Assembly (NCBI RefSeq): GCF_030734285.1
Contig: NZ_CP132294.1
Location: 3,348,001-3,412,000, forward strand
From: Natronococcus sp. AD-5
Lineage (GTDB): Archaea > Halobacteriota > Halobacteria > Halobacteriales > Natrialbaceae
Direction of reading: 5' to 3'
Length of the DNA stretch: 64,000 nucleotides
The position numbers and the translations under genes were made by a program. How positions within the stretch are numbered: position 1 is the stretch's first letter; every line of letters begins with the position of its first letter. Below, piece by piece: positions 1 to 64,000 of this stretch. Under the pieces are notes generated by a model. The model was not told the DNA's origin, ran no database searches, and saw nothing but the letters and a program-made list of their open reading frames with translations.

Positions 1-172
1 TGGGCCGAGACGTGACGATGCGGACCAGTCACGTGTGAACGATCGGTTCGGGAGACCACCGGCGCGGGCGACTCGTTCGTCACGGCTGAGCCGCGGCCGA
101 CCGGCCCGTTCCTGCGGCATCCAAAAGTACCATACCGCCACGCGACCCAGTGGACCGTATTCAGGTGGTTAC

Positions 173-1285
173 GTGACCGAAAAACGCGAATACAGAGACG
201 ACTATCCCGACAAGACGCTGTACATCCCGGGCCCGACCGAGGTGCGCGAGGACGTCATCGAGGCGATGTGCGAGCCGATGTTCGGCCACCGGATGGACCG
301 TATGACGGACCTCTACACGACCATCGTCGAGGATACGAGGGAGTTCCTCGGCACCGACAGCGACGTCATCGTTCTCACCGGCTCGGGGACCGAATTCATG
401 GAGAGTTCGATCCTCAACCTCGTCGACGAGAACGTGCTCGTGACGACCTGCGGCAGCTTCAGCGAGCGACAGGCCAACGTCGCCGAACGGCTGGGCAAGA
501 CCGTCGATACGCTCGAGTACGAGTGGGGGCAGGCCGTCAAGCCCGAGGACGTTCGCGAGGCGCTCGAGGAGAGCGAAACGGAGTACGACGTCGTCACCTG
601 CGTGATGAACGAGAGTTCGACCGGGGTCCGCAACCCCGTCGAGGAGATCGGCGACGTCGTCGCCGAGTACCCGGACACCTACTTCGTCGTCGACGCCGTC
701 TCGTCGCTGGGCGGCGACTACGTCGACATCGACGAACACGGCATCGACGTCATCTTCACGTCGGTTCAGAAGGCGTTCGCCATGCCGCCGGGCCTCGCCG
801 TGTGCGTCGTCAGCGACGACGCCTACGAGCGCGAACTCGAGAAAGAGTCGGCGTCGTGGTACGGGGGCTTCCAGCGCACGCTCGACTACTACGACCGGAA
901 GGGCCAGACTCACTCCACGCCGGCGATTCCGGTCATGCTCGCGTATCGAAAGCAGATGAAACACATGCTCGAGGAGAGCCACGACGCGCGCGACCGGCGC
1001 CACCGCGAGATGGCCGAGTACACCCGCGAGTGGGCCCGCGAGCACTTCGATATGTTCCCCGAGGAGGGCTACGAGTCCCAGACGGTGAGCTGTATCGAGA
1101 ACACGCAGGGGATCGACGTCGCCGAGACCATCGACGCCGTCTCCGAGGAGTACGACATGGTCTTCTCGAATGGCTACGGGTCGGTGCTCGGCGAGGAGAC
1201 GTTCCGCATCGGGCACATGGGCGAACACGACGTCGAATCGATCAAGGCGCTGACCGACGCTATCGAAGACGTCGCGGGACTGTAA
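173..1285 (+). CDS. Class V aminotransferase (alanine-glyoxylate / serine-pyruvate type)
   Basis: This is a PLP-dependent fold-type I aminotransferase of about 370 residues, the usual size for the alanine-glyoxylate aminotransferase family. The N-terminus carries the family signature YIPGPTEV, followed by a phosphate-binding segment TGSGTEFMESS. The PLP lysine is Lys200 in the motif TSVQKAFAMPPG. A GTG start at 173 is preferred because homology begins just after it; the open frame reaches further upstream, but that extension is Arg-rich and non-homologous in look. The substrate cannot be fixed from sequence: glyoxylate, pyruvate or another small oxo-acid are all possible. A decayed copy of its last ~45 codons lies downstream at 2805-2945, beyond the convergent subtilase gene. 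The family is clear, the exact reaction uncertain. Confidence 0.9.
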   Translation: MTEKREYRDDYPDKTLYIPGPTEVREDVIEAMCEPMFGHRMDRMTDLYTTIVEDTREFLGTDSDVIVLTGSGTEFMESSILNLVDENVLVTTCGSFSERQANVAERLGKTVDTLEYEWGQAVKPEDVREALEESETEYDVVTCVMNESSTGVRNPVEEIGDVVAEYPDTYFVVDAVSSLGGDYVDIDEHGIDVIFTSVQKAFAMPPGLAVCVVSDDAYERELEKESASWYGGFQRTLDYYDRKGQTHSTPAIPVMLAYRKQMKHMLEESHDARDRRHREMAEYTREWAREHFDMFPEEGYESQTVSCIENTQGIDVAETIDAVSEEYDMVFSNGYGSVLGEETFRIGHMGEHDVESIKALTDAIEDVAGL

Positions 1286-1333
1286 ACCGACGGTCGAATT
1301 CTCACCGACTTACTCGGAGTCGCTCGCCGACGG

Positions 1334-2710
1334 CTACCGAAACAGCCCGCGAAGACGTTCGAGGGCGCCGGCGACCAGGTCGACGAACCGCTCGAGCACC
1401 GACGCGAACCGATCGAAGAGGGAGCCCGTCCACTCGCCGGTAGCGGATCTGTCGCTCCGGTCCCCGCCGCGGTCGTCACCGTCGGTCGCGCGGTCGTCGC
1501 CGACCGCCGCGCGGGCGTCCACGAGTCCGTCCCCTTCCTCGCAGGTTCCGAGCACCTCCGCCGCCGTCTCGGCGAGGATTCGCCGGACCGGCTCGTTCGG
1601 TCCCGGTCCCTCCTCGTCGCGCGTCTCCCAGAGGAGCGCCGCGACGCCGGTGACGAACGGGGTGGCGACGCTCGTCCCGCTCGCCTCGGCGTACCGGTTA
1701 TCCACGGTGGTCGAGACGACGTCGGTGCCCGGCGCCAGCAGATCGACGGCCGCGCCGACGCTGCTGTAGGACGCCAGCGTGTCGTCCTCGTTCATCGCGG
1801 TGACCGCGACGACGTCGGGGTGGGTGGCGGGGTAGGTCATCGTCTCCGCCTCGCACGATCCGTCGCCATCGTTTCCCTCGTTGCCGGCCGCACAGAGCAG
1901 GAGGTGTCCCGCCGAATGCGCCGCCTCGATCGCCCGATCCACGGCGTCGCTCTCCGACTCGCCGCCGAGGCTCATCGAGATCACCTCGACGTCGTTCGAC
2001 ATGCACCAGTCGATTCCGGCGACCAGCTCGCTGTACCGGCCGGATCCGTCGTCCCCGAGCACTTTCACGGCGTGTAGGTTCGCGCCCGGCGCCGCACCGA
2101 CGACTCCGACGTCGTTGTCGACCGCGCCGGCGACCCCCGCGACGTGCGTCCCGTGGCCGTGGCGGTCCTCGTAGTCGCCGGGACCGCCGTCGCTGGTGAA
2201 GTTCCGCCCCCCGGCGACCGAGACGCTACAGTGATCCGACTCGATACCCGTGTCGAGAATTCCTACGTCGACGCCCGTTCCGTCAGGTTCGACGGCGTCG
2301 GCGCCGATCCGCTCCAGTCCCCAGGACGACCGCTGGCTCGGGTGAGCGGAACAATCGGTCTCGCCGCCGGGGTCCAGAATATCCGATAGGGACGGCGACC
2401 AGTCCGAGGGGATCCCCGTCTCCTCGTCCTCCTCCACGGACGCCACGCGGCGATCGTCGAGCAGGTCCGTCCGTCCGTCTGCCGGAACCTCCGCGACGAC
2501 GAACTCGAAGTTGTCGTACTCGAGGACCGTGGTCCCGCCGACGTCTTCGATGACGCCGACGAGTTCACCGAGTCCGTCGATCAGTCCCGTCCGCGGGTGA
2601 ACGAACACCCTGTCCCTGTCGGTTTCCGCGGCCGACGCGGGCGTACCGAGCAGACCGACCGCGGCGCCGGCCCCGACACATTCGAGTACCCGCCGTCGAC
2701 TGAGTTGCAT
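1334..2710 (-). CDS. Tat-exported subtilisin-like serine protease (S8 family)
   Basis: This 458-residue protein begins with a twin-arginine signal (LSRRRVLE, residues 3-10, then a hydrophobic stretch ending at ASA), so it is exported folded. Residues ~30-100 resemble an I9-type propeptide. The catalytic triad is visible: Asp153 (GILDTGI), His186 (HGHGTHVAG) and Ser347 (SGTSVATP), with the oxyanion Asn277 (AAGNEG). After the catalytic domain there is a short Asp/Arg-rich linker (GDDRATDGDDRGGDRSDRS) and an amphipathic C-terminal helix in place of a PPC or PKD domain. The start at 2710 is chosen because the Tat signal begins there. It is convergent with the aminotransferase and sits between that gene and a decayed copy of its 3' end, so it may have arrived with that rearrangement (inference). 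Confidence 0.93.
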   Translation of the reverse strand: MQLSRRRVLECVGAGAAVGLLGTPASAAETDRDRVFVHPRTGLIDGLGELVGVIEDVGGTTVLEYDNFEFVVAEVPADGRTDLLDDRRVASVEEDEETGIPSDWSPSLSDILDPGGETDCSAHPSQRSSWGLERIGADAVEPDGTGVDVGILDTGIESDHCSVSVAGGRNFTSDGGPGDYEDRHGHGTHVAGVAGAVDNDVGVVGAAPGANLHAVKVLGDDGSGRYSELVAGIDWCMSNDVEVISMSLGGESESDAVDRAIEAAHSAGHLLLCAAGNEGNDGDGSCEAETMTYPATHPDVVAVTAMNEDDTLASYSSVGAAVDLLAPGTDVVSTTVDNRYAEASGTSVATPFVTGVAALLWETRDEEGPGPNEPVRRILAETAAEVLGTCEEGDGLVDARAAVGDDRATDGDDRGGDRSDRSATGEWTGSLFDRFASVLERFVDLVAGALERLRGLFR

Positions 2711-2804
2711 GCACGGGCCGACGTACAAGTGCAGAATAAGTCTTCTGTGTCTGATGACAATCGTCAGAGATGATAGTTCGCGTCCCCGAGCGGCATCCGT
2801 CGCC

Positions 2805-2945
2805 GAAGAGTACGACATGGTCTTCTCGAACGGCTACGGGTCGGTACTCGGCGAGAAGACGTTCCGAATCGGTCACACGGGCGAACGCGACGTGGAGAGC
2901 ATCGAGGCGGTGAACCGACGCCATCGAGGACGTCGCCGGCCAGCG
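2805..2945 (+). pseudogene. Decayed copy of the aminotransferase 3' end
   Basis: The translation EEYDMVFSNGYGSVLGEKTF matches the C-terminal region of the aminotransferase at 1147-1285. Many differences are synonymous (for example GAG/GAA, AAT/AAC, GTG/GTA, CGC/CGA), with a few replacements (E to K, M to T, H to R, K to E). One extra base in 'gtgaaccgacgcc' shifts the frame before the natural stop. Only the last ~45 codons are present and there is no start, so this is a non-functional fragment. The synonymous divergence suggests it derives from a diverged allele or paralogue rather than from a very recent tandem duplication. Confidence 0.8.
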
Positions 2946-3146
2946 AGCCGATGCTCGATCAGCACCCTCGAGCGTCGTCGGTAGAATTCGGCCGCGGCGT
3001 CGGGTCGGCCGTACGAAAGCATTTTAACGGCCGCGTTCCGTCGGTTCGCGAACGGTACGGAGTGAGGAGGACAAATCGCAGCGCCGAACACGTCATCCGT
3101 ATCACCGCGATCCGATCGCCTAAACGGGAGGGTTCCGGGCGCCGGA
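2946..3146. other. Intergenic stretch without a gene
   Basis: Nothing convincing is coded between the decayed aminotransferase end and the 3' end of the small leftward gene at 3147. A TATA-like 'cattttaacgg' occurs near 3022, but no good reading frame follows it. Confidence 0.5.
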
Positions 3147-3470
3147 CTACCCGGCGTAGGAACTCGTGCCGACGGTTTCGACGTACTCCGCACGACCCGT
3201 CGAACTCGAGCCGTCGAACTCGGTCACGCGAGCGCGAACGCGCAATCCGACGTGGTCCGGTTCGGTACCCTCGACGTACAACAGCGTATCGCCGATTCGA
3301 GCGACGCCGACGCCCTCGTTGGCGGCCGTCGACCGCTCGTCGTCCGAGGTGCCGCGTACCTCGCGTTCCTCGTGCCGGTTGACGAAGACGTCCACCTCGT
3401 CGCCGGGGGAAAGCGACGGATTCGTCGTTCGGAACCGCCACCCCTCGAAGTACTTCCCGGCGAGGCTCAT
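3147..3470 (-). CDS. Small conserved protein, possible TRAM/OB-like fold, coupled to NhaC
   Basis: A 107-residue soluble acidic protein whose ATG overlaps the stop of the upstream NhaC gene (ATGA at 3467-3470), so the two are almost certainly translated together. It begins MSLAGKYFEGWRFRTTNPS and contains 'GVGVARIGDTLLYVEGTEPD', followed by 'GLRVRARVTEFDG'. This beta-rich pattern is reminiscent of TRAM/OB modules, but I do not recognise the family with certainty. No membrane segment or metal motif is visible. Its coupling to an antiporter suggests an accessory or regulatory role, which is inference only. Confidence 0.75.
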   Translation of the reverse strand: MSLAGKYFEGWRFRTTNPSLSPGDEVDVFVNRHEEREVRGTSDDERSTAANEGVGVARIGDTLLYVEGTEPDHVGLRVRARVTEFDGSSSTGRAEYVETVGTSSYAG

Positions 3471-5035
3471 ATTCGAGCCACCTCCTCGGGTTGGCGGTCG
3501 ATGGTGTACTCCCGCCCGAAGCCGGTGAGCGCCGCGACGACGAACACCGCGACCAAGAGCCAGCCGTGGAAGACGTACGGGAAGACCTCGACCGGGTTGA
3601 CGACCATCCCGGGCTCGAACCAGTCGTACGTCTCGGGCAGATCCCGCATCGCGGCGAAGCCGACGAGGACGCCTCCCGACCACGGGAAGATGTATCCCAG
3701 CGCGGCCGTCTGGGCGTCGAGGATGTTCGCCCGCCGGTAGCCGTTGATGTTGTACCGTTCGCCCACCCTCGAGATGTACGGGCCGATCGCCACTTCGGCC
3801 GCGGTGTTGATCGTGATCGCCGCGTTGATCAGCGCCGTGGTGCCGACCATCGTCAGCTCCGCGTTCCGGACGTTCGTCGCCAAGTTATCGAGGGTCCAGT
3901 CGAGAACCGCCTCGAAGGCGCCGCCGCGGATCATGATCTGTGCTGCACCGATGATGAACAGCACGAGGATCGACAGCGCGAAGAAACCGGACGCGCCGTC
4001 GATGATACTTCCGCCGAAGCCGACGTCGGCCGGGTCGACGATCTCGAGGAACGGCAAGAACGCCATCTCCTCGGACAGCGGCGCGTCGGCGGGCGCCCGG
4101 AAGACGATCATATCGCCGAGCGACGCGAGGCCGAGCGCGAGGTTCAACACGAACGCGACGACGATTCCCCACGAGATCGCTTCGACGATGTGCCGGCCGG
4201 CGACCGCCGTCGCGATCACGACGCCCATCGAGAGCAAGTGGACCAGCCCCGCGGGTTCGCTCTCCTCGATGAAGATCTCCTGGGCCTCGCCCGCGATGTC
4301 GAGACCGGGCATCGCCGCGCTGGCGAGGACGTAGCCGGCGAGCGCGAGCAGGGCCGCGATGATGGCGTACTTGAATCTCGAGGCGACGACGCCGCCGATG
4401 TCGGAGTCCTGGGTGACGGCGCTGACGATCGTCGTGTCGCTGACGGGTGCGAGGTTGTCGCCGAAGATGGCGCCCGACAGCACCGCGCCGAACATCAACA
4501 CCGGATTGGCTCCAAGCAGGACGCCGGCGGGGAAGAACAGGACGATGAAGGCGACGGTCGTCCCGTAGCCCGTACCGATCCCGGTCGCGAGCAGCGCCGC
4601 CAGCACGAACGTGACCGCCGGGAATAACAGCGCGCCGACGCCCGCGAGGTCGGCCAGCCAGACGAGCCCACCGACGAAGCCGCCGGCCTGCATCGTCTCG
4701 GCGAACATACCGGCCCAGATCCAGGCGACGATCGCCGTGACGGCGACCGGTTGGGTCATCCCCTCGAAAATGGTGTTCGCGTAGGTCTTCCAGGAACCCT
4801 TCACGAAGAACAACCCGAGGATGAGACCGATGAGAATGCCCGCGACGAGGCCGCCCTCGTCGGCGACACGCCACAGAGCGGTCTGCGCGATCGCCCAGAC
4901 GATGAAAAAGGCGATGGGGAACGCGCTCATTCCCCGACCGCCGTAAAACGCTATTTCCGCTGCGTCGTCCGACGATTGCGCGAACTCGTCGGGAATCGAT
5001 TCGTCCCCACCCGTGGGATCATCCCTGTCGGACAT
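3467..5035 (-). CDS. nhaC: Na+/H+ antiporter, NhaC family
   Basis: A 522-residue polytopic membrane protein with about 11-12 hydrophobic segments, typical in length for the NhaC/ArsB-like ion transporter superfamily. It has a short acidic soluble N-terminus (residues 1-35) before the first helix. Family-like segments include GAIFGDNLAPVSDTTIVSA in the middle and 'INTAAEVAIGPYISRVGERY' followed by 'ANILDAQTAALGYIFPWSGG' near the C-terminus. It would exchange cytoplasmic Na+ for protons, which fits a high-salt lifestyle. It is the upstream gene of a two-gene leftward unit with the small protein at 3147-3470. Family assignment is firm; ion specificity is inferred from the family. Confidence 0.92.
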   Translation of the reverse strand: MSDRDDPTGGDESIPDEFAQSSDDAAEIAFYGGRGMSAFPIAFFIVWAIAQTALWRVADEGGLVAGILIGLILGLFFVKGSWKTYANTIFEGMTQPVAVTAIVAWIWAGMFAETMQAGGFVGGLVWLADLAGVGALLFPAVTFVLAALLATGIGTGYGTTVAFIVLFFPAGVLLGANPVLMFGAVLSGAIFGDNLAPVSDTTIVSAVTQDSDIGGVVASRFKYAIIAALLALAGYVLASAAMPGLDIAGEAQEIFIEESEPAGLVHLLSMGVVIATAVAGRHIVEAISWGIVVAFVLNLALGLASLGDMIVFRAPADAPLSEEMAFLPFLEIVDPADVGFGGSIIDGASGFFALSILVLFIIGAAQIMIRGGAFEAVLDWTLDNLATNVRNAELTMVGTTALINAAITINTAAEVAIGPYISRVGERYNINGYRRANILDAQTAALGYIFPWSGGVLVGFAAMRDLPETYDWFEPGMVVNPVEVFPYVFHGWLLVAVFVVAALTGFGREYTIDRQPEEVARI

Positions 5036-5262
5036 CGGACCACCGGAACGGTAATCGATACCCTGTTACAAATAGCCCTGCCTACGTTCATCCCGTTTGG
5101 CGACGAATACATCAGTTAACCACCCCGAAACCGCCGATTGGTACCGAACGCCGGAAATCGTGGAACGAACCGTCCGCCGGGACGCGATCGTCGGAACCAT
5201 CGCTCGGAATCCGTGGAGACGTCGCTCGAAATCGTCGCCGTCGGTGGTCGATCGAAAAGTCG

Positions 5263-5553
5263 CTACTGGATGTGTCCTTCGCGCCGGAGCTGGTCGGCCT
5301 CGCTCTTCTCGTAGCGCCAGGTGATGTCGGCCTTCTCGTCCTGCCAGTCCCAGGGCTCGACGAGAACGACGTCGTCCTCGCGGATCCAGATTCGCTTTTG
5401 CATCTTCCCGGGGATGCGCGCGGTGCGCTCCGTCCCGTCGGCGCATCGTACCTTGACGCGGTTCGCTCCGAGCATGTTGGTGACGGTCGCGAAGACCTCG
5501 TCGTCGTCGGGCATCCGGAGGTTCTTCCGACCGCCGTCACCGTCGTCGCTCAT
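5263..5553 (-). CDS. eif1A: Translation initiation factor aIF-1A
   Basis: A 96-residue S1/OB-fold initiation factor, the archaeal homologue of eIF1A and bacterial IF1. It binds near the A site of the small subunit and promotes scanning and initiator-tRNA placement. The OB core is seen as [19 protein letters not shown], then [20 protein letters not shown], with the eIF1A-specific C-terminal segment [21 protein letters not shown]. Length and motif order match haloarchaeal orthologues. The N-terminal [14 protein letters not shown] is the usual short basic tail. Confidence 0.95.
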
Positions 5554-5679
5554 ACCGCGTGCTTCGGGTTCGATGGGTTTAATGCTTTATCGATACCGAC
5601 GGCCGGATCGCTATCCGTCGTCGGTCCGGCACTGCGGCGAACCACGTCGTTTATTTTTCTCGCCTGACCAGATCACCAT

Positions 5680-5859
5680 ATGCTGAAAAATCTCGGACCG
5701 CTCGGAATCGGCGGCGTCGTGATTCTGCTGGTCGGAATCGCGCTCATCGCCTACGAAAGTCTTCTGGTCGCTGCGGGAATCGCGCTCGTCCTCGCCGGGC
5801 TCGGCCTCGTCGTCAAGGCGCTCGTCTCGGGCGTCCTCCGGCAGTTCGGGATGGTCTGA
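5680..5859 (+). CDS. Small two-helix membrane protein, 59 aa
   Basis: A short reading frame begins at ATG 5680 and ends at TGA 5857-5859. It encodes a very hydrophobic protein: MLKNLGPLGIGGVVILLVGI, an Ala-Tyr-Glu turn, a second helix, then VKALVSGVLRQFGMV. A TATA-like 'gtttatttttc' lies about 25-35 bases upstream, as expected for a leaderless haloarchaeal message. Proteins of this size and pattern are common in haloarchaea and have no assigned function. The composition and promoter position argue that it is real. Confidence 0.7.
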   Translation: MLKNLGPLGIGGVVILLVGIALIAYESLLVAAGIALVLAGLGLVVKALVSGVLRQFGMV

Positions 5860-5947
5860 TAGACGGCCCGGGCCGATCTGGTTCTGCTCCCGCGTTCGAG
5901 ATCCGGCGCCTCCCAAGCGTTTTGGACCGCCGCGGCCTTGCTGGCGT

Positions 5948-6202
5948 ATGGACTACACGCTTCAGTACTACGATCTCGTGCTGATAAGTATCGCCGCGAG
6001 CCTCGCGGTCGGCGTTCTCGTCGGCTACGCGACGCCGGTCGCGCTCGAGGTGGCGATCGTCGGACTGGGCGTCGTCGCGATCGCGATCATCGGACACGCG
6101 CTGTTCGTCAACGGGCCCGTCGACGAGGTCGACGACCTGACCGAGGAGGTCGAACTCGAGGAGGTCCCGCAGGTGCTTTCGCCGCTCGAGTCGCCGGAGT
6201 GA
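5948..6202 (+). CDS. Small membrane protein with acidic C-terminal tail, 84 aa
   Basis: Two predicted membrane helices (about residues 9-30 and 33-55) are followed by a strongly acidic cytoplasmic-type tail (VDEVDDLTEEVELEEVPQV). No catalytic motif is visible. It lies head to tail with the 59-residue membrane protein just upstream and may share a transcript with it. Function unknown; codon use and the acidic tail support a real gene. Confidence 0.75.
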   Translation: MDYTLQYYDLVLISIAASLAVGVLVGYATPVALEVAIVGLGVVAIAIIGHALFVNGPVDEVDDLTEEVELEEVPQVLSPLESPE

Positions 6203-6227
6203 CGACGGCGGCGCGGCCCGCCGGTAG

Positions 6228-8201
6228 TTAGACCTCGTTGTCGCCCGCCCGGTGCTCGCTGATGAGTTGGTCGACCATCGCCGCCTTCCGGTCGCGCGCT
6301 CGTTTCTCGGCCCGGTCGTGCCAGTCGTCGATCACCGCCTCGACGTCGTCCTCGCGGGTGACGGCGAGTTCGTCGACCTCCTGCATCGCGACATCGCCGG
6401 CCGGCCCGACGGGGATCTCGCGGTCGAAGAGAATCTCGTCGGCGACGTCGGAGAGGCCGCCTTCCTTCAGGATGACTCGCGGCTCGAACTCCGCGAGCAG
6501 TTCGGCGGTCGAGCGGCCCGCGCCGCTCGCGTCCCGCAGGTAGACGACGTCGTCGGCCGCGAGGCCGTACTGGTCGTCGGCCTCGCGGATCGCCCCCTTC
6601 GTGAACTTCTCGACCACCTTGACGGGGACGAGCCCCTCCTTCTCCGCGGAGACGTCGCTGAAGTTCGAGTGATCGAGCTTCCAGAGAGCCTTCATCCGCT
6701 CGACCTTCCGCTCGAGGTCCTCGATCCGCTCGCGGGCGTCGTCGCGCTCGCCCTCGAGTCGGTTCGCCTTCCGCTCGAGGCGGGACACCTCGCGGTCCTT
6801 GCGGACTTCCTTGCGCTCCTGCCGGCGGGCGCCGCTGAGGCTCGCCTCGAGTTCGTCGATGCGCTCGTCCTTTTCCTCGATCCGGCCCTCGAGGGTTTCG
6901 ACGTGCGACTGGAGGCGATCGACCTGCCGCTTCAGGTCCTTGATCTGCCGTTCCTCCGCGGTCAGCTCCCGGGGTTCGTGTTCGGTCGACTCCTCCTCGG
7001 GCTCGTCGTCGTCGGTCAGGTCGGTCAGGACGGCCTCGACGCTCTCCTCGCCGGCGACGACGCGCGCGGTGACCTCGCCGCGGTCGATCCCCGGGGGCAG
7101 CTTGTCGGCGATCCGATCGAACTGGTCGGCGTGGGCGTCGACGGCGTACAGCGCGGCCGCCATCGCGTCCCGCTGGTGGTCGTCGTCGTAGGGGTGTTCG
7201 CGCGTCCGGTGTTGTTTCTCGTCGACGGGAATGTCCGTCTCGGGCGTCCAGCCCGCGGCGTCGAAGCTCCGGCGGAACTTCTCGACCGTCTCGGGCATCG
7301 GCGTGACGTCCGCCGCCACGATGACCGGTCGGCCGCGCTCGACGATCCACTCGATCACGTCCGCGGTGTCGCTCGTTCGCGAACTCCAGACGTCCAGCAC
7401 CTCGCCCTCGAGGCCGACGATCGCGACCGCGGTCGTCGTCCCCGGATCGATGCCGACGACGACGTGATCCCGGCGTTTCGCGAGGGGCCGGAACTCGATG
7501 CCGTCGCGGCGCTCGCGCTCGATTTCGACGCGGACGTCGCCCGAGCGGTTTCGCGAGACGGGGATATCCTGGGGACGGGCCGTGACGGTGAAGACCGCGT
7601 TGGCGAACCCGCCGTAGGCTTCCCGAACCTCGCGCTCGTACTCGAGGTTCGCCTCCTCGAGTTCGGATTCGACCTCGCGGGCCCGTTTCTTGACCGAGCC
7701 GTGGATGCGGCGCGTGTAGCGATCCTCGCTCCAGCCGCCGCTGCCGGTCGAGCGGCCCCTCGAGACCTTGACCGTCGTGGTGTCCGTGAAGGCGGAGACC
7801 TCGTGGCCGACGTTGTGGGCGGCCAGCCGGGCGGCCGCTTCGGCCTCCTTCATCGGCTGCTTGCCGTACGGAACGCCGTGGCGTTTCGCGACCCGGGAGA
7901 GCGGTTCGGGCTGTTCGGCTCCCGTCACCTGGACGAGCTTCGTTTCGGCAGGAAGAGATCCGAGAAAGTGGATCAGCTGGTCCTTGTCCGCCGCGAGTTC
8001 GTACATGTTGTCCGTCGCGACGATCGCCGGCTCCTCGTCGTCGATCAATCGGCTGAGTTTTCGGTGGGTGACGACGTCGCGCGCGACGTCGTCGCCGTCG
8101 TAGGCGGCCAGCGCGTACGACGGCGCGTCCCCGCGCACGTCCCCGCTCTGAACGTCGACGCCGAAGACGACTGCATCGAGCGCACTCGTTCGCGTGCTCA
8201 C
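6228..8201 (-). CDS. DUF460 protein: RNase H-fold nuclease-like domain with coiled coils
   Basis: This 657-residue protein matches the archaeal DUF460 family. An N-terminal domain (~1-160, 'DAVVFGVDVQSGDVRGD') is followed by an RNase H/RuvC-like core near 245-400 with HVVVGIDPGTTTAVAIVGL, an internal Asp in 'VIVAADVTPMP' and a late acidic pair in 'YDDDHQRDAMAAALYAVDA', the arrangement expected of RuvC-like catalytic acids. Residues ~430-540 form a long coiled coil ('KDLKRQVDRLQSHVETLEGR' onward), and a C-terminal domain follows. The family is conserved in archaea but biochemically uncharacterised; a role in nucleic-acid processing is inferred from the fold. The acids look intact, so activity is plausible. 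Confidence 0.88.
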   Translation of the reverse strand: MSTRTSALDAVVFGVDVQSGDVRGDAPSYALAAYDGDDVARDVVTHRKLSRLIDDEEPAIVATDNMYELAADKDQLIHFLGSLPAETKLVQVTGAEQPEPLSRVAKRHGVPYGKQPMKEAEAAARLAAHNVGHEVSAFTDTTTVKVSRGRSTGSGGWSEDRYTRRIHGSVKKRAREVESELEEANLEYEREVREAYGGFANAVFTVTARPQDIPVSRNRSGDVRVEIERERRDGIEFRPLAKRRDHVVVGIDPGTTTAVAIVGLEGEVLDVWSSRTSDTADVIEWIVERGRPVIVAADVTPMPETVEKFRRSFDAAGWTPETDIPVDEKQHRTREHPYDDDHQRDAMAAALYAVDAHADQFDRIADKLPPGIDRGEVTARVVAGEESVEAVLTDLTDDDEPEEESTEHEPRELTAEERQIKDLKRQVDRLQSHVETLEGRIEEKDERIDELEASLSGARRQERKEVRKDREVSRLERKANRLEGERDDARERIEDLERKVERMKALWKLDHSNFSDVSAEKEGLVPVKVVEKFTKGAIREADDQYGLAADDVVYLRDASGAGRSTAELLAEFEPRVILKEGGLSDVADEILFDREIPVGPAGDVAMQEVDELAVTREDDVEAVIDDWHDRAEKRARDRKAAMVDQLISEHRAGDNEV

Positions 8202-8715
8202 GGAGGGCTATAGGGTCGAGTCGCGTATAAATCCGACGCGGAATCGCACGACTCGCAGCGGGATCGTTGTGGCTCGCTCGGCCGATTAGGCACCGTTCGA
8301 GACGAGGCAGAACCTCTGCCACCCGGTCTCCACGAGGCGGAGCGCACGATGCACTTCCGTCTGCGATCGATACGACGCCGGGACGATCCGTTGATTCCGC
8401 CCGGCGGGCATACCTCGCGCGACCGCACGAGGAGTTCCAGACGACGAACCGTACGGTTCACGAGCCCGAGAACGTCGACGCGTCCGGCGGCGAGCGGGAT
8501 TTCGCTCTCGGAGTCGGACGTGGAGTACTGCCAGGAACCGTACCAGCCGATTTCGGTCTCCGATCACGAGCAGGAGCCGGCGTGCGTTCCCGCAAGGGGC
8601 GTGGTTTCAGTATTCAATATCAACTACTGTCAAACAAACGGTGGATCCGGGGTTTTATCCTGTTGGGTGCCATCACATACCACGAAGAGGGAGCGTAACA
8701 CAGGGGTGAACGTCC
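8202..8715. other. 514-bp intergenic region with a nested hairpin
   Basis: The region lies between the DUF460 gene and the GvpH-like gene, which read away from each other. No convincing gene is present. A nested inverted repeat occurs at 8299-8330: outer arms GAGAC/GTCTC and inner arms GGCAGA/TCTGCC with an ACC loop. The last ~110 bases are more AT-rich ('caatatcaactactgtcaaa', then 'ggttttatcc') and probably hold the promoter of the rightward gene. Confidence 0.5.
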
Positions 8716-9270
8716 ATGAGCAACGAAGACGAAACCGAGCGGAAAAACGGTCGACCACCGAAATCCACACCCGACAGTCAGCGAACAGGAACCTCTCCAG
8801 CGGACGCTTTCGAAGCCGCTCTTCAGGCGGGGTTGCGATCGTTGTCCGACGCGCTGGAGAACCTGGTCGAAGAGGGGACGAACGGAACGGGGTCGCCGAC
8901 GAGGAGCCCCCGATCTCGTCCGACCGCCGGGAAGAGGGTGAATCGGAATCGCCGCGCAGACAGCACGAAGCGCAAACGGACGAAGCGGGTACGCGAGCCG
9001 TCGTCCGACGAGTGTTTCATCGACACCCGCCTCACCGACGACGAGTTCGTCGTCATCGCCGATATTCCCGGAGCGAGGAAAGGCGATATCTCGGCCGGAA
9101 TCAACCCGAGAGCTGGCGAACTCGTTATTCAGAAGCGCGGAACCGTCGTCGGACGCGCTGACCTCCCGCGAAGCGAGCCCGAATCGATGGAGGCCTGGTT
9201 CAACAACGGCGTCCTCGAAGTCCACACGCGATTGGAAGACGCCGAATCGCTCGAGGAGTTGCCCTCTTAG
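8716..9270 (+). CDS. GvpH-like / Hsp20-domain protein, no gas vesicle cluster nearby
   Basis: A 184-residue protein with a Lys/Arg/Ser-rich disordered N-terminal half and a C-terminal (~98-175) small heat-shock-like domain: FVVIADIPGARKGDISAGIN, then 'GELVIQKRGTVVGRADLP' and 'AWFNNGVLEVHTRL'. This matches the layout of haloarchaeal GvpH, an accessory gas vesicle chaperone. No gvpA or other gvp gene is in the window, so the protein may be an orphan GvpH paralogue or a general chaperone. The basic N-terminal linker is unusual against the acidic proteome. Confidence 0.75.
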   Translation: MSNEDETERKNGRPPKSTPDSQRTGTSPADAFEAALQAGLRSLSDALENLVEEGTNGTGSPTRSPRSRPTAGKRVNRNRRADSTKRKRTKRVREPSSDECFIDTRLTDDEFVVIADIPGARKGDISAGINPRAGELVIQKRGTVVGRADLPRSEPESMEAWFNNGVLEVHTRLEDAESLEELPS

Positions 9271-9336
9271 ACGGACTTCTTCCGGGGCCGCCGAGACCTC
9301 GAGACGGAGAGCGTCCGGTGTAGAGGCCGACCGCCG

Positions 9337-10263
9337 TCAGACGTCCGGATACGGAATCTCGAGTTCTTCTCCGTCGTCGGGGACGAACACCTCGCCGTCG
9401 AACACCTCGCGGGCCTCCTCGAGGAGGTTCGACGCGTCGCCGGCGTAGCGGGAGGAGAGGTGCATCAGCGCCAGTTGCGTCGCGCCGGCGCGGTTCGCGA
9501 TCTCGGCCGCCTGACGGGCCGTCGAGTGGGCGGTGTCGGCGGCCCGCTCCGCGCGGTCGTCGGCGAACGTCGCGTCGTGGATCAACAGGTCCGGCTCGTC
9601 GACGGCCTCGATCGTCGCGGTCGTCGGCCGCGTGTCGCCGGTGTAGACGAGCGAGCGGCCGGGGCGGGGGTCGCCGACGACCTGCTCCGGACGGACGACG
9701 GTGTCGTCCTCGAGTTCGACCGGTTCCCCCTCGTGGAGTTTCGAGAACTCGGGACCGACGGGGACGCCCAGCTCCTCGGCGCGCTCGCGGTCGAACCGTC
9801 CCTTCCGGTCGTCCTCGACGAGCGCGTAGCCGACCGACCGAGTGTCGTGGTCGGTCGCGAACGCGCGAACCTCGTACTCGTCGGCGCGGTAGGCGACGTC
9901 GCCGCCGCCGACCTCGTTGATCCGCACCGGAAACGAGGGGGTGTTGCCGAGGGCGTTCACCAGCGACTTCAGCTGGCGGCGCGTGCCGTGGGGCGCGTGA
10001 ATCGCCAGGGGCTCTTCGCGGTCGTTGAAGTCCATCGTCTGCAAGAGGCCGGGAATTCCGAGGACGTGATCGCCGTGCAGGTGCGTGACGAAGACGTGCG
10101 AGACCGAGAAGCCGGTCCCGAACCGCATCATCTGGCGCTGGGTTCCCTCGCCGACGTCGAACAGCAACTCCTCGCCCTCGCGTGCGACGAAGAGTCCGCT
10201 CGGATTGCGCTCGGTCGTCGGAATCGCCCCGCTGGTTCCCAGAAACGTCACGCGCAGTGGCAT
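9337..10263 (-). CDS. rnz: Ribonuclease Z
   Basis: A 308-residue metallo-beta-lactamase-fold endonuclease that removes 3' trailers from pre-tRNAs. The N-terminus has the family sequence RVTFLGTSGAIPTTERNPSG, the zinc motif is HLHGDH, and further ligands occur in 'YTGDTRP' and 'LMHLSSRY'. Length matches the short tRNase Z form found in archaea and many bacteria. The ATG at 10263 is preferred; a GTG one codon upstream is also possible. Function is secure from motifs. Confidence 0.95.
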   Translation of the reverse strand: MPLRVTFLGTSGAIPTTERNPSGLFVAREGEELLFDVGEGTQRQMMRFGTGFSVSHVFVTHLHGDHVLGIPGLLQTMDFNDREEPLAIHAPHGTRRQLKSLVNALGNTPSFPVRINEVGGGDVAYRADEYEVRAFATDHDTRSVGYALVEDDRKGRFDRERAEELGVPVGPEFSKLHEGEPVELEDDTVVRPEQVVGDPRPGRSLVYTGDTRPTTATIEAVDEPDLLIHDATFADDRAERAADTAHSTARQAAEIANRAGATQLALMHLSSRYAGDASNLLEEAREVFDGEVFVPDDGEELEIPYPDV

Positions 10264-10417
10264 CACTGGGTGCTCGACGGGCTGAGACTAAACCGGCTTC
10301 GGATCGCTCGAGTCCGAACGGCGACTCGGCTGCGTGTCACTGTCTCCCACGCGGTGCGAACGGACTGGGCGTTTTACGTCCCTCGAGCCCGAACCAGTCG
10401 AGCATCCCCATCCCCCA

Positions 10418-11557
10418 ATGAGTTCGAGACCGACGTTCGGAACCATCAAACGCGTCGTCGCCGTTCTGATCGCGATCACGGTCGTCCTCGCGGCCGGGAT
10501 CGTCGTCGGCCAGGCCCCCGCGATCTTCGGCGTCGAGGAGGACTCGGAGGCCACGATCGCGTTCGAGGATCAGCAAACCGACGGAACGAACGTGACGATC
10601 GACGAGGTCTCCCTCTCCGACGGCGGCTTCGTCGTCATCACCGACGGCGGTAACGAGCCGATCGCCGCCTCCGAGTACCTGGACCGCGGAACGCACCAGA
10701 ACGTCACTATCGAGCGCAGCGAGGGCGATCCCGAACTCGTCGGTCAGCTGACCGCGACGGTCCACCAGGATACGGACGACGACGAAACGTACACCTACGA
10801 GGAAACCGACGGCGAGGAGGACCTCCCGTACCTCGAGGGCGGCTATCCCGTCAGCGATACCGCGACGGTGACGGCGACCGGCAACGAGGCGGTTTCGGAC
10901 TCCTTCACCGTCGAATCCGTCGACGCGCCCGCGACGGCGACGACCGACCAGACGATCGAAGTCGACGCGGAGATCCGCAACCCGACCGACTTCGACCAGC
11001 AGCAGAACATCGAGGTCCGCATCGGCGGATCGGTCATCGAACGGCAGGTGCTCGAACTCGGGGGCGGCGACAGCAGCGAGGTGACCTTCGAGGTCGACAC
11101 GACCGGAACGTCGCCCGGCACCCGGATCCTCGGCGTCTACACCGAAGACCACGGCGAACTCCAGGAGATCGAACTCGAGTTCCACACCGACCCCTCGGTC
11201 ACGGTCGTCGACGCGAGCGAGGACGAGGTCACGGTCGACGTGGCGACCCCCGAGAGCGGCTTCGTCGCCGTCGAGGACGACGAGGAGGTGCTCGGGACGA
11301 GCGGCGAACTCGAGGCCGGCGAGCACGACAACGTCACCGTCGAGTTCGACGAGAACGCCACCGTCGACGAGGACGACGAACTCACGGTCGTCGTCTACGG
11401 GGGCGACCCCGCCGACGTCGAGGCGGCGTCGCCGATCGAGCACGAGGGCGAATCCGTCGAGGAGACGTTCACCGTCGCGGACGTGCGAGCCGAGGCGGAC
11501 GCCGAGGACGGAGCTGACGAGAACGGCGAGAGCGGCGAAGGCGACGGCGAGGGGTAA
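10418..11557 (+). CDS. Surface-type membrane-anchored protein with two DUF7282-like repeats
   Basis: A 379-residue protein with an N-terminal membrane helix (about residues 8-28) and a long acidic exported region. Two copies of a repeat, each reading roughly 'GGFVVITDGG...AASEYLDRGTHQNVTI' and 'SGFVAVEDDEEVLGTSGELE', match the haloarchaeal DUF7282 pattern. They are separated by a CARDB-like segment (~160-260: VDAPATATTDQTIEVDAEIR onward). The C-terminus is a Glu/Asp/Gly-rich tail. It probably sits on the cell surface; no enzyme motif is visible. The ATG at 10418 is chosen because the helix follows directly. Confidence 0.8.
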   Translation: MSSRPTFGTIKRVVAVLIAITVVLAAGIVVGQAPAIFGVEEDSEATIAFEDQQTDGTNVTIDEVSLSDGGFVVITDGGNEPIAASEYLDRGTHQNVTIERSEGDPELVGQLTATVHQDTDDDETYTYEETDGEEDLPYLEGGYPVSDTATVTATGNEAVSDSFTVESVDAPATATTDQTIEVDAEIRNPTDFDQQQNIEVRIGGSVIERQVLELGGGDSSEVTFEVDTTGTSPGTRILGVYTEDHGELQEIELEFHTDPSVTVVDASEDEVTVDVATPESGFVAVEDDEEVLGTSGELEAGEHDNVTVEFDENATVDEDDELTVVVYGGDPADVEAASPIEHEGESVEETFTVADVRAEADAEDGADENGESGEGDGEG

Positions 11558-11608
11558 CGCGGCGACTAACCGACCGATTCTTACCGCCGTCTCCCCTACC
11601 GCCAGTCG

Positions 11609-12613
11609 ATGGACGCGCCGCTGTGGACCGACACGTACGCCCCGGGGCTGGCCGAGTTGCCACAGGACGACGCTCGCGAGTACTTAGAGCGAGCCGTCGA
11701 GGAGCCGATCAACCTCGTCCTGCAGGGACCGCCCGGCAGCGGGAAGACGGCGGCGGCGCGCGCGCTGGCTCGAGCGGCCCACGACGATCCCGACAACGAC
11801 CTGGTCGAGATCAACGTCGCCGACTTCTTCGGGCGCACGAAAACGGAGATCAAGAACGATCCCCGCTTCGCCTCGTTTCTCACCGGTCGCTCGTCGATGT
11901 CCAAGCGGGACATGATCAACCGCGTCCTCAAGGAATCCGCGAGCTACGCGCCCGTCTCGGGGACCTACAGGACGATTCTGCTCGACAACGCCGAGGACGT
12001 CCGCGAGGACTTCCAGCAGGCTCTGCGCCGGATCATGGAGCAACACCACCGGACGACGCAGTTTATCGTCGCGACCCGCCAGCCGACCAAGCTCATCCCG
12101 CCGATCCGCTCGCGCTGCTTTCCCGTTTCCCTGCGCGCGCCGACGAGCGAGGAGACCGTGACGGTTCTCGAGCGCATCGTCGAGGCCGAGGGCGTCGAGT
12201 ACGATCGGGACGGCCTCGAGTTCGTCGCCGGCTACGCGAACGGCAACCTCCGGCAGGCGATCCTGGCGGCCCAGACGACCGTCGAGGACGAGGGCGAGCT
12301 AACGATGAGCGCGGCCTACGAGACCATCGGCGAGGTCGGACTCGACGACGAGATCGAGTCCATGCTCGACGACGCCGAGGCGGGCGACTTTACGGACGCC
12401 AGGAAGACGCTGGACGACCTGCTCGTCGACGAAGGGCTCGACGGCGAGGAGGTCCTCGACGAGATCCTCCGGCTCGCCCGCAAGCGCTACCAGGGCGCGC
12501 GGCTGGCTCGCGTCCACCGGCTCGCGGCCGACGTCGAGTTCGAGATGCACGAGGGGACGAGCGATCGGATCCACGTCTCGCACCTGCTGGCCGAACTCGG
12601 TCGGAACGCGTAG
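11609..12613 (+). CDS. Replication factor C small subunit (clamp loader AAA+ ATPase) with altered Walker B
   Basis: A 334-residue AAA+ protein of clamp-loader type. Walker A is GPPGSGKT at 40-47, the RFC SRC motif is in 'IPPIRSRCF', and the C-terminal collar region (~230-330) is alpha-helical. The Walker B segment reads TILLDNAED, so the catalytic glutamate of the usual DEAD-type motif appears replaced by Asn. Haloarchaea carry two RFC small-subunit paralogues plus a large subunit; this one looks like the divergent paralogue and might assemble as a non-hydrolysing subunit (inference). The start lies ~50 bp after the DUF7282-type gene. Confidence 0.87.
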   Translation: MDAPLWTDTYAPGLAELPQDDAREYLERAVEEPINLVLQGPPGSGKTAAARALARAAHDDPDNDLVEINVADFFGRTKTEIKNDPRFASFLTGRSSMSKRDMINRVLKESASYAPVSGTYRTILLDNAEDVREDFQQALRRIMEQHHRTTQFIVATRQPTKLIPPIRSRCFPVSLRAPTSEETVTVLERIVEAEGVEYDRDGLEFVAGYANGNLRQAILAAQTTVEDEGELTMSAAYETIGEVGLDDEIESMLDDAEAGDFTDARKTLDDLLVDEGLDGEEVLDEILRLARKRYQGARLARVHRLAADVEFEMHEGTSDRIHVSHLLAELGRNA

Positions 12614-12651
12614 GCTGCAGGCTTTTCGGGGTCCCCGACCCATACGGAGCT

Positions 12652-13089
12652 ATGCCGACCGTCCTCGAGACGCGCATCGAGAATCGATTCCGGGTCCAGC
12701 CGAATCACGCCAACAACAACGACACGCTCCACGGCGGGAACCTGATGAAGTGGCTCGACGAGGTGAGCGCGATGTCGGCGATGCGATTCGCCGGCGAGAC
12801 CTGCGTCACCGCCCGGGTGAACGAACTCGACTTCGAGCGCCCGATCCGAATCGGTGATACGGCGCTGGTCGAGGCCTACGTCTACGACGCGGGTCGAACG
12901 AGCGTCCACGTGGCGTTACAGGCCTGGCGCGAGGAACCCCGCACCGGCGAGACCGAGAAGACGACCGAGTCCTCGTTCACCTTCGTCGCGATCGACGAGG
13001 AAAATAGGCCGGTCTCGGTTCCGGAACTGACCGTCGAGAGCGACGAGGGCGAACGGCTGCGACGGCGCGCTCGCTCGAGGGAAACGTAA
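12652..13089 (+). CDS. Acyl-CoA thioesterase, hotdog fold
   Basis: A 145-residue hotdog-fold protein with the YciA/BFIT-like signature: HANNNDTLHGGNLMKWLDEV, with catalytic-type Asn/Asp positions, then 'FERPIRIGDTALVEAYV' and 'TSVHVALQAWRE'. It would hydrolyse acyl-CoA thioesters to free acid and CoA; chain-length preference is not readable. It lies 38 bp downstream of the RFC gene in the same direction and may be co-transcribed. A hairpin at 13104-13127 follows its stop. Confidence 0.88.
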   Translation: MPTVLETRIENRFRVQPNHANNNDTLHGGNLMKWLDEVSAMSAMRFAGETCVTARVNELDFERPIRIGDTALVEAYVYDAGRTSVHVALQAWREEPRTGETEKTTESSFTFVAIDEENRPVSVPELTVESDEGERLRRRARSRET

Positions 13090-13103
13090 GCTCGATAGAC
13101 GAT

Positions 13104-13127
13104 TCGAGAGTGAACCTCGTCTCTCGA
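13104..13127 (+). terminator. Hairpin after the thioesterase gene
   Basis: Perfect 7-bp arms TCGAGAG and CTCTCGA enclose a 10-base loop 15 bp after the thioesterase stop, followed within ~15 bases by an A/T-rich run (caaattttttgg). It is placed to end the rightward RFC-thioesterase transcript; the T run may instead belong to the next promoter. Confidence 0.45.
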
Positions 13128-13172
13128 TAGTATATCACAAATTTTTTGGATAGTATTCGGTTCAGTAATTCT

Positions 13173-15407
13173 GTGACAAAATATAACGCGACGCGGAACC
13201 GCTCCGAGAACAGTCGGGATCCGTCCCGACGCGCCGTTCTCCGGACCGTCGGCGCGACGTCCGCCGCCGGCCTCCTGGGAACGGGAGCTAGCGCGAACGC
13301 CGCGGCGGGACGCGACGGCTGCCCCGGCGCCGACACTCTCGAGTCCCCGCGACCCGGGCCGGACGTCCTGTACGACGATCCCGTGGCCCCGCCCCAGCTC
13401 GAACCCGCGGGCGACTGGGAGGCCGATCCGCTGCTCGTCTGCGGCCGGACGGCCTACGACGGCGGCGAGTTTCTCTCGCAGGGCTGGCCCTTCGACGACC
13501 GCGGGGCGGCCAACGAGCGGGAGTACCCGGACGAGGACCGGTACGCGAACAACGCGGCGGACCTGCTCGAGATCCGCGCCCGGCCGACGCGAGACGGCGT
13601 CGCCTACCGGATCGCGCTGAACGCGATGGTCGAACCCGACGCGGCCATCGTCGCCGTCGGAATCGACGCGGGGGGCGACGAGGGACGGACCGACTGGGGG
13701 CACGGGCTCGGCGATCTGGGCGCGGCCGTCGATCACGTGCTCGCGATCTGGGGTAGCGGCGCAACCCTCGACGGCGAACCGCTCCCGGACGACGCGTACG
13801 CGGTCGATCCCGAGCGCAACCGGCTCGAGGTCGAGGTGCCGCTCGATCCCGGCCGGGAGACGTGGCGTCACTACGCCGTCTCGGGCGTTCACGACGGCGA
13901 CGGCGGTTTCTCGCGGGAGACGGGACCGTTCGACTCGGACGAGCCGCCCGTCTACGACGTCGGCTTCCGGACCGTCGCGGACGAACCGCTCGACTTCCGG
14001 GACGCCGAAACCGAGGTCGAAGAGACGGGGACGCTTCTGCTCGACGACGACGGGATGTGGCGCGCCGCCGAACAGGCCGAAGCCCTCTCCGAGCGCGACG
14101 TCGCCGACCTCGGGGCGGACGTCGACTTCGGCCGGCTGGAAGACGAAGCGGTGGATCGGTCGGTACCGACGGCGGGCTACCACAACCGGCTCTACGCCTC
14201 GCGGTACGACCTCGGAGACGGAATCGACCTCGAGGAGCCGCGAGACGTCTACCGAACGCAGGTCCAGCCCTACTCCGTGTACGTCCCCGAGAGCTACGAA
14301 CCGGGCGAGCCCGCGCCGCTGCTGGTGCTGTTGCACTCGCTGAACAGCAACTACAACCAGTACGCCGCCTCGCCGAACAAGCTCGCTCAGCTGGGCGAAG
14401 CGCGCGACGCGATCGTGTTGATGCCGTTCGGCCGCGGTCCGGCGGGCTGGTGGAAGAACGAAGCCGAACTCGACGCCTTCGAGGCCTGGGCGGACCTGCG
14501 AAGTCGGTATGACGTCGACGACGACCGCGTCACCGTAAGCGGCTACTCGATGGGGGGCCACGGCACCTACCGGCTGGGGTCGCTGTATCCGGACCTCTTC
14601 GCCCGCGGGTTCGCCGTCGTCGGCCCGGCCGACGAGTCGATCTTCGGCGGCCCGACCGACGGCGTCTACGGCGACTACTCGACCTCGTCCGAGAACCCGC
14701 AGAACGCGATGCGCGTGACGGACAACCTCCGGCACGTCCCGCTGCTGCTGTGGGCCGGGATGCTCGACGAACTCGTTCCCTACCCGGGCGTCCGCAACTA
14801 CCGCGACCGGCTCGCCGAGCGCGGCTACCGCCACCGGCTCGATTCGTTCCCCCAGGACGACCACTTCACCTTCTTCGGTCACGACGAGTGGGGGCCGGGT
14901 CGGGATTACCTCGGCGACGCGACCGTCGAGCGTCGACCCGCCCGCGTCACCTACCGCGCCGTTCCCGAGTTCGGAAACGAGAGCTACGACGTTTCTCACG
15001 ACGGCGCGTACTGGGTACGGGAGATAACGGTCGGCGAGGACGCCGAGGACGGCGTCGTCGACGCGCTCTCGCTCGCCGACGGCTACGGCGAACCCGTCGC
15101 GGAGGACTTCGAGAGCGAATCGACCGATCCCAGGGCCAACGCGCGGGAGGGAACGCGCTGGCGCTCGCCGCTCGAGCGTCGCCCCGCGGAAAACGCGATC
15201 GAACTCGAGTGCGAGGACGTGACCGCCGCCGCGCTGTACGTCGACGACGCGGGCGTCGACGCGACGGAACCGCTCGAGATCCGCGTCGAGACGAATCGCG
15301 AGCTGGCGCTCACGCTGAAAAGCGGGGCGGGGGAACGAACGCTCGAGCTCGACGCGGGCGAGTCGAGCGAAACCGTCGCGCTCTGCGAGACGGGCTCGAG
15401 TTCGTGA
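13173..15407 (+). CDS. Tat-exported multidomain esterase (alpha/beta hydrolase)
   Basis: A 744-residue secreted protein. The N-terminus (GTG at 13173 preferred; a TTG nine codons earlier is possible) carries a Tat motif SRRAVLRTVG followed by a hydrophobic segment and an Ala-rich cleavage region. Residues ~50-330 form an acidic beta-rich region without a recognised catalytic motif. Residues ~365-590 are an alpha/beta hydrolase with the nucleophile elbow GYSMGGHG (Ser459), acid Asp532 (GMLDEL) and His564 (QDDHFTF), typical of feruloyl-esterase/PHB-depolymerase-like peptidase S9 relatives. A beta-rich tail (~590-744) follows. It likely cleaves an extracellular ester; the substrate is unknown. 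Confidence 0.82.
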   Translation: MTKYNATRNRSENSRDPSRRAVLRTVGATSAAGLLGTGASANAAAGRDGCPGADTLESPRPGPDVLYDDPVAPPQLEPAGDWEADPLLVCGRTAYDGGEFLSQGWPFDDRGAANEREYPDEDRYANNAADLLEIRARPTRDGVAYRIALNAMVEPDAAIVAVGIDAGGDEGRTDWGHGLGDLGAAVDHVLAIWGSGATLDGEPLPDDAYAVDPERNRLEVEVPLDPGRETWRHYAVSGVHDGDGGFSRETGPFDSDEPPVYDVGFRTVADEPLDFRDAETEVEETGTLLLDDDGMWRAAEQAEALSERDVADLGADVDFGRLEDEAVDRSVPTAGYHNRLYASRYDLGDGIDLEEPRDVYRTQVQPYSVYVPESYEPGEPAPLLVLLHSLNSNYNQYAASPNKLAQLGEARDAIVLMPFGRGPAGWWKNEAELDAFEAWADLRSRYDVDDDRVTVSGYSMGGHGTYRLGSLYPDLFARGFAVVGPADESIFGGPTDGVYGDYSTSSENPQNAMRVTDNLRHVPLLLWAGMLDELVPYPGVRNYRDRLAERGYRHRLDSFPQDDHFTFFGHDEWGPGRDYLGDATVERRPARVTYRAVPEFGNESYDVSHDGAYWVREITVGEDAEDGVVDALSLADGYGEPVAEDFESESTDPRANAREGTRWRSPLERRPAENAIELECEDVTAAALYVDDAGVDATEPLEIRVETNRELALTLKSGAGERTLELDAGESSETVALCETGSSS

Positions 15408-15547
15408 GTCCGAAACCGCTCGTCGAAGAGGAGTTCGACCGCCGCGGCGGATATCCGCGTCACGACCGCGCCGGCGGGCAGTAATATTCGACTATTACGA
15501 CTCGTCCGAAGATCAGTTCGGGTTTCGAACCGGCCGGTAATCGGCCG

Positions 15548-16687
15548 TCACTCGAGCACCAGCACATACCGCGTCAGCGACCGGTGGACGCGCCGTTCGA
15601 ACGCGGCCTCGAGTTCCCACCCCGCCTCGCGAGCCTCGGTCGCCCACGAGCGGTCGGCGACGACGACGGCCCGCGAGGCGACGCGCTGGGCTTCCGAGAG
15701 CGCCCCCGAGACCAGGTCCTCGAGCCGGTGCGTGTCGATCTTCGACTGGCGGCCGTAGGGCGCGTCGAACACCGCGCCGTCGACGGCGTCGTCCGCGATC
15801 GGGAGCCGGGTCGCGTCGCCGCGGCCGACGTGCCACGACCCGCGGGAGACGCCGATCGGCGAGGGCTCGTTTCGCTCGAGGAAGTGCGCGAGGTTCGTCC
15901 GGGCCCCTTCGACCATCTTCGCCTGCGCGTCGGTGCCGACCACGTCCGCGCCGACGAGGCCGGCCTCGACCAGGACGCCGCCCGTGCCACACATCGGGTC
16001 CAGCACCGTCGCGCCGGGACGAGCGCCGGCGACGTTCGCGACCGCGCGGGCGAGCAGCGGATCCATGCTGCCGGGCTGGAAGAACGGCTTGTCGGTCGGG
16101 GCGCGGGTGCCGAAGTCGCGAACGCTCTCGGCCGCGAGCCAGCCCAGCGCGCAGACGGAGACCTCCTCGCCCCGGGAGTCGTCCCCGTCGATGCTCGAGA
16201 GGAGATCGCCGTCGCCCCGGTTCACGGCTCCCTCCGGTCCCCGTTCACCGTTCCGAGATTCCTCCGGAATCTCGCTTCCCGCGTCGCGCTCGAGACGACC
16301 GACCGAGAACGCCGCCCGCAGGACGTGGTCGGGGTTCTCGAGGTCGACCTCGAAACCGCGGTCGACCAGCACCTGGCCGAGTTCGCGCTCCGCGCGGTCG
16401 GTCTCGACGCCGCTCGAGCCGTGGACGTCCGTCGCGCGCACCGCGACGGTACCCTCGCGGTCGAGCGACGCGGCCTCGAGCAACGCCCTGGCACCGGCGA
16501 GATCGGCGTCGGTCCGGCCGAGGAGGTCGCTCGCCCGGTGCGCGTAGGCCAGTCCGCGAACTCGTTCGGGGACGATCGCGTTCGCCACGGCGAGTCCGGG
16601 CGCGATCCGGCGGACGTCGGCCGCGGCGCTCGCCGCCTCGCGGGCCGCGAACGCGTCGTATTCGCCGCCGAGTTCGAGGAAGTACAC
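15548..16687 (-). CDS. THUMP-domain tRNA guanine-N2 methyltransferase (Trm-G10 type)
   Basis: A 379-residue protein with an N-terminal THUMP-like region (~1-150) and a C-terminal Rossmann methyltransferase. The SAM motif is VLDPMCGTGGVLVEAGLVGA and the catalytic loop is FDAPYGRQSKID, a variant of the (D/N)PPY loop with Ala in place of the first Pro. It is the archaeal homologue of Trm11/TrmG10, which makes m2G/m2,2G at position 10 of tRNAs. Between the domains is a low-complexity linker (~155-200) rich in Glu, Gly and Asp. Family is confident; target position follows from the family. Confidence 0.88.
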   Translation of the reverse strand: MYFLELGGEYDAFAAREAASAAADVRRIAPGLAVANAIVPERVRGLAYAHRASDLLGRTDADLAGARALLEAASLDREGTVAVRATDVHGSSGVETDRAERELGQVLVDRGFEVDLENPDHVLRAAFSVGRLERDAGSEIPEESRNGERGPEGAVNRGDGDLLSSIDGDDSRGEEVSVCALGWLAAESVRDFGTRAPTDKPFFQPGSMDPLLARAVANVAGARPGATVLDPMCGTGGVLVEAGLVGADVVGTDAQAKMVEGARTNLAHFLERNEPSPIGVSRGSWHVGRGDATRLPIADDAVDGAVFDAPYGRQSKIDTHRLEDLVSGALSEAQRVASRAVVVADRSWATEAREAGWELEAAFERRVHRSLTRYVLVLE

Positions 16688-16816
16688 GCACGTTCGTCGC
16701 CGCGGCGCGGGTATGAGCGTACCGCTTTACGCGGAGCGGGTTCGAGAATCGATCCCACGATCGCGGCCGACGAGCGGCGACGCGGCGGAAGGGAGGCGTT
16801 TCGAAACGGAGCGAAA

Positions 16817-16865
16817 CCGGTATAAACCGGATATATCAGGTGCCGGTACCAACCTTTATAAACCT
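16817..16865 (+). promoter_or_regulatory. tbp promoter with palindrome and TATA box
   Basis: A TATA-like 'ctttataaacc' (16855-16865) lies 25-35 bp before the ATG at 16890, as expected for leaderless transcription. Upstream, CCGGT-ataa-ACCGG (16817-16830) is a palindrome with a second TATA-like core in its middle. The pair could allow TBP or another factor to bind and autoregulate (inference). Confidence 0.55.
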
Positions 16866-16889
16866 TAAATACGTCTTTTTAAGCGACTT

Positions 16890-17450
16890 ATGACGGATCC
16901 GAAGGACACCATCAACATCGAAAACGTGGTGGCGTCGACCGGCATCGGACAGGAGCTCGACCTCCAGAGCGTCGCGATGGACCTCGAGGGGGCCGACTAC
17001 GACCCCGAGCAGTTCCCCGGTCTCGTCTACCGTACCCAGAATCCCAAGTCCGCGGCCCTGATCTTCCGGTCGGGGAAGATCGTCTGTACCGGGGCGAAGA
17101 GCACCGACGACGTTCACGAGAGCCTCCGTATCGTCTTCGACAAGCTCCGCGAACTCCAGATCCAGGTCAACGAGGATCCGGAAATCGTCGTCCAGAACAT
17201 CGTGACGAGCGCGGACCTCGGTCGGAACCTCAACCTGAACGCGATCGCGATCGGGCTGGGTCTCGAGAACATCGAGTACGAGCCCGAGCAGTTCCCCGGT
17301 CTCGTCTACCGACTCGACGAACCCGAGGTCGTCGCGCTGCTGTTCGGCTCCGGGAAGCTCGTCATCACCGGCGGGAAGAAACCCGAGGACGCCGAGCACG
17401 CCGTCGACAAGATCGTCTCGCGACTCGAGGACCTCGGCCTGCTCGAGTAA
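16890..17450 (+). CDS. tbp: TATA-box binding protein
   Basis: A 186-residue archaeal TBP, the basal factor that binds and bends TATA boxes and recruits TFB and RNA polymerase. Two imperfect ~90-residue repeats form the saddle: the first has 'YDPEQFPGLVYRTQNPKSAA', the second 'YEPEQFPGLVYRLDEPEVVA', with matching 'FRSGKIVCTGAKS' and 'FGSGKLVITGGKK' stirrup segments. Length is typical. Haloarchaea often carry several TBP paralogues; the complete, well-conserved repeats suggest a primary copy. Its own promoter has an unusually strong TATA region. Confidence 0.97.
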   Translation: MTDPKDTINIENVVASTGIGQELDLQSVAMDLEGADYDPEQFPGLVYRTQNPKSAALIFRSGKIVCTGAKSTDDVHESLRIVFDKLRELQIQVNEDPEIVVQNIVTSADLGRNLNLNAIAIGLGLENIEYEPEQFPGLVYRLDEPEVVALLFGSGKLVITGGKKPEDAEHAVDKIVSRLEDLGLLE

Positions 17451-17766
17451 CGAACCGCGACCCGATTCTCAGAGCGGACGACGCCACCGAAACGATCGTT
17501 CGTACTAACCGTTTACGTCGGTTTCGCCGAAATCCGGCCGGAGAAGCCGACGATCGCGATTTCGACCGATTCACTCGTTACGACGAGTATCGTCGGTAAT
17601 GGCATTTTAATAACCACATGCCCCCGTCGGCGTTATCGGATCGCGATCGTTGTGCCGAGTTATCGACCGTTCAGTTCGGACGGCTCACCCGGATTGGCCT
17701 GAAGCGACGCTGAGCGTTCAAAACGACCGACCGCGTTTATTCGTCCCCGTTGAGTCTCTGTCGACG
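17451..17766. other. Intergenic region between tbp and a DUF7344 gene
   Basis: It contains no convincing gene. An inverted repeat ACTCGT-tacg-ACGAGT lies at 17573-17588, followed by a TATA-like 'gcattttaataacc' near 17603. A second TATA-like 'cgtttattcg' near 17733 is ~30 bp before the ATG at 17767 and is probably the promoter of that gene. Confidence 0.5.
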
Positions 17767-18162
17767 ATGACGATCCACCCCGACCGAACGACGGCCGTTT
17801 CGGAGCAGCTCAGTGGCGAGAACGTCAGCCTCCGTGCGATCTCGCGAGTGGAGTTCGGTCGCGTGCTGGCCAACGACCGCCGGCGCGAAGTGGTTCGTTA
17901 CCTCCTCGCGACGGACGAGCCGATCACGGTCCAACGGCTCGTCGGATGGCTCGCGGACGCGGAGAACGAGGGCGTCGTCCTGACGACGATCCACGAGCTA
18001 CGCCAGCGCGTCCACGTCGCGCTGTGTCGCACCCACCTCCCGCTGCTCGAGCGGTACGGGGTCGTCCAGTACGACCGCGAGCGCGGCCTCGTCTCCCCGG
18101 CGGCGAACTTGAGCGAGTTCGAGTCGATGCTCGACGCCGTCGACCTCGAGCGGCCCTGGTGA
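17767..18162 (+). CDS. DUF7344-type winged-helix regulator
   Basis: A 131-residue predicted DNA-binding protein. After a short N-terminus it shows 'FGRVLANDRRREVVRYLLAT', then 'TVQRLVGWLADAE', an HTH-like region, and 'RVHVALCRTHLPLLERYGVV' followed by 'YDRERGLVSPA', the layout of the haloarchaeal DUF7344 winged-helix family. The ATG at 17767 is chosen because a TATA-like box lies ~30 bp upstream; the frame is open further upstream but that extension lacks family character. Target genes are unknown. It resembles the second DUF7344 gene at 28842-29162. Confidence 0.8.
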   Translation: MTIHPDRTTAVSEQLSGENVSLRAISRVEFGRVLANDRRREVVRYLLATDEPITVQRLVGWLADAENEGVVLTTIHELRQRVHVALCRTHLPLLERYGVVQYDRERGLVSPAANLSEFESMLDAVDLERPW

Positions 18163-18857
18163 TAGTCGACCGACTGAAGAACCGACCATCGGAAAGCACC
18201 GCCGGCGGGAAGAACGGTCCGTTCGCGGCACCTACCAGTAGGGAGCGGTACAGTTTCTTCGTTCAGAGGTGCTCGTAAACCGGGTATTACAGCTCGGGTG
18301 CGCACGTATCGGACTGGGTATCTACACGAGAGCGAGTCGAGTTCGTCCCCTTCGACTCGCCAAAATCACGTGATCGGGTTCCGAGCGTATAGATTACGAA
18401 CTGCCGCCGACATTCGTGGGAGGGGTTTTCCGTTTTCGGGATGCGTAGCTCACCGATTTCCCGAAACTCCCGATGAAGGTTCTCTCCGGATACGGAGCGC
18501 AACCGAATCTATCCGGACTATCGAAGCTCAGATTACGGATAGGGATCCGGGTCTCGATCTGTCGAAAGGCTACGAGCGGTCTCCGCGAGAGACCGACGGT
18601 TCACACGCTCGAGAAACGGGGATAGTGGATCTGGGCGAGGCGCACCTCGTACGAGTCGCTACCACTGACCACGACGCAGACTACGAGCGGGACGTGTCGG
18701 AAGGGACCGGGATCCTCTACGTTCTACTCGAGGAGCAGGAAGTTCCGTTACGGCCGAACCGTTCGAAGGATGATTTCGCCACGTTCGTCCCACCCACCTA
18801 CCGAATCGGGTCATTCAGATCCAGGGCTAGGATGAAGAACCCGATTACCGACTACTG
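18163..18857. other. 695-bp region with no convincing gene
   Basis: The stretch between the DUF7344 regulator and the 3' end of hisG shows lower GC and irregular codon use. Open frames exist on both strands, but they lack the acidic composition of neighbouring proteins, and the longest rightward one runs into hisG antisense. It may be decayed coding DNA. No hairpin series, tRNA or repeat was found. Confidence 0.5.
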
Positions 18858-19721
18858 CTACTCGACCAGCCGCTCGATCTCGGTTACCAGGATCCCGCTC
18901 GCACCCGCGTTCTTGACCTCGGTGATCGTCTCGAAAACGTCGCGCTCGTCGACGACGACGTGAACCGCGAGCATCCCGTCGTCGCCCTCGCCGTCGTCGG
19001 CGATGTCCATAACCGTCGGCCCGCCGAGTCCGGGGATTACCTCGCGAACCTCCTCGAGTCGGTCCTGGGGCACGTTCATCATCAGGTAGCGCTTGCCGTC
19101 GGCCGAGAGCACCGAGGACAGGGCCGTCCGGACCTCCCTGATCTTCGGATCGTCGACGACGTCCTCGCGGGCGAACAGGCGGACGGAGCTCGCGAGCACC
19201 TCCTCGACGACGGCCAACTGGTTCATCTTCAGCGTGGTTCCGGTGCTGGTGATGTCGACGATGGCGTCGGCCATCTCGACGTGCGGCGTGAGCTCCGTCG
19301 CGCCGGAGACCTCGACGACGTTGGGGTCGACGCCGGTGTCGGCGAAGAAGTCGCGGGTGACGTTCGGGAACTCCGTCGCGACGGTCCTGCCGGCGAGGTC
19401 CTCGACGCCGTCGATGTCGCCGTCCTCGGGCGCGGCGAGGACGAGGCGGCAGCGACCGAACTCGAGGTCGAGCAGTTCGTCGACGTCGTCGACGCGCGCC
19501 TCTCGCACCTGGTCGTAGCCGGTGATGCCCATCTCGGCCGCGCCGTCGGCGACGTACTCCGGGATGTCGGCCGCGCGGGCGAACAGCACGGAGACGTCGG
19601 GATCGACGGTGTCGGCGTAGAGTTTCCGCTCGGCACCGTTCTCGAGGTGGAGCCCCGCCCGCTCGAGGAGGTCGATCGTCGGCTCGTGCAGGCGACCCTT
19701 GTTGGGAACGGCGATTCGCAT
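18858..19721 (-). CDS. hisG: ATP phosphoribosyltransferase, long form
   Basis: A 287-residue HisG, which catalyses the first step of histidine synthesis, joining ATP and PRPP. The N-terminus [20 protein letters not shown] and the phosphate-binding segment [18 protein letters not shown] mark the catalytic domains. The extra C-terminal ~75 residues (from ~210: '[20 protein letters not shown]') form the ACT-like domain of the long, hexameric, histidine-inhibited form that needs no HisZ. The ATG at 19721 starts the homologous region. It stands apart from hisA and hisB, 30 kb away, so histidine genes are dispersed. prs, which makes its substrate PRPP, is 4.6 kb away. Confidence 0.95.
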
Positions 19722-20079
19722 GTGCCGGGGATTCGGCGTCGGCGGGGAACTGTCTTTCCATCCCGGCACCTTGAACGGCCGCGACGCTATCGGGAATTGC
19801 GAATGCAAGAACGAGCGAACTCCCGTCATAGCTTCTCCTTGTGACCAGAATTACGTAAAGCGCGAGCGGGACGGCTCGATCGCGAGCGACTTCCGATAGC
19901 GGGTCCGCGAACCGAAATCGCGCCGCTCGACACGGCACAACAGTCGGTCCTGATCGGCCGCCGCACTTTCGCCGCGAAAGTCGACTCACCCGTGCGCATT
20001 TTATTCCAAATATATCCTGGGAAATATTCTACTTTCGTGAGGCACAACCCGCTTTAACGCGTAGCCCGTACGACCTGAT
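19722..20079. other. Divergent promoter region of hisG and copA
   Basis: This 358-bp region separates two divergent genes and holds no convincing gene. A hairpin ACTTTCG-ccg-CGAAAGT lies at 19965-19981. An AT-rich block follows (20000-20030: 'cattttattccaaatatatcctgg' region), probably the copA promoter. No experimentally known copper operator is recognisable. Confidence 0.5.
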
Positions 20080-22785
<2,706 letters not shown>

Positions 22786-22810
22786 GTGGAACCGCGATTT
22801 CGGATTCTTG

Positions 22811-22853
22811 CACGAGAGTAGATTATGATTCTCTTTTGATGTTAACTCTCGTG
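22811..22853. terminator. Long inverted repeat between convergent copA and SpoIIM-family gene
   Basis: Perfect 9-bp arms CACGAGAGT (22811-22819) and ACTCTCGTG (22845-22853) flank a 25-base AT-rich spacer containing 'ctcttttgat'. It sits between two converging genes, 26 bp after the copA stop, the position for a two-way transcription end. Confidence 0.5.
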
Positions 22854-22940
22854 TCGGCGATCGATCCGCTGCAGGGTCATTCCGGCTCCGAGTCCTCCCA
22901 AACCGGTTACTCGTAGCGAAGCACCGGCGATTCGCTCGCC

Positions 22941-23909
22941 TTACTCGCCGAGCTGCGGGAACAGCGCCTCGGCGATGACGGTCGTCAGGTAGGCCTCGAC
23001 GAACGCCGCCAGCGCGAGCAACAGCCAGCCGAAGACGACCAGCAGGGTCGTCCGGTAGAGGTACGCCCTCGTGAACAGGGAATCGCGCGAGCCGGCGATC
23101 CGCTGGACGGTCCGGTGGAGAAACCGGAACCCGACCCCCGAGGCGATGAACAGCGCCGGCAGTTCGAAGATGCCGTGCGGAACGAGCAGGGCGACGATCG
23201 GCCCGAACCCGACCTCGAGCCCGGTCACGATCGCGAGGTTGCCGACGAGCACGCCGTTGAACACCATGATGAGCGCCGTCACCAGCCCCAGGGTGAGCCC
23301 GCCGAGGATCGCGACTAGGAACGGCGGCGTGTTCTGTGCGATGAAAAACGACGCCGAGAGTTCGATCTCGCCGCCGCCCCCGGCGAACTCCTCCTCGTCG
23401 AACTCCTCCATCAGGGTCTCGAGGAACAGCTCCGTCAGGTCGACGCCCGCGGCGACGAGCGCGCCGCCGATGACGACGCCGCCGGCGAACAACGCCGTCG
23501 CGAACCAGACGTAGCGGCGGTGCTCGGCCCATCCCCCGGCGAGCGCGGCCGCGACTCCGGGACCGCCGGTCAGCGCCAGGGCGCCGAGCGCGCCGAAGCC
23601 GAGCGCGAGGGCGGCGGCCCCGGCCGCGGCGAGAGCCGCGTCGTGGACCGCGGCCGTGCTTCCGGCGGTCGCGAGCGAAACGAGCGCCAGCGCGAACGCG
23701 AGGGAGGCCCAGCCGCGGCCCGCCTCGCCTCCCGGATCCGCTTCCCCGGACGGTCCCGCGTCCGGTTCCGACGGCGGACTCGAGGGTGGAGTTCCCGCCC
23801 CGGCGTCGCTCGATTCGCGCGGCTCGGCCGACGACCGCTCGTCCCGTTCACGGCGACCGGAGTCGGTCGCCGCCTCGGTTGCGCGGTCGTCGGTTCGTCG
23901 ATCGTCCAT
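22941..23909 (-). CDS. SpoIIM-family (DUF95) integral membrane protein
   Basis: A 322-residue protein with a disordered Ser/Asp/Glu/Pro-rich N-terminal 70 residues, then 7-8 hydrophobic helices. The C-terminal half carries the SpoIIM/DUF95 pattern: FFIAQNTPPFLVAILGGLTL, 'ALIMVFNGVLVGNLAIV', then 'VPHGIFELPALFIASGVGFR'. Homologues are widespread in non-sporulating bacteria and archaea, with unknown function (membrane remodelling is suggested by the Bacillus protein). The ATG at 23909 is chosen as the last sensible start before the disordered segment; the open frame extends further upstream but overlaps the next gene. Confidence 0.85.
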   Translation of the reverse strand: MDDRRTDDRATEAATDSGRRERDERSSAEPRESSDAGAGTPPSSPPSEPDAGPSGEADPGGEAGRGWASLAFALALVSLATAGSTAAVHDAALAAAGAAALALGFGALGALALTGGPGVAAALAGGWAEHRRYVWFATALFAGGVVIGGALVAAGVDLTELFLETLMEEFDEEEFAGGGGEIELSASFFIAQNTPPFLVAILGGLTLGLVTALIMVFNGVLVGNLAIVTGLEVGFGPIVALLVPHGIFELPALFIASGVGFRFLHRTVQRIAGSRDSLFTRAYLYRTTLLVVFGWLLLALAAFVEAYLTTVIAEALFPQLGE

Positions 23910-23979
23910 GCGTACACGTTCGATAAAATCGCGGATAAATCCGCCGACGGAACCGATCCGCCGGCGCTCCACACCGCAG

Positions 23980-24201
23980 TCACCCGAGCGGTCGGCGCCA
24001 CCGTCGCCACGGCTGTCTGCGGCCGGGAGCGTCGCGAGCGATCCGTCCGTAGTTCGCCGCCGACTCGATGATCCAGAGCAGGTTGTAGATCCGGAGTCTT
24101 CGATCGGTTCCGGTCTCGAGCCGGGCGTGGCGCGTGTATCCGGCCCGGAACGCGTCCCCGAGGGCGGCTTCGACCATCCGCTCGAGCGCGTCGTCGGCCA
24201 T
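23980..24201 (-). CDS. Small predicted protein, 73 aa
   Basis: A short leftward frame beginning MADDALERMVEAALGDAFRA and containing 'RLRIYNLLWIIESAANYGRI', predicted helical, with a basic C-terminus. It sits just upstream of the SpoIIM-family gene and divergent from prs, with its ATG at 24201. The N-terminal two thirds look protein-like, but I do not recognise a family, and the Arg/Trp-rich end is unusual for a halophile. It may be real or a chance frame. Confidence 0.4.
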   Translation of the reverse strand: MADDALERMVEAALGDAFRAGYTRHARLETGTDRRLRIYNLLWIIESAANYGRIARDAPGRRQPWRRWRRPLG

Positions 24202-24312
24202 CGACGCGAGCGTACGCTCGGGACGGCCGTAACCGAAGGGCTACGAACGATACCGGGACCGCGGGAGGGCGAGAACGAAAACTGGTTTACCCACCGGACT
24301 GTGGCAACGACT

Positions 24313-25170
24313 ATGATCGTCAGCGGATCCGCGTCGCAGTCGCTCGCCGCGGCGCTCGCACGCGAACTCGAGGAACCGCTCGCCGCCGTCGAGTACGACC
24401 GCTTCCCCGACGGCGAACTGCTCGCGGCCGCGCCGGGCGTCGCGGAAGCCGACGCCGACCGGGCCGTCGTCGTCGCCTCGACCGTCTCGAGCGACGCCCA
24501 CCTCGAGGTGCTCCAGCTACAGGACGCCGCTCGAGAGGCGGGCGCCGGCGAGGTCGTGACCGTCCTGCCGTACATGGGGTACGGCCGTCAGGACGAGGCC
24601 TTCGAGCCGGGCCACCCGATCTCCGCGCGGGCGGTCGCCCGTGCTATCTCGACCGGCGCGGACCGCGTGTTCACCGTCAACCCCCACGAGGAGGCCGTCT
24701 GTCGGTTCTTCGAGCCGTCGGCGACCGCCGTCGACGCCGCCGATCGGCTGGCCGAGCCCCTCCCGGACGGACTCGAGGACCCCGTCTTCCTCTCGCCGGA
24801 CGCGGGAGCGATCGAACTCGCGGAGACGGTCCGCGACGCCTACGGTGCGGGCGAGACGGACTACTTCGAGAAGACCCGCCACTCCGGTACCGAGGTCGAG
24901 ATCTCCCCGAGCGACGTCGCCGTCGCGGATCGGGACGTCGTCGTCGCCGACGACATCATCGCGACGGGGTCGACGATGAGCGAGGCCGTCGGCGTCCTCG
25001 AGGAGCGCGGCGTCGGACGCATCTTCGTCACCTGCGTCCACCCGCTGCTCGCGCGCGACGCCGTGACGAAGCTCTCGAAGGCCGGTGTCGAGACGATCTA
25101 CGGAACCGACACCATCGAACGCCAGCACAGCGCCGTCTCGGTCGCGCCGACGATCGCCGAGCAGTTATAG
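24313..25170 (+). CDS. prs: Ribose-phosphate pyrophosphokinase
   Basis: A 285-residue PRPP synthetase that makes 5-phosphoribosyl diphosphate from ribose 5-phosphate and ATP, feeding nucleotide, histidine and tryptophan synthesis. Landmarks are YDRFPDGE near the N-terminus, 'VLPYMGYGRQDEAFEPGHPI' (the ATP/ribose-binding region), and the PRPP loop VVVADDIIATGSTM. At ~285 residues it matches the shorter archaeal class. The ATG at 24313 begins the homologous sequence. Confidence 0.95.
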   Translation: MIVSGSASQSLAAALARELEEPLAAVEYDRFPDGELLAAAPGVAEADADRAVVVASTVSSDAHLEVLQLQDAAREAGAGEVVTVLPYMGYGRQDEAFEPGHPISARAVARAISTGADRVFTVNPHEEAVCRFFEPSATAVDAADRLAEPLPDGLEDPVFLSPDAGAIELAETVRDAYGAGETDYFEKTRHSGTEVEISPSDVAVADRDVVVADDIIATGSTMSEAVGVLEERGVGRIFVTCVHPLLARDAVTKLSKAGVETIYGTDTIERQHSAVSVAPTIAEQL

Positions 25171-25276
25171 CGTTCTCGATCAGTCTCTCTCCTGAACTGT
25201 TAAGTGCTCGCTCCGCCCAGTTCTAGTCGTTCGAGCGGCGCATCGACCGCGTCGCAGTCACCGCTACACTCGTCAG

Positions 25277-25819
25277 ATGCACGGAATCGTCCACAAGTCA
25301 CTGAAATCGTACGTCGTCGAGAAAGCCGGCGACGAGACGTGGAACGCGATCGTCGAGCGGGCGAACATCGAGCCGACGCTGTACCTGCCGATCTCGCGCT
25401 ACGACGACGCGGAGGTCGACGCCGCGCTCTCCGCGCTCGCGTCGATGGCCGTCCAGGACCGGCCCGCGATCGAGCGCGACTTCGGGCGGGCGCTCGCGCC
25501 GGAACTGCGCTCGACGTTCGACGCCCATCTCGACGGCGAGGCCGGACTGCTGGAGTTCCTCGTCTCGATCGAGACGATCACCGCGAACGTCGAGCGGACG
25601 ACGGAGGAGACGACGCTTCCGGACGTCACCTGCACGCGAGAGCGCGACCGAGCGGTCGTGGTCCGCTACGACTCCCACCGCGACTACTGCGACCTGGCCC
25701 GCGGCGTGCTCGAGGGACTCGTCGCCGAGTTCGACGCCGCGGCGACCGTCACGGAACGAGCGTGCACCCGGAGCGGAGCGGACGACTGCGCGTTTCTGGT
25801 CGAACTCGAGCGTCCGTAA
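25277..25819 (+). CDS. H-NOX-like (heme NO-binding fold) protein lacking the proximal histidine
   Basis: A 180-residue protein that starts MHGIVHKSLKSYVVEKAGDE, the typical opening of the H-NOX (HNOB) family. It aligns without gaps, from memory, to the Thermoanaerobacter H-NOX around the heme pocket: Pro115 and the YxSxR motif (Tyr131, Ser133, Arg135, in YDSHRDYC) are in register. The heme-ligating histidine at position 102 is replaced by Thr102 (IETITANV). The C-terminal 'CTRSGADDCAFLVEL' also resembles V4R-type domains. It stands alone without a cyclase or histidine kinase partner. It may sense a ligand other than heme-bound NO, or use another axial residue. Fold confident; function open. 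Confidence 0.75.
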   Translation: MHGIVHKSLKSYVVEKAGDETWNAIVERANIEPTLYLPISRYDDAEVDAALSALASMAVQDRPAIERDFGRALAPELRSTFDAHLDGEAGLLEFLVSIETITANVERTTEETTLPDVTCTRERDRAVVVRYDSHRDYCDLARGVLEGLVAEFDAAATVTERACTRSGADDCAFLVELERP

Positions 25820-25837
25820 CCGACGAGCGAGGCGTCC

Positions 25838-27877
25838 TCACCGCCGTCGCGCCAGCAGAAGAGCCGCGACGGCGAGCGCCGCGAGCGCGACTGCACCGCC
25901 GAAGCCGGGAATCGCCTCGAGCCGCGACAGCGCGCCGCCGACCGTAACCGTCACCGATCGGTCGGCGACGGCGACCTCGTAGCGGCCGTCGTCCGCGAAC
26001 GTCAGCGTCGCGTCGACCGTCGTTCGCTCGCCGGGTGCGACCGATACCGGCCGCTCGACGGTCTCGTCGCCGGTCCGGAACTCGAGGACGGCCGCACCGG
26101 GACGGGAGTCGGCGGCCGCGACCGTCGCGGTCGCCGTCACCGGATCGCCGGGATCGGCCCGTTCGGGCTCGACCGCGAGATCGGTCACCCGAACGCTCGA
26201 GGGAGACCGAACGAGCACCGCGAACCGATCGTCACCGACGCGAACGGCGTACTCGCCGGGTTCCGAGGGCGTCCAGGCGAGCGACGTCGTCGTCCGTTCG
26301 CCGGACTCGAGTGCGAGCTGGTGATGGTCGACGATCTTCCCGTCGACCGCCAGGGTGGCGTCGGCGGTGCCGTCCCGATCGTCGACGTTCTCGAGGGCGA
26401 CCGGAACCGCGACGGGTTCGCCGACGGGCACAGGAACGGGCGAGCCGTCGCCCTGCCCGGCTGGGCGGTCCCAGGGCTCGCCGGCGACCTCGAGCCCCTC
26501 CCCGTCCAGCCCGGTCGTGATGGCTGGGGCCTCCAGATCGAACGCGTCCCCGTGATCCCGTCGGTGCCAGGCGGTGGGAGCCTCGGGAGTCCGCGTGTAC
26601 CGCTCCGCGGTCGACCGGACGTCCGACCCGCCCGCGTCCTCGACGGCCTCGAGGAACGCGCGTTCGGTGACGCGGTCGCCGCGAGCGCTCAGCGCCCGGA
26701 AGACGTCCGCGAGCGTCCGGTCGCCGTCGGTTTCCACCCGAATCTGACGATCGAGTTCGCCGTAGACGAGCGGCCCCTTCACGTAGGCGGTTCGCTCGCC
26801 AGTCCAGGTTCCGGGATCGGCGAGGACGTCGTCCGCGTAGGGCGAGCGCTCGCCGCGCTCGAGAACCGAGCGGAACTCGCGGAAGTCGATCGATCCCTGC
26901 TCGAGCGCGAGCGTCGCCGCGTAGTACTCGGCCTGCGCTTCGACGAGCCAGGCGGTCTCGGTCGCCGTTCCGACGTCGGGGTTGGCGTACGGCTGTCGCG
27001 TGTGGACGTACTCGTGGAGCCAGACGCTCGGCGCGTCCTCGAGCGACGCGTCGGCGACGACCCACGCGTCGGATTGCCCGTACTGAATGCCGCGGGCCGC
27101 CCAGTCGACGTCGTCGGGGACCGCGACGACGAACACCTCGTCGTGGCTGGCGCCGACGTCGAGGCTCGCGCTCGCGGCGGCGAGGGTCTCGAGGACGTCG
27201 TCGGGATCCTCCCGGAGGTCGGCGGCCGCGGGAACGGCCAACCGGATCGTCTCGCCGGCGACCGTCCGCTCGTACTCCGCTACCTCGCCGAAGAAGGCGA
27301 TGTCGCCGCCGGTCGCGCCGGGGCCCTCGACGGTAACCGTCTCCTCGTGACCGACGGGATCGGTCCGCTGGAGGGAGATCCCGACCGACGGGACCCGGAC
27401 GACTCCCCAGTCGCCGGTGTCGACGAACGTGTAGCCGCGCTCGGCCGATCCGGCCGTTCGTTCCGCGCCGGTCGTCGCGGCCGAGCCGTCGCGGTGGCCC
27501 TCGTATCCCGTCCGGTCCGTCGGCATCGTAAACCGGATCGTCGGTTCGTCGTCGCCGGTCCAGCGGTACGCGCCGTCGTCGGTTCGTTCGAAGCCGTCGG
27601 TCGTCGAGACGGACGCCTCCGACTCGAGGTCGACCTCGAACTCGCTCACCGAGTCGGGCACGCGAAACGTCGTCTCCGTCTCGAACGTGTCACCTCGCTC
27701 GGGAAGGTGTCGAAGGACGGTCGTTCGGTGGAGGACGTCCGAAGCCGTCGCCGGCGACGCGGTGACGGCCGGCTCGGCGAGCGAGTACTCGGGAGTGCGT
27801 CCCGTCTCGAGCCCCGCGACCCCCGCCGGCAACGATCCGATCAGGAGAACCGTAACGACGACGACCCGGTAGTTCAC
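25838..27877 (-). CDS. Secreted gluzincin metallopeptidase with PGF-CTERM anchor
   Basis: A 679-residue exported protein. It has an N-terminal signal sequence (hydrophobic residues ~4-20), a beta-rich N-terminal domain, and a zinc peptidase core near 300-350: HEYVH, with a downstream 'WLVEAQAEYYAATLALEQG' supplying the probable third ligand Glu. This resembles M61/M1-like gluzincins. Residues ~480-640 hold two CARDB-like domains. The C-terminus, IPGFGGAVALAALAVAALLL followed by ARRR, is a PGF-CTERM signal, processed by archaeosortase A to attach the protein to the cell surface. Substrate unknown. Confidence 0.88.
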   Translation of the reverse strand: MNYRVVVVTVLLIGSLPAGVAGLETGRTPEYSLAEPAVTASPATASDVLHRTTVLRHLPERGDTFETETTFRVPDSVSEFEVDLESEASVSTTDGFERTDDGAYRWTGDDEPTIRFTMPTDRTGYEGHRDGSAATTGAERTAGSAERGYTFVDTGDWGVVRVPSVGISLQRTDPVGHEETVTVEGPGATGGDIAFFGEVAEYERTVAGETIRLAVPAAADLREDPDDVLETLAAASASLDVGASHDEVFVVAVPDDVDWAARGIQYGQSDAWVVADASLEDAPSVWLHEYVHTRQPYANPDVGTATETAWLVEAQAEYYAATLALEQGSIDFREFRSVLERGERSPYADDVLADPGTWTGERTAYVKGPLVYGELDRQIRVETDGDRTLADVFRALSARGDRVTERAFLEAVEDAGGSDVRSTAERYTRTPEAPTAWHRRDHGDAFDLEAPAITTGLDGEGLEVAGEPWDRPAGQGDGSPVPVPVGEPVAVPVALENVDDRDGTADATLAVDGKIVDHHQLALESGERTTTSLAWTPSEPGEYAVRVGDDRFAVLVRSPSSVRVTDLAVEPERADPGDPVTATATVAAADSRPGAAVLEFRTGDETVERPVSVAPGERTTVDATLTFADDGRYEVAVADRSVTVTVGGALSRLEAIPGFGGAVALAALAVAALLLARRR

Positions 27878-28062
27878 GAACAGATACTAGAAGCTGACCA
27901 TCAAGATTGTTGTGAAGTCCGCGGTCGGCGACGTCCGTGGGCACAGCGATGATCGCGGCGCCGATACCGACTGACGGGACGAAGCGCCCCGAGATCGCCC
28001 CCGTCTTGCGTATGTGCGGCCAATCCTTTCGAGTGCGGTGACGGTACGTTGGTCACGTCTTC

Positions 28063-28530
28063 ATGAAACTCGATCGCATCGACCGCGGCATTCTTCACCT
28101 CCTGCAGGAGGATGCGCGGAACAAGACCGCTTCCGAGATGGCGGACCACGTCGGCGTCTCGGCCAGTACCGTTCGCAACCGGATCGAGATCCTCGAGGAC
28201 GAGGGCGTGATCCGCGGTTACCACCCGGAGATCGACTACGAACGGGCGGAGTACCAGCTCCACATGGTGATCATCTGTCACGCGCCCGTCAGCGAGCGAG
28301 CGGAACTCGTCGACGAAGCGATGGAGCTCGAAGGCGTCGTTACCGTCCGCGAAATGCTAACCGGCGAAGCGAACGTTCACATCGAGGCCATCGGCACGAA
28401 CTCCGACAACGTCGACCGAATCACCGGCGGTATCACCGATCTGGGGCTCGAGATCGAGTCCGTGAATCTCGTGAAAGAGAGACACGTTCAGCCGTTCAAT
28501 CACTTCGGCAAGAAAGTCGTTACCGACTGA
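28063..28530 (+). CDS. Lrp/AsnC-family transcriptional regulator
   Basis: A 155-residue regulator with an N-terminal winged HTH (MKLDRIDRGILHLLQEDARN, then 'SASTVRNRIEILEDEGVIRG') and a C-terminal ligand-binding domain of RAM type ('VVTVREMLTGEANVHIEAIG'). Members bind amino acids or related ligands and act as multimers. It is divergent from the metallopeptidase and followed by the Zn-protein/DUF7344 pair, so it may control neighbours or itself; the targets are not readable. The C-terminal 'HVQPFNHFGKKVVTD' extends past the usual domain. Confidence 0.9.
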   Translation: MKLDRIDRGILHLLQEDARNKTASEMADHVGVSASTVRNRIEILEDEGVIRGYHPEIDYERAEYQLHMVIICHAPVSERAELVDEAMELEGVVTVREMLTGEANVHIEAIGTNSDNVDRITGGITDLGLEIESVNLVKERHVQPFNHFGKKVVTD

Positions 28531-28590
28531 GCATCTGCACTACTACTGCGGAAATCAAACCCATTTCGGGATATCGGTGTTGAAACCACA

Positions 28591-28606
28591 CCACAATAGG
28601 TTGTGG
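28591..28606. promoter_or_regulatory. Palindrome in the promoter of the Zn-protein/DUF7344 pair
   Basis: CCACAA-tagg-TTGTGG is a perfect 6+6 inverted repeat with a 4-base spacer, followed at 28613-28621 by the TATA-like 'caatttataatc' and ~80 bp before the ATG at 28685. It looks like an operator for a dimeric regulator; the Lrp protein just upstream and the DUF7344 protein downstream are the obvious candidates (inference). Confidence 0.55.
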
Positions 28607-28684
28607 ATACAGCAATTTATAATCGAACATAGGCCGTAGTACGCGATACGACTGCGAATTTCGCAACCGAGTTATCACAGCTCC

Positions 28685-28837
28685 ATGACCCAGGAACACG
28701 AGCGCTCGAAAGTGGCTGTACAATGTACCGTCTGTTCGGCGATCTACACGGCGTGGACGGCGAACGAGGACTCGTTCCGGCTCATCGGAACGGACGAGTG
28801 TCAGTGTGGCGAAGACGAGTTCCAACTCCTGTCCTGA
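28685..28837 (+). CDS. Small zinc-ribbon-like protein, 50 aa
   Basis: A 50-residue protein with paired cysteines: CTVC near the N-terminus and CQC near the C-terminus, typical of tiny haloarchaeal zinc-finger proteins. The ATG at 28685 and TGA at 28835-28837 are separated by only 4 bases from the start of the following DUF7344 gene at 28842, so they form an operon. Function unknown; small CxxC proteins often act as regulators or redox-active partners. Confidence 0.7.
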   Translation: MTQEHERSKVAVQCTVCSAIYTAWTANEDSFRLIGTDECQCGEDEFQLLS

Positions 28838-28841
28838 GTGT

Positions 28842-29162
28842 ATGGATCGGGAACGCGCGTCCGGAGAGCCCATCGACGAGACATTCAGAGCGCTCGCGGA
28901 TCGGCGGCGGCGGATCGCCCTCGCCTGTCTGCTGGAAGCCGAGCGCGCGCTCACGGTAGACGAGCTAGCGAACGAAGTCGCGGTCCGCGAACGCGAGACG
29001 CGGGAAGCGGCGGACGGGATCGAACGGATGCGGATCGAGCTCTATCACAAACAGATCCCGCTTCTGGCCAACTCGAATCTCGTACGCTACGGTGCAGACC
29101 GGAACCGCGTCGAGCCCACGGATCGAGTCGACGAGATCGAAGCGTTTCTACCGACGGAGTAG
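28842..29162 (+). CDS. DUF7344-type winged-helix regulator
   Basis: A 106-residue protein with the DUF7344 layout: 'TFRALADRRRRIALACLLEA', then 'LTVDELANEVAVRERETREA' as recognition region, and 'RIELYHKQIPLLANSNLVRY' as wing, ending in an acidic tail. It starts 4 bases after the stop of the small zinc-ribbon protein, which points to a shared job. It is a paralogue of the regulator at 17767-18162. Regulated genes unknown. Confidence 0.8.
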   Translation: MDRERASGEPIDETFRALADRRRRIALACLLEAERALTVDELANEVAVRERETREAADGIERMRIELYHKQIPLLANSNLVRYGADRNRVEPTDRVDEIEAFLPTE

Positions 29163-29203
29163 CACCGGAGCCCTTCCGGCACCCGTCGATCGAACGGTAT
29201 CCG

Positions 29204-29251
29204 TCAGTCCGACGCTTCCGCGGCCGCCACGGGCTCGATCGCGATCGTAGT
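29204..29251 (-). repeat. Second copy of the ileS 3' end
   Basis: On the minus strand these bases encode TIAIEPVAAAEASD and a TGA stop, the same last 14 residues as ileS (29440-29483, TAG stop), but with synonymous changes at several codons. The homology stops abruptly on the upstream side. The two copies lie 236 bp apart in the same direction, separated by non-coding sequence. This is a remnant of another ileS allele, not a gene. Confidence 0.75.
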
Positions 29252-29439
29252 ATCCACCTTTTTTCCGTTCGGGTCGCTCCACGTGCTCACGGGTCACTTC
29301 GTTCCCCGTTCGTCTACGAGGACTTCGCGTTCGCTCAGTCCTCGCACCGTTCGCGACCACTCACGCGAAAAATCTGGACCAAAAAGAACGGAACGTCGGC
29401 TCCGCCTCCCGTTCCGGGAAACGCCTCGAGCGGCGTACG

Positions 29440-32400
29440 CTAGTCCGACGCTTCCGCGGCCGCAACCGGTTCGATTGCGATCGTCATCGGGACGTCCTCG
29501 ACGTCCCACTCCTTGCGGTGGCCGTCCTCGACGGCGCGGAGTTCGTCGGCGCGGACCTCCTCGCGGATCAGTTCCTCGCGTTCGTCGACGAGGTCGGCGA
29601 CGCGGTCGTCCGCGATCTCGAGTTCGAGCGCGATCCGCTCCTCGACGTCGAGATCGAGGTCCTTGCGCATCTCCTGGACGCGCCGGATGACCTCGCGGGC
29701 GTAGCCCTCGCTCTCGATGTCGGCGGTCAGCGAGGCGTCGACGTAGACGACGCCGCGATCGTCGCCGTTCAGGCCGAACGCGGTGCCGGCGACGCCCTCG
29801 GGCGTCTCGGTGACGAACGAGACCATCGACGCTTCGATCTCCTCGTCACCCTCGAGAACGTCTCCGACTGCGGTCTCGAGGCTCTCGAGCGTCGGCTCCT
29901 CGATTCGAGCCTCGTTGAGCGCGTTCATCACCCGACCGGCGCGGTCGCCGAAGGCCGGGCCGAGTTCGCTCATGTCCGCCTGGGCGCTATAGTTGAGTTC
30001 GCCCCAGCGGTCGCCGGGTGCGACGAGTTCGACGTCGCGGGCGTTGAGCCGCTCGCCGAGCAGGTCGGTGTGGCGCTCGACCGCGTCGACGACGCGGTCG
30101 TCGTCCGCCGCGACGACGATCCGCGGGACGGGCCAGCGAAGCTTGCGGCCGGCCTGCTGGCGGGCGTTCGAGCCGGCCTCCTCGATGGCGCGAAGGAGCG
30201 CGACGTCCTCCTCGAGCTGGTCGTCGACCCAGCGCTCGTCGACGGCCGGCCAGTCGCACATGTGGACGGTGTCGTACCCGGCGTCGCCGGTGAGCGTGCC
30301 GTAGATCTCCTCGCTGACGAACGGCGCGTAGGGGGCGAGCAGCGCGACCGACTCCCGGAGTACCCTGTAGATCGTCGCGTAGGCCGCGTCCTTGGAGGCG
30401 CTGTCCTCCTCCTCCCACATGCGCTCGCGGACCGCCTGGACGTAGAACCGCGAGACGTCCTCGACGACGAACTCGAGCAGGGCGTCGAGAGCCCTATCTT
30501 GGCGGTAGTCCTCGAGGTGATCGGTCATCTCGGCCTTCGTCGACTGGAGTCGGGCGAGTACCCACTCGTCGATCAGCTCGAGGTCCGAGTCCACGTCGTC
30601 CAGCGTCGTTTTCCGTGGATCGAACTCGTCGAGACGCATGTACGGAAGCGGGAATCGGAAGACGTTCCACAGCGTCCGGAGGTGGTTCTCCATCGCCTGC
30701 ATCCCCTCCCAGGAGAACCGCATGTCGTCGCCCTGCGGGTTGTTCGACAGGAGGAACATCCGCATGACGTCCCGACCGTGGCGATCGATGGCCTCGTGGG
30801 GGTCGATCAGGATGTCCTTTGATTTCGACATCGCGCGCCCGTCGGGCATGAGCGCGTGGCCGTGCATCAACACCTCTTCGTAGGGAATTTCGCCGAGCGC
30901 GGCGGTGCCCATCCCGAGCTGGGACCAGAACCAGCCGCGGGTCTGGTCGTGGGCCTCGAGGATGAGGTCGGCGGGCCAGAGCTCGTCGAACTTGCTGTCG
31001 TCCGAGGGGAAGTCGAGGGTGCCCCACGACGCCACCGAGGAGTCGAGCCAGACGTCGAAGACGTCCGGGACGCGGGTGTAGGTGGTCCCGTCCTCGGTGA
31101 TAGTGAGATCGTCGACGGTGTCCTTGTGGAGGTCGACCGACTCGGGGTCGACGTCCTGGTCGACTCGCTCGGCGAGTTTCTCGCGGGTGCCGACGACGAT
31201 CATGTCCTCGTCGTCGTCGCGGTCCTCGGGCGTCCAGACGGGCAGCGGGATGCCCCAGTAGCGCTGGCGGGAGACGTTCCAGTCCGGCGCCTCCTCGACG
31301 AAGTCGCGGAACCGGTTGTCGCGGGCCCACTGCGGGTGCCACTCGCTGTCCTCGATGTTCTCGAGGAGTTCGTCCTTGACGTCCGTGATCGTGATGAACC
31401 ACTGATCGGTGACGATCTGGATGATGCCCGTGTCACAGCGCCAACAGTGGCCGTAGTTGTGGTGGACCGTCTCCGAGGAAAGCATGGCACCGTTGTCCTC
31501 GAGGTCGGCGATGATCTCCTCGTCGGCCTCCTTGACGAACTGGCCCTCGTACTTGCCGGCCGCGTCGGTGTAGACGCCGTCGCCGGCGACGGGACAGAAG
31601 ATCGGCAGCCCCAGTTCGCGGCCGCGCTCGAAGTCCTCCTCACCGTGGCCGGGCGCGGAGTGGACGAGCCCGGTGCGGTCGGCCTCGACGTAGTCGGCGG
31701 CGTAGACCTGCAGCGCGTCGTCGACGTCGACGTGGTCGGGCACCTCCTCGGCGAGGGGGTGTTCGTACTCCCAGCCGATCATCTCCTCGCCGGTGACCTC
31801 CTCGACGACCTCGTAGTCGCCGTACCGGCCCGCCTTCAGGACGCCCTCGACGCACTCCTCGGCGACGTAGAGCACTTCTTCCTCGCCATCGCGCTTCGCA
31901 CGAACGCCCTGGTAGGTCAGGTCGGGGTCGACGGCGACGAACGTGTTCGCGGGGATCGTCCACGGGGTGGTCGTCCAGATGACGACCGAGCCCTCGCGGT
32001 CCTCGAGGTCGAACTTGACGTAAATGGAGGGATCCTCGACGTCCTCGTACTCGACCTCGTTGTTCGCGATGGCGGTCTCGCAGCGGGGACACTGCGAGAT
32101 CGATCGGTGCCCCTTCTCGACGAGACCGCGCTCGGCGGCCTTCGAGAAGCCCCACCAGGCCGCCTCCATGTACTCGGGGCTGACGGTCCTGTAGGGGTTC
32201 TCCCAGTCCATCCAGACGCCGAAGTCCTGGAAGTCCGCCTGGAGCCCCTCGAGTTGCTCGTCGGCGTAGTCCTTACACTCCTGGATGAAGTTCTCCTCGC
32301 CGAACTCCTCGATGTCCTGCTTGTTCTCGAAGCCGAGCCGCTCCTCGACCCGGGTCTCGATCGGGAGGCCGTGCATGTCGTACCCCGGCCGGTCGGTCAC

Positions 32401-32640
32401 GTCGTACCCCTGCATCCGGTGGAAGCGGATGTAGACGTCCTTCAGGGACTTGTTCCAGGTCGTCCCCATGTGCGCCGACCCGGACGTGTACGGCGGGCCG
32501 TCGACGAAGAAGAACGATTCACCGTCCGATCGATGCTCGACCGTTCGTTCGTAGGCGTCGACCTCGTCCCAGTACTCGAACACCCGCTGCTCGAGCGCGT
32601 GGGGATCGTACTGGTCGTCGACCTCGCCGAACCTGCTCAT
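29440..32640 (-). CDS. ileS: Isoleucyl-tRNA synthetase
   Basis: A 1066-residue class I synthetase that charges tRNA-Ile and edits mischarged valine. The HIGH-type site is SGSAHMGTTWNK and the KMSKS-type site is AMSKSKD (lysine replaced by Ala at the first position). The 'WDRPGYDMHGLPIETRV'-like segment (here DRPGYDMHGLPIETRVEERL), the CP1 editing domain and a C-terminal anticodon-binding region are all present. Length is normal for archaeal IleS. The start at 32640 (MSRFGEVDDQYDPHALEQRV) is preferred; upstream sequence in frame is low-quality. A second, diverged copy of its last 14 codons lies beyond its stop. Confidence 0.96.
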   Translation of the reverse strand: MSRFGEVDDQYDPHALEQRVFEYWDEVDAYERTVEHRSDGESFFFVDGPPYTSGSAHMGTTWNKSLKDVYIRFHRMQGYDVTDRPGYDMHGLPIETRVEERLGFENKQDIEEFGEENFIQECKDYADEQLEGLQADFQDFGVWMDWENPYRTVSPEYMEAAWWGFSKAAERGLVEKGHRSISQCPRCETAIANNEVEYEDVEDPSIYVKFDLEDREGSVVIWTTTPWTIPANTFVAVDPDLTYQGVRAKRDGEEEVLYVAEECVEGVLKAGRYGDYEVVEEVTGEEMIGWEYEHPLAEEVPDHVDVDDALQVYAADYVEADRTGLVHSAPGHGEEDFERGRELGLPIFCPVAGDGVYTDAAGKYEGQFVKEADEEIIADLEDNGAMLSSETVHHNYGHCWRCDTGIIQIVTDQWFITITDVKDELLENIEDSEWHPQWARDNRFRDFVEEAPDWNVSRQRYWGIPLPVWTPEDRDDDEDMIVVGTREKLAERVDQDVDPESVDLHKDTVDDLTITEDGTTYTRVPDVFDVWLDSSVASWGTLDFPSDDSKFDELWPADLILEAHDQTRGWFWSQLGMGTAALGEIPYEEVLMHGHALMPDGRAMSKSKDILIDPHEAIDRHGRDVMRMFLLSNNPQGDDMRFSWEGMQAMENHLRTLWNVFRFPLPYMRLDEFDPRKTTLDDVDSDLELIDEWVLARLQSTKAEMTDHLEDYRQDRALDALLEFVVEDVSRFYVQAVRERMWEEEDSASKDAAYATIYRVLRESVALLAPYAPFVSEEIYGTLTGDAGYDTVHMCDWPAVDERWVDDQLEEDVALLRAIEEAGSNARQQAGRKLRWPVPRIVVAADDDRVVDAVERHTDLLGERLNARDVELVAPGDRWGELNYSAQADMSELGPAFGDRAGRVMNALNEARIEEPTLESLETAVGDVLEGDEEIEASMVSFVTETPEGVAGTAFGLNGDDRGVVYVDASLTADIESEGYAREVIRRVQEMRKDLDLDVEERIALELEIADDRVADLVDEREELIREEVRADELRAVEDGHRKEWDVEDVPMTIAIEPVAAAEASD

Positions 32641-32792
32641 ACCAGACGTAATTGCCCGGGATGGTAAAGAGGAATCGATATTGCGGGTTCGATCGCCCGA
32701 CGAAGCCGCCACCGCTCGGACTCGAATCGTTCTGCCACTCGAGCGAGTACTTCGGAAGTCGTATGTGTCCCACTTTTGATCGGTAAGAACGA

Positions 32793-33050
32793 ATGCTCGA
32801 AGCGCGCGAGGCGATCGGTGTGGTACTCGATCGGGAGGCGGGAAAGCTCGTCCTCGTGATCCTTCTTGGCTGGTGGATGATAAACGCGGGAGCGACGGAC
32901 TGGATCGGATTCCAGGGCGTCTTCCGGGTCCTCCACGAGTGGCTGGTTGCTCTTACCAGACTCGCCGGCTTCGCGCTCTACTACGGAGGGGTACTCGCGT
33001 TGCTGGTCAAAATCGTCTACGAAGCGGTAACGGCGGCCGAGTCGCGCTAG
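32793..33050 (+). CDS. Small membrane protein, 85 aa
   Basis: A predicted two-helix membrane protein: one helix near 19-35 ('KLVLVILLGWWMINAG') and one near 55-78 ('LAGFALYYGGVLALLVKIVY'). The N-terminus (MLEAREAIGVVLDREAG) looks amphipathic. It ends 4 bases inside the 3' end of the convergent gene at 33047-33274. Function unknown. Confidence 0.75.
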   Translation: MLEAREAIGVVLDREAGKLVLVILLGWWMINAGATDWIGFQGVFRVLHEWLVALTRLAGFALYYGGVLALLVKIVYEAVTAAESR

Positions 33051-33274
33051 CTCGAGTGAACGGCGTCGAGAACCTTCTGGTAGCCGAGACCGTACACGCC
33101 GGCGTAGAGCATGACGCCGCCGAGGGCGGCGAGCCACAGCGCGACGACGGCTTCTCCGGAGCCGTAGTGCTGGACGCTCGCGTACTCCGCGGCGAGGCCG
33201 CCCGCCGTCAGTACGGCCGCGGCGACGGTATAGAGCAACAGTGCGAACGATTCGACGATGAGTTCGGACGTCAT
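33047..33274 (-). CDS. Small membrane protein, 75 aa
   Basis: A 75-residue hydrophobic protein with two predicted helices ('FALLLYTVAAAVLTAGGLAA' and 'ALWLAALGGVMLYAGVYGLG') and a short polar tail. It overlaps the convergent 85-residue membrane protein by 4 bases at their 3' ends. The start ATG at 33274 is chosen because the first helix follows; the frame is open further upstream but that is antisense to the glycosylase gene. Function unknown. Confidence 0.72.
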   Translation of the reverse strand: MTSELIVESFALLLYTVAAAVLTAGGLAAEYASVQHYGSGEAVVALWLAALGGVMLYAGVYGLGYQKVLDAVHSS

Positions 33275-33379
33275 TATCGTCCGTAAGCCACCCGGCGAAG
33301 GTAAATTTGTCCCTCGGCTCCGTGAATTACCGAACGGCTGATCCGACCGGCCTATAGGCCTCGAGACCGGAACGTAGCT

Positions 33380-34069
33380 GTGCCCGCTTCGAACGATGAC
33401 GCCGACTCCGGAACCGCCGCGGATCCGCCCTTTCCCGACTCGAGGAACGTCCTCCAGGCCGACTGTCGACGCTGTCCCGCCCTCGCCGAAAACCGCAACT
33501 GCATCTCCTGGGGAACCGGGCCGCTCGACGCCGACGTTCTCGTCGTCGGCGAGGCGCCCGGTCACGGGAATCCGGACGCCGATCCCTGGCGGGGCGGCAA
33601 CTGGACCGGTCGAGCGTACACCTCGCGCCACTCGGGACGGCGGATCCGCCGCACGCTCGAGCGGGTCGGCTACGGCGACGAGGCCTATTACACGAACGCC
33701 GTGAAGTGCTTCCCCGCGAGCGCGAACGACCCGACGAGCAACCGCGAGCCCACCCGCGAGGAGCGAGCGAACTGCCGCACCCACCTGGTGACCGAGGTCG
33801 AGACGCTCGAGCCAGACGTCGTCCTCGCGACGGGTAAGCACGCGACTAAATCCGTGCTGGCGGCCGAAGACCGCACGCTCGACGGGTTCATCGACACTGT
33901 CCTCGAGCCCGTTCGGTGCGAACGCCTCGGCGTCTGGTTGCTGCCGATTCTGCACCCATCGTACCAGGACGTCTGGATCGGCCGGCTCGGGTTCGAGCCC
34001 GACGAGTACCTCGAGGAGATTCGCGCGACGCTCGACGACCTGTGCTCGCCGAGCGGCCGCGGCACCTAA
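33380..34069 (+). CDS. Family 4-type uracil-DNA glycosylase with Fe-S cluster motif
   Basis: A 229-residue DNA repair enzyme that removes uracil from DNA. The glycosylase motif is VVGEAPGHGNPDADPWRGG, with the later 'LPILHPSYQDV' segment that completes the active site. Four cysteines fit a [4Fe-4S] cluster: Cys29 and Cys32 (CRRC) and two more in NAVKCFP and ANCRTH. The motif differs from the textbook family 4 sequence (no second Pro/Phe pair), so it may represent a haloarchaeal variant. A GTG start at 33380 is used. Confidence 0.85.
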   Translation: MPASNDDADSGTAADPPFPDSRNVLQADCRRCPALAENRNCISWGTGPLDADVLVVGEAPGHGNPDADPWRGGNWTGRAYTSRHSGRRIRRTLERVGYGDEAYYTNAVKCFPASANDPTSNREPTREERANCRTHLVTEVETLEPDVVLATGKHATKSVLAAEDRTLDGFIDTVLEPVRCERLGVWLLPILHPSYQDVWIGRLGFEPDEYLEEIRATLDDLCSPSGRGT

Positions 34070-34094
34070 GCCGATCGGCGCTCGAGACGAAGGC

Positions 34095-34526
34095 ATGGCG
34101 GTTCGCCACCGACTGACGAGCGTCGAGACGGTTCGCGAGGACGGGTCGTGGCTGTTTACGGTTCGCGACCAGCACGGCACGAACGAGGAGGTGATCCTCG
34201 TTCCCTGCGCCGACGACGGGGACCCCGTCGAGGCGTGGATCAACCGGTGTACCCACGAGGAGCAGCGCCTCCACCGCGACGGCGTCGGCGCCGTGATCCG
34301 GGAGGGGCAGATCGTCTGTCCGAAACACGGCTCGATGTTCGACACCTGTTCGGGCTACTGCGACAACGGCGAGGCCGCGGAGACGACCCTCGTCTCCGTC
34401 GAGATCGCCGTCGAGGACGGACAGGTGTACCTGACCGACGGCAGCGTCAGCTTCCTGTCCGAAGGCGCGAGCAGCGACGACGGGGACGACGATACGCCGG
34501 GCTCGACCTCGCACCTGCAGTTTTAA
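34095..34526 (+). CDS. Rieske [2Fe-2S] protein
   Basis: A 143-residue protein with a Rieske cluster: first pair in CTHEEQRL and second in CPKHGSMFDTCSGYC, giving the two-Cys, two-His ligand set. It has no membrane segment and no dioxygenase subunit, so it resembles the small soluble ferredoxin-like Rieske proteins. The tail (EGASSDDGDDD onward) is acidic. The start is 25 bp after the glycosylase stop, so the two may be co-transcribed. Electron donor and acceptor unknown. Confidence 0.88.
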   Translation: MAVRHRLTSVETVREDGSWLFTVRDQHGTNEEVILVPCADDGDPVEAWINRCTHEEQRLHRDGVGAVIREGQIVCPKHGSMFDTCSGYCDNGEAAETTLVSVEIAVEDGQVYLTDGSVSFLSEGASSDDGDDDTPGSTSHLQF

Positions 34527-34574
34527 CCGACCGCCGACCGGCGCAACTCGCCTCGTGATCGGAGCGCGGTTCGA

Positions 34575-36998
34575 TCAGCGCGGCGACTCCGCCGCGTTCT
34601 CGACCGCGGGCAGGGTGAACGAAAACGTCGAGCCCTCGCCGGGTTCGGACTCGACCCAGATCTCGCCGCCGTGACGGTCGATGATACGTTGGCAGAGCGC
34701 GAGGCCGATCCCCGTTCCCTCGTACTCCTCGCGGCTGTGGAGGCGGTCGAAGACGGTGAACACCCGATCCCGATCGTCCGGGTCGATGCCGATCCCCTCG
34801 TCGCGAACCGAGACGATCCACTCCTGTCCCCGTCGTTTCGCGTCCACGTGAACGCGCGGTGGCTCGTCTCCCGCGTAGGTGATCGCGTTGTCCAGCAGGT
34901 TCTGGAAGATCTGACGCACCTGACTCGCGTCGCCTTTCACGCGGGGCAGTCCCCCGGCGGTCACCTCGGCGTCGCTCTCGCGAATACACAGCTGGAGATC
35001 CTCGAGCACGTCGTCGAGAACCGCGTCGAGGTCCATCGGTTCGAACGGATCGCCCTGCGTTTCCACGCGCGAGTACTCGAGCAGGGCGTCGATCATCTCG
35101 CGCATCCGGTCGGCGCCGTCGACGGCGAACTCGAGGAACTCCTCGCCGTCCTCGTCGAACGCGTCGCCGTACCGGCTCTCGAGCAGCTGCAGGTAGCTCG
35201 TGACCATCCGCAGCGGCTCCTGGAGGTCGTGGGAGGCGGCGTAGGCGAACTGCTCGAGACGCTCGTTTGACTCCTCGAGCGCCCGTTCGCGTTGTTGTTG
35301 CTCGAGTTCGTACTCGATCCACTGCGACATCAGGTGGTGGAACGTCCGTTCGGCGTCCGAAAACGGTCGATCGCGGGAGCCCGACGACACGAAGAAGAAC
35401 GTCCGGTCGGCTCCGTTCTCGAGTTCGATCCGCGTTCCGAGGTAGGTCTCGAGGCCGAACTCCTCGTAGGAGGGGATACCCTCGACGCCCGCGCGCTCGG
35501 GATCGGTGACGGCAGCCGTCCGTCGCTCGTCGAGGGTCAGTCGACAGTACGTTTCCGAGAGGGTCGTCTCCGCCCCGAGCTCGAAGTAGTCGTTCTCGTC
35601 GCTCACCGCTTCGATCTCGAACGAGTCGCTCGCTAAGTCGATGCGGGCCAGTCCGCCCAGTTCGAGGTCGAGCCGCTCGCAGCCCAGCTCGAACATCTCC
35701 TGGAGTTTCTCGTCGAACGACGCGTCCGGATCGGCCGCGATCTCGTACAGCGTGCGCTCGTGATACTCGCGTCGATTCTGCTCGAGTTGGTACTTCACCC
35801 ACTGTCCCATCAACTGGTTGAACGTCCGTTCTTCGGCCGTGAATCCCTCGTCACGGCCGTCCGACGAGACGAAGAAGAACGTCCGGTCGTCGCCGCCGTC
35901 GATCTCGAGGTAGGTGCCGAGGTACGCCTGCAGTCCGAACTCCTCGTAGACGACGGCGTCGTCGTATCCCTCTACCTCCGGATCCGAGACGCACTCGCCC
36001 GCCTCGATTCCGGCGGCGCCCATACAGTACGTTTCCGACAGTGGGAGTTCGACGCCGGGTTCGAGGTACTCGTGGTCGTCGCTGGTGTACTCGATCTCGA
36101 ACCAGTCCCGGTCGGCGTCGACGCGAGCCATCGCGCCGAGTTCGAGATCGAACCGCTCGCAGCCCAGCTCGAACATCTCCTGGAGTTTCTCGTCGAACGA
36201 CGCGTCCGGATCGGCCGTGATCTCGTTCTGTCGCTGCAGGTGCTGGTGGCGCCGCTGCAGTTCGACCCGCGCTTCGGTCCGATCCAGCAGCGTCCCCATC
36301 ATCCGGTCGATCTCGCGTTCCGGCTGATCGGGGCCGAAAAACTCCGCCGGCGGCGTGTAGTAGAAGTTCTGACAGACCGTATCGTCGTAGATCAGGTGCG
36401 GATGCGTCTTGATAATGTCCCGAAGGATCTCCGCGGGAAACCGCTCGCGGTTGTACTGACAGAGTGCAATACCGTTCGCGTCCGGAAGGAGCTCGTTGAG
36501 GTTCCCCTCGTACTCGACGAGTTCTTCGATCGGGGGGTCGTCGCCGAACACCCACGTCATCTCGCCCGCGATTCGAAGACCCTCGTACTGCTCGGCGGCC
36601 TCCTCGATGGCGTCCTCGAGGAAGGCGATCATCTCGTCGGGATCGAACGCGCCGTTCCGGAGGTACGAGTCCTGGGCGGTGTGCATCGTGAGCGCGCCCG
36701 ACTCGAGCGCCGCGTCGGCGTCCACGTCCGCGTCCCGGAGCGCCGAGAGGATCGCTTCGGTATCGTTCTCGTCCGCGATGTAGACGCATCGCTCTCCGCG
36801 CTCGAGTCCGCGTTCGAGGTACGGAATCACCGTCGCGAACTGTTCCGCCTGCGACTCGTAGATGAGCGCGAGGTGATCGTACGAGTCGTGTTCGTCTACC
36901 GATTCGATAGGCCCCTCGAACTCGGACGTCGCGTGTAGCGCTTCGAGACCGGCCTCGAGTCCGAGGAGATCATCGGTGCGTCGTATTTGGTGACTCAT
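34575..36998 (-). CDS. Sensor histidine kinase: MEDS - GAF - GAF - HisKA - HATPase
   Basis: An 807-residue hybrid sensor. Residues ~40-230 form a MEDS/DcmR-type domain ('DHLALIYESQAEQFATVIPY'). Two GAF-like domains follow (~260-420 and ~420-580); they are tandem duplicates, sharing the segment 'DPDASFDEKLQEMFELGCER' with 65 identical DNA bases 480 bp apart. The dimerisation helix has FAYAASHDLQEPLRMV with phosphorylated His590, then the ATPase domain (N box 'QNLLDNAITYAG', G boxes 'RDEGIGIDPDD' and 'EGTGIGLALCQ'). No response regulator is adjacent, so the partner is unknown. The ATG at 36998 is the best start. Confidence 0.85.
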   Translation of the reverse strand: MSHQIRRTDDLLGLEAGLEALHATSEFEGPIESVDEHDSYDHLALIYESQAEQFATVIPYLERGLERGERCVYIADENDTEAILSALRDADVDADAALESGALTMHTAQDSYLRNGAFDPDEMIAFLEDAIEEAAEQYEGLRIAGEMTWVFGDDPPIEELVEYEGNLNELLPDANGIALCQYNRERFPAEILRDIIKTHPHLIYDDTVCQNFYYTPPAEFFGPDQPEREIDRMMGTLLDRTEARVELQRRHQHLQRQNEITADPDASFDEKLQEMFELGCERFDLELGAMARVDADRDWFEIEYTSDDHEYLEPGVELPLSETYCMGAAGIEAGECVSDPEVEGYDDAVVYEEFGLQAYLGTYLEIDGGDDRTFFFVSSDGRDEGFTAEERTFNQLMGQWVKYQLEQNRREYHERTLYEIAADPDASFDEKLQEMFELGCERLDLELGGLARIDLASDSFEIEAVSDENDYFELGAETTLSETYCRLTLDERRTAAVTDPERAGVEGIPSYEEFGLETYLGTRIELENGADRTFFFVSSGSRDRPFSDAERTFHHLMSQWIEYELEQQQRERALEESNERLEQFAYAASHDLQEPLRMVTSYLQLLESRYGDAFDEDGEEFLEFAVDGADRMREMIDALLEYSRVETQGDPFEPMDLDAVLDDVLEDLQLCIRESDAEVTAGGLPRVKGDASQVRQIFQNLLDNAITYAGDEPPRVHVDAKRRGQEWIVSVRDEGIGIDPDDRDRVFTVFDRLHSREEYEGTGIGLALCQRIIDRHGGEIWVESEPGEGSTFSFTLPAVENAAESPR
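35673..36217 (-). repeat. Direct repeat inside the kinase gene (tandem GAF)
   Basis: A 65-bp block is identical at 35673-35737 and 36153-36217, exactly 480 bp (160 codons) apart. Further shared stretches lie at matching offsets, for example 'cgaagaagaacgtccggtcg' near 35390 and 35870. This records a tandem duplication of a whole GAF module; the unit length keeps the frame. Confidence 0.85.
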
Positions 36999-37350
36999 GA
37001 GCTGATCGTCGAGTAGTGATCGGTCGTCCAGCAGTACTTCCGACGTCGGATACGACCGCCCGCACCGCTGCAGCGGTGCGGGATTCGAAACCGCAAGGGA
37101 GCGTCTACCTACCGCTGACGACTGTCGTTCAGTATACACAAAGAGCGGACTCGGAGGGATAAGTACGCGGGTTACGTACCGAACGGTGCGGGCGAAAGGA
37201 ACGATCGCACCGCGATATTCACGCGGTGTGGACTGCTGGGCCGGCGAACGTTCGGACCGGTCGTTCCGACGAAGGGCGGCCGGCGACCTTCATCCGCTCG
37301 CGCGCTCGCGCCGGGTAACCTTCTTACGGCGAGCCGACGCACACTCGCGT
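36999..37350. other. 352-bp divergent intergenic region
   Basis: It lies between the leftward kinase and the rightward HIT gene and codes nothing convincing. Besides the palindrome and tRNA-like stretch (37059-37128), it holds 'gggataagtacg' near 37158 and a TATA-like 'ttcttacggc' at 37321-37330, ~25 bp before the HIT ATG at 37351. Confidence 0.45.
37059..37128. repeat. 24-bp perfect palindrome next to tRNA-like sequence, upstream of the kinase
   Basis: A perfect 24-bp palindrome with half-site CCCGCACCGCTG lies at 37059-37082. On the minus strand, 37117 to 37071 reads like a shrunken tRNA: acceptor arms cagcggt and accgctg pair over 7 bp, and 'gcggtttcgaatcccgc' looks like a T arm (4 of 5 pairs). 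A second small palindrome ACGAC-t-GTCGT follows at 37118-37128. It lies 60-130 bp upstream of the kinase start. Possible readings are a regulator site or a decayed tRNA. Confidence 0.5.
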
Positions 37351-37770
37351 ATGAGTACGATCTTCAGCCAGATCGTGGCGGGCGAGATTCCCGCTCGAGT
37401 CGTGTACGAAGACGAAACGACGTACGCCTTTCTCGACGCCAACCCGCTGGCGCCGGGCCACACGCTCGTGATCCCGAAAGACGAGTACGAGCGGCTGAAC
37501 GACGTCCCCGACGACGTCGCGACTGATCTCTACGCGACGGTTCACCGGCTGGTCCCCGCGGTCGAAGCCGCCGTCGACGCAGACGCCTCGACCGTCGCCT
37601 TCAACAACGGCGAGGCCGCCGGTCAGGAGGTACCCCACGTTCACTGCCACATCGTGCCGCGTTTCGAGGGCGACGGCGGCGGCCCCATCCACGCCGTCGC
37701 GGGCGACCGCCCCGACCTCGCGGACGACGAACTCGACGACATCGCCGCGGACGTCGAGTCTCGAGTCTGA
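37351..37770 (+). CDS. HIT-family nucleotide hydrolase
   Basis: A 139-residue histidine-triad protein with the active motif HVHCHIVPR and the upstream 'PLAPGHTLVIPKDEYERLND' core. Family members hydrolyse adenosine phosphoramidates or Ap4A. It is slightly longer than the minimal HINT type owing to an acidic C-terminal tail (DLADDELDDIAADVESRV). The ATG at 37351 follows a TATA-like element by ~25 bp; the frame is open upstream but without family similarity. Confidence 0.92.
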   Translation: MSTIFSQIVAGEIPARVVYEDETTYAFLDANPLAPGHTLVIPKDEYERLNDVPDDVATDLYATVHRLVPAVEAAVDADASTVAFNNGEAAGQEVPHVHCHIVPRFEGDGGGPIHAVAGDRPDLADDELDDIAADVESRV

Positions 37771-37821
37771 ACCGCACCCGAGCCGCGCGAACTTTTATCG
37801 CTCGCGTCCGAGTCGCCACCT

Positions 37822-38058
37822 ATGTCACCGTTACTCGCCGACCTCGCCGCCCGGTTGCGAGCCTGCCCCGTCGCCGCGACGATCGAACTCGGCAGCCTCC
37901 TCGTCTGCTGTCTGCTGTTCGCCGGGACGGTCGGACTGCTCGCGAGCGGGCCGCCGGCCGGCGTCGGCTGGTCGTGGCTCCTGGTCGTCGGCGTCGGCGC
38001 CTCGTTCGTCGTGTTCTGGACGGCCCTCGTTCCGCTGTACGAGCGAACGCTAGAGTAA
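37822..38058 (+). CDS. Small membrane protein, 78 aa
   Basis: Two hydrophobic helices (about 20-40 'TIELGSLLVCCLLFAGTVGL' and 45-70 'GVGWSWLLVVGVGASFVVFW') with a short charged C-terminus (PLYERTLE). It lies between the HIT gene and the convergent prepilin peptidase, overlapping the latter's 3' end by 9 bases. The family is unknown; it is likely a conserved haloarchaeal membrane protein. Confidence 0.7.
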   Translation: MSPLLADLAARLRACPVAATIELGSLLVCCLLFAGTVGLLASGPPAGVGWSWLLVVGVGASFVVFWTALVPLYERTLE

Positions 38059-39060
38059 CGTTACGACGAGCAGATCGCCGTAGAGGAGGGCGATCACCAG
38101 GCCGACGAACACCGGCACGAGAAACGGCATCCCCGGCGAGATCCAGACGCGCTCCTCGGCGGCGAGCGCCTCGAGCCCGTCCCGGAGTTCGTCCGGCGTG
38201 GTTCCGTAGGCCGTCCCATCGATATCGGCGAGGAAGGCCTCGGCGCCCCAGGGATCGTCGTACTCGCGGTCCGTCTCGCTCCCGTCGGTCTCGCGCGCTG
38301 TGCGCTCGAGCGTCGTCCCGCCGTCGCCGGAGACGTCCGCGGTGACGGCGCCGTCGGTCGGCGGGTTCGGCTCGTCCGGAAGCGTCGCCGGATCGCGGAA
38401 CCGGTCGGGGTGCTGGCGAACGGCGGCGAGGGTCAGCCCGCGCCAGCGGAGGTACATCCGCAGCGCGTCGAGGTCGAGTCCGCCGCGGGACCGGCCGTCG
38501 GGCGCCGAGAGCAGTTTCCCGTGTGCGGTCGGCACCCGCTCCCACGGGACGGGCCAGCCGACGAACATGACGGGCGTGAACCGACCGGCGGCCGCGTTCC
38601 GAACCGCGAGCGCGAGGGGGATCGCGACCCCGACGAGGACGGCGTTCGTCAGGACCGTGAAGGAAAACGCCCCGAGCGGCGTCGTCACCGCCGGGAGGGT
38701 CACCGAGCCGACCGCGTACCGGGGCACCGTCGGAAACAGCAACGCGAGGACGAACAGCGCTTTCGCGTCCGCGCCGCCGAAGCCGCCGAACCACCAGAAG
38801 CAGTAGGCGAGCGGAACCACGACCCCCAGACTAACCGTCGCCGGGACGAGGAACCCGTAGGTCCAGGCGTACGCGCCGGCGTTCCAGGCCGCCCAGCCGT
38901 CCCAGGCGAGCAGGACGGTCCCGAGGATCGCGAGCGGGATCCAGACCGCACTCGAGACCCGTCTGGTCTTGACGTCCCGAACGGCAACCCAGGCGAAGAC
39001 GGGGAGGGCTACGAGCCGCAGGACGTCCGGTCCCGTCGCGGAAACGCCGGCGAGTGGCAC
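38050..39060 (-). CDS. pibD: Prepilin peptidase (A24), archaeal type IV pilus / archaellin signal peptidase
   Basis: A 336-residue polytopic aspartyl protease that cleaves class III signal peptides of pilins and archaellins at the inner membrane face. The catalytic aspartates are Asp29 (AVRDVKTRR) and Asp98 in FGGADAKALF. Several hydrophobic helices surround them. A long hydrophilic insert at ~180-290 (TDGAVTADVSGDGG onward) separates the last helix pair, larger than in typical PibD. It would act on pilins encoded elsewhere; none is in the window. Confidence 0.9.
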   Translation of the reverse strand: MPLAGVSATGPDVLRLVALPVFAWVAVRDVKTRRVSSAVWIPLAILGTVLLAWDGWAAWNAGAYAWTYGFLVPATVSLGVVVPLAYCFWWFGGFGGADAKALFVLALLFPTVPRYAVGSVTLPAVTTPLGAFSFTVLTNAVLVGVAIPLALAVRNAAAGRFTPVMFVGWPVPWERVPTAHGKLLSAPDGRSRGGLDLDALRMYLRWRGLTLAAVRQHPDRFRDPATLPDEPNPPTDGAVTADVSGDGGTTLERTARETDGSETDREYDDPWGAEAFLADIDGTAYGTTPDELRDGLEALAAEERVWISPGMPFLVPVFVGLVIALLYGDLLVVTLL

Positions 39061-39175
39061 ATCTCACCCTCTCGAGTGCGGCAGTGTCACTGTTTCGGCT
39101 CTCGGGTCGTCGGATCGGACGCTAGCTGTGACCGTCCGCGCTACTCGAGACGCGCGCTACCGTCCGACGAGAAGA

Positions 39176-39961
39176 TCAGATATCCCGTCGCCGGAAGAGC
39201 AGTCGACCGACGAGCAGCAAGACCGCGAAGATCGCGAGCAGGACGCCGGTGTCGACGAGGTCGTACGCGCCGTCGATGAGAATCGGCGTCGGTTCGTAGT
39301 AGTACGTCGGGCTGACGTACTGAATCCGCTCGAAATCGCTCGCGCCGCCGACCACCGACTCGACGAGGAAGAGCGCGAATACGAGTCCGATCGCGGCTCG
39401 CTCCGCGACGGCGGCCCGGTCGACGAGTACCGAGCAAACCACGCCGATCGCCGCGCAGACGAGCAGGTACGGAATCGACAGCAGGTGAACCAGCGCGAGG
39501 TGCGCCGGATCGATCGTCTCGCCGATCGCCAGCACCAGCGCGTAGGTGACGACGCCGACGACGACGTTGAGCGCGACGAGCGGGAGCAGTAACGCGGCGA
39601 CCTTCTCGACGAGCAGCCGCGATCGGGAGACCGGGAACGAGAGCAACAGATCCATCCGCTCGCGCTCGACGTCGTTCGCGACGAGGCCGCCGCCCGCGTA
39701 CGCGAAGTACAGCCCCAGACCGAGCAGCCACACGAAGTTGTAGATCTGCGACCCGAGGAAGCCCTCGATCGTCGCCATCGTCTCGATTCCGAACGCGTCC
39801 ATCAACGCGGGCGGCATCGATTCGAGCATCTGGTCGTAGTCGACGCCTTCTAAGACGGTGAAGTACCAGGCGATGAAGGCCACGTAGAGACTCAGCGCAG
39901 CCGTCAGCACCGCCGTTCCTCGAACGCGACGGCTCGCCTCGTACCGGGCGGTCTCAAGCAT
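39176..39961 (-). CDS. ABC transporter permease, ABC-2 type
   Basis: A 261-residue permease with about six hydrophobic helices. It begins with a short basic N-terminus (MLETARYEASRRVRGTAVLT), and the central 'NDVERERMDLLLSFPVSRSR' is a typical coupling region for ABC-2 exporters. Its 5' end overlaps the ATPase gene's 3' end by 8 bases, so the pair is one operon. It is repressed or induced through the neighbouring TetR regulator in all likelihood (inference). Substrate unknown; export of a drug-like or lipid compound is typical. Confidence 0.88.
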   Translation of the reverse strand: MLETARYEASRRVRGTAVLTAALSLYVAFIAWYFTVLEGVDYDQMLESMPPALMDAFGIETMATIEGFLGSQIYNFVWLLGLGLYFAYAGGGLVANDVERERMDLLLSFPVSRSRLLVEKVAALLLPLVALNVVVGVVTYALVLAIGETIDPAHLALVHLLSIPYLLVCAAIGVVCSVLVDRAAVAERAAIGLVFALFLVESVVGGASDFERIQYVSPTYYYEPTPILIDGAYDLVDTGVLLAIFAVLLLVGRLLFRRRDI

Positions 39962-40871
39962 CGGACGTCACCTCCCGGCCGGTCGTCTCGGGACCGTCCG
40001 CGCCGTAGTAGTGCATGAACACGCCCTCGAGCGGCGGTTCACTGATCTCCACCTCGCGGACGTCGTATGACGCGAGCTTCCGGAGCAGGGTATTGTAATC
40101 GCCGGTGTAGATGAACTGAACGCCGTCGGCGAACGTGCTCACGTCGATAACGCCGTCGAGGCTCGTCAGTCCCGAACTGGCCCCGTCGGCCGTCTGAACG
40201 CGAACGCGCTTACCGCCCCGGTCGAGCAGCGTCTCGACGTCCTCGAGGCCGACGAGCCGCCCCTCGCGGAGGATGCCGACGCGGTCGCAGATGCGGCGGA
40301 CCTCGCTCAGCACGTGCGAGGAGAAGAAGATCGTCGTTCCGCGCTCGCGCTCGGCCCCGACGAACTCGTTGAACGCCTCCTGTTTGAGCGGGTCGAGTCC
40401 CGCGGTCGGCTCGTCCATGATGACGAGGTCGGGGTCGTGCATGAACGCCTGGACGATCCCGAGCATTCGCTCGTTCCCGGTCGAGTACTCCCGGATCGGT
40501 CGATCGACGGGCGGCGTGAATATCTCGAGGAGTTCGTCTCGACGACCGTCGCCCTTGATCGACGCGTGATAGTCGAGGACCCGCTCGCCGGTCACGTCCT
40601 CGTCGAATCCGAGATGGGCGGGCAAGTAACCGACCCGGCGTTTCGCCTCGAGGAGCGCGGCTTCGTCGCGAACGTCGGCGCCGAGCACCGTTGCCGTCCC
40701 CGACGTAGGCGCGAGCAGACCGAGCAGCGTCCGGATCGTCGTCGTCTTGCCGGCGCCGTTCGGCCCGAGGAAGCCGAACACCTCGCCCTCCTCGACGGTG
40801 AACGACAGGGAATCGACCCCGAGGACGCTCCCGTAGTCTTTCGTCAGATCGGCCACTTCGATGACGGCCAT
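39954..40871 (-). CDS. ABC transporter ATP-binding protein
   Basis: A 305-residue ATPase of the exporter class. Walker A is GPNGAGKTT, Walker B is LVIMDEPTAGLDP, and the H loop is 'FFSSHVLSEVRRICD'. The signature is EYSTGNERMLGIVQAF, with 'STGNE' in place of the textbook LSGGQ; this variant may alter ATP use. The C-terminal ~80 residues are a regulatory-type domain. It precedes the permease gene and is divergent from a TetR regulator, with a perfect inverted repeat in the shared promoter. Confidence 0.92.
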   Translation of the reverse strand: MAVIEVADLTKDYGSVLGVDSLSFTVEEGEVFGFLGPNGAGKTTTIRTLLGLLAPTSGTATVLGADVRDEAALLEAKRRVGYLPAHLGFDEDVTGERVLDYHASIKGDGRRDELLEIFTPPVDRPIREYSTGNERMLGIVQAFMHDPDLVIMDEPTAGLDPLKQEAFNEFVGAERERGTTIFFSSHVLSEVRRICDRVGILREGRLVGLEDVETLLDRGGKRVRVQTADGASSGLTSLDGVIDVSTFADGVQFIYTGDYNTLLRKLASYDVREVEISEPPLEGVFMHYYGADGPETTGREVTSDA

Positions 40872-40882
40872 ACCCGTATTTT

Positions 40883-40919
40883 GACTTCATGAATAGATAT
40901 CTTTTGCGGTCATGAAGTC
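40883..40919. promoter_or_regulatory. Perfect inverted-repeat operator between ABC genes and tetR
   Basis: GACTTCATGA (40883-40892) and TCATGAAGTC (40910-40919) are exact reverse complements, 10+10 bp, with a 17-base AT-rich spacer. The site lies 11 bp upstream of the leftward ABC start and ~50 bp before the TetR start (40968), so one bound regulator could control both. This is the usual layout for a TetR repressor and its divergent efflux genes. Confidence 0.75.
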
Positions 40920-40967
40920 GTGAACGGTGACCGACTTAGTTATAGAGTTTCACCGACAAGGAGACCT

Positions 40968-41588
40968 ATGCACGGCTTCAGCGACGAGGAGCGAGAGCGG
41001 ATTCGGAAGGAACTCGTCGAGGTCGGACGGGAGAAGATCCTCGCGTACGGGCTGAAAAAGACGAACGTCGAGGACATCACCGAGCCCGTCGGGATCGCGA
41101 AGAGTTCGTTCTACCTGTTTTTCGACTCGAAGGCCGAACTCTACCTCGAGATCATGCGACGCGAGGTCGACGAGCTCACCGAGAGCCTCGAGAACGAACT
41201 CGACGGCATCGACGACCCGCGCGAGGGGTTCGAACGGTTGTGCTGGTGCTACAAGGCGTTCGTCGAAAACAACCCGCTCGTCCAACAGCTGTTCCGCGAC
41301 GACAGCTATCGGATGTTTCGCGATAACGTTTCACCGGAGCGACTCGCGGAGATCGAACGGGAGGGCGTCGCCGAAGTCGTTCCGTACGTCGAATTCTTTC
41401 AAGAGCGCAGCGACGGGTTGCTCGCGGAATGCGACCCGGTGACCGTTCTGGGCGTGCTCGGAACGATCGAGCTGCTGGCCCTTCACAGGGAGGACTACGA
41501 AGAGTACGACGACGAATACTACGAGCGAGTGCAGGAACTGCTCATCACGACGCTTACTCGGGGATTGACGGTCGAACGGACCGAATAA
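40968..41588 (+). CDS. TetR-family transcriptional regulator
   Basis: A 206-residue repressor. Residues ~10-55 hold the TetR HTH ('LVEVGREKILAYGLKKTNVE', then 'IAKSSFYLFFDSKAELYLE'), followed by an all-helical ligand domain. The ATG at 40968 is preceded by a purine-rich 'aaggagacct'. It is divergent from the ABC exporter, with a 10+10 bp palindrome between them that probably is its binding site, and it likely responds to the exported compound. Confidence 0.92.
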   Translation: MHGFSDEERERIRKELVEVGREKILAYGLKKTNVEDITEPVGIAKSSFYLFFDSKAELYLEIMRREVDELTESLENELDGIDDPREGFERLCWCYKAFVENNPLVQQLFRDDSYRMFRDNVSPERLAEIEREGVAEVVPYVEFFQERSDGLLAECDPVTVLGVLGTIELLALHREDYEEYDDEYYERVQELLITTLTRGLTVERTE

Positions 41589-41733
41589 CGGGCGGCTCGT
41601 TCGGTGACGAATCGAGTCTACCCTCGGTACGGGCGCTGGAAAACACAACTAACGCCGCACGGACGAGTCTATTCGACGGACGGGTAAAATGGACCCCGAA
41701 GACGGGGCATCGTTCACGCGACTGCGGCGGTCT

Positions 41734-42123
41734 TCAGATGACGCGGTTCTGCAGGTAGTCGAGGTGCTTCGCGTTGTAGACGATCTTGACCTCGTCGGTC
41801 TCGGCCGACCCGATGCAGGTCAGGCGGACGTTCCTCTCCTCGACTTCCTCGTCCGAGAGGATCTGCTGCATGTCCATGTCGATCTCGCCCTCGAAGACGA
41901 TCGCCGCACAGTTCGCACAGGCTCCGGCACGGCAGGAGAAGGGCCAGTCGTAGCCCTGGGCCTCGGCGGCCTCGAGGATGTACTCGCCCTCGGCGACGTC
42001 GAGGGTGCCGTAGTCCTCCTCGTCGAGGCCGGCGTCGGCGGCCTGCTCGAAGAGGTTGTCGTCGTCCATGTCCCAGCCCTGGTCGTCCAGCACTTCGTAG
42101 TTGAGGTATTCTACCGTGGGCAT
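41734..42123 (-). CDS. Halophilic [2Fe-2S] ferredoxin
   Basis: A 129-residue plant-type ferredoxin with cluster ligands Cys64, Cys69, Cys72 ([10 protein letters not shown]) and Cys103 (LTCIGSA). The N-terminal ~30-residue acidic insert ([20 protein letters not shown]) is the hallmark of haloarchaeal ferredoxins and helps solubility in brine. It serves as electron carrier for oxoacid oxidoreductases and other reactions. The ATG at 42123 begins the conserved [14 protein letters not shown]. Confidence 0.95.
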
Positions 42124-42293
42124 CACTCGGCGATTCGAGACCCGCACTGGTATAGCTTGCTGTTCGATCCGAGCCGCTGCCGGCGATTGCAGGCGCGTAC
42201 CTGTCAAACACGGAACGGACGGTCGATCCGCGTTCGACGAAGAGCGTCGACGATCCGGACGGCGGAACCGGTACAAGAACGACCGAAGCCCGG

Positions 42294-43472
42294 TCACAGC
42301 CCGAAGATCGGAACGAACTGAAACGTGAGGAACGCGCCGACGGTCGAGATGACCGGGACGACGTTCTGCATGAGGATCACGCGAGCCGTCGTCGCCGGAT
42401 CGAACAGGTCCGACGCCTTCGGGATGTCCTCCGGCTCTTCCTCCCCGATCTCCGGCGAGCGTTCGCCTTCCGTTTCGGCGGTCAGCGCGCCGACGGAGAC
42501 GCGGGTTTCCTCGCCGCGAGCGGCGTCCGAGAGGGTCGTCGTCCGGGTCGCACGCCCCCAGCCGAGACCGATGATACTCATCGTCGCGATGACGACGAAA
42601 CTCGCGGGAATCCCGATCCACGAGAGGCCGACGACGATCGTCGAGCTGATGACCGCGACGACGATCGCCGCCGTCAGCGGGAGGTTCGTGATGTCGTTTC
42701 CGAGCGTGTCGAGCGTCCGGCGGGCGATCGTGAAACACCCGACCGTGACGGCGGCCGAGCCGAGCAGGATCAGCGGAATCATATCGACACCGGTGCCGTA
42801 GATCGGTGCGATGGCGTTGGCGATGTTACTCGTCCCCGAGGAGAAGCCCATCAGACAACCGATCCCGACGACCACGAACGCGCCCGTGATCTCCCGGCGA
42901 GTCGCATCGTCGCCGAACTGGAGTCGAGGGACCGCGCCGGAGCGATCGACCGTGATCATCTGCCGTCCCTCCCGGTTACCTTCGATGGCGATCCACTCGT
43001 TGATCCGCGGATAGAAGTACCGACCGACGACGCCGGCGACCCAGAAGCCGATGATCGGCGCGACGATCCACCAGACGACGATCTCGCCCAGCACGCTCCA
43101 GTCGAGTTCGCCGGTCGCGAACCCGAGCGCGGAAATCGCACCGACGGCGGTCATCGACGTCGAGGCGGGGACGCCGGCGTAGTTCCCCACGAACAGCGCG
43201 CCGCCGATGAAAAAGAGGACGGCGACGTTCGATCGCAGGGTGAAGATCGACGTGTCGGTGACGAGTTCCTGCCCGAGCGTGTCGACGACGTTCGGCCCGA
43301 TGGTGATCGCGCCCAGGAAGAAGAACACTGACATGAGCGCCGCTGCCATCAGCTTCGTGATAACGTTCGCACCGACGGCGGGACCGAACGCGGGACCCGT
43401 CGTCGCGCCGCCGATGTTGTAGCCGACGAAGGCCGCGACCAGGAGTCCTACGACAAGGAGTACTTCACTCAC
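42294..43472 (-). CDS. PiT-family inorganic phosphate transporter (copy 1)
   Basis: A 392-residue SLC20/PiT permease driving phosphate (or metal-phosphate) uptake with Na+ or H+. Family segments are '[20 protein letters not shown]' near the N-terminus, '[16 protein letters not shown]', and '[20 protein letters not shown]' (variant of GANDVANA). About 9-10 helices surround a soluble loop, and a C-terminal acidic segment '[20 protein letters not shown]' precedes the last helix. It is a close paralogue of the gene at 45787-46992. Confidence 0.92.
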
Positions 43473-43689
43473 GTGTGGGAGTCACGCGAGCGGACCCTAA
43501 AAATACGCCTATTCGCTAGCCGGTTCCGGGACCGGCGAGGCCCGGGAGACGAGACCGATCCGAGTTCGGAGCGCCTGCGACGGGATCGACAGATCTCGAC
43601 CGCTCGCTCGAGCACCGCCGACCCCGCTATCGACTCGTCGAGTGCCGACGTCGCGAGGAATCTGACGCTGATTCCGGAACGCGATTCGA

Positions 43690-45108
43690 TCACGCGACCG
43701 GGAGCACTACGAAGTGATACGCCACACCGGCGGCCATCGCCGCGGCCAGCGTTCGGAACATGCCCTGGTCGAACAGAAAGACGAGGACGAAGGAGCCGAC
43801 CGCGATGAGCACCGCGGCGAGGTCGATCGTCTCGAGGACGGGCACGAGCAGCGACATCCCGTACTCGTCGTAGGTTCGGAGCTCCCCGAAGAGGACGTGG
43901 AGCGCGAACCAGAGGGCGAGGTTCAGGATGACGCCGACGACGGCGGCGGTGATCGCCGACAGCGCCGCCGAGAGCGACTCCCGACCGCGGAGGTACTCGA
44001 TGTAGGGCGCCCCGAGGAAGATAAAGAGGAAGCAGGGGACGAACGTGACCCAGGTGACGACGACCGATCCAAGCACGCCGGCGACGAGCGGGTCGAGCCC
44101 GCCGGGGTTCCGGTAGGCGCCCATGAAGCCGACGAACTGGACGACCTGGATCAGCGGACCGGGGGTCGTCTCGGCCATTCCGAGCCCGTCGATCATCTCG
44201 CCGGGCTCGAGCCAGCCGTATGTGACGACGGCCTCCTGGGCGATGTAGGCGAGGACGGCGTACGCGCCGCCGAAGACGACGACTGCGACCTGGCTGAAGA
44301 AGATCCCCTCCCGAACGAAGATGTGATCCGAGCCGAGGGCGACGTACATTGCCGACAGCGGAGCGAACCAGAGCGTGAGCCAGATCGCGGCCACCCTGAT
44401 CGCCCTGCCGGTCGACGGACGGGCGGGCGCCGCCTCGACCGCGGCGTCGATGACGGCGCCGCTCTCGTCGTCGGCGTCGTGACCCGTGGTAACGGTGAAA
44501 GCGTCCGGGAACGCGCGGTAACCGAGGACGCCGACGATCGCCGCCGCGAGGACGATGAACGGAAACAGGACGTCGAAGACGAAGATCCCGACGAACGCCC
44601 CGACCGCGATGGCGACCATGAACGCGTTCTCGAGCGCTCGCTCGCCGATTCGGATCACCGCTTCGACGACGATGGCGAGCACCGCCGCCTGGAGGCCGAA
44701 GAAGATCGCCTCGACCGCCGTCAGCTCCCCGAACTCGGCGTAGAGCACGCTGAGGAGGAGGATGGAGACGAATCCGGGGAGGATGAAGAGCGTTCCGGCG
44801 ACGAGCCCGCCTTTCGTCCGGTGGAGCAACCAGCCGACGTAGGTCGCGAGCTGCTGGGCCTCCGGCCCGGGTAACAGCATGGTGTAGTTCATCGCGTGGA
44901 GGAATCGCCGCTCGCTGATCCAGCGCTTTCGGGAGACGAGCAGCTTGTGCATCACGGCGATCTGGCCGGCCGGCCCGCCGAAGCTGTACGCGGCGACCTG
45001 CACCCAGACCCACACCGCCTCGCGAAAGGAGACGTCGCGGCTCGAGACGCCCGTCGCAGCGGCCGCCGAATCGGTCGGCGTCTCCTTATCGACCCCGTCC
45101 TCGGTCAT
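43690..45108 (-). CDS. chrA: Chromate transporter, ChrA family
   Basis: A 472-residue membrane protein with two homologous CHR domains; the first carries 'AAYSFGGPAGQIAVMHKLLV' and 'LLPGPEAQQLATYVGWLLHR', the second 'VTYGWLEPGEMIDGLGMAET' and 'TPGPLIQVVQFVGFMGAYRN'. The long form of this family exports chromate or related oxyanions. It lies between the two PiT transporters, so it may serve other anion needs such as sulfate or phosphate stress (inference). The ATG at 45108 is used. Confidence 0.9.
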   Translation of the reverse strand: MTEDGVDKETPTDSAAAATGVSSRDVSFREAVWVWVQVAAYSFGGPAGQIAVMHKLLVSRKRWISERRFLHAMNYTMLLPGPEAQQLATYVGWLLHRTKGGLVAGTLFILPGFVSILLLSVLYAEFGELTAVEAIFFGLQAAVLAIVVEAVIRIGERALENAFMVAIAVGAFVGIFVFDVLFPFIVLAAAIVGVLGYRAFPDAFTVTTGHDADDESGAVIDAAVEAAPARPSTGRAIRVAAIWLTLWFAPLSAMYVALGSDHIFVREGIFFSQVAVVVFGGAYAVLAYIAQEAVVTYGWLEPGEMIDGLGMAETTPGPLIQVVQFVGFMGAYRNPGGLDPLVAGVLGSVVVTWVTFVPCFLFIFLGAPYIEYLRGRESLSAALSAITAAVVGVILNLALWFALHVLFGELRTYDEYGMSLLVPVLETIDLAAVLIAVGSFVLVFLFDQGMFRTLAAAMAAGVAYHFVVLPVA

Positions 45109-45265
45109 CGGTCGCCACTTCAGTTCGGAACGACGTATACGTTCGAGTAGCCGCTCGCGTTTCACTCGCGAACGGGGCTACGAGCGCCGGGCGATCCCGG
45201 GGGCCCGCTCGAGCGACCGTCGACGAGCGCGTCGACCGCCGTCCCCGCGAGAACGAGCGCCGTCG

Positions 45266-45691
45266 TTACCGAACGACTACGACCGGGACCGGCGACCGGT
45301 TGACGATTTTCCTGGCGACGTTGCCGATGTAGAGGAAATCCACGAGGTCTCCGCCGTGACTCCCGATTACGACCGTCCCGTAGTCGTCGGCCCGGTCGAG
45401 GATCGCCCGAACGGGGTGGCCCAGCTGGACGTCGGTGTCAAACTGCGCGTTTCCGTCGGCGGCGTCGGCGATCTCGCGCGCCCTATCGAACACCGACTGC
45501 GCGTGTTCTTCCGCCGCCGCCTCGAGGTCGTCGGCGAGCGCGAGGCTCGTCGCCTCCGCCCACAGCGGCGACGGCTCGCCGACGACGTGCAGGACGGTTA
45601 CCTCGGCGTCCGGATAGACCTCGAGGGCGTACTCGAGCGCCCGTTCGCTCATCTCCGAGCCGTCCATCGGGACCAAGACGCGTGAGACCAT
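45266..45691 (-). CDS. Universal stress protein, UspA family
   Basis: A 141-residue UspA protein: N-terminal SRVLVPMDGSEMSERALEYA, then a C-terminal ATP-type loop region 'VVIGSHGGDLVDFLYIGNVA' followed by 'NRSPVPVVVVR'. The pattern GxxG...GN in the loop suggests nucleotide binding, with Asn where Ser or Thr is usual. It sits between the chromate and phosphate transporters; co-location of Usp genes with transporters is common in haloarchaea. Confidence 0.92.
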   Translation of the reverse strand: MVSRVLVPMDGSEMSERALEYALEVYPDAEVTVLHVVGEPSPLWAEATSLALADDLEAAAEEHAQSVFDRAREIADAADGNAQFDTDVQLGHPVRAILDRADDYGTVVIGSHGGDLVDFLYIGNVARKIVNRSPVPVVVVR

Positions 45692-45758
45692 ACCACACCT
45701 TTCACGCCGGGACGAATAAACGCGCAGGGGAGAGACCGACCCGGATCAAACGTGGCGC

Positions 45759-45778
45759 GGCGGAGTGGCCGAGCGGAT
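45759..45778 (+). other. Possible 5' fragment of a tRNA-Ser gene
   Basis: 'ggcggagtggccgagcggat' matches the first ~20 bases typical of type II (Ser/Leu) tRNAs: 7-base acceptor strand, TG at positions 8-9, then GCCGAGCGG of the D arm. No anticodon arm, variable arm or 3' acceptor follows; the sequence runs straight into the convergent PiT gene's 3' end at 45787. It is either a truncated tRNA remnant or chance. Confidence 0.4.
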
Positions 45779-45786
45779 ACCTCGAA

Positions 45787-46992
45787 TCAGAGTCCGAACA
45801 CCGGAACGAACTGAAACGTCGCGTACGCGCCGATCGTCGCGAGGGCCGGGATGACGTTCTGCATGAGGACTACGCGAGCCGTCGTCCCCGGATCGAAGAG
45901 ATCCGCCGCGCTCGGAATTCGCTCGGGTTCCTCCTCGCCGATCGGCGGCAGTTCTTCTCCCGCTTCGTCGACGGTCAGCGCGCCGACCGAAACCGGGGTC
46001 GACTTCTCGCCGCGAACGGCCTCGGGAACCGTAATCGGGCGCGTCGCACGCCCCCAGCCGAGGCCGATGAGACACATCGTCGCGATGATGACGAAACTCG
46101 CGGGGATGCCGATCGCGGAGAGAAAGATGACGAGCGTGGCGCTCACCGTCGCGACGACGATCGCCGCCGTCAGCGGAAGTTCCGTGAGTTCGTTTCCCAT
46201 CGTCTCGAGGGTGCGCCGGGCGATGGTGAACGCCCCGATCCCGACCGCGAAACAGCCGATGACGATGGCGGGATTCATCTCGAGTTCGCCGCTTCCGACG
46301 AGCGGGGCGATCGCGTTCGCGATATTCGAGGTGCCGGAGCTGTAGGCCATCAGACAGCCGATGGCGATCACCACCGTCACACCGCCCAGTTCGCGGCGGT
46401 TCGTGGTGTCGCTCGGAGCCGGGATCGGAACGATCCGGGAGCGATCGATCTCGAAGAGGGGGCCCTCGCTTCGCTCCATCGCGATCGCCCGATTGAGGTA
46501 CGAGTAGAAGTAACGGCCGATTATCAGCGAGATCCAAAATCCGATAATCGGGGAGACGAGCCACCAGATCGCGATCTCGCCCATGACCGTCCAGTTGAGT
46601 TCGCCGGCGGCGAACCCGAGTCCCGCGATCGAGCCGACGGCCGTCATCGACGTCGAGGCGGGGACGCCGAAGACGTTCCCGACGAACAGCGCCGCGCCGA
46701 TAAAGAAGAGAACGGCGACGCTCGCCTCGAGCGAGAAGACCGCGGGATCGTGAACGAGTTCCCGGCCGAGGGTATCGACGACGCGGCGGCCGATCGTCCA
46801 CGCGCCGACGAAGAAAAAGATCGTCATCAGCCCGCCGGCCGCGGTCTTCGAGGCGGCGTCGGCACCGATGGCGGGACCGAACGCCGGGGCCGTCGTCGCA
46901 CCGCCGATGTTGTAGCCGACGAAGACGGCGACGACGATTCCGACGAGAAGCAACGCGGAGATCACGCTGTTATAGTTCACGTCGATTCGCAT
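45787..46992 (-). CDS. PiT-family inorganic phosphate transporter (copy 2)
   Basis: A 401-residue paralogue of copy 1 with the same landmarks: '[20 protein letters not shown]', '[20 protein letters not shown]', and '[20 protein letters not shown]'. The C-terminal acidic 'EELPPIGEEEPERIPSAADL' segment before the final helix is shared with copy 1, indicating a fairly recent duplication within the lineage. It probably gives a second phosphate uptake route, perhaps differently regulated. Confidence 0.92.
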   Translation of the reverse strand: MRIDVNYNSVISALLLVGIVVAVFVGYNIGGATTAPAFGPAIGADAASKTAAGGLMTIFFFVGAWTIGRRVVDTLGRELVHDPAVFSLEASVAVLFFIGAALFVGNVFGVPASTSMTAVGSIAGLGFAAGELNWTVMGEIAIWWLVSPIIGFWISLIIGRYFYSYLNRAIAMERSEGPLFEIDRSRIVPIPAPSDTTNRRELGGVTVVIAIGCLMAYSSGTSNIANAIAPLVGSGELEMNPAIVIGCFAVGIGAFTIARRTLETMGNELTELPLTAAIVVATVSATLVIFLSAIGIPASFVIIATMCLIGLGWGRATRPITVPEAVRGEKSTPVSVGALTVDEAGEELPPIGEEEPERIPSAADLFDPGTTARVVLMQNVIPALATIGAYATFQFVPVFGL

Positions 46993-47164
46993 ATCTGTTG
47001 TGCCCCGTTGTATCCTGACGGAATGCGAATCGGGGTACCCGAAGCACGAGTTTCGCGTCTCAGGAACGGTTCAATTCGTCGACTAGTTTGGGTCGTGTCC
47101 GAGCGGGCCCATCGGACGTTGCACCGAAGCTGATCCAGTCCGTCTCGACGTCGCTCCGCGCGGC

Positions 47165-47191
47165 AACGGCCGGGAATCACGCCCGGCCGTT
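47165..47191. terminator. Strong hairpin downstream of the 121-aa membrane protein gene
   Basis: Perfect 10-bp arms AACGGCCGGG and CCCGGCCGTT enclose the 7-base loop aatcacg. It lies 45 bp beyond the stop (47236) of the leftward gene, as expected of a terminator, though no long T run follows. Confidence 0.55.
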
Positions 47192-47235
47192 CGATCGGTC
47201 GCGGGTCGAACGCGGGAAGACGGGTGCGGCCGCTA

Positions 47236-47601
47236 TCAGCTGTCGGATTCCCGGTCTGGTTCGTCCTTCACCGTCTCTTCGAGTAGGTCCTCGATTTCGT
47301 CTTCGCGCGGCCGACGGTCGATTCGCTGATCGACGGTTTCGATCCGCTGCTGGACCGCGTCGACCTGTTCGCCGATCGTCTGTTCGACGGTTTCTTCGAC
47401 CGTCTCTTCGACTGCCGTCGTCATCCACTCCGGATCGAAGCGGGCCATCTTCCAGACGACGTGTAGCGCGTACGACACCAGCACCCCTAACCCGAACGCC
47501 AACCCGACTCGCGTTCCGACGGAGACGATCAGGACGATCGAGACGAAAATCAGTACTCCGTAGGCGAGATCGACGGTCGCGTCGACGCGGCGCGGATTCA
47601 T
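47236..47601 (-). CDS. Membrane protein with coiled-coil tail, 121 aa
   Basis: Two hydrophobic helices near the N-terminus ('LAYGVLIFVSIVLIVSVGTR' and 'LAFGLGVLVSYALHVVW') are followed by a long Glu/Gln/Val heptad-like region (TAVEETVEETVEQTIGEQVD onward), which predicts a coiled coil, and a charged acidic end. It has no known domain. A dimeric membrane-anchored scaffold is plausible. A strong hairpin follows its 3' end. Confidence 0.78.
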   Translation of the reverse strand: MNPRRVDATVDLAYGVLIFVSIVLIVSVGTRVGLAFGLGVLVSYALHVVWKMARFDPEWMTTAVEETVEETVEQTIGEQVDAVQQRIETVDQRIDRRPREDEIEDLLEETVKDEPDRESDS

Positions 47602-47893
47602 CGGTCGGTCGGTCCCTCCAGCGCAGTCGCGGACCGGTTTCGAACTCGATCGATACAGGAGACCATGTGTAGTATTATTTAGGGTAGTACGTGAAGTCAG
47701 TTTGGGGAGACTGCCGTCAGTATTGTCGAGAGAAGAACGAGACTACTCGCGTCAGGTCGCGACCGACGTCGGTCGCCCTGAACGCGTTCTCGAGTGCGCT
47801 TTGCGACCGCAACCCCCGAGCGGCGTCGCCGGCGGGACCTCTCGAGTCGCCCGGATCGACGTCGACGTCGCCGACGACGAGAGACGAGCAGCG
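47602..47893. other. Intergenic region, no convincing gene
   Basis: It lies between the 121-residue membrane protein (its 5' side) and the 3' end of the leftward SLC13 permease. An AT-rich 'gtagtattatttagggtagt' near 47669-47688 is 70-90 bp from the membrane-protein start and is a plausible regulatory or promoter element. Rightward frames here lack protein-like composition. Confidence 0.45.
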
Positions 47894-49750
47894 TCAGACC
47901 CCCCAGAAGAACGCGATCCCGAGTACGGTCACGATAGAGAGGAGTAGCTGCAGCGGCGCGCCGACCCGGAAGTAGTCGCTAAAGCGGTAGCCGCCGGGGC
48001 CGTAGACGAACAGGTTCGTCTGGTAGCCGATCGGTCCGAGGAAGGCCGTACTCGCCGCGAAGGTGACCGCCAGCACGAACGCGAACGGGTTCGCGCCGAT
48101 ACCGGCCGCCGCGGCCGCCGCGACCGGGATCAGGAGGACGACGCTCGCGTTGTTGCTGATGACCTCCGTGATGAGTCCAGTCACGATGTAGAACAGCCAC
48201 AGCACGAGCAGCGTCGGCAGGAAGCCCGCCGTCTGGACGACCAGAAACGCGAGATAAGCCGCGGCACCCGTCTGCTCGAGCGCGATTCCCAGCGGAATGA
48301 CGCCCGCCAGCAGGAAGATGATGTCCCACTCGACGGCGTCGTACAGCTCGTTGGGGTCGAGCACGCCGGTGACGACCATCGCGACGACGCCCGCGAGCGC
48401 CGAGAGCAGGATCGGGTAGATCTCGAGGGCGGCGACGGCGACGACGCCGATCATGATGGCGACGGCGATCGGCGCCTTGTCCGCGCGGTACTCGGGGCGG
48501 GACGGTTCGCGGGCGACGATCACGTCGTCGCTGCGCGAGAGGCGATCGAGCGTGTCCGGCGGCGCCTGCACGAGGAGCGTGTCGCCGACGTCGAGTCGCG
48601 TGCCAACGATCCGGTCGGCGACGAGCGCGCCGTGGCTCCGCAGTCCGAGCACCGCGGCGCCGTACTCCTCGCGAAACCGCTCGGGGTCGAGCCGCTCGCC
48701 GACCAGCTGCGAGTCCAGCGAGACGACCAGTTCCGTGAGGATACCCTCCGCCGACTCCGGCGACAGCTCTACGTCGGACGTCGGACGGCCGATCAGTTCG
48801 ACCCCCGCCGCGTCCTCGAGTGCGCTAATCGCGTCGCGGTTCGTACGAACGACGAGGACGTCGCCCTCTTCGAGGTGGGTTTCCCTGCGCGGTGCGACCG
48901 ACCGATCCCGGCCGTGAACCACCTGGACGACGTCGATCTCGGGACCGACCATATCCGTCGCGTCGCCGACGGTCGCCCCCACGAGCGGCGAGCCCGGCAC
49001 GACCGCCACGTCCGCGACGTAGTCGCCGACCGCGTACTCCTCGAGGTAGTCCGCCCGCGGCGGGACCCGTTCGGGGAGGAGGTGGTGGCTGACGAAGACC
49101 AGGTAGAGGCCGCCGGCGAGGACGACCAACGCGCCGAGCTGGGTGAACTCGAACATCGAGAACCCGTGGAGTTCGGGGTAGTCCTCTCCGAGGCGGGCGC
49201 TGACGTCGCTCGCGAGGAGGTTCGTCGAGGTGCCGATGAGGGTGAGCATCCCGCCGACCTGTGAGGCGTAGGAAAGCGGAATTAGCAGCTTCGACGGCGA
49301 GGTGTTCCCGCGATTGGCGACGTCGGTGACGACCGGGACCATCAGCGCGACGATGGGCGTGTTGTTCAGAAAGCCGGAAACGGGACTGGTGGCGGCCACC
49401 GTCGCGAAGAGCTGTTTCCTGACGCTATCCCCCGCGAACGCGGCCATCCGTCGACCCAGCTCCTGGACGATCCCGGTCCGGCTGATGCCGCCGCTCAGGA
49501 TCAGCATCGCCAGCACCGTAATCGTCGCCTCGTTCGCGAACCCCGAGATGCCGGTCGCCGGATCGATCCCCGTCCAGGGCTCGAGGACGATCAGCACGAC
49601 GATCAGCAACAACGCGGTGACGTCGATCGGCAGGCGCTCGGTGACGAACAGCACGAGCGCGAGGACGACGACGCCGAAGACGACGAGCACGTCCGTCGTC
49701 AGCTCCGGTCGCGTCACGGGCTCCTGGGCGAGCACCAGGCTGGCCGACAT
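47894..49750 (-). CDS. SLC13-type anion permease with two TrkA-C domains
   Basis: A 618-residue transporter of the ArsB/DASS-like ion transporter superfamily. The N-terminal membrane half has 'NNTPIVALMVPVVTDVANRG' and 'LLIPLSYASQVGGMLTLIGT', with the typical SNNTxxA-like segment. Two TrkA-C (RCK_C) domains occupy about 205-370 ('DVAVVPGSPLVGATVGDATD' and 'LDSQLVGERLDPERFREEYG'), and a second membrane half follows with 'VISNNASVVLLIPVAAAAAA'. Members move sulfate, dicarboxylates or arsenite-like anions; the substrate here is unclear. The RCK domains may sense a ligand. Confidence 0.88.
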   Translation of the reverse strand: MSASLVLAQEPVTRPELTTDVLVVFGVVVLALVLFVTERLPIDVTALLLIVVLIVLEPWTGIDPATGISGFANEATITVLAMLILSGGISRTGIVQELGRRMAAFAGDSVRKQLFATVAATSPVSGFLNNTPIVALMVPVVTDVANRGNTSPSKLLIPLSYASQVGGMLTLIGTSTNLLASDVSARLGEDYPELHGFSMFEFTQLGALVVLAGGLYLVFVSHHLLPERVPPRADYLEEYAVGDYVADVAVVPGSPLVGATVGDATDMVGPEIDVVQVVHGRDRSVAPRRETHLEEGDVLVVRTNRDAISALEDAAGVELIGRPTSDVELSPESAEGILTELVVSLDSQLVGERLDPERFREEYGAAVLGLRSHGALVADRIVGTRLDVGDTLLVQAPPDTLDRLSRSDDVIVAREPSRPEYRADKAPIAVAIMIGVVAVAALEIYPILLSALAGVVAMVVTGVLDPNELYDAVEWDIIFLLAGVIPLGIALEQTGAAAYLAFLVVQTAGFLPTLLVLWLFYIVTGLITEVISNNASVVLLIPVAAAAAAGIGANPFAFVLAVTFAASTAFLGPIGYQTNLFVYGPGGYRFSDYFRVGAPLQLLLSIVTVLGIAFFWGV

Positions 49751-49867
49751 GGACGTCTGCACACCGACGCGACAGGTAATAATTCTGCACGAAGCGCGGA
49801 CAGTGTGCGTTCGATGGGAGTCGTCGAAATCGTCGGCTTTACTCGCGTCGACCGCGGGCACTGGAGT

Positions 49868-50605
49868 ATGGATACCGACGACGCGACGTTCGAGGTGATT
49901 CCGGCGGTCGACGTCCAGGACGGCGAGGTCGTTCAGCTCGTACAGGGCGAACGCGGGACGGAGAAGACCTACGGCGACCCCGTCGAGGCCGCGCGGCGGT
50001 GGATCGGCGCCGGGGCGAAGACGCTCCACCTCGTCGATCTGGACGGCGCGTTCGAGGGCGAGCGCGAGAACGCCGACGCCGTCGGCGCCGTGATCGACGC
50101 CGTCGACGTACCGACGCAGCTCGGGGGCGGCATCCGGACCGCCGAGGACGCGATCGATCTGCTCGAGCGCGGCGTCGACCGCGTCATCCTCGGGACGGCG
50201 GCGGTCGAGAACCCGGACGTCGTCGCCGAGATCAGCGACGAGCGCCCCGACAGCGTGGTCGTCAGCCTCGACGCGAAAGGCGGCGAGGTCGTCGTCGAGG
50301 GCTGGACCGAGGGCGCCGGCATCACCCCGGTCGAGGCCGCCGAGCGGTACGAGGAGCTCGGCGCCGCCGCGATCCTCTTCACGAACGTCGACGTCGAGGG
50401 GCAACTCGAGGGCGTCGCGACCGACCCCGTCCGGGAGCTGGTCGAAGCGACCGAGATTCCGGTGATCGCCAGCGGCGGCGTCGCGACGCTCGAGGACGTT
50501 CGAGACCTCCGGGAGGCCGGTGCCGCCGCGGTGGTCGTCGGCAGCGCCCTGTACGAAGGGCGGTTCACGCTCGAGGAGGCCCAGGCTGCGGTCGACGAGG
50601 AGTAA
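49868..50605 (+). CDS. hisA: Phosphoribosylformimino-AICAR ribotide isomerase
   Basis: A 245-residue TIM-barrel enzyme catalysing the fourth step of histidine synthesis, the ProFAR isomerisation. Landmarks are EVIPAVDVQDGEVVQLVQGE, with catalytic Asp in 'PAVDVQDG', the phosphate-binding 'LGGGIRTAEDAIDLLERG', and the second phosphate site 'PVIASGGVATLEDVRDL'. Length is typical. The ATG at 49868 is chosen because the start MDTDDATFEVIPAVD is the homologous one. hisB lies 1.3 kb away on the same strand. Confidence 0.95.
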   Translation: MDTDDATFEVIPAVDVQDGEVVQLVQGERGTEKTYGDPVEAARRWIGAGAKTLHLVDLDGAFEGERENADAVGAVIDAVDVPTQLGGGIRTAEDAIDLLERGVDRVILGTAAVENPDVVAEISDERPDSVVVSLDAKGGEVVVEGWTEGAGITPVEAAERYEELGAAAILFTNVDVEGQLEGVATDPVRELVEATEIPVIASGGVATLEDVRDLREAGAAAVVVGSALYEGRFTLEEAQAAVDEE

Positions 50606-50686
50606 TCGCGCGTTCCCAGCGGGCCTCGAGGGAGGTATCCCACACCACCGTAACCGAGTTAGCGGTGGCCGAGACGGCGAGAGGCG

Positions 50687-51184
50687 ATGACTCGAGTCCG
50701 AAATCTGAGACCCGACGACGCCCGCGCGCTGACCGACCGCTACGAGGACTACGAGTGGTGGGCCGACCGCGACGTCGGCGCCGTTCGAGAGGCGCTCGCC
50801 GAGACGGAGGTCGTCGTCGGCGTCGAAGAAGACGGGAAACTCGTAGCCGCCGCGCGGGTCCTGACCGACTACACGTACTACGCGAACGTCTTCGTCGTCC
50901 TCAGAAGCGCTTCGTGCTTCTGATGGGCTGTACGAGAGCTCCGCTCTCGTGCACGTGATCGTCGCCGCGGATCGGCGGGGCGAGGGTCTCGGTGAAACGC
51001 TCGTGGAAGCGGTCGTCGACCACCCCGACCTGCGGTCGGTCGTCGGTCTCTCGCTGCGCTGCCGTCGCGGCCTCTGGTGCCGTACTACGAGACGGTCGGC
51101 TTCGAACCGTTCGACTCCGAGACGGAGATTCCGGAGGGCGGTACCGAGGACTTGGTCCGGATGACCGACGAGCAGCGCGGGTAA
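50687..51184 (+). pseudogene. Broken GNAT acetyltransferase, split by a hairpin insertion
   Basis: The first part (50687-50895) encodes a GNAT N-terminus (MTRVRNLRPDDARALTDRYE onward to 'TYYANVF'). Then ~55 foreign bases with two hairpins end the frame with a TGA at 50921. Beyond, another frame gives the acetyl-CoA loop 'VIVAADRRGEGLGETLVEAV', and a further frame gives the C-terminal 'VPYYETVGFEPFDSETEIPE' ending at 51184. At least two frame breaks make this a clear pseudogene. It follows hisA by 81 bp and precedes hisB. Confidence 0.8.
50902..50950. mobile_element. Short two-hairpin insertion within the GNAT pseudogene
   Basis: Two adjacent perfect hairpins: CAGAAGC-gcttcgt-GCTTCTG (50902-50922) and ACGAGAGC-tcc-GCTCTCGT (50932-50950), joined by 9 bases. 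The GNAT coding sequence resumes just after. It looks like a miniature palindromic element of ~50-55 bp; no transposase is present and target duplications cannot be judged by eye. Confidence 0.55.
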
Positions 51185-51379
51185 GCCGGGAAGCGATCGG
51201 CTCTCGAGGCGCGGAGACGCGAGCGATACGGCCGGACGTACGGTTCGTGCGCCGAAGAGCCGTGCGGCTCGAGGAAAGAGCCCGGTTCGGAACGACGACG
51301 GGTGCGCGCGGCGGCTCGACGACGAACGGTTTCAGGGCGGTGTGGAGATCCAGAGGCGATTGGGCGGCTCGAGACGCGC

Positions 51380-51652
51380 TCACTCCCGGTTGTAGCCGTG
51401 ACCAACGTAGAGGGCGAAGACGTTGATCGACAGGACAAGGAGGAACGCGAGCGAGACGCTCGGATCGCCGAGTCCGCGCGCGAGCAACGGCAAGTGGACG
51501 AACGGGAGCGTGACGGCGACCCAGAACGCGAGGAACTCTGCCGGTTTCTTGAGCGAGCGGACGAGTCGGTGGTGACGGCCCTCGGACTTGGGCTTGGCCT
51601 CGGGACCTGAGGGCGCGATCGATTCGTTCGAGAGCGGGGAGTGGTTCGACAT
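51380..51652 (-). CDS. Small membrane protein, 90 aa
   Basis: A 90-residue protein with a polar N-terminus (MSNHSPLSNESIAPSGPEAK), a basic patch 'EGRHHRLVRSLKKPAEF' and two hydrophobic helices ('LAFWVAVTLPFVHLPLLARG', 'VSLAFLLVLSINVFALYVGH'). It lies between the GNAT pseudogene and hisB, oriented opposite to them. A small hairpin GAGCCG-tg-CGGCTC at 51257-51270 lies downstream. Function unknown. Confidence 0.78.
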   Translation of the reverse strand: MSNHSPLSNESIAPSGPEAKPKSEGRHHRLVRSLKKPAEFLAFWVAVTLPFVHLPLLARGLGDPSVSLAFLLVLSINVFALYVGHGYNRE

Positions 51653-51788
51653 GGGACCGGATCCTACCTCTGTGTATTCACGACGTTCACCGATACCATC
51701 ATATAAGCAGCCGAATATTGGACTGGTTTCGGATAGTTTCATCTCGTAAACGGCCACTACCGACGTTTCGTAACCCCAGCAGAGATGA

Positions 51789-51813
51789 TTAGAAATTTTA
51801 TAACCGCTTCTAA
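51789..51813. promoter_or_regulatory. Inverted repeat spanning a TATA-like element before hisB
   Basis: TTAGAA (51789-51794) and TTCTAA (51808-51813) are reverse complements around 'attttataaccgc', which contains a TATA-like core. It lies ~120-140 bp before the hisB ATG at 51932. A bound factor here would block the TATA box. The arms are only 6 bp, so chance cannot be excluded. Confidence 0.4.
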
Positions 51814-51931
51814 ACTTGTTTCTTCCGGCGAGTGTGTTCGATTCCTAGTGGTTCGTATTCTGGTACGTTCGGCGGTCGAAGCGGTCGAGACGAGCGGAAC
51901 CCCCTTGTACCGGCGGCGGTATCGATGCGGC

Positions 51932-52519
51932 ATGAGCGACCGAACGGCAACGGTGACGCGCGACACGAGCGAAACGTCGATCGAGTGCGCCGTCGCGATC
52001 GACGGCAGCGGCGAGGCCGACGTCGAGACCGGAATCGGCTTCTTCGACCACATGCTGGGGTCGTTCGCCAAACACGGCCTGTTCGACCTCGAGGTCGAGT
52101 GCGACGGCGACCTCGAGATCGACGACCACCACACCGTCGAGGACGTGGCGATCGTCCTCGGGACGGCCGTCGACGAGGCCCTCGGCGATCGGTCGGGGAT
52201 CGTCCGCTACGCGGACCGGCGCGTGCCGCTCGACGAGGCCGTCGCGGGCGCCGTCGTCGACGTCAGCGGTCGCCCCCGGTTCTACTTCGACGGGACGTTC
52301 TCCCAGGAGGGTATCGGCGACTTCACGAGCGACATGGCCCGCCACTTCGGGGAGTCGCTCGCGATGAACGCCGGGCTCACCCTCCACCTCGAGGTCGACG
52401 GCGAGAACGCCCACCACGAGGTCGAGGCGCTGTTCAAGGCGCTCGCGCGCGCCCTCGACGACGCGACCCGGATCGACGAGCGCCGCGAGGGAACGCCGAG
52501 TACGAAAGGGACGCTCTAG
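51932..52519 (+). CDS. hisB: Imidazoleglycerol-phosphate dehydratase
   Basis: A 195-residue monofunctional HisB for the sixth histidine-synthesis enzyme step. Both manganese motifs are present: DDHHTVED and NAHHEVEA, plus the '[16 protein letters not shown]' segment. It lacks the HisB-N phosphatase domain, as usual in archaea. The ATG at 51932 starts the conserved sequence. It shares a neighbourhood with hisA, and its stop overlaps the convergent zinc-finger protein gene by 4 bases. Confidence 0.96.
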
Positions 52520-53151
52520 GGGCGACGAAGCTCGCCGCCGGACTCGGTGAACTCGCCGTCTTCGAGCGCGTGCTCGATGATCGCCTCGACCTCGTGGGAC
52601 TCGAGATCGTACGCGCCCGCAGCCAGCGATTCGACCGCGCGCCGCTCCATCGGGAACGTGCGGTTGCGAAGCAGCCGAACGACTTTGCCGTACGCCGGCG
52701 GAGCGGGGTTCGCTTCGGCCCGTTCGCCGCTCGCGCGATTTTCGGTCGCTTTCCCGTCGGTCGTCGATCCGTCGCTCGTCGACTCGTCAGTCGGTGATTC
52801 GTCGCCGGTCGTCGCGTCCGTCCGCTCGTGCTCGAGCGCGGTGCCGTCGGCGGCCTCGGCGGCGGTATCGGAGGGCGCCTCTCCCGAGTCGCGAGTTCGA
52901 TTACTCCGCGTCGGCTCGCTCGAGGTACTTCTCGAGGCAGACTCATCCGTCGCTTCGTCGGTCGTGGAGTGACGCTCCGTGCCGGCGCGAGCGAGCAGCG
53001 GTTCGATCAGCGTCGAAAGTCGCGTCTCACAGTCGTCACAGAGCACGACGCGTCGTTGCTCGGCCTCGGTCGGGTCGAGTTCGGGTGGAACGACCTCGAA
53101 GGTACCGACGGCCTCGACGGCGCAAAAGTCACAGTTCTGAAGTGCACGCAT
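52516..53151 (-). CDS. Zinc-finger protein with long acidic linker, 211 aa
   Basis: Residues 7-45 contain two Cys pairs (CDFC and CDDC), a treble-clef/ribbon-like zinc site. A ~90-residue disordered Ser/Thr/Asp/Glu linker follows, and then a C-terminal helical domain ('[20 protein letters not shown]', '[18 protein letters not shown]'). This resembles haloarchaeal single-domain zinc proteins of unknown function. It converges with hisB. A regulatory or nucleic-acid role is likely but unproven. Confidence 0.78.
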
Positions 53152-53274
53152 GGCGACGTGGTGTCAGGCGGGAAGTAAAAACCCACCGGGAAGCGAACTT
53201 CGGGGCGAGGCGACCGACGGTCGACCGCGCGACCACCGATCATTATAGTACGGCCTGCGTACACCCGAGACGGA

Positions 53275-53778
53275 ATGTTCGACGAGATCATGGAGAAGTT
53301 CGAGGGGTCGCCGAGCCAGCAGGCGGTCATTCGCCTGCTGCTCGAGCGGGGCTTCTCCGTCAACGACGACGGCCGGGTCGTCTCCGGCGGCATCGAGATA
53401 CCGAACACGGGAATCGCCCGCGAGATCGACGTCGACCGGCGGGTCGTGGACTCGACGACCGACGCGATCCTCGAGGATCCGGAACTGCGGCGGATCTTCC
53501 AGAACATCTCGCAGGTGCCGAGCCTGATGGACCTCGCGCCCGTCCTCGACCTGACGGTGCTGTCGATCGCGGTCGACGACGCCGAGCAGGAGGGAATCGT
53601 CGCCCGGATCACGGGCACGCTCGCCGACCACGGCATCTCGATCCGGCAGACGATCAGCGAAGATCCGGAGTTCACCGACGAGCCGCGGCTGTACCTCGTC
53701 ACCGATCAGGATCTGCCGGGCGGCGTGATCACCGAAATCCGCGACCTCGAGTTCGTTCGGAAGATCGAACTGCAGTAA
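53275..53778 (+). CDS. ACT-domain amino-acid metabolism regulator
   Basis: A 167-residue protein with an N-terminal helical HTH-like half ('QQAVIRLLLERGFSVNDDGR' onward) and a C-terminal ACT domain ('DLTVLSIAVDDAEQEGIVAR', 'LADHGISIRQTISEDPEF'). This combination matches the archaeal family of predicted regulators of amino-acid metabolism. The ligand would be an amino acid bound at the ACT interface. Its position next to hisB may mean it monitors histidine or a related amino acid (inference). Confidence 0.85.
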   Translation: MFDEIMEKFEGSPSQQAVIRLLLERGFSVNDDGRVVSGGIEIPNTGIAREIDVDRRVVDSTTDAILEDPELRRIFQNISQVPSLMDLAPVLDLTVLSIAVDDAEQEGIVARITGTLADHGISIRQTISEDPEFTDEPRLYLVTDQDLPGGVITEIRDLEFVRKIELQ

Positions 53779-53803
53779 CCTCGGTCGCCGGCGGGACCGA
53801 TGC

Positions 53804-54193
53804 TCACTCGATCGCGGGCGCGTCTTCCAGAACCGCCTTGAGCGCGGTCGTGAGCTCCTCGAACCGATCCATCGACATGTCGTCGGTCGTCACCCAGACG
53901 CCGTGCGGTTCCTCGATGACCCGCGTCAGGTAGCCGTTCTCGAACATGCGGATCGTCGCTTCGTACTCCCCGAGCTGGCTGTTACGGTAGGCGGACTGGG
54001 AGCGAAATCCCATCCGCTCCTGCTCGGCGAAGCCGACGAGGTCGGCGGTTCGGCTGAGATCCGATCGGAGATACACCTGTTCGACGTCGTCCTCCGTAAA
54101 GTACGTAATACTGCGAAGTTCGTCGCCGACGGTGGTACGACAGACGCTGCGCAATTCGTCAGCAAACCGTGAATCGACGGACTCTCTTCCCAT
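53804..54193 (-). CDS. Conserved haloarchaeal protein, DUF7522-like
   Basis: A 129-residue soluble acidic protein beginning MGRESVDSRFADELRSVCRT and containing 'EQVYLRSDLSRTADLVGFAE', 'YRNSQLGEYEATIRMFENGY' and 'GVWVTTDDMSMDRFEELTTA'. The pattern fits the haloarchaeal DUF7522 family, with no known activity. No metal motif or membrane segment is visible. The ATG at 54193 is the natural start; the frame extends 22 codons further but into AT-rich, non-coding-like sequence. Confidence 0.78.
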   Translation of the reverse strand: MGRESVDSRFADELRSVCRTTVGDELRSITYFTEDDVEQVYLRSDLSRTADLVGFAEQERMGFRSQSAYRNSQLGEYEATIRMFENGYLTRVIEEPHGVWVTTDDMSMDRFEELTTALKAVLEDAPAIE

Positions 54194-54360
54194 GTGTATT
54201 CGTAGCATATCAGGAGTAATAGCATAGTATGTCGGCTTGAATATCACACCGAGCCGCACGCGCCCCGATTCGGCGGCCGGCGGCGGGACCGATGGGCTCT
54301 TTTCGGTGGCCGGAATATCGCCGGCATGATCGATCCGGGGCGCGAACGGGGTGAACTCGC

Positions 54361-54969
54361 GTGAGCGAGACGTACCGAACCGTCGCCGAACCCGCGACCG
54401 CCGGCTTCGTCGTCCAGGGGTCGGAGTTCGTCGGTCGCGTCCGGCCGGTCGAGTCCGTCGACGCCGCGGAGGCGTTCGTCGACGCCGTTCGGGACGAGTG
54501 CGCCGACGCGACCCACAACGTCCCCGCCTACCGGGTGCGGGCCGGTGCCGAGGGAGCGTTCCTGCGAGAATATTCGAGCGACGACGGCGAACCCTCCGGC
54601 TCCGCGGGCAAACCCGCGCTGAACGTCCTCGCCCAGCGGGACGTCGAGAACTGCGCGGCCGTCGTCACCCGCTACTACGGCGGGACGAACCTCGGCGTCG
54701 GCGGTCTCGTCCGAGCGTACTCCCGCGCGGTGAAAGAAGCCCTCGAGGAAGCCGGAATCGTCGAAGAGCGCCCCCACGAGCGGGTCCGGATCACCGTCGA
54801 GTACGACGACTCCGGCACGGTGCGAGGGATTTTAGAGAGCGAGGGATTCGAGTTCGACGCCGACTACGAGACCGACGTCTCGTTCGCGGTCCGGGTGCCC
54901 CTCGAGGACGCCGAGGCGCTGCGCGACCGGCTTCGAAGCGCGACGAGCGGACGCGCCGACCTCGAGTGA
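54361..54969 (+). CDS. IMPACT/YigZ-family protein (UPF0029)
   Basis: A 202-residue protein with the IMPACT core: 'GSEFVGRVRPVESVDAAEAF', 'ATHNVPAYRV', and 'DDGEPSGSAGKPALNVLAQR', then 'VTRYYGGTNLGVGGLVRAYS'. The C-terminal domain is of YigZ type (DUF1949-like). The family relates to eukaryotic IMPACT, a translation regulator, but archaeal and bacterial members are of unknown function. A GTG start at 54361 is used. Confidence 0.9.
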   Translation: MSETYRTVAEPATAGFVVQGSEFVGRVRPVESVDAAEAFVDAVRDECADATHNVPAYRVRAGAEGAFLREYSSDDGEPSGSAGKPALNVLAQRDVENCAAVVTRYYGGTNLGVGGLVRAYSRAVKEALEEAGIVEERPHERVRITVEYDDSGTVRGILESEGFEFDADYETDVSFAVRVPLEDAEALRDRLRSATSGRADLE

Positions 54970-54978
54970 GGACGACGC

Positions 54979-55857
54979 TCAGTCCGCGGTTCGATTCCGA
55001 CCGGCACCGTTCGGGCGGGTTCGCTCGATCGCATCGCGGACGGTCTCGAGGTCCGCGAGTTCGGACCGCTCGAGGCGGACGTCGAACAGGTCGCGGTCGA
55101 GGACCAGCTCGTCGTCCCGCAGTCGGACGTGCGAGACGTCCTCCCAGGGGACGAGCGTCTCCGTGAACGGTCGTCGTTTGACGAGCCCGTTCTCGTAAAC
55201 CCGGATCTCGGGCTGGGTGCCCCATCCGGTTTGCCATCGACCCTCGATGACACCGGCGACGATCCACCCCAGTGCGATCGCGACCCACACGACGGCGGCG
55301 GTCCAGTTTCCGCTTGCGGCACCGGTGAGCGCCATGAACAGCCAGACGAGGGCGATGAGCGTATAGGCCTTCCCCGCCCTTGGCGGCGTCCACCGCCACG
55401 AGTCGAGGGGGTCCCCGGCGACGACGGCCTCGACGTACCGCGTCCGGGCCAGTTCGGCGACGACGTATCCCAGCACGAGGAGGCCGACGGCCGACCCAGT
55501 CGCGACGAGGGTGAGGATGGACTCGAGCGAGAGCCACCACGAGGCGACGGCCGCCGCGCCGAACGGGACGGCCGGGACGGATGGCGACGCGCGACGGCGT
55601 CGGCTCCTGCCGAGTCGAATCGCCAGCGTCCCGTCGATCCCCGCGGCAGCGATGCCAGCGAGGAACCCGCCCGCGAGACCGACCAGGTAAATTTCGGCGA
55701 GGGAAGCGCTCGAGACGGCCTGCAACGTGGCGGCTGCGGTCACGAATCCCGCGACGAGCACGCCCGCGTAGAGGCCGAAGACTATCCGGATCCCCGCACT
55801 CGAGGAGCGTAGCCGGTCATCGGCATCGGTCGGCTCGAGTGGATCCGAGGGGCTCAC
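54979..55857 (-). CDS. Membrane protein with C-terminal PH-like domain, 292 aa
   Basis: A polytopic protein with about 6-7 helices in the first ~210 residues and a soluble C-terminal domain ('TQPEIRVYENGLVKRRPFTE', 'WEDVSHVRLRDDELVLDRDL') resembling a PH-like fold seen in several membrane-protein families. It is on the same strand as the TRAP permease, starting 52 bp after its stop, and may be co-transcribed. Function unknown. Confidence 0.75.
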   Translation of the reverse strand: MSPSDPLEPTDADDRLRSSSAGIRIVFGLYAGVLVAGFVTAAATLQAVSSASLAEIYLVGLAGGFLAGIAAAGIDGTLAIRLGRSRRRRASPSVPAVPFGAAAVASWWLSLESILTLVATGSAVGLLVLGYVVAELARTRYVEAVVAGDPLDSWRWTPPRAGKAYTLIALVWLFMALTGAASGNWTAAVVWVAIALGWIVAGVIEGRWQTGWGTQPEIRVYENGLVKRRPFTETLVPWEDVSHVRLRDDELVLDRDLFDVRLERSELADLETVRDAIERTRPNGAGRNRTAD

Positions 55858-55909
55858 GGGAGAAACTACGTCGAACAGGTTAAAATACTGATGGGACGGG
55901 GGAACCGAA

Positions 55910-58690
55910 TCAGGCGTCGCCGGCGGCCGGTGTAGAGGTCGCGGCGTCGGCCTCCTCGAGCGACGCTCGCGAGCGGTTACGGTAGCTGAACGCGACGAGG
56001 ATCGTCAGTCCGACGAGTCGAAGCGGGAAGGTGAGGACGAAGACGGTCAGCGCCGAGGGGATTCCCGCGAGCGCGAGCAGTCCCTCGGCGATGAGCAGGG
56101 GGATCTCGGGCACCATGAGCAGGACCGAGGCGATCGAGTACAGCACCCGCCGTCCCCGGTCGACGCTCGCGTACTGGTAGCCGATGATCGTCACGCCGAG
56201 CGCGTAGATGCCGAGGAACATTCCGACGATGGGGATCGCGACCTCGGTGACGACGAATCCGACGTCGGCGAAGTCCGACCACCTCATCACGTCCCACTCG
56301 CCGTCGACCCGCCGCAGGAACATGATCCCTGGCGAGAAGACGAACGCGAACGGCACGAGTATCTTGTTCAGCGACAGCAGGAAGGCGATCATCGCCGTCT
56401 TCATCTCCTCGGCCTTCGCGACGCCGGCGCCGGCGAACGCGGCGACGGCCACCGGCGGCGTCACGTCCGCCATCAACCCGAAGTAGAGGATGAACAGGTG
56501 GGCGGCGACGACCGCGATGCCGGTCTGCTCGATGGGCGCGCCGAGCATCGCGACCAGGATGATGTACATCGCGGTCGTCGGCATTCCCATCCCGAAGACG
56601 ATCGACGCGATGCCGGTCAGCACGAGCAGCGTCAGCATCGAACCGCCGCTGACGGTGTTGATCAGCGAGGCGAGGTTCGGGCCGAGTCCGGTGACGCTGA
56701 TGACCCCCGGCACGACCCCGGCCGCCGCCACGGCGATCACGACGGTCGTCGCGGTTCGCGCGCCGGACTCCATCGACTTCAGGACGAAGGCTCCGAGTCG
56801 GTAGGCGACGTTGTCGGCCAGCTCCGGCCGGCCGAGCGCCCGCGCGCTCGAGCTCGCGGCGTTCTCGACCGCGTCGTCGAGTTCGAGCAACGGCGCTTCG
56901 GCGGCGGGGCGAGCGAGCAGGAACGCGACGCTCACGAGGATGGCGATCGTTCCGAGGTCGGCGGCGGCCGCCGTTGCCGCCTCGCCGACCTCGAGTCCGG
57001 CGCCCGGCGTCGCCGTACCCGAGAGGACCCGGAGCGCGTCGACCAGGCCGCCGCCGATCGTCGCGAACGCGGCGGCGTGCGCGAGGTAGACCGCCGCGAT
57101 CGTCCCCAGCAGGGGTCCGCGGGTTCGCTCGTTGTAGGCCGCGACGACCGCGATCAGGGCGATGACCGCGACGATCGTGAACCAGCCCGCGCGGTTGATC
57201 GAGAACCGCGCGACGATCAGGAAGTAGATCAGCAGGACGATGGGGAGCAGGTAGAACCAGCCGGTCCGTAGTTTCGAGCGGACCTCGGGCAGTTCGGATC
57301 GCGGGAGGCCGCCGATACCGCCGCGAACGGCCTCGAAGTGGACCATCACCCACATTCCGAAGAAGAACGCGATCGCGGGAAGCGTCGCCGCGATGATCAC
57401 GTCCGCGTACGGCCACCCGGTGAACTCGACGATCAGGAACGCCGCCGCGCCCATCACCGGCGGGAGCACCTGTCCGCCGGAGGACGAGGAGGACTCGACC
57501 GCGCCGGAGAACTCGGGCGAGTAGCCCGACCGCTTCATCAGCGGGATCGTGAACGCCCCGGTCGTGACGGTGTTGGCGATCGACGACCCGGAGAGCATTC
57601 CCATGAACCCGCTCGAGACGACGCTCGCTTTCGCCGGCCCGCCTTTCCGCGTACCGGTCGCCGAGTACGCGAGGTCGATGAACCACTTGCCCGCGCCGCT
57701 CATCTCGAGGAAGGCCCCGAAGAGGATGAAGATGTAGATGAACCGAACGCTGACGCGGACGGGCGTCGAGAAGACGCCGGCCTCGACGTTGTACCAGAGG
57801 TTGAAGATGATGTTCGCCCAGGTGTCCGGCGTGATCGCCAGCGTGCCGATCACCGAGTCCCGCGGGATGACGTGGCCCCAATGCGCGTAGACGACGAACG
57901 AGGCGACCAGCCCCATCAACAGCGGGCCGAGGGTGCGCCGGGTCGCTTCGAGCACCAGCAGGATGCCGAGGACGCCGAGGGCGAACGCCCACGAGACGTC
58001 GCCGACCGGGATCCCCAGCGCGTCGAGGCCGGGGAAGGCGAGCGAGACGAACGGGAACTGGTAGCCCGTCACCAGCGGATCCAGGGTCGGGTACATCTCG
58101 TGGACGCCCTGGGTGTTATCGAACCGGCGGTAGGCGATGTCCTGGATCTCCTCGAACTGGGTCGCCGTGTAGTGAGCCGGCAGCAGCGAGAGCCCGATGA
58201 GCACCGCGTCGGCCGGTGTGACCCGGTTCATGTCCGGATCGATGACCGCCCAGCGGACGAAATCGGCCAGCCGGGCCACGGCTCGCGTCAGCGGATGCTG
58301 ATCGCCGAAACGGGTCCGGACTGCGGGTTCGATCCGGCCGAGGCGACGGGCCGCGAAGCCGTCCCCGCGGCTCGCCGGGAACAGCAGGAACGCGAGTACC
58401 AGCGCGAACGTGACGTGAATCGTGTTGACCTGGAGTTGCTGCAACGAGACGAGGCGGAACTCCCCGTACAGCGGGAGGGTCGCCTCGAAGGTCGTGCCTC
58501 GCGCGGCGATCCACATCTGGAACGCCGAGAACGCGATCCCCACGATCGCCACCACGATCAGGGATACCCCGCGGAGCGACCGACGACGGGTCACCTCCGA
58601 GAGGATCTCCTCGCGTTCGTCCTCCGAGAGCTCGGACTGATCGGTCACTCGCGTGTCAGTCTCGCGATCGACGTCGCGGTCGTCGCTCAC
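55910..58690 (-). CDS. TRAP transporter fused permease (4TM + 12TM, TAXI type)
   Basis: A 926-residue fusion of the small and large TRAP membrane subunits, the form used with TAXI-type binding proteins. The N-terminal ~300 residues include the DctQ-like part; the large DctM-like part carries 'VSSGFMGMLSGSSIANTVTT' and 'FGMGMPTTAMYIILVAMLGA', and 'LMADVTPPVAVAAFAGAGVA'. It uses an ion gradient to import a substrate delivered by the TAXI protein encoded at 59308. It follows the DUF1850 gene with a 4-base ATGA overlap. Substrate unknown; TAXI systems often take dicarboxylates or glutamate. Confidence 0.93.
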   Translation of the reverse strand: MSDDRDVDRETDTRVTDQSELSEDEREEILSEVTRRRSLRGVSLIVVAIVGIAFSAFQMWIAARGTTFEATLPLYGEFRLVSLQQLQVNTIHVTFALVLAFLLFPASRGDGFAARRLGRIEPAVRTRFGDQHPLTRAVARLADFVRWAVIDPDMNRVTPADAVLIGLSLLPAHYTATQFEEIQDIAYRRFDNTQGVHEMYPTLDPLVTGYQFPFVSLAFPGLDALGIPVGDVSWAFALGVLGILLVLEATRRTLGPLLMGLVASFVVYAHWGHVIPRDSVIGTLAITPDTWANIIFNLWYNVEAGVFSTPVRVSVRFIYIFILFGAFLEMSGAGKWFIDLAYSATGTRKGGPAKASVVSSGFMGMLSGSSIANTVTTGAFTIPLMKRSGYSPEFSGAVESSSSSGGQVLPPVMGAAAFLIVEFTGWPYADVIIAATLPAIAFFFGMWVMVHFEAVRGGIGGLPRSELPEVRSKLRTGWFYLLPIVLLIYFLIVARFSINRAGWFTIVAVIALIAVVAAYNERTRGPLLGTIAAVYLAHAAAFATIGGGLVDALRVLSGTATPGAGLEVGEAATAAAADLGTIAILVSVAFLLARPAAEAPLLELDDAVENAASSSARALGRPELADNVAYRLGAFVLKSMESGARTATTVVIAVAAAGVVPGVISVTGLGPNLASLINTVSGGSMLTLLVLTGIASIVFGMGMPTTAMYIILVAMLGAPIEQTGIAVVAAHLFILYFGLMADVTPPVAVAAFAGAGVAKAEEMKTAMIAFLLSLNKILVPFAFVFSPGIMFLRRVDGEWDVMRWSDFADVGFVVTEVAIPIVGMFLGIYALGVTIIGYQYASVDRGRRVLYSIASVLLMVPEIPLLIAEGLLALAGIPSALTVFVLTFPLRLVGLTILVAFSYRNRSRASLEEADAATSTPAAGDA

Positions 58691-59280
58691 GGTCGTCGAC
58701 TCACCCTGTTTCCGTTATCGGCGCCGGTGGCGCCGCGGGTCGTACCGAAAAGGTCCATACCAGTTGTGTTAAAGAGGGAAGTAAAGAAGCGATCGAATGC
58801 GATCTGGATCGTGACGCGGTCGTCGGCGAGCGCCACCAGGTCGTACCGGTCGTCGCCGACGACGAGTTCGTGGCCGGGAATCTCCCTGGGGGCGACCGGC
58901 AGGCGCTCGTAGCGGTCGTCGCGGTAGACGACGTAGCCGTCGTCGGTTCGTTCGACGTCGTCGGTCGGTAGCCCGGCGCCGAACGAGTAAAACTCCATCC
59001 GGACCATCCTGAGGGCGTCATCGTCTACCTCGTAGACGTCTCTCACCGGCGTCTTCTCGACGCTGTGGGTGTACGAGAGGACGACGGTCTGGCCGTCGTC
59101 GACCGGGCGCTCGAGGAGCCGTTCGCCGGAGTCCTGGTCGTCGACGACGAGGAGCCGATCGGGCGATCGAGCGGCGGCCGCCGCGGCGACTCCGAGGGGA
59201 GTCGCCGCGAGCGCGGCGAGGACGGTTCGTCGTCGGTATCGCGGACGAGTCGACGGCGAGCCGTCGGTGTGATCGGTCAC
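58687..59280 (-). CDS. DUF1850 protein, Tat-type leader
   Basis: A 197-residue protein with an N-terminal twin-arginine-like sequence (RYRRRTVLAALA) and hydrophobic Ala-rich segment, then a DUF1850 domain: 'VVLSYTHSVEKTPVRDVYEV', 'MRMEFYSFGAGLPTDD'-like (here VRMEFYSFGAGLPTDDVERT). DUF1850 genes are regular companions of TAXI-TRAP transporters and probably act outside the membrane. It overlaps the permease start by 4 bases (58687-58690) and is 27 bp from the TAXI gene, so the three form one operon. Confidence 0.88.
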   Translation of the reverse strand: MTDHTDGSPSTRPRYRRRTVLAALAATPLGVAAAAAARSPDRLLVVDDQDSGERLLERPVDDGQTVVLSYTHSVEKTPVRDVYEVDDDALRMVRMEFYSFGAGLPTDDVERTDDGYVVYRDDRYERLPVAPREIPGHELVVGDDRYDLVALADDRVTIQIAFDRFFTSLFNTTGMDLFGTTRGATGADNGNRVSRRP

Positions 59281-59307
59281 GGTACTGATCAGGTGTGTGA
59301 TCCCATG

Positions 59308-60357
59308 TCAGTCGAAGTACGCCGCGGCGCCCGAGTGCAGGTCGATGGGCATCCCGTCCTGGGCGGAGTCGGCCGAGATGTTGTCGGACTCGATCGAGAG
59401 GCCGTCGGTGTTGTCGAAGATCGCCGTGGTGATGTCTTCGACGATGGCGTCGTCGACGCCCTCGTGGGTCGCGATCATCGCCTGGACCGACACCGTCTCG
59501 ACGTCGTCGTCGATGCCATCGTAGGTGCCGCCCTCGACGGTGTCGTCGGCCAGCCACTGGGCGTCGTCCTTGATCGAGTCGCGGAGATCGCCGCTGACCT
59601 CGACCAGCGCGATGTCCTCGGTCGTCGCGAGTTCCTCGATCGCGCCGACGGGCGCTCCGCCGACGACGAACGCGGCGTCGATGTCGCCGTCACGGATCTG
59701 GTCGGCCGCCGTCGAGAAGTCGCCGTTGTCCTCGTCGAAGTCGTCGATCCCCGCCGATTCGAGGATCTGGAGGGCGTTGACCTGCGTTCCGCTGCCCAGG
59801 TCGCCCGTGTTGATCGCCGCACCCTGAAGGTCCTCGATCGACTCGATGCCCGAGTCGGCCTGAGTGACGATGTGGATCGTCTCCGGGTACAGCGTCGCGA
59901 CGCCGCGGATGTTCTCGACGGGTTCGCCCTCGAACTGTTCGAGGCCGGTCCCGTTGTACGCGAAGTAGGCGATGTCGTTCTGGATTAGCGCGAAGTCGGC
60001 CTCCTCGCGCTCCAGCGAGCCGACGTTCGCGACGCTCGCACCCGTCGACTGGACCTGCAGGCCGTGGGGCGAGTTCTCTTCGACGATCGACTTGAACTCA
60101 CCCGACAGCGGGAAGTACGTGCCCCCGGTTCCGCCGGCGTGCCAGACGATCACCTCGCCGCCTTCGTCCGGCTGGGCGTCCTCGAACTCGTCCTCGGAGA
60201 GCTCGTCACCGTTCCCGTCGCCGTTTCCGTTCCCGTCGCCGTTCCCGCCGTTTCCGTTCTCGTCGACAGCGTCTTCGCCGATACAACCCGCGAATCCAGC
60301 GATTCCGGCAGCCCCACCGATTGCCACGAACTCGCGCCGCTTGATATGTCGAACCAT
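59308..60357 (-). CDS. TAXI-type TRAP solute-binding lipoprotein
   Basis: A 349-residue binding protein. The N-terminus has a Tat motif KRREFV and a lipobox ending in Cys25 (AGFAGC), so it is a Tat-exported lipoprotein. An acidic Gly/Asn linker (~30-55) precedes the TAXI domain: 'VIVWHAGGTGGTYFPLSGEF', with later 'ESIEDLQGAAINTGDLGSGT' and 'IDAAFVVGGAPVGAIEELAT'. It captures substrate for the fused permease. It is the first gene of the leftward operon; its promoter region (60358 onward) is AT-rich and contains two 10-bp direct repeats. Confidence 0.93.
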   Translation of the reverse strand: MVRHIKRREFVAIGGAAGIAGFAGCIGEDAVDENGNGGNGDGNGNGDGNGDELSEDEFEDAQPDEGGEVIVWHAGGTGGTYFPLSGEFKSIVEENSPHGLQVQSTGASVANVGSLEREEADFALIQNDIAYFAYNGTGLEQFEGEPVENIRGVATLYPETIHIVTQADSGIESIEDLQGAAINTGDLGSGTQVNALQILESAGIDDFDEDNGDFSTAADQIRDGDIDAAFVVGGAPVGAIEELATTEDIALVEVSGDLRDSIKDDAQWLADDTVEGGTYDGIDDDVETVSVQAMIATHEGVDDAIVEDITTAIFDNTDGLSIESDNISADSAQDGMPIDLHSGAAAYFD

Positions 60358-60377
60358 ACGGAATGTATAATGTGCAA

Positions 60378-60417
60378 TTCGTTAATAGCTGCTTCGGATT
60401 TTGGTCGTTCGTTAATA
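60378..60417. promoter_or_regulatory. Direct repeats upstream of the TAXI operon
   Basis: The 10-mer TTCGTTAATA occurs at 60378-60387 and again at 60408-60417, exactly 30 bp apart (about three helical turns), 20-60 bp upstream of the TAXI gene start. Same-face spacing is what a regulator binding cooperatively would use. No matching regulator is adjacent. Confidence 0.5.
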
Positions 60418-60629
60418 TCATAACTACTCTCATAATAAATATCACAAGGAGAAATTACCTGAAAGTGCGTTTATCGATAGTCTTGGCAGCAAATTCAGCA
60501 GGTTGGTGGGGTTCGGTGGGGTTTCAAATAGATATTACCGAGCAGAGGGAAGAGTTGTATCAACTTCGGTAACGGAGCGAAACCGATTCGAATCGAAATA
60601 CTTTCACGCCTATCACGACGGCTGTTGGC
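60418..60629. other. AT-rich intergenic region between the TAXI and S9 peptidase genes
   Basis: The divergent region holds no gene. It includes 'ctctcataataaatatcaca' near 60425-60450, a tandem 'ggtggggtt' pair at 60505-60523 ('ggtggggttcggtggggttt'), and the self-complementary 'gattcgaatc' at 60586-60595, ~35-45 bp before the peptidase ATG at 60630. Much lower GC than its surroundings. Confidence 0.5.
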
Positions 60630-62711
60630 ATGAACCAGATCGAAGCAGCCGATTACCGCGACGTGGTTCGCGTCGCAGATCCGCAACTCTCGCCGAGCGG
60701 CGAGCGCGTCGCGTTCGTACGACGGACGCCCGAGGACGACGAGACCGACGAGGCGACGATTCACGTCGTCTCTATCGGCGGCGGCGAGCCCAGGCAGTTC
60801 ACCGCCGCCGCCGGCGTCGACGCCGAACCTCGGTGGAGTCCCGACGGCACTCGTCTCGCGTTCACCAGCACGCGCGGCGAGGACGACCGACAGCAACTGT
60901 GGATCCTCCCGACGACCGGCGGCGAGGCGCGGCGGGTCACCGGCGTCGTCGGCGGCGTCAGCGGCCTCGAGTGGGGCCCCGACGGGTCCCGACTCTGCTT
61001 CACCCAGCAGGTGACCGAGTCCGACCGCGAGGCGGGACGCGATCTCGCTGTCGACGCGGAGTACGAACCGGAGGCGCCGGACCCGCGAGTGATCGACCGG
61101 ATGATCTACCGCGCCGGAACGGAGTACTTCGACGGCCGGCGGAGCCACGTCTACGCGCTCGACGTCGAGGCGGCGCTCGAGGGCGACGTCGACCCCGCGG
61201 GCGAAGACGGCGAGGACGGCGCGGGTGACGCGATAACTCGACTCACCGGCGGCGACACCGACTACGTCGCCCCGACGTGGGGCGACGACGGGACGGTCTA
61301 CTACGCCGCCAAGACCGGCGAGCGGCCCGACGATTCGATCACGTTCGACCTGTTCGAACACGACCTCGAGACGGACGAGACCGACGTCTTCACGCAGACG
61401 ACGGGCTGGATCGGCGCGCTCGACGCGACCGAAGACGGACGGGTCGCGTTCGAGTACACGCCCGAGGAGGGGATGACGCTGCGCCAGACGGAGCTCAGAG
61501 TTCACGACCGCGCGAGTGGAACCGAAACCACGCCCACGGAACCCCTCGATCGAACGATCGGCCACAACTCGAGCTTCGAGTGGGGGCCGGACGGCGAACT
61601 GCTGTACTTCACGACTCCCGACGAGGGTTCGCGGGTGCTCTGGTCGGTCCCCGGCGACGGGAGCGACGCGCCGACGAGAATCTACGGGGACGGCCTCACG
61701 GTCGAGGCGTTTTCGGTCGGCACCGACGCCGTCGCTTACGTCCAGAGCGAGTGGGACCACCCGTGCGACGTCTTCGTCACGACCCGCGGCGGCAACGAGA
61801 CGACACGGCTGACCAGCGTCAACGACGCGTACCTCACCGATCGAGCGGTCTCCCAGCCCGAAGAGGTGTGGTTCGAGAGCGACAGGAACGAAATCCAAGG
61901 CTGGATCCTCACGCCGCCGGACTTCGACCCCGACGAGACGTATCCGCTGGTCGTCGAGATCCACGGCGGCCCTCACTCCCAGTGGACGACGTCGGGCACG
62001 ATGTGGCACGAGTTCCAGACGCTGGCCGCGCGCGGCTACGTCGTCTTCTGGTCGAACCCCCGCGGCTCGACGGGCTACGGCGAAGCGCACGCGAGCGCCA
62101 TCGAGCGCGACTGGGGCGACGTCACCCTGACCGACGTGCTCGCGGGCGTCGACGCCGTCTGCGAGCGCGACTACGTCGATTCCGAGGAACTGTTCGTCAC
62201 CGGCGGCAGCTTCGGCGGCTTCATGACCGCCTGGACGGTCACGCAGACCGACCGTTTCAAAGCCGCCGTCTCCCAGCGCGGCGTCTACGATCTCACCGGA
62301 TTCTACGGCTCGACGGACGCGTTCAAACTCGTCGAGGGCGACTTCGGGACGAACCCCTGGGACGAACCCGACTTCCTCTGGGAGCGCTCGCCCGTCGCCC
62401 ACGTGCCGAACGTCGAGACGCCGACGCTCGTGATGCACTCGGACCGGGACTACCGGACGCCGGCGAACACCGCCGAACTGTTCTACCTCGGGCTGCAGAA
62501 ACACGGCGTCGACACGCGACTCGTCCGGTACCCCCGCGAAGGGCACGAACTCTCCCGCAGCGGCGAACCCGGCCACGTCGTCGACCGCATCGAGCGCATC
62601 GCTCGCTGGTTCGACGGCTACTCCGTCTACCGAGAGTCCCCGCCCGCGCTCGAGCGCGAGCGAGGCGCCGACCTCTCGGCCGGGGCGGACGAGAACGACG
62701 CGGACGAGTAG
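60630..62711 (+). CDS. S9-family peptidase (acylaminoacyl-peptidase / prolyl oligopeptidase type)
   Basis: A 693-residue cytoplasmic serine peptidase. The N-terminal ~400 residues form a WD40/TolB-like propeller with repeated 'GEPRQFTAAAGVDAEPRWSP' patterns, and the C-terminal alpha/beta hydrolase has HGGPHSQW, the nucleophile motif GGSFGGFMTAW (Ser527), acid Asp607 (HSDRDYRTP) and His639 (REGHELSR). It would cleave short peptides, releasing acyl-amino acids or dipeptides. No signal peptide is seen. It ends with a short acidic tail. Confidence 0.93.
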   Translation: MNQIEAADYRDVVRVADPQLSPSGERVAFVRRTPEDDETDEATIHVVSIGGGEPRQFTAAAGVDAEPRWSPDGTRLAFTSTRGEDDRQQLWILPTTGGEARRVTGVVGGVSGLEWGPDGSRLCFTQQVTESDREAGRDLAVDAEYEPEAPDPRVIDRMIYRAGTEYFDGRRSHVYALDVEAALEGDVDPAGEDGEDGAGDAITRLTGGDTDYVAPTWGDDGTVYYAAKTGERPDDSITFDLFEHDLETDETDVFTQTTGWIGALDATEDGRVAFEYTPEEGMTLRQTELRVHDRASGTETTPTEPLDRTIGHNSSFEWGPDGELLYFTTPDEGSRVLWSVPGDGSDAPTRIYGDGLTVEAFSVGTDAVAYVQSEWDHPCDVFVTTRGGNETTRLTSVNDAYLTDRAVSQPEEVWFESDRNEIQGWILTPPDFDPDETYPLVVEIHGGPHSQWTTSGTMWHEFQTLAARGYVVFWSNPRGSTGYGEAHASAIERDWGDVTLTDVLAGVDAVCERDYVDSEELFVTGGSFGGFMTAWTVTQTDRFKAAVSQRGVYDLTGFYGSTDAFKLVEGDFGTNPWDEPDFLWERSPVAHVPNVETPTLVMHSDRDYRTPANTAELFYLGLQKHGVDTRLVRYPREGHELSRSGEPGHVVDRIERIARWFDGYSVYRESPPALERERGADLSAGADENDADE

Positions 62712-62839
62712 CGCGGACGGTCGAGGACGACCGTTTCGACTCGAGTCGAGCGATCAAAACCGCCAGACCGAACGGCGGCTCGACTGGAAACGGAGGGGTG
62801 CGGGGACAGACCTACGCGTCCGACCCGTGTACGAGGGGT

Positions 62840-63034
62840 ATGGATCGAAACGTTTGCGGCTTCGACCGCGCGCTGCGAGTCGTTCTCGGCGTCGGTCTGC
62901 TGATCGTCGGCTACCGGAACCGCGACAAAACGGCCGGCACCCTCGCGTTCGTCGCCGGGAGCGACGTCGCCGCGACGGCGATCATCCAGCGCTGTCCGGT
63001 GAACGCCCTTCTCGGGATCGACACCTGCCGGTGA
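62840..63034 (+). CDS. YgaP-type (DUF2892) small membrane protein, 64 aa
   Basis: A 64-residue protein beginning MDRNVCGFDRALRVVLGVGL, the pattern of the DUF2892/YgaP transmembrane module, with a second hydrophobic segment ('TLAFVAGSDVAATAIIQ') and the typical 'RCPVNALLGIDTC' end. In some bacteria this module is fused to a rhodanese. The conserved cysteines Cys6, Cys52 and Cys63 may form disulfides. Start at ATG 62840. Confidence 0.85.
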   Translation: MDRNVCGFDRALRVVLGVGLLIVGYRNRDKTAGTLAFVAGSDVAATAIIQRCPVNALLGIDTCR

Positions 63035-63080
63035 CGGTACCGGCGTCGACGCACGGCAAAGAGCGGGGCCGACCGACCCA

Positions 63081-63302
63081 TCAGCGACGGTAGGCGAGGC
63101 GACTCCCGACGTCGTCGAGCCACCGCCTGAATCGGGCCAGGAGGACGACGTGCGGCGAGACGCGACGGAGTTCCGCGTCCTCGAGTTCGATGCGCTCGCC
63201 CTCGAGGATATCGCGGTCGCTTCGCTCGTCTTCGGTCGCGTCGAGGACGGTGGTCATCGAGCAGCGACCGCAGGCTTCCGCGCGGTTGTCGGGATCGCTC
63301 AT
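63081..63302 (-). CDS. Small protein with CxxC near the N-terminus, 73 aa
   Basis: A 73-residue protein: MSDPDNRAEACGRCSMTTVL with Cys11 and Cys14 (CGRC), a charged middle 'DERSDRDILEGERIELEDAE' and a basic helical end 'FRRWLDDVGSRLAYRR'. The CxxC suggests a metal or redox site. It is convergent with the small DUF2892 gene. It has no known family that I can name; coding bias supports a real gene. Confidence 0.6.
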   Translation of the reverse strand: MSDPDNRAEACGRCSMTTVLDATEDERSDRDILEGERIELEDAELRRVSPHVVLLARFRRWLDDVGSRLAYRR

Positions 63303-63418
63303 CGACAGGGATTACGACCGCACTCGCGTTATACCTTGTGCCACTCTATCGCACACCACCCGGACAGGTATATGGTACCGAGGGACATACTATAAAACCG
63401 TTCGACCGACACCCGACT

Positions 63419-64000
63419 ATGAACGAGGATCGATACCCGATCGACGCGCAAAACCCGAACGCGGGCAGCGAGTCGCGACTCGAGGATAGTGCCGACGGAC
63501 GCGATCGGAACGGCGAGCCGAACGCCGCCACGGCGGAGCACGTCGCCCGGCCGCCGGGCGTCCCGCGCTGGGACGACGAGTACCTCGCCGCCGTCGCGCG
63601 GCGACTGTGGAGCCACTACGACCTCGAGCGGGACTTCCGCGTCGCCGGCGAATCCTTCGACCTCTACGGGAACCTGCGAATCGAAACCGAGCGCCACGCC
63701 TTCCACCCGACGGTCCGGTTCGCCCGTCACCACTCGAACGAACACCTGTTCGTCCGCCGACTGGCGCGGCCGCGCGTCGAGACGCTCGAGGCGCTCGATG
63801 CGCTGGGCGAGACGGTCGCCGACGAGTGGATCGACGCCGACGAACGCCACTTCAGTACCGACTTCACCTTCGTCGTCGTTTCGACGGAGATTCCCGACGC
63901 CGTCCGCGACTTCGTCGAGCGGTATCGGAACCGGACGCTCCTCAAGTTCGGCTACTACGGCCACTACGAGATCAACCTGGTCGTCGTCGCGCCCGACCGC
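63419..64000 (+). CDS. Conserved protein, 3' end outside the window (partial)
   Basis: The frame from ATG 63419 stays open to the window edge (194 codons, no stop). After a disordered N-terminus (residues 1-45) comes 'PGVPRWDDEYLAAVARRLWS', 'HYDLERDFRVAGESFDLYGN', 'FARHHSNEHLFVRRLARPRV', and 'STDFTFVVVSTEIPDAVRDF', a regular alpha/beta pattern. I do not recognise the family. TATA-like 'actataaaacc' lies ~30 bp upstream, so the start is likely right. Confidence 0.7.
   Translation, partial: MNEDRYPIDAQNPNAGSESRLEDSADGRDRNGEPNAATAEHVARPPGVPRWDDEYLAAVARRLWSHYDLERDFRVAGESFDLYGNLRIETERHAFHPTVRFARHHSNEHLFVRRLARPRVETLEALDALGETVADEWIDADERHFSTDFTFVVVSTEIPDAVRDFVERYRNRTLLKFGYYGHYEINLVVVAPDR

Follow-up and report, generated by a model that had tools for sequence, protein, structure and literature searches.

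H-NOX proteins are sensors that normally detect nitric oxide (NO) or oxygen with a heme held by one histidine. In canonical members NO displaces this proximal histidine, the Fe–His bond breaks and the two subdomains rotate (PMC7108781). When 598 proteins homologous to Vibrio H-NOX were surveyed, the proximal histidine was absolutely conserved (PMC7108781), and its replacement by Phe or Cys in sGC beta1 abolishes heme binding and leaves cyclase activity in place (PMC9914232). A second site is formed by three cysteines, which are zinc ligands in the H-NOX proteins of Shewanella, Vibrio and Caulobacter (residues 138, 163 and 171 in the last) and are also found in many heme-binding members of the family (PMC7108781, PMC12329717). 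Oxidation of the zinc-site cysteines activates the heme-free H-NOX of Vibrio cholerae (PMC7108781), and in Caulobacter H-NOX it is cysteine oxidation, not NO, that activates (PMC12329717).

Here we describe an H-NOX gene from Natronococcus sp. AD-5 whose product lacks the proximal histidine. The gene lies in a window of 64,000 nucleotides, which is the whole stretch of DNA analysed. We searched 394 haloarchaeal genomes, sampled at the level of the class, and found a homologue at E ≤ 0.001 in 87 of them. The intact aligned ORFs comprised 69 orthologues that share the loss (hereafter His-less; matching the window protein at E ≤ 1e-30) and 33 more distant, His-bearing paralogues. The His-less type is found in, among others, Natrinema, Natronorubrum, Halopiger, Natrialba, Natrarchaeobius, Halobiforma, Halovivax and Halostella. 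A search confined to open-access literature found no paper naming both H-NOX and haloarchaea.

H-NOX ancestry and fold of the window protein

The ORF runs exactly from 25277 to 25819 on the plus strand, starts with ATG and encodes 180 amino acids, with Thr at the proximal-ligand position 102. The opening residues M1-H2-G3 are common to 69/69 His-less orthologues in the alignment, which indicates that the start codon call is right. Pfam HNOB (PF07700) matched residues 2–159 of the protein, scoring 93.6 bits where the cut-off is 25.5 (E 1.7e-26), and phmmer against PDB sequences gave full-length matches to Shewanella H-NOX 4u99 (1.3e-13) and Nostoc Alr2278 (1.7e-8). An AlphaFold model, for which 60 haloarchaeal sequences served as input, had a mean pLDDT of 94.7 and a pTM of 0.90, and the best PDB matches returned for it by Foldseek were H-NOX structures (TM 0.89 to 4u99 and 0.87 to 2o09). 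An NCBIfam search of the protein yielded sub-threshold matches only, such as MsvR. An initial annotation of this DNA had proposed a kept H-NOX fold from the letters alone, and structure prediction and structural matching bear it out. Ancestry and fold make the window protein an H-NOX; heme ligation does not.

The proximal histidine was lost once in a haloarchaeal clade

Codon 102 (25580–25582, plus strand) encodes Thr, and both phmmer and the MAFFT alignment of the family place Thr102 opposite the proximal His of Shewanella and Nostoc H-NOX, in agreement with the assignment of position 102 in the initial annotation. The Shewanella alignment has a one-residue gap beside this column. A shifted His masked by misalignment was rejected, because helix 91–108 of the AlphaFold model, which carries residue 102, contains no His in the window protein, and Nostoc and most orthologues are ungapped there. 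We also rejected His84, which the initial annotation had named as a possible alternative, as a substitute ligand, since it sits in the loop before this helix and is found in most His102-bearing paralogues as well.

The replacement is clade-wide. His102 was absent from all 69 aligned orthologues, which carry Tyr (38), Ala (10), Thr (8), Val (8), Arg (2) or Ser, Ile or Leu (1 each), and was kept in 33/33 haloarchaeal paralogues; the other archaeal H-NOX proteins checked, from the same phylum, also have the proximal His. In the paralogues position 102 is an invariant His, whereas among the His-less proteins its entropy is 2.01 bits (70th percentile). With column 102 removed, the His-less proteins were monophyletic in a 104-row tree (SH-aLRT 100) and in a thinned 72-row tree whose outgroup comprised Shewanella, Nostoc and other archaeal H-NOX (bootstrap/SH-aLRT 100/100, with the clade present in every bootstrap tree). 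Deep branches of the clade uniformly carry Tyr102, many residues occur on the derived Natrialbaceae branches, the window protein included, and the thinned tree requires at least 14 changes at this position within the clade. His102 was therefore lost once, ancestrally in the His-less clade; the ancestral His is inferred from the outgroups, whose long branches leave the exact root unsure. The loss probably went from His to Tyr, with Tyr afterwards replaced repeatedly, by drift, with Thr, Ala, Val and others.

The uniform Tyr102 of the deep branches would also suit a differently ligated heme, in an unusual redox or gas sensor whose ligand would be Tyr102 (in the 38 Tyr members) or possibly His6 (in all). 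Tyr can ligate ferric heme. His6 (codon 6, 25292–25294, plus strand), on helix A of the AlphaFold model, occurs in 66/69 His-less proteins and 0/33 His-bearing paralogues, and it stands beside position 5, which in H-NOX proteins of known structure lines the distal pocket. However, with Thr in the window protein and Ala, Val, Ile or Leu elsewhere, position 102 holds no conserved ligand, and we consider a heme of this kind distinctly unlikely.

NG86 dN/dS values for 12 pairs ranged from 0.04 to 0.48, the maximum belonging to the window gene and its counterpart in G266; on these values we rejected a pseudogene. Purifying selection acts on the fold, the propionate motif, the proximal Pro, the hinge glycines and usually the three zinc-site cysteines.

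The pocket, the propionate motif and the hinge are retained

Pro115 (25619–25621, plus strand) aligns with the retained proximal-pocket proline, and within the segment YDSHR (codons 131–135, 25667–25681, plus strand) Tyr131, Ser133 and Arg135 align with the YxSxR heme-propionate motif, in the comparisons with Shewanella and Nostoc and in the MAFFT family alignment; the numbering given in the initial annotation is correct. The full set, with Ser or Thr at 133, is present in 60/69 His-less proteins. Among the 31 members with a residue other than Tyr at 102, Arg135 and Tyr131 are invariant and P115/Y131/[ST]133/R135 is complete in 30. Arg135 is lost in five Tyr102-bearing members, and Phe occupies position 131 in two. 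Gly70 and Gly143, matched by numbering offset to the hinge glycines described between the subdomains of Vibrio H-NOX (PMC7108781), are invariant in both His-less and His-bearing groups. Gly147 is likewise invariant, and P115, Y131, R135, G70, G143 and G147 all fall at 0–0.5 bits of entropy in the His-less clade. Over pocket positions taken from the literature, side-chain volumes summed to 2313 ± 42 Å3 in the 31 non-Tyr members as against 2362 ± 98 Å3 in the His-bearing paralogues, and hydrophobicity was close too.

The near-complete motif of the non-Tyr members suggests that the pocket may still bind a carboxylate-bearing ligand. A metal-free porphyrin, a porphyrin precursor or a lipid would be held by Tyr131, Ser133 and Arg135 with no iron–protein bond, and its occupancy would be the signal. 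The little-altered volume and hydrophobicity of the pocket point the same way, as do the activation of heme-deficient sGC by protoporphyrin IX (PMC9914232) and the crystallization of the sGC activator BAY 60-2770 in Nostoc H-NOX (4iae). The Tyr-bearing members without Arg135 and the two with Phe131 argue against such a sensor; moreover, conservation of the motif could be structural, and sequence identifies no ligand. We regard a tetrapyrrole or other carboxylate sensor as somewhat unlikely.

The same pocket bears on the idea that a protein without the His resembles one that has bound NO and released its His, and so is a constitutively ‘on’ scaffold that would bind its partner independently of any ligand, much as the sGC alpha H-NOX domain. 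There is precedent in sGC alpha, a known heme-free pseudo-H-NOX (PMC8196705), and in the displacement of the proximal His by which NO acts on canonical H-NOX (PMC7108781). A pure scaffold, however, would need neither an unchanged hydrophobic pocket nor YxSxR, and a second H-NOX for pairing is often absent, as in the genome of the window, where this gene is the single HNOB gene; we therefore think a scaffold of this type very doubtful. Obligate pairing with a His-bearing H-NOX in the style of sGC alpha/beta is, with one HNOB gene only in that genome, unsupported.

A cysteine site is the candidate input

The window protein has four cysteines, at 119, 138, 163 and 171. Three align with zinc ligands of Shewanella H-NOX, all on the plus strand: Cys138 (25688–25690) with Cys139, Cys163 (25763–25765) with Cys164 and Cys171 (25787–25789) with Cys172. 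The initial annotation had read the Cys-rich C-terminus as a hint of V4R modules, and it is better explained by these zinc/redox cysteines, common to many heme-binding H-NOX proteins. All three are kept in 60/69 His-less proteins and in 38/38 Tyr102 members. Cys138 and Cys163 are lost only together, in 9/69 proteins from two lineages, and so behave as one site; because these nine retain the gene and YxSxR, the Cys site is not a universal function of the clade. Where bacterial H-NOX has a His or Gln as its fourth zinc ligand, the window protein has Glu160 (25754–25756, plus strand). Most of the His-bearing haloarchaeal paralogues have Glu here too; the residue in the His-less clade is mainly Glu or Lys (Lys or Arg in half), so that zinc binding is only a prediction.

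As the proximal His is missing, the Fe–His bond-break trigger is gone, and the His-less proteins probably sense or act by a route other than heme–His. The sequence is consistent with the natural reading, already offered in the initial annotation, of a heme-free or differently ligated sensor. A Cys/zinc redox switch agrees with the kept hinge and Cys site, as a carboxylate ligand does with the kept YxSxR and the unfilled pocket, and the two can coexist. For the window protein we rank the Cys-redox reading above the carboxylate ligand because of the experimental precedent in heme-free Vibrio H-NOX. We tentatively favour, at somewhat less than an even chance, a heme-His-independent (‘pseudo’) H-NOX whose most likely input would be the Cys138/Cys163/Cys171 site. 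Oxidation of these cysteines, or loss or gain of a metal at the site, would turn the subdomains relative to each other at the Gly70/Gly143 hinge. Such a movement has been proposed for the heme-free H-NOX of Vibrio cholerae and, on Cys oxidation, for that of Caulobacter; helices displaced in this way would bind or release a presumed partner. A literature search for an H103G mutant of Shewanella H-NOX found none.

The gene occupies a fixed place behind prs

The constant upstream neighbour is prs, encoding a ribose-phosphate diphosphokinase (PRPP synthase) of 285 amino acids (24313–25170, plus strand). In an all-against-all comparison of flanking ORFs, prs was directly upstream on the same strand at 70 His-less-type loci, broken copies counted. 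The three loci without it are L042, at a contig end, and L063 and L067, where ileS is still downstream. On the other side the usual neighbour is a convergent gene (25838–27877, minus strand) for a probable secreted metallopeptidase-like protein with a CARDB domain, followed further on by ileS in most loci; the protein has the zinc-peptidase-like motif HEYVH, and Pfam recognized no peptidase family in it. The flanking comparison placed no prs near the His-bearing copies. In genomes sampled from this family but without the gene, the order prs–(peptidase-like)–ileS persists, and no H-NOX remnant was found. The five sampled congeners of the window's organism (L171–L175) have no H-NOX gene, and between prs and ileS they contain neither an H-NOX remnant nor a match to the convergent peptidase-like gene.

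Upstream of the His-less gene, TTAAGT (25200–25205, plus strand; 77 bp before the start codon) is a likely TATA-type promoter element. This hexamer lies 77–144 bp before the start in 39/70 orthologues, against 0.87 expected from shuffling. It resembles a haloarchaeal TATA element, and the gene would accordingly often have its own promoter element. Such an element in the gap, together with a median spacing of 122 bp to prs, weakens a simple operon with prs. Given the tight link to prs, the first candidate role would lie in or near the synthesis of nucleotide precursors, although the frequent promoter element means that the link may be positional only. In a speculative proposal, the clade turned an H-NOX gas sensor into a different sensor, of a metal-free porphyrin or other carboxylate metabolite or of thiol redox state, and the constant position behind prs ties this sensor to the making of PRPP and nucleotides; taken as a whole, the proposal is unlikely.

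Broken or shortened copies of the His-less gene stand in the usual prs–ileS place in L082 (G052) and L064 (G390), and the gene thus looks dispensable in some species. Patchy occurrence, the five congeners without the gene and the broken copy in L082 would suit a decaying paralogue without function. Selection on the gene goes most of the way to refuting this, and the dN/dS values, residues invariant across two families, the conserved synteny and the recurrent promoter element leave it hardly credible.

The His-bearing paralogues have other surroundings. They form tandem pairs, possibly sensor pairs, in L074, L078 and L081, with a CheD-domain gene near the pair in L081. In L085 (7040–9298) a gene for a methyl-accepting chemotaxis protein (MCP; MCPsignal 3.7e-38) follows the His-bearing gene on the same strand. 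A Pfam scan of some of their neighbours found no constant partner gene.

Comparison with known systems

The His-less clade is a natural, monophyletic and selectively maintained exception to the conservation recorded in the 598-homologue survey (PMC7108781). Its Tyr-then-anything series at position 102, alongside His-bearing paralogues in the same organisms, offers a ready test system for the H-NOX fold without its iron anchor. The clade also lets one ask whether redox signalling by the Cys/zinc site, which to date has been shown in vitro, can stand alone.

V4R, TRAPPC3 and MetOD1 domains have a related fold and, like the window protein, cysteines clustered in the C-terminal half. The V4R resemblance noted at the outset is real, with a Pfam match to V4R (PF02830) over residues 131–176 that scored 25.6 bits, below the cut-off of 31; the link between the families is already known, having been drawn in print for HNOB, V4R and MetOD1 (PMC5847659) and for TRAPPC3, V4R and H-NOX (PMC10933270).

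With the pseudo-H-NOX domain of sGC alpha the window protein shares an H-NOX fold without the proximal His (as in human alpha), heme-free there and presumably so here. Structural similarity is weak (TM 0.50 to 6jt0_A). Unlike sGC alpha, it is a stand-alone archaeal protein of 180 amino acids that keeps YxSxR and the Cys site, and it begins at H-NOX residue 1, without the N-terminal extension that occludes the heme pocket in sGC alpha.

The His-bearing haloarchaeal paralogues (for example, in L066 and L085) are about 27–37% identical to the window protein and share His2, Cys138/163/171 and mostly Glu160. They differ in keeping the proximal His, in their places in the genome (beside the MCP gene in L085), in Leu, Phe, Met or Tyr at position 6 in place of His6, and in Tyr at position 81 in place of Phe81.

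The H-NOX proteins of Shewanella oneidensis, Vibrio cholerae and Caulobacter agree with the window protein in fold, length, P115, YxSxR, the hinge Gly and the three zinc-site Cys. They have a proximal His and a His or Gln as fourth zinc ligand, whereas the window protein has Thr102 and Glu160, and their genes are accompanied by a histidine kinase gene where the window gene has prs upstream.
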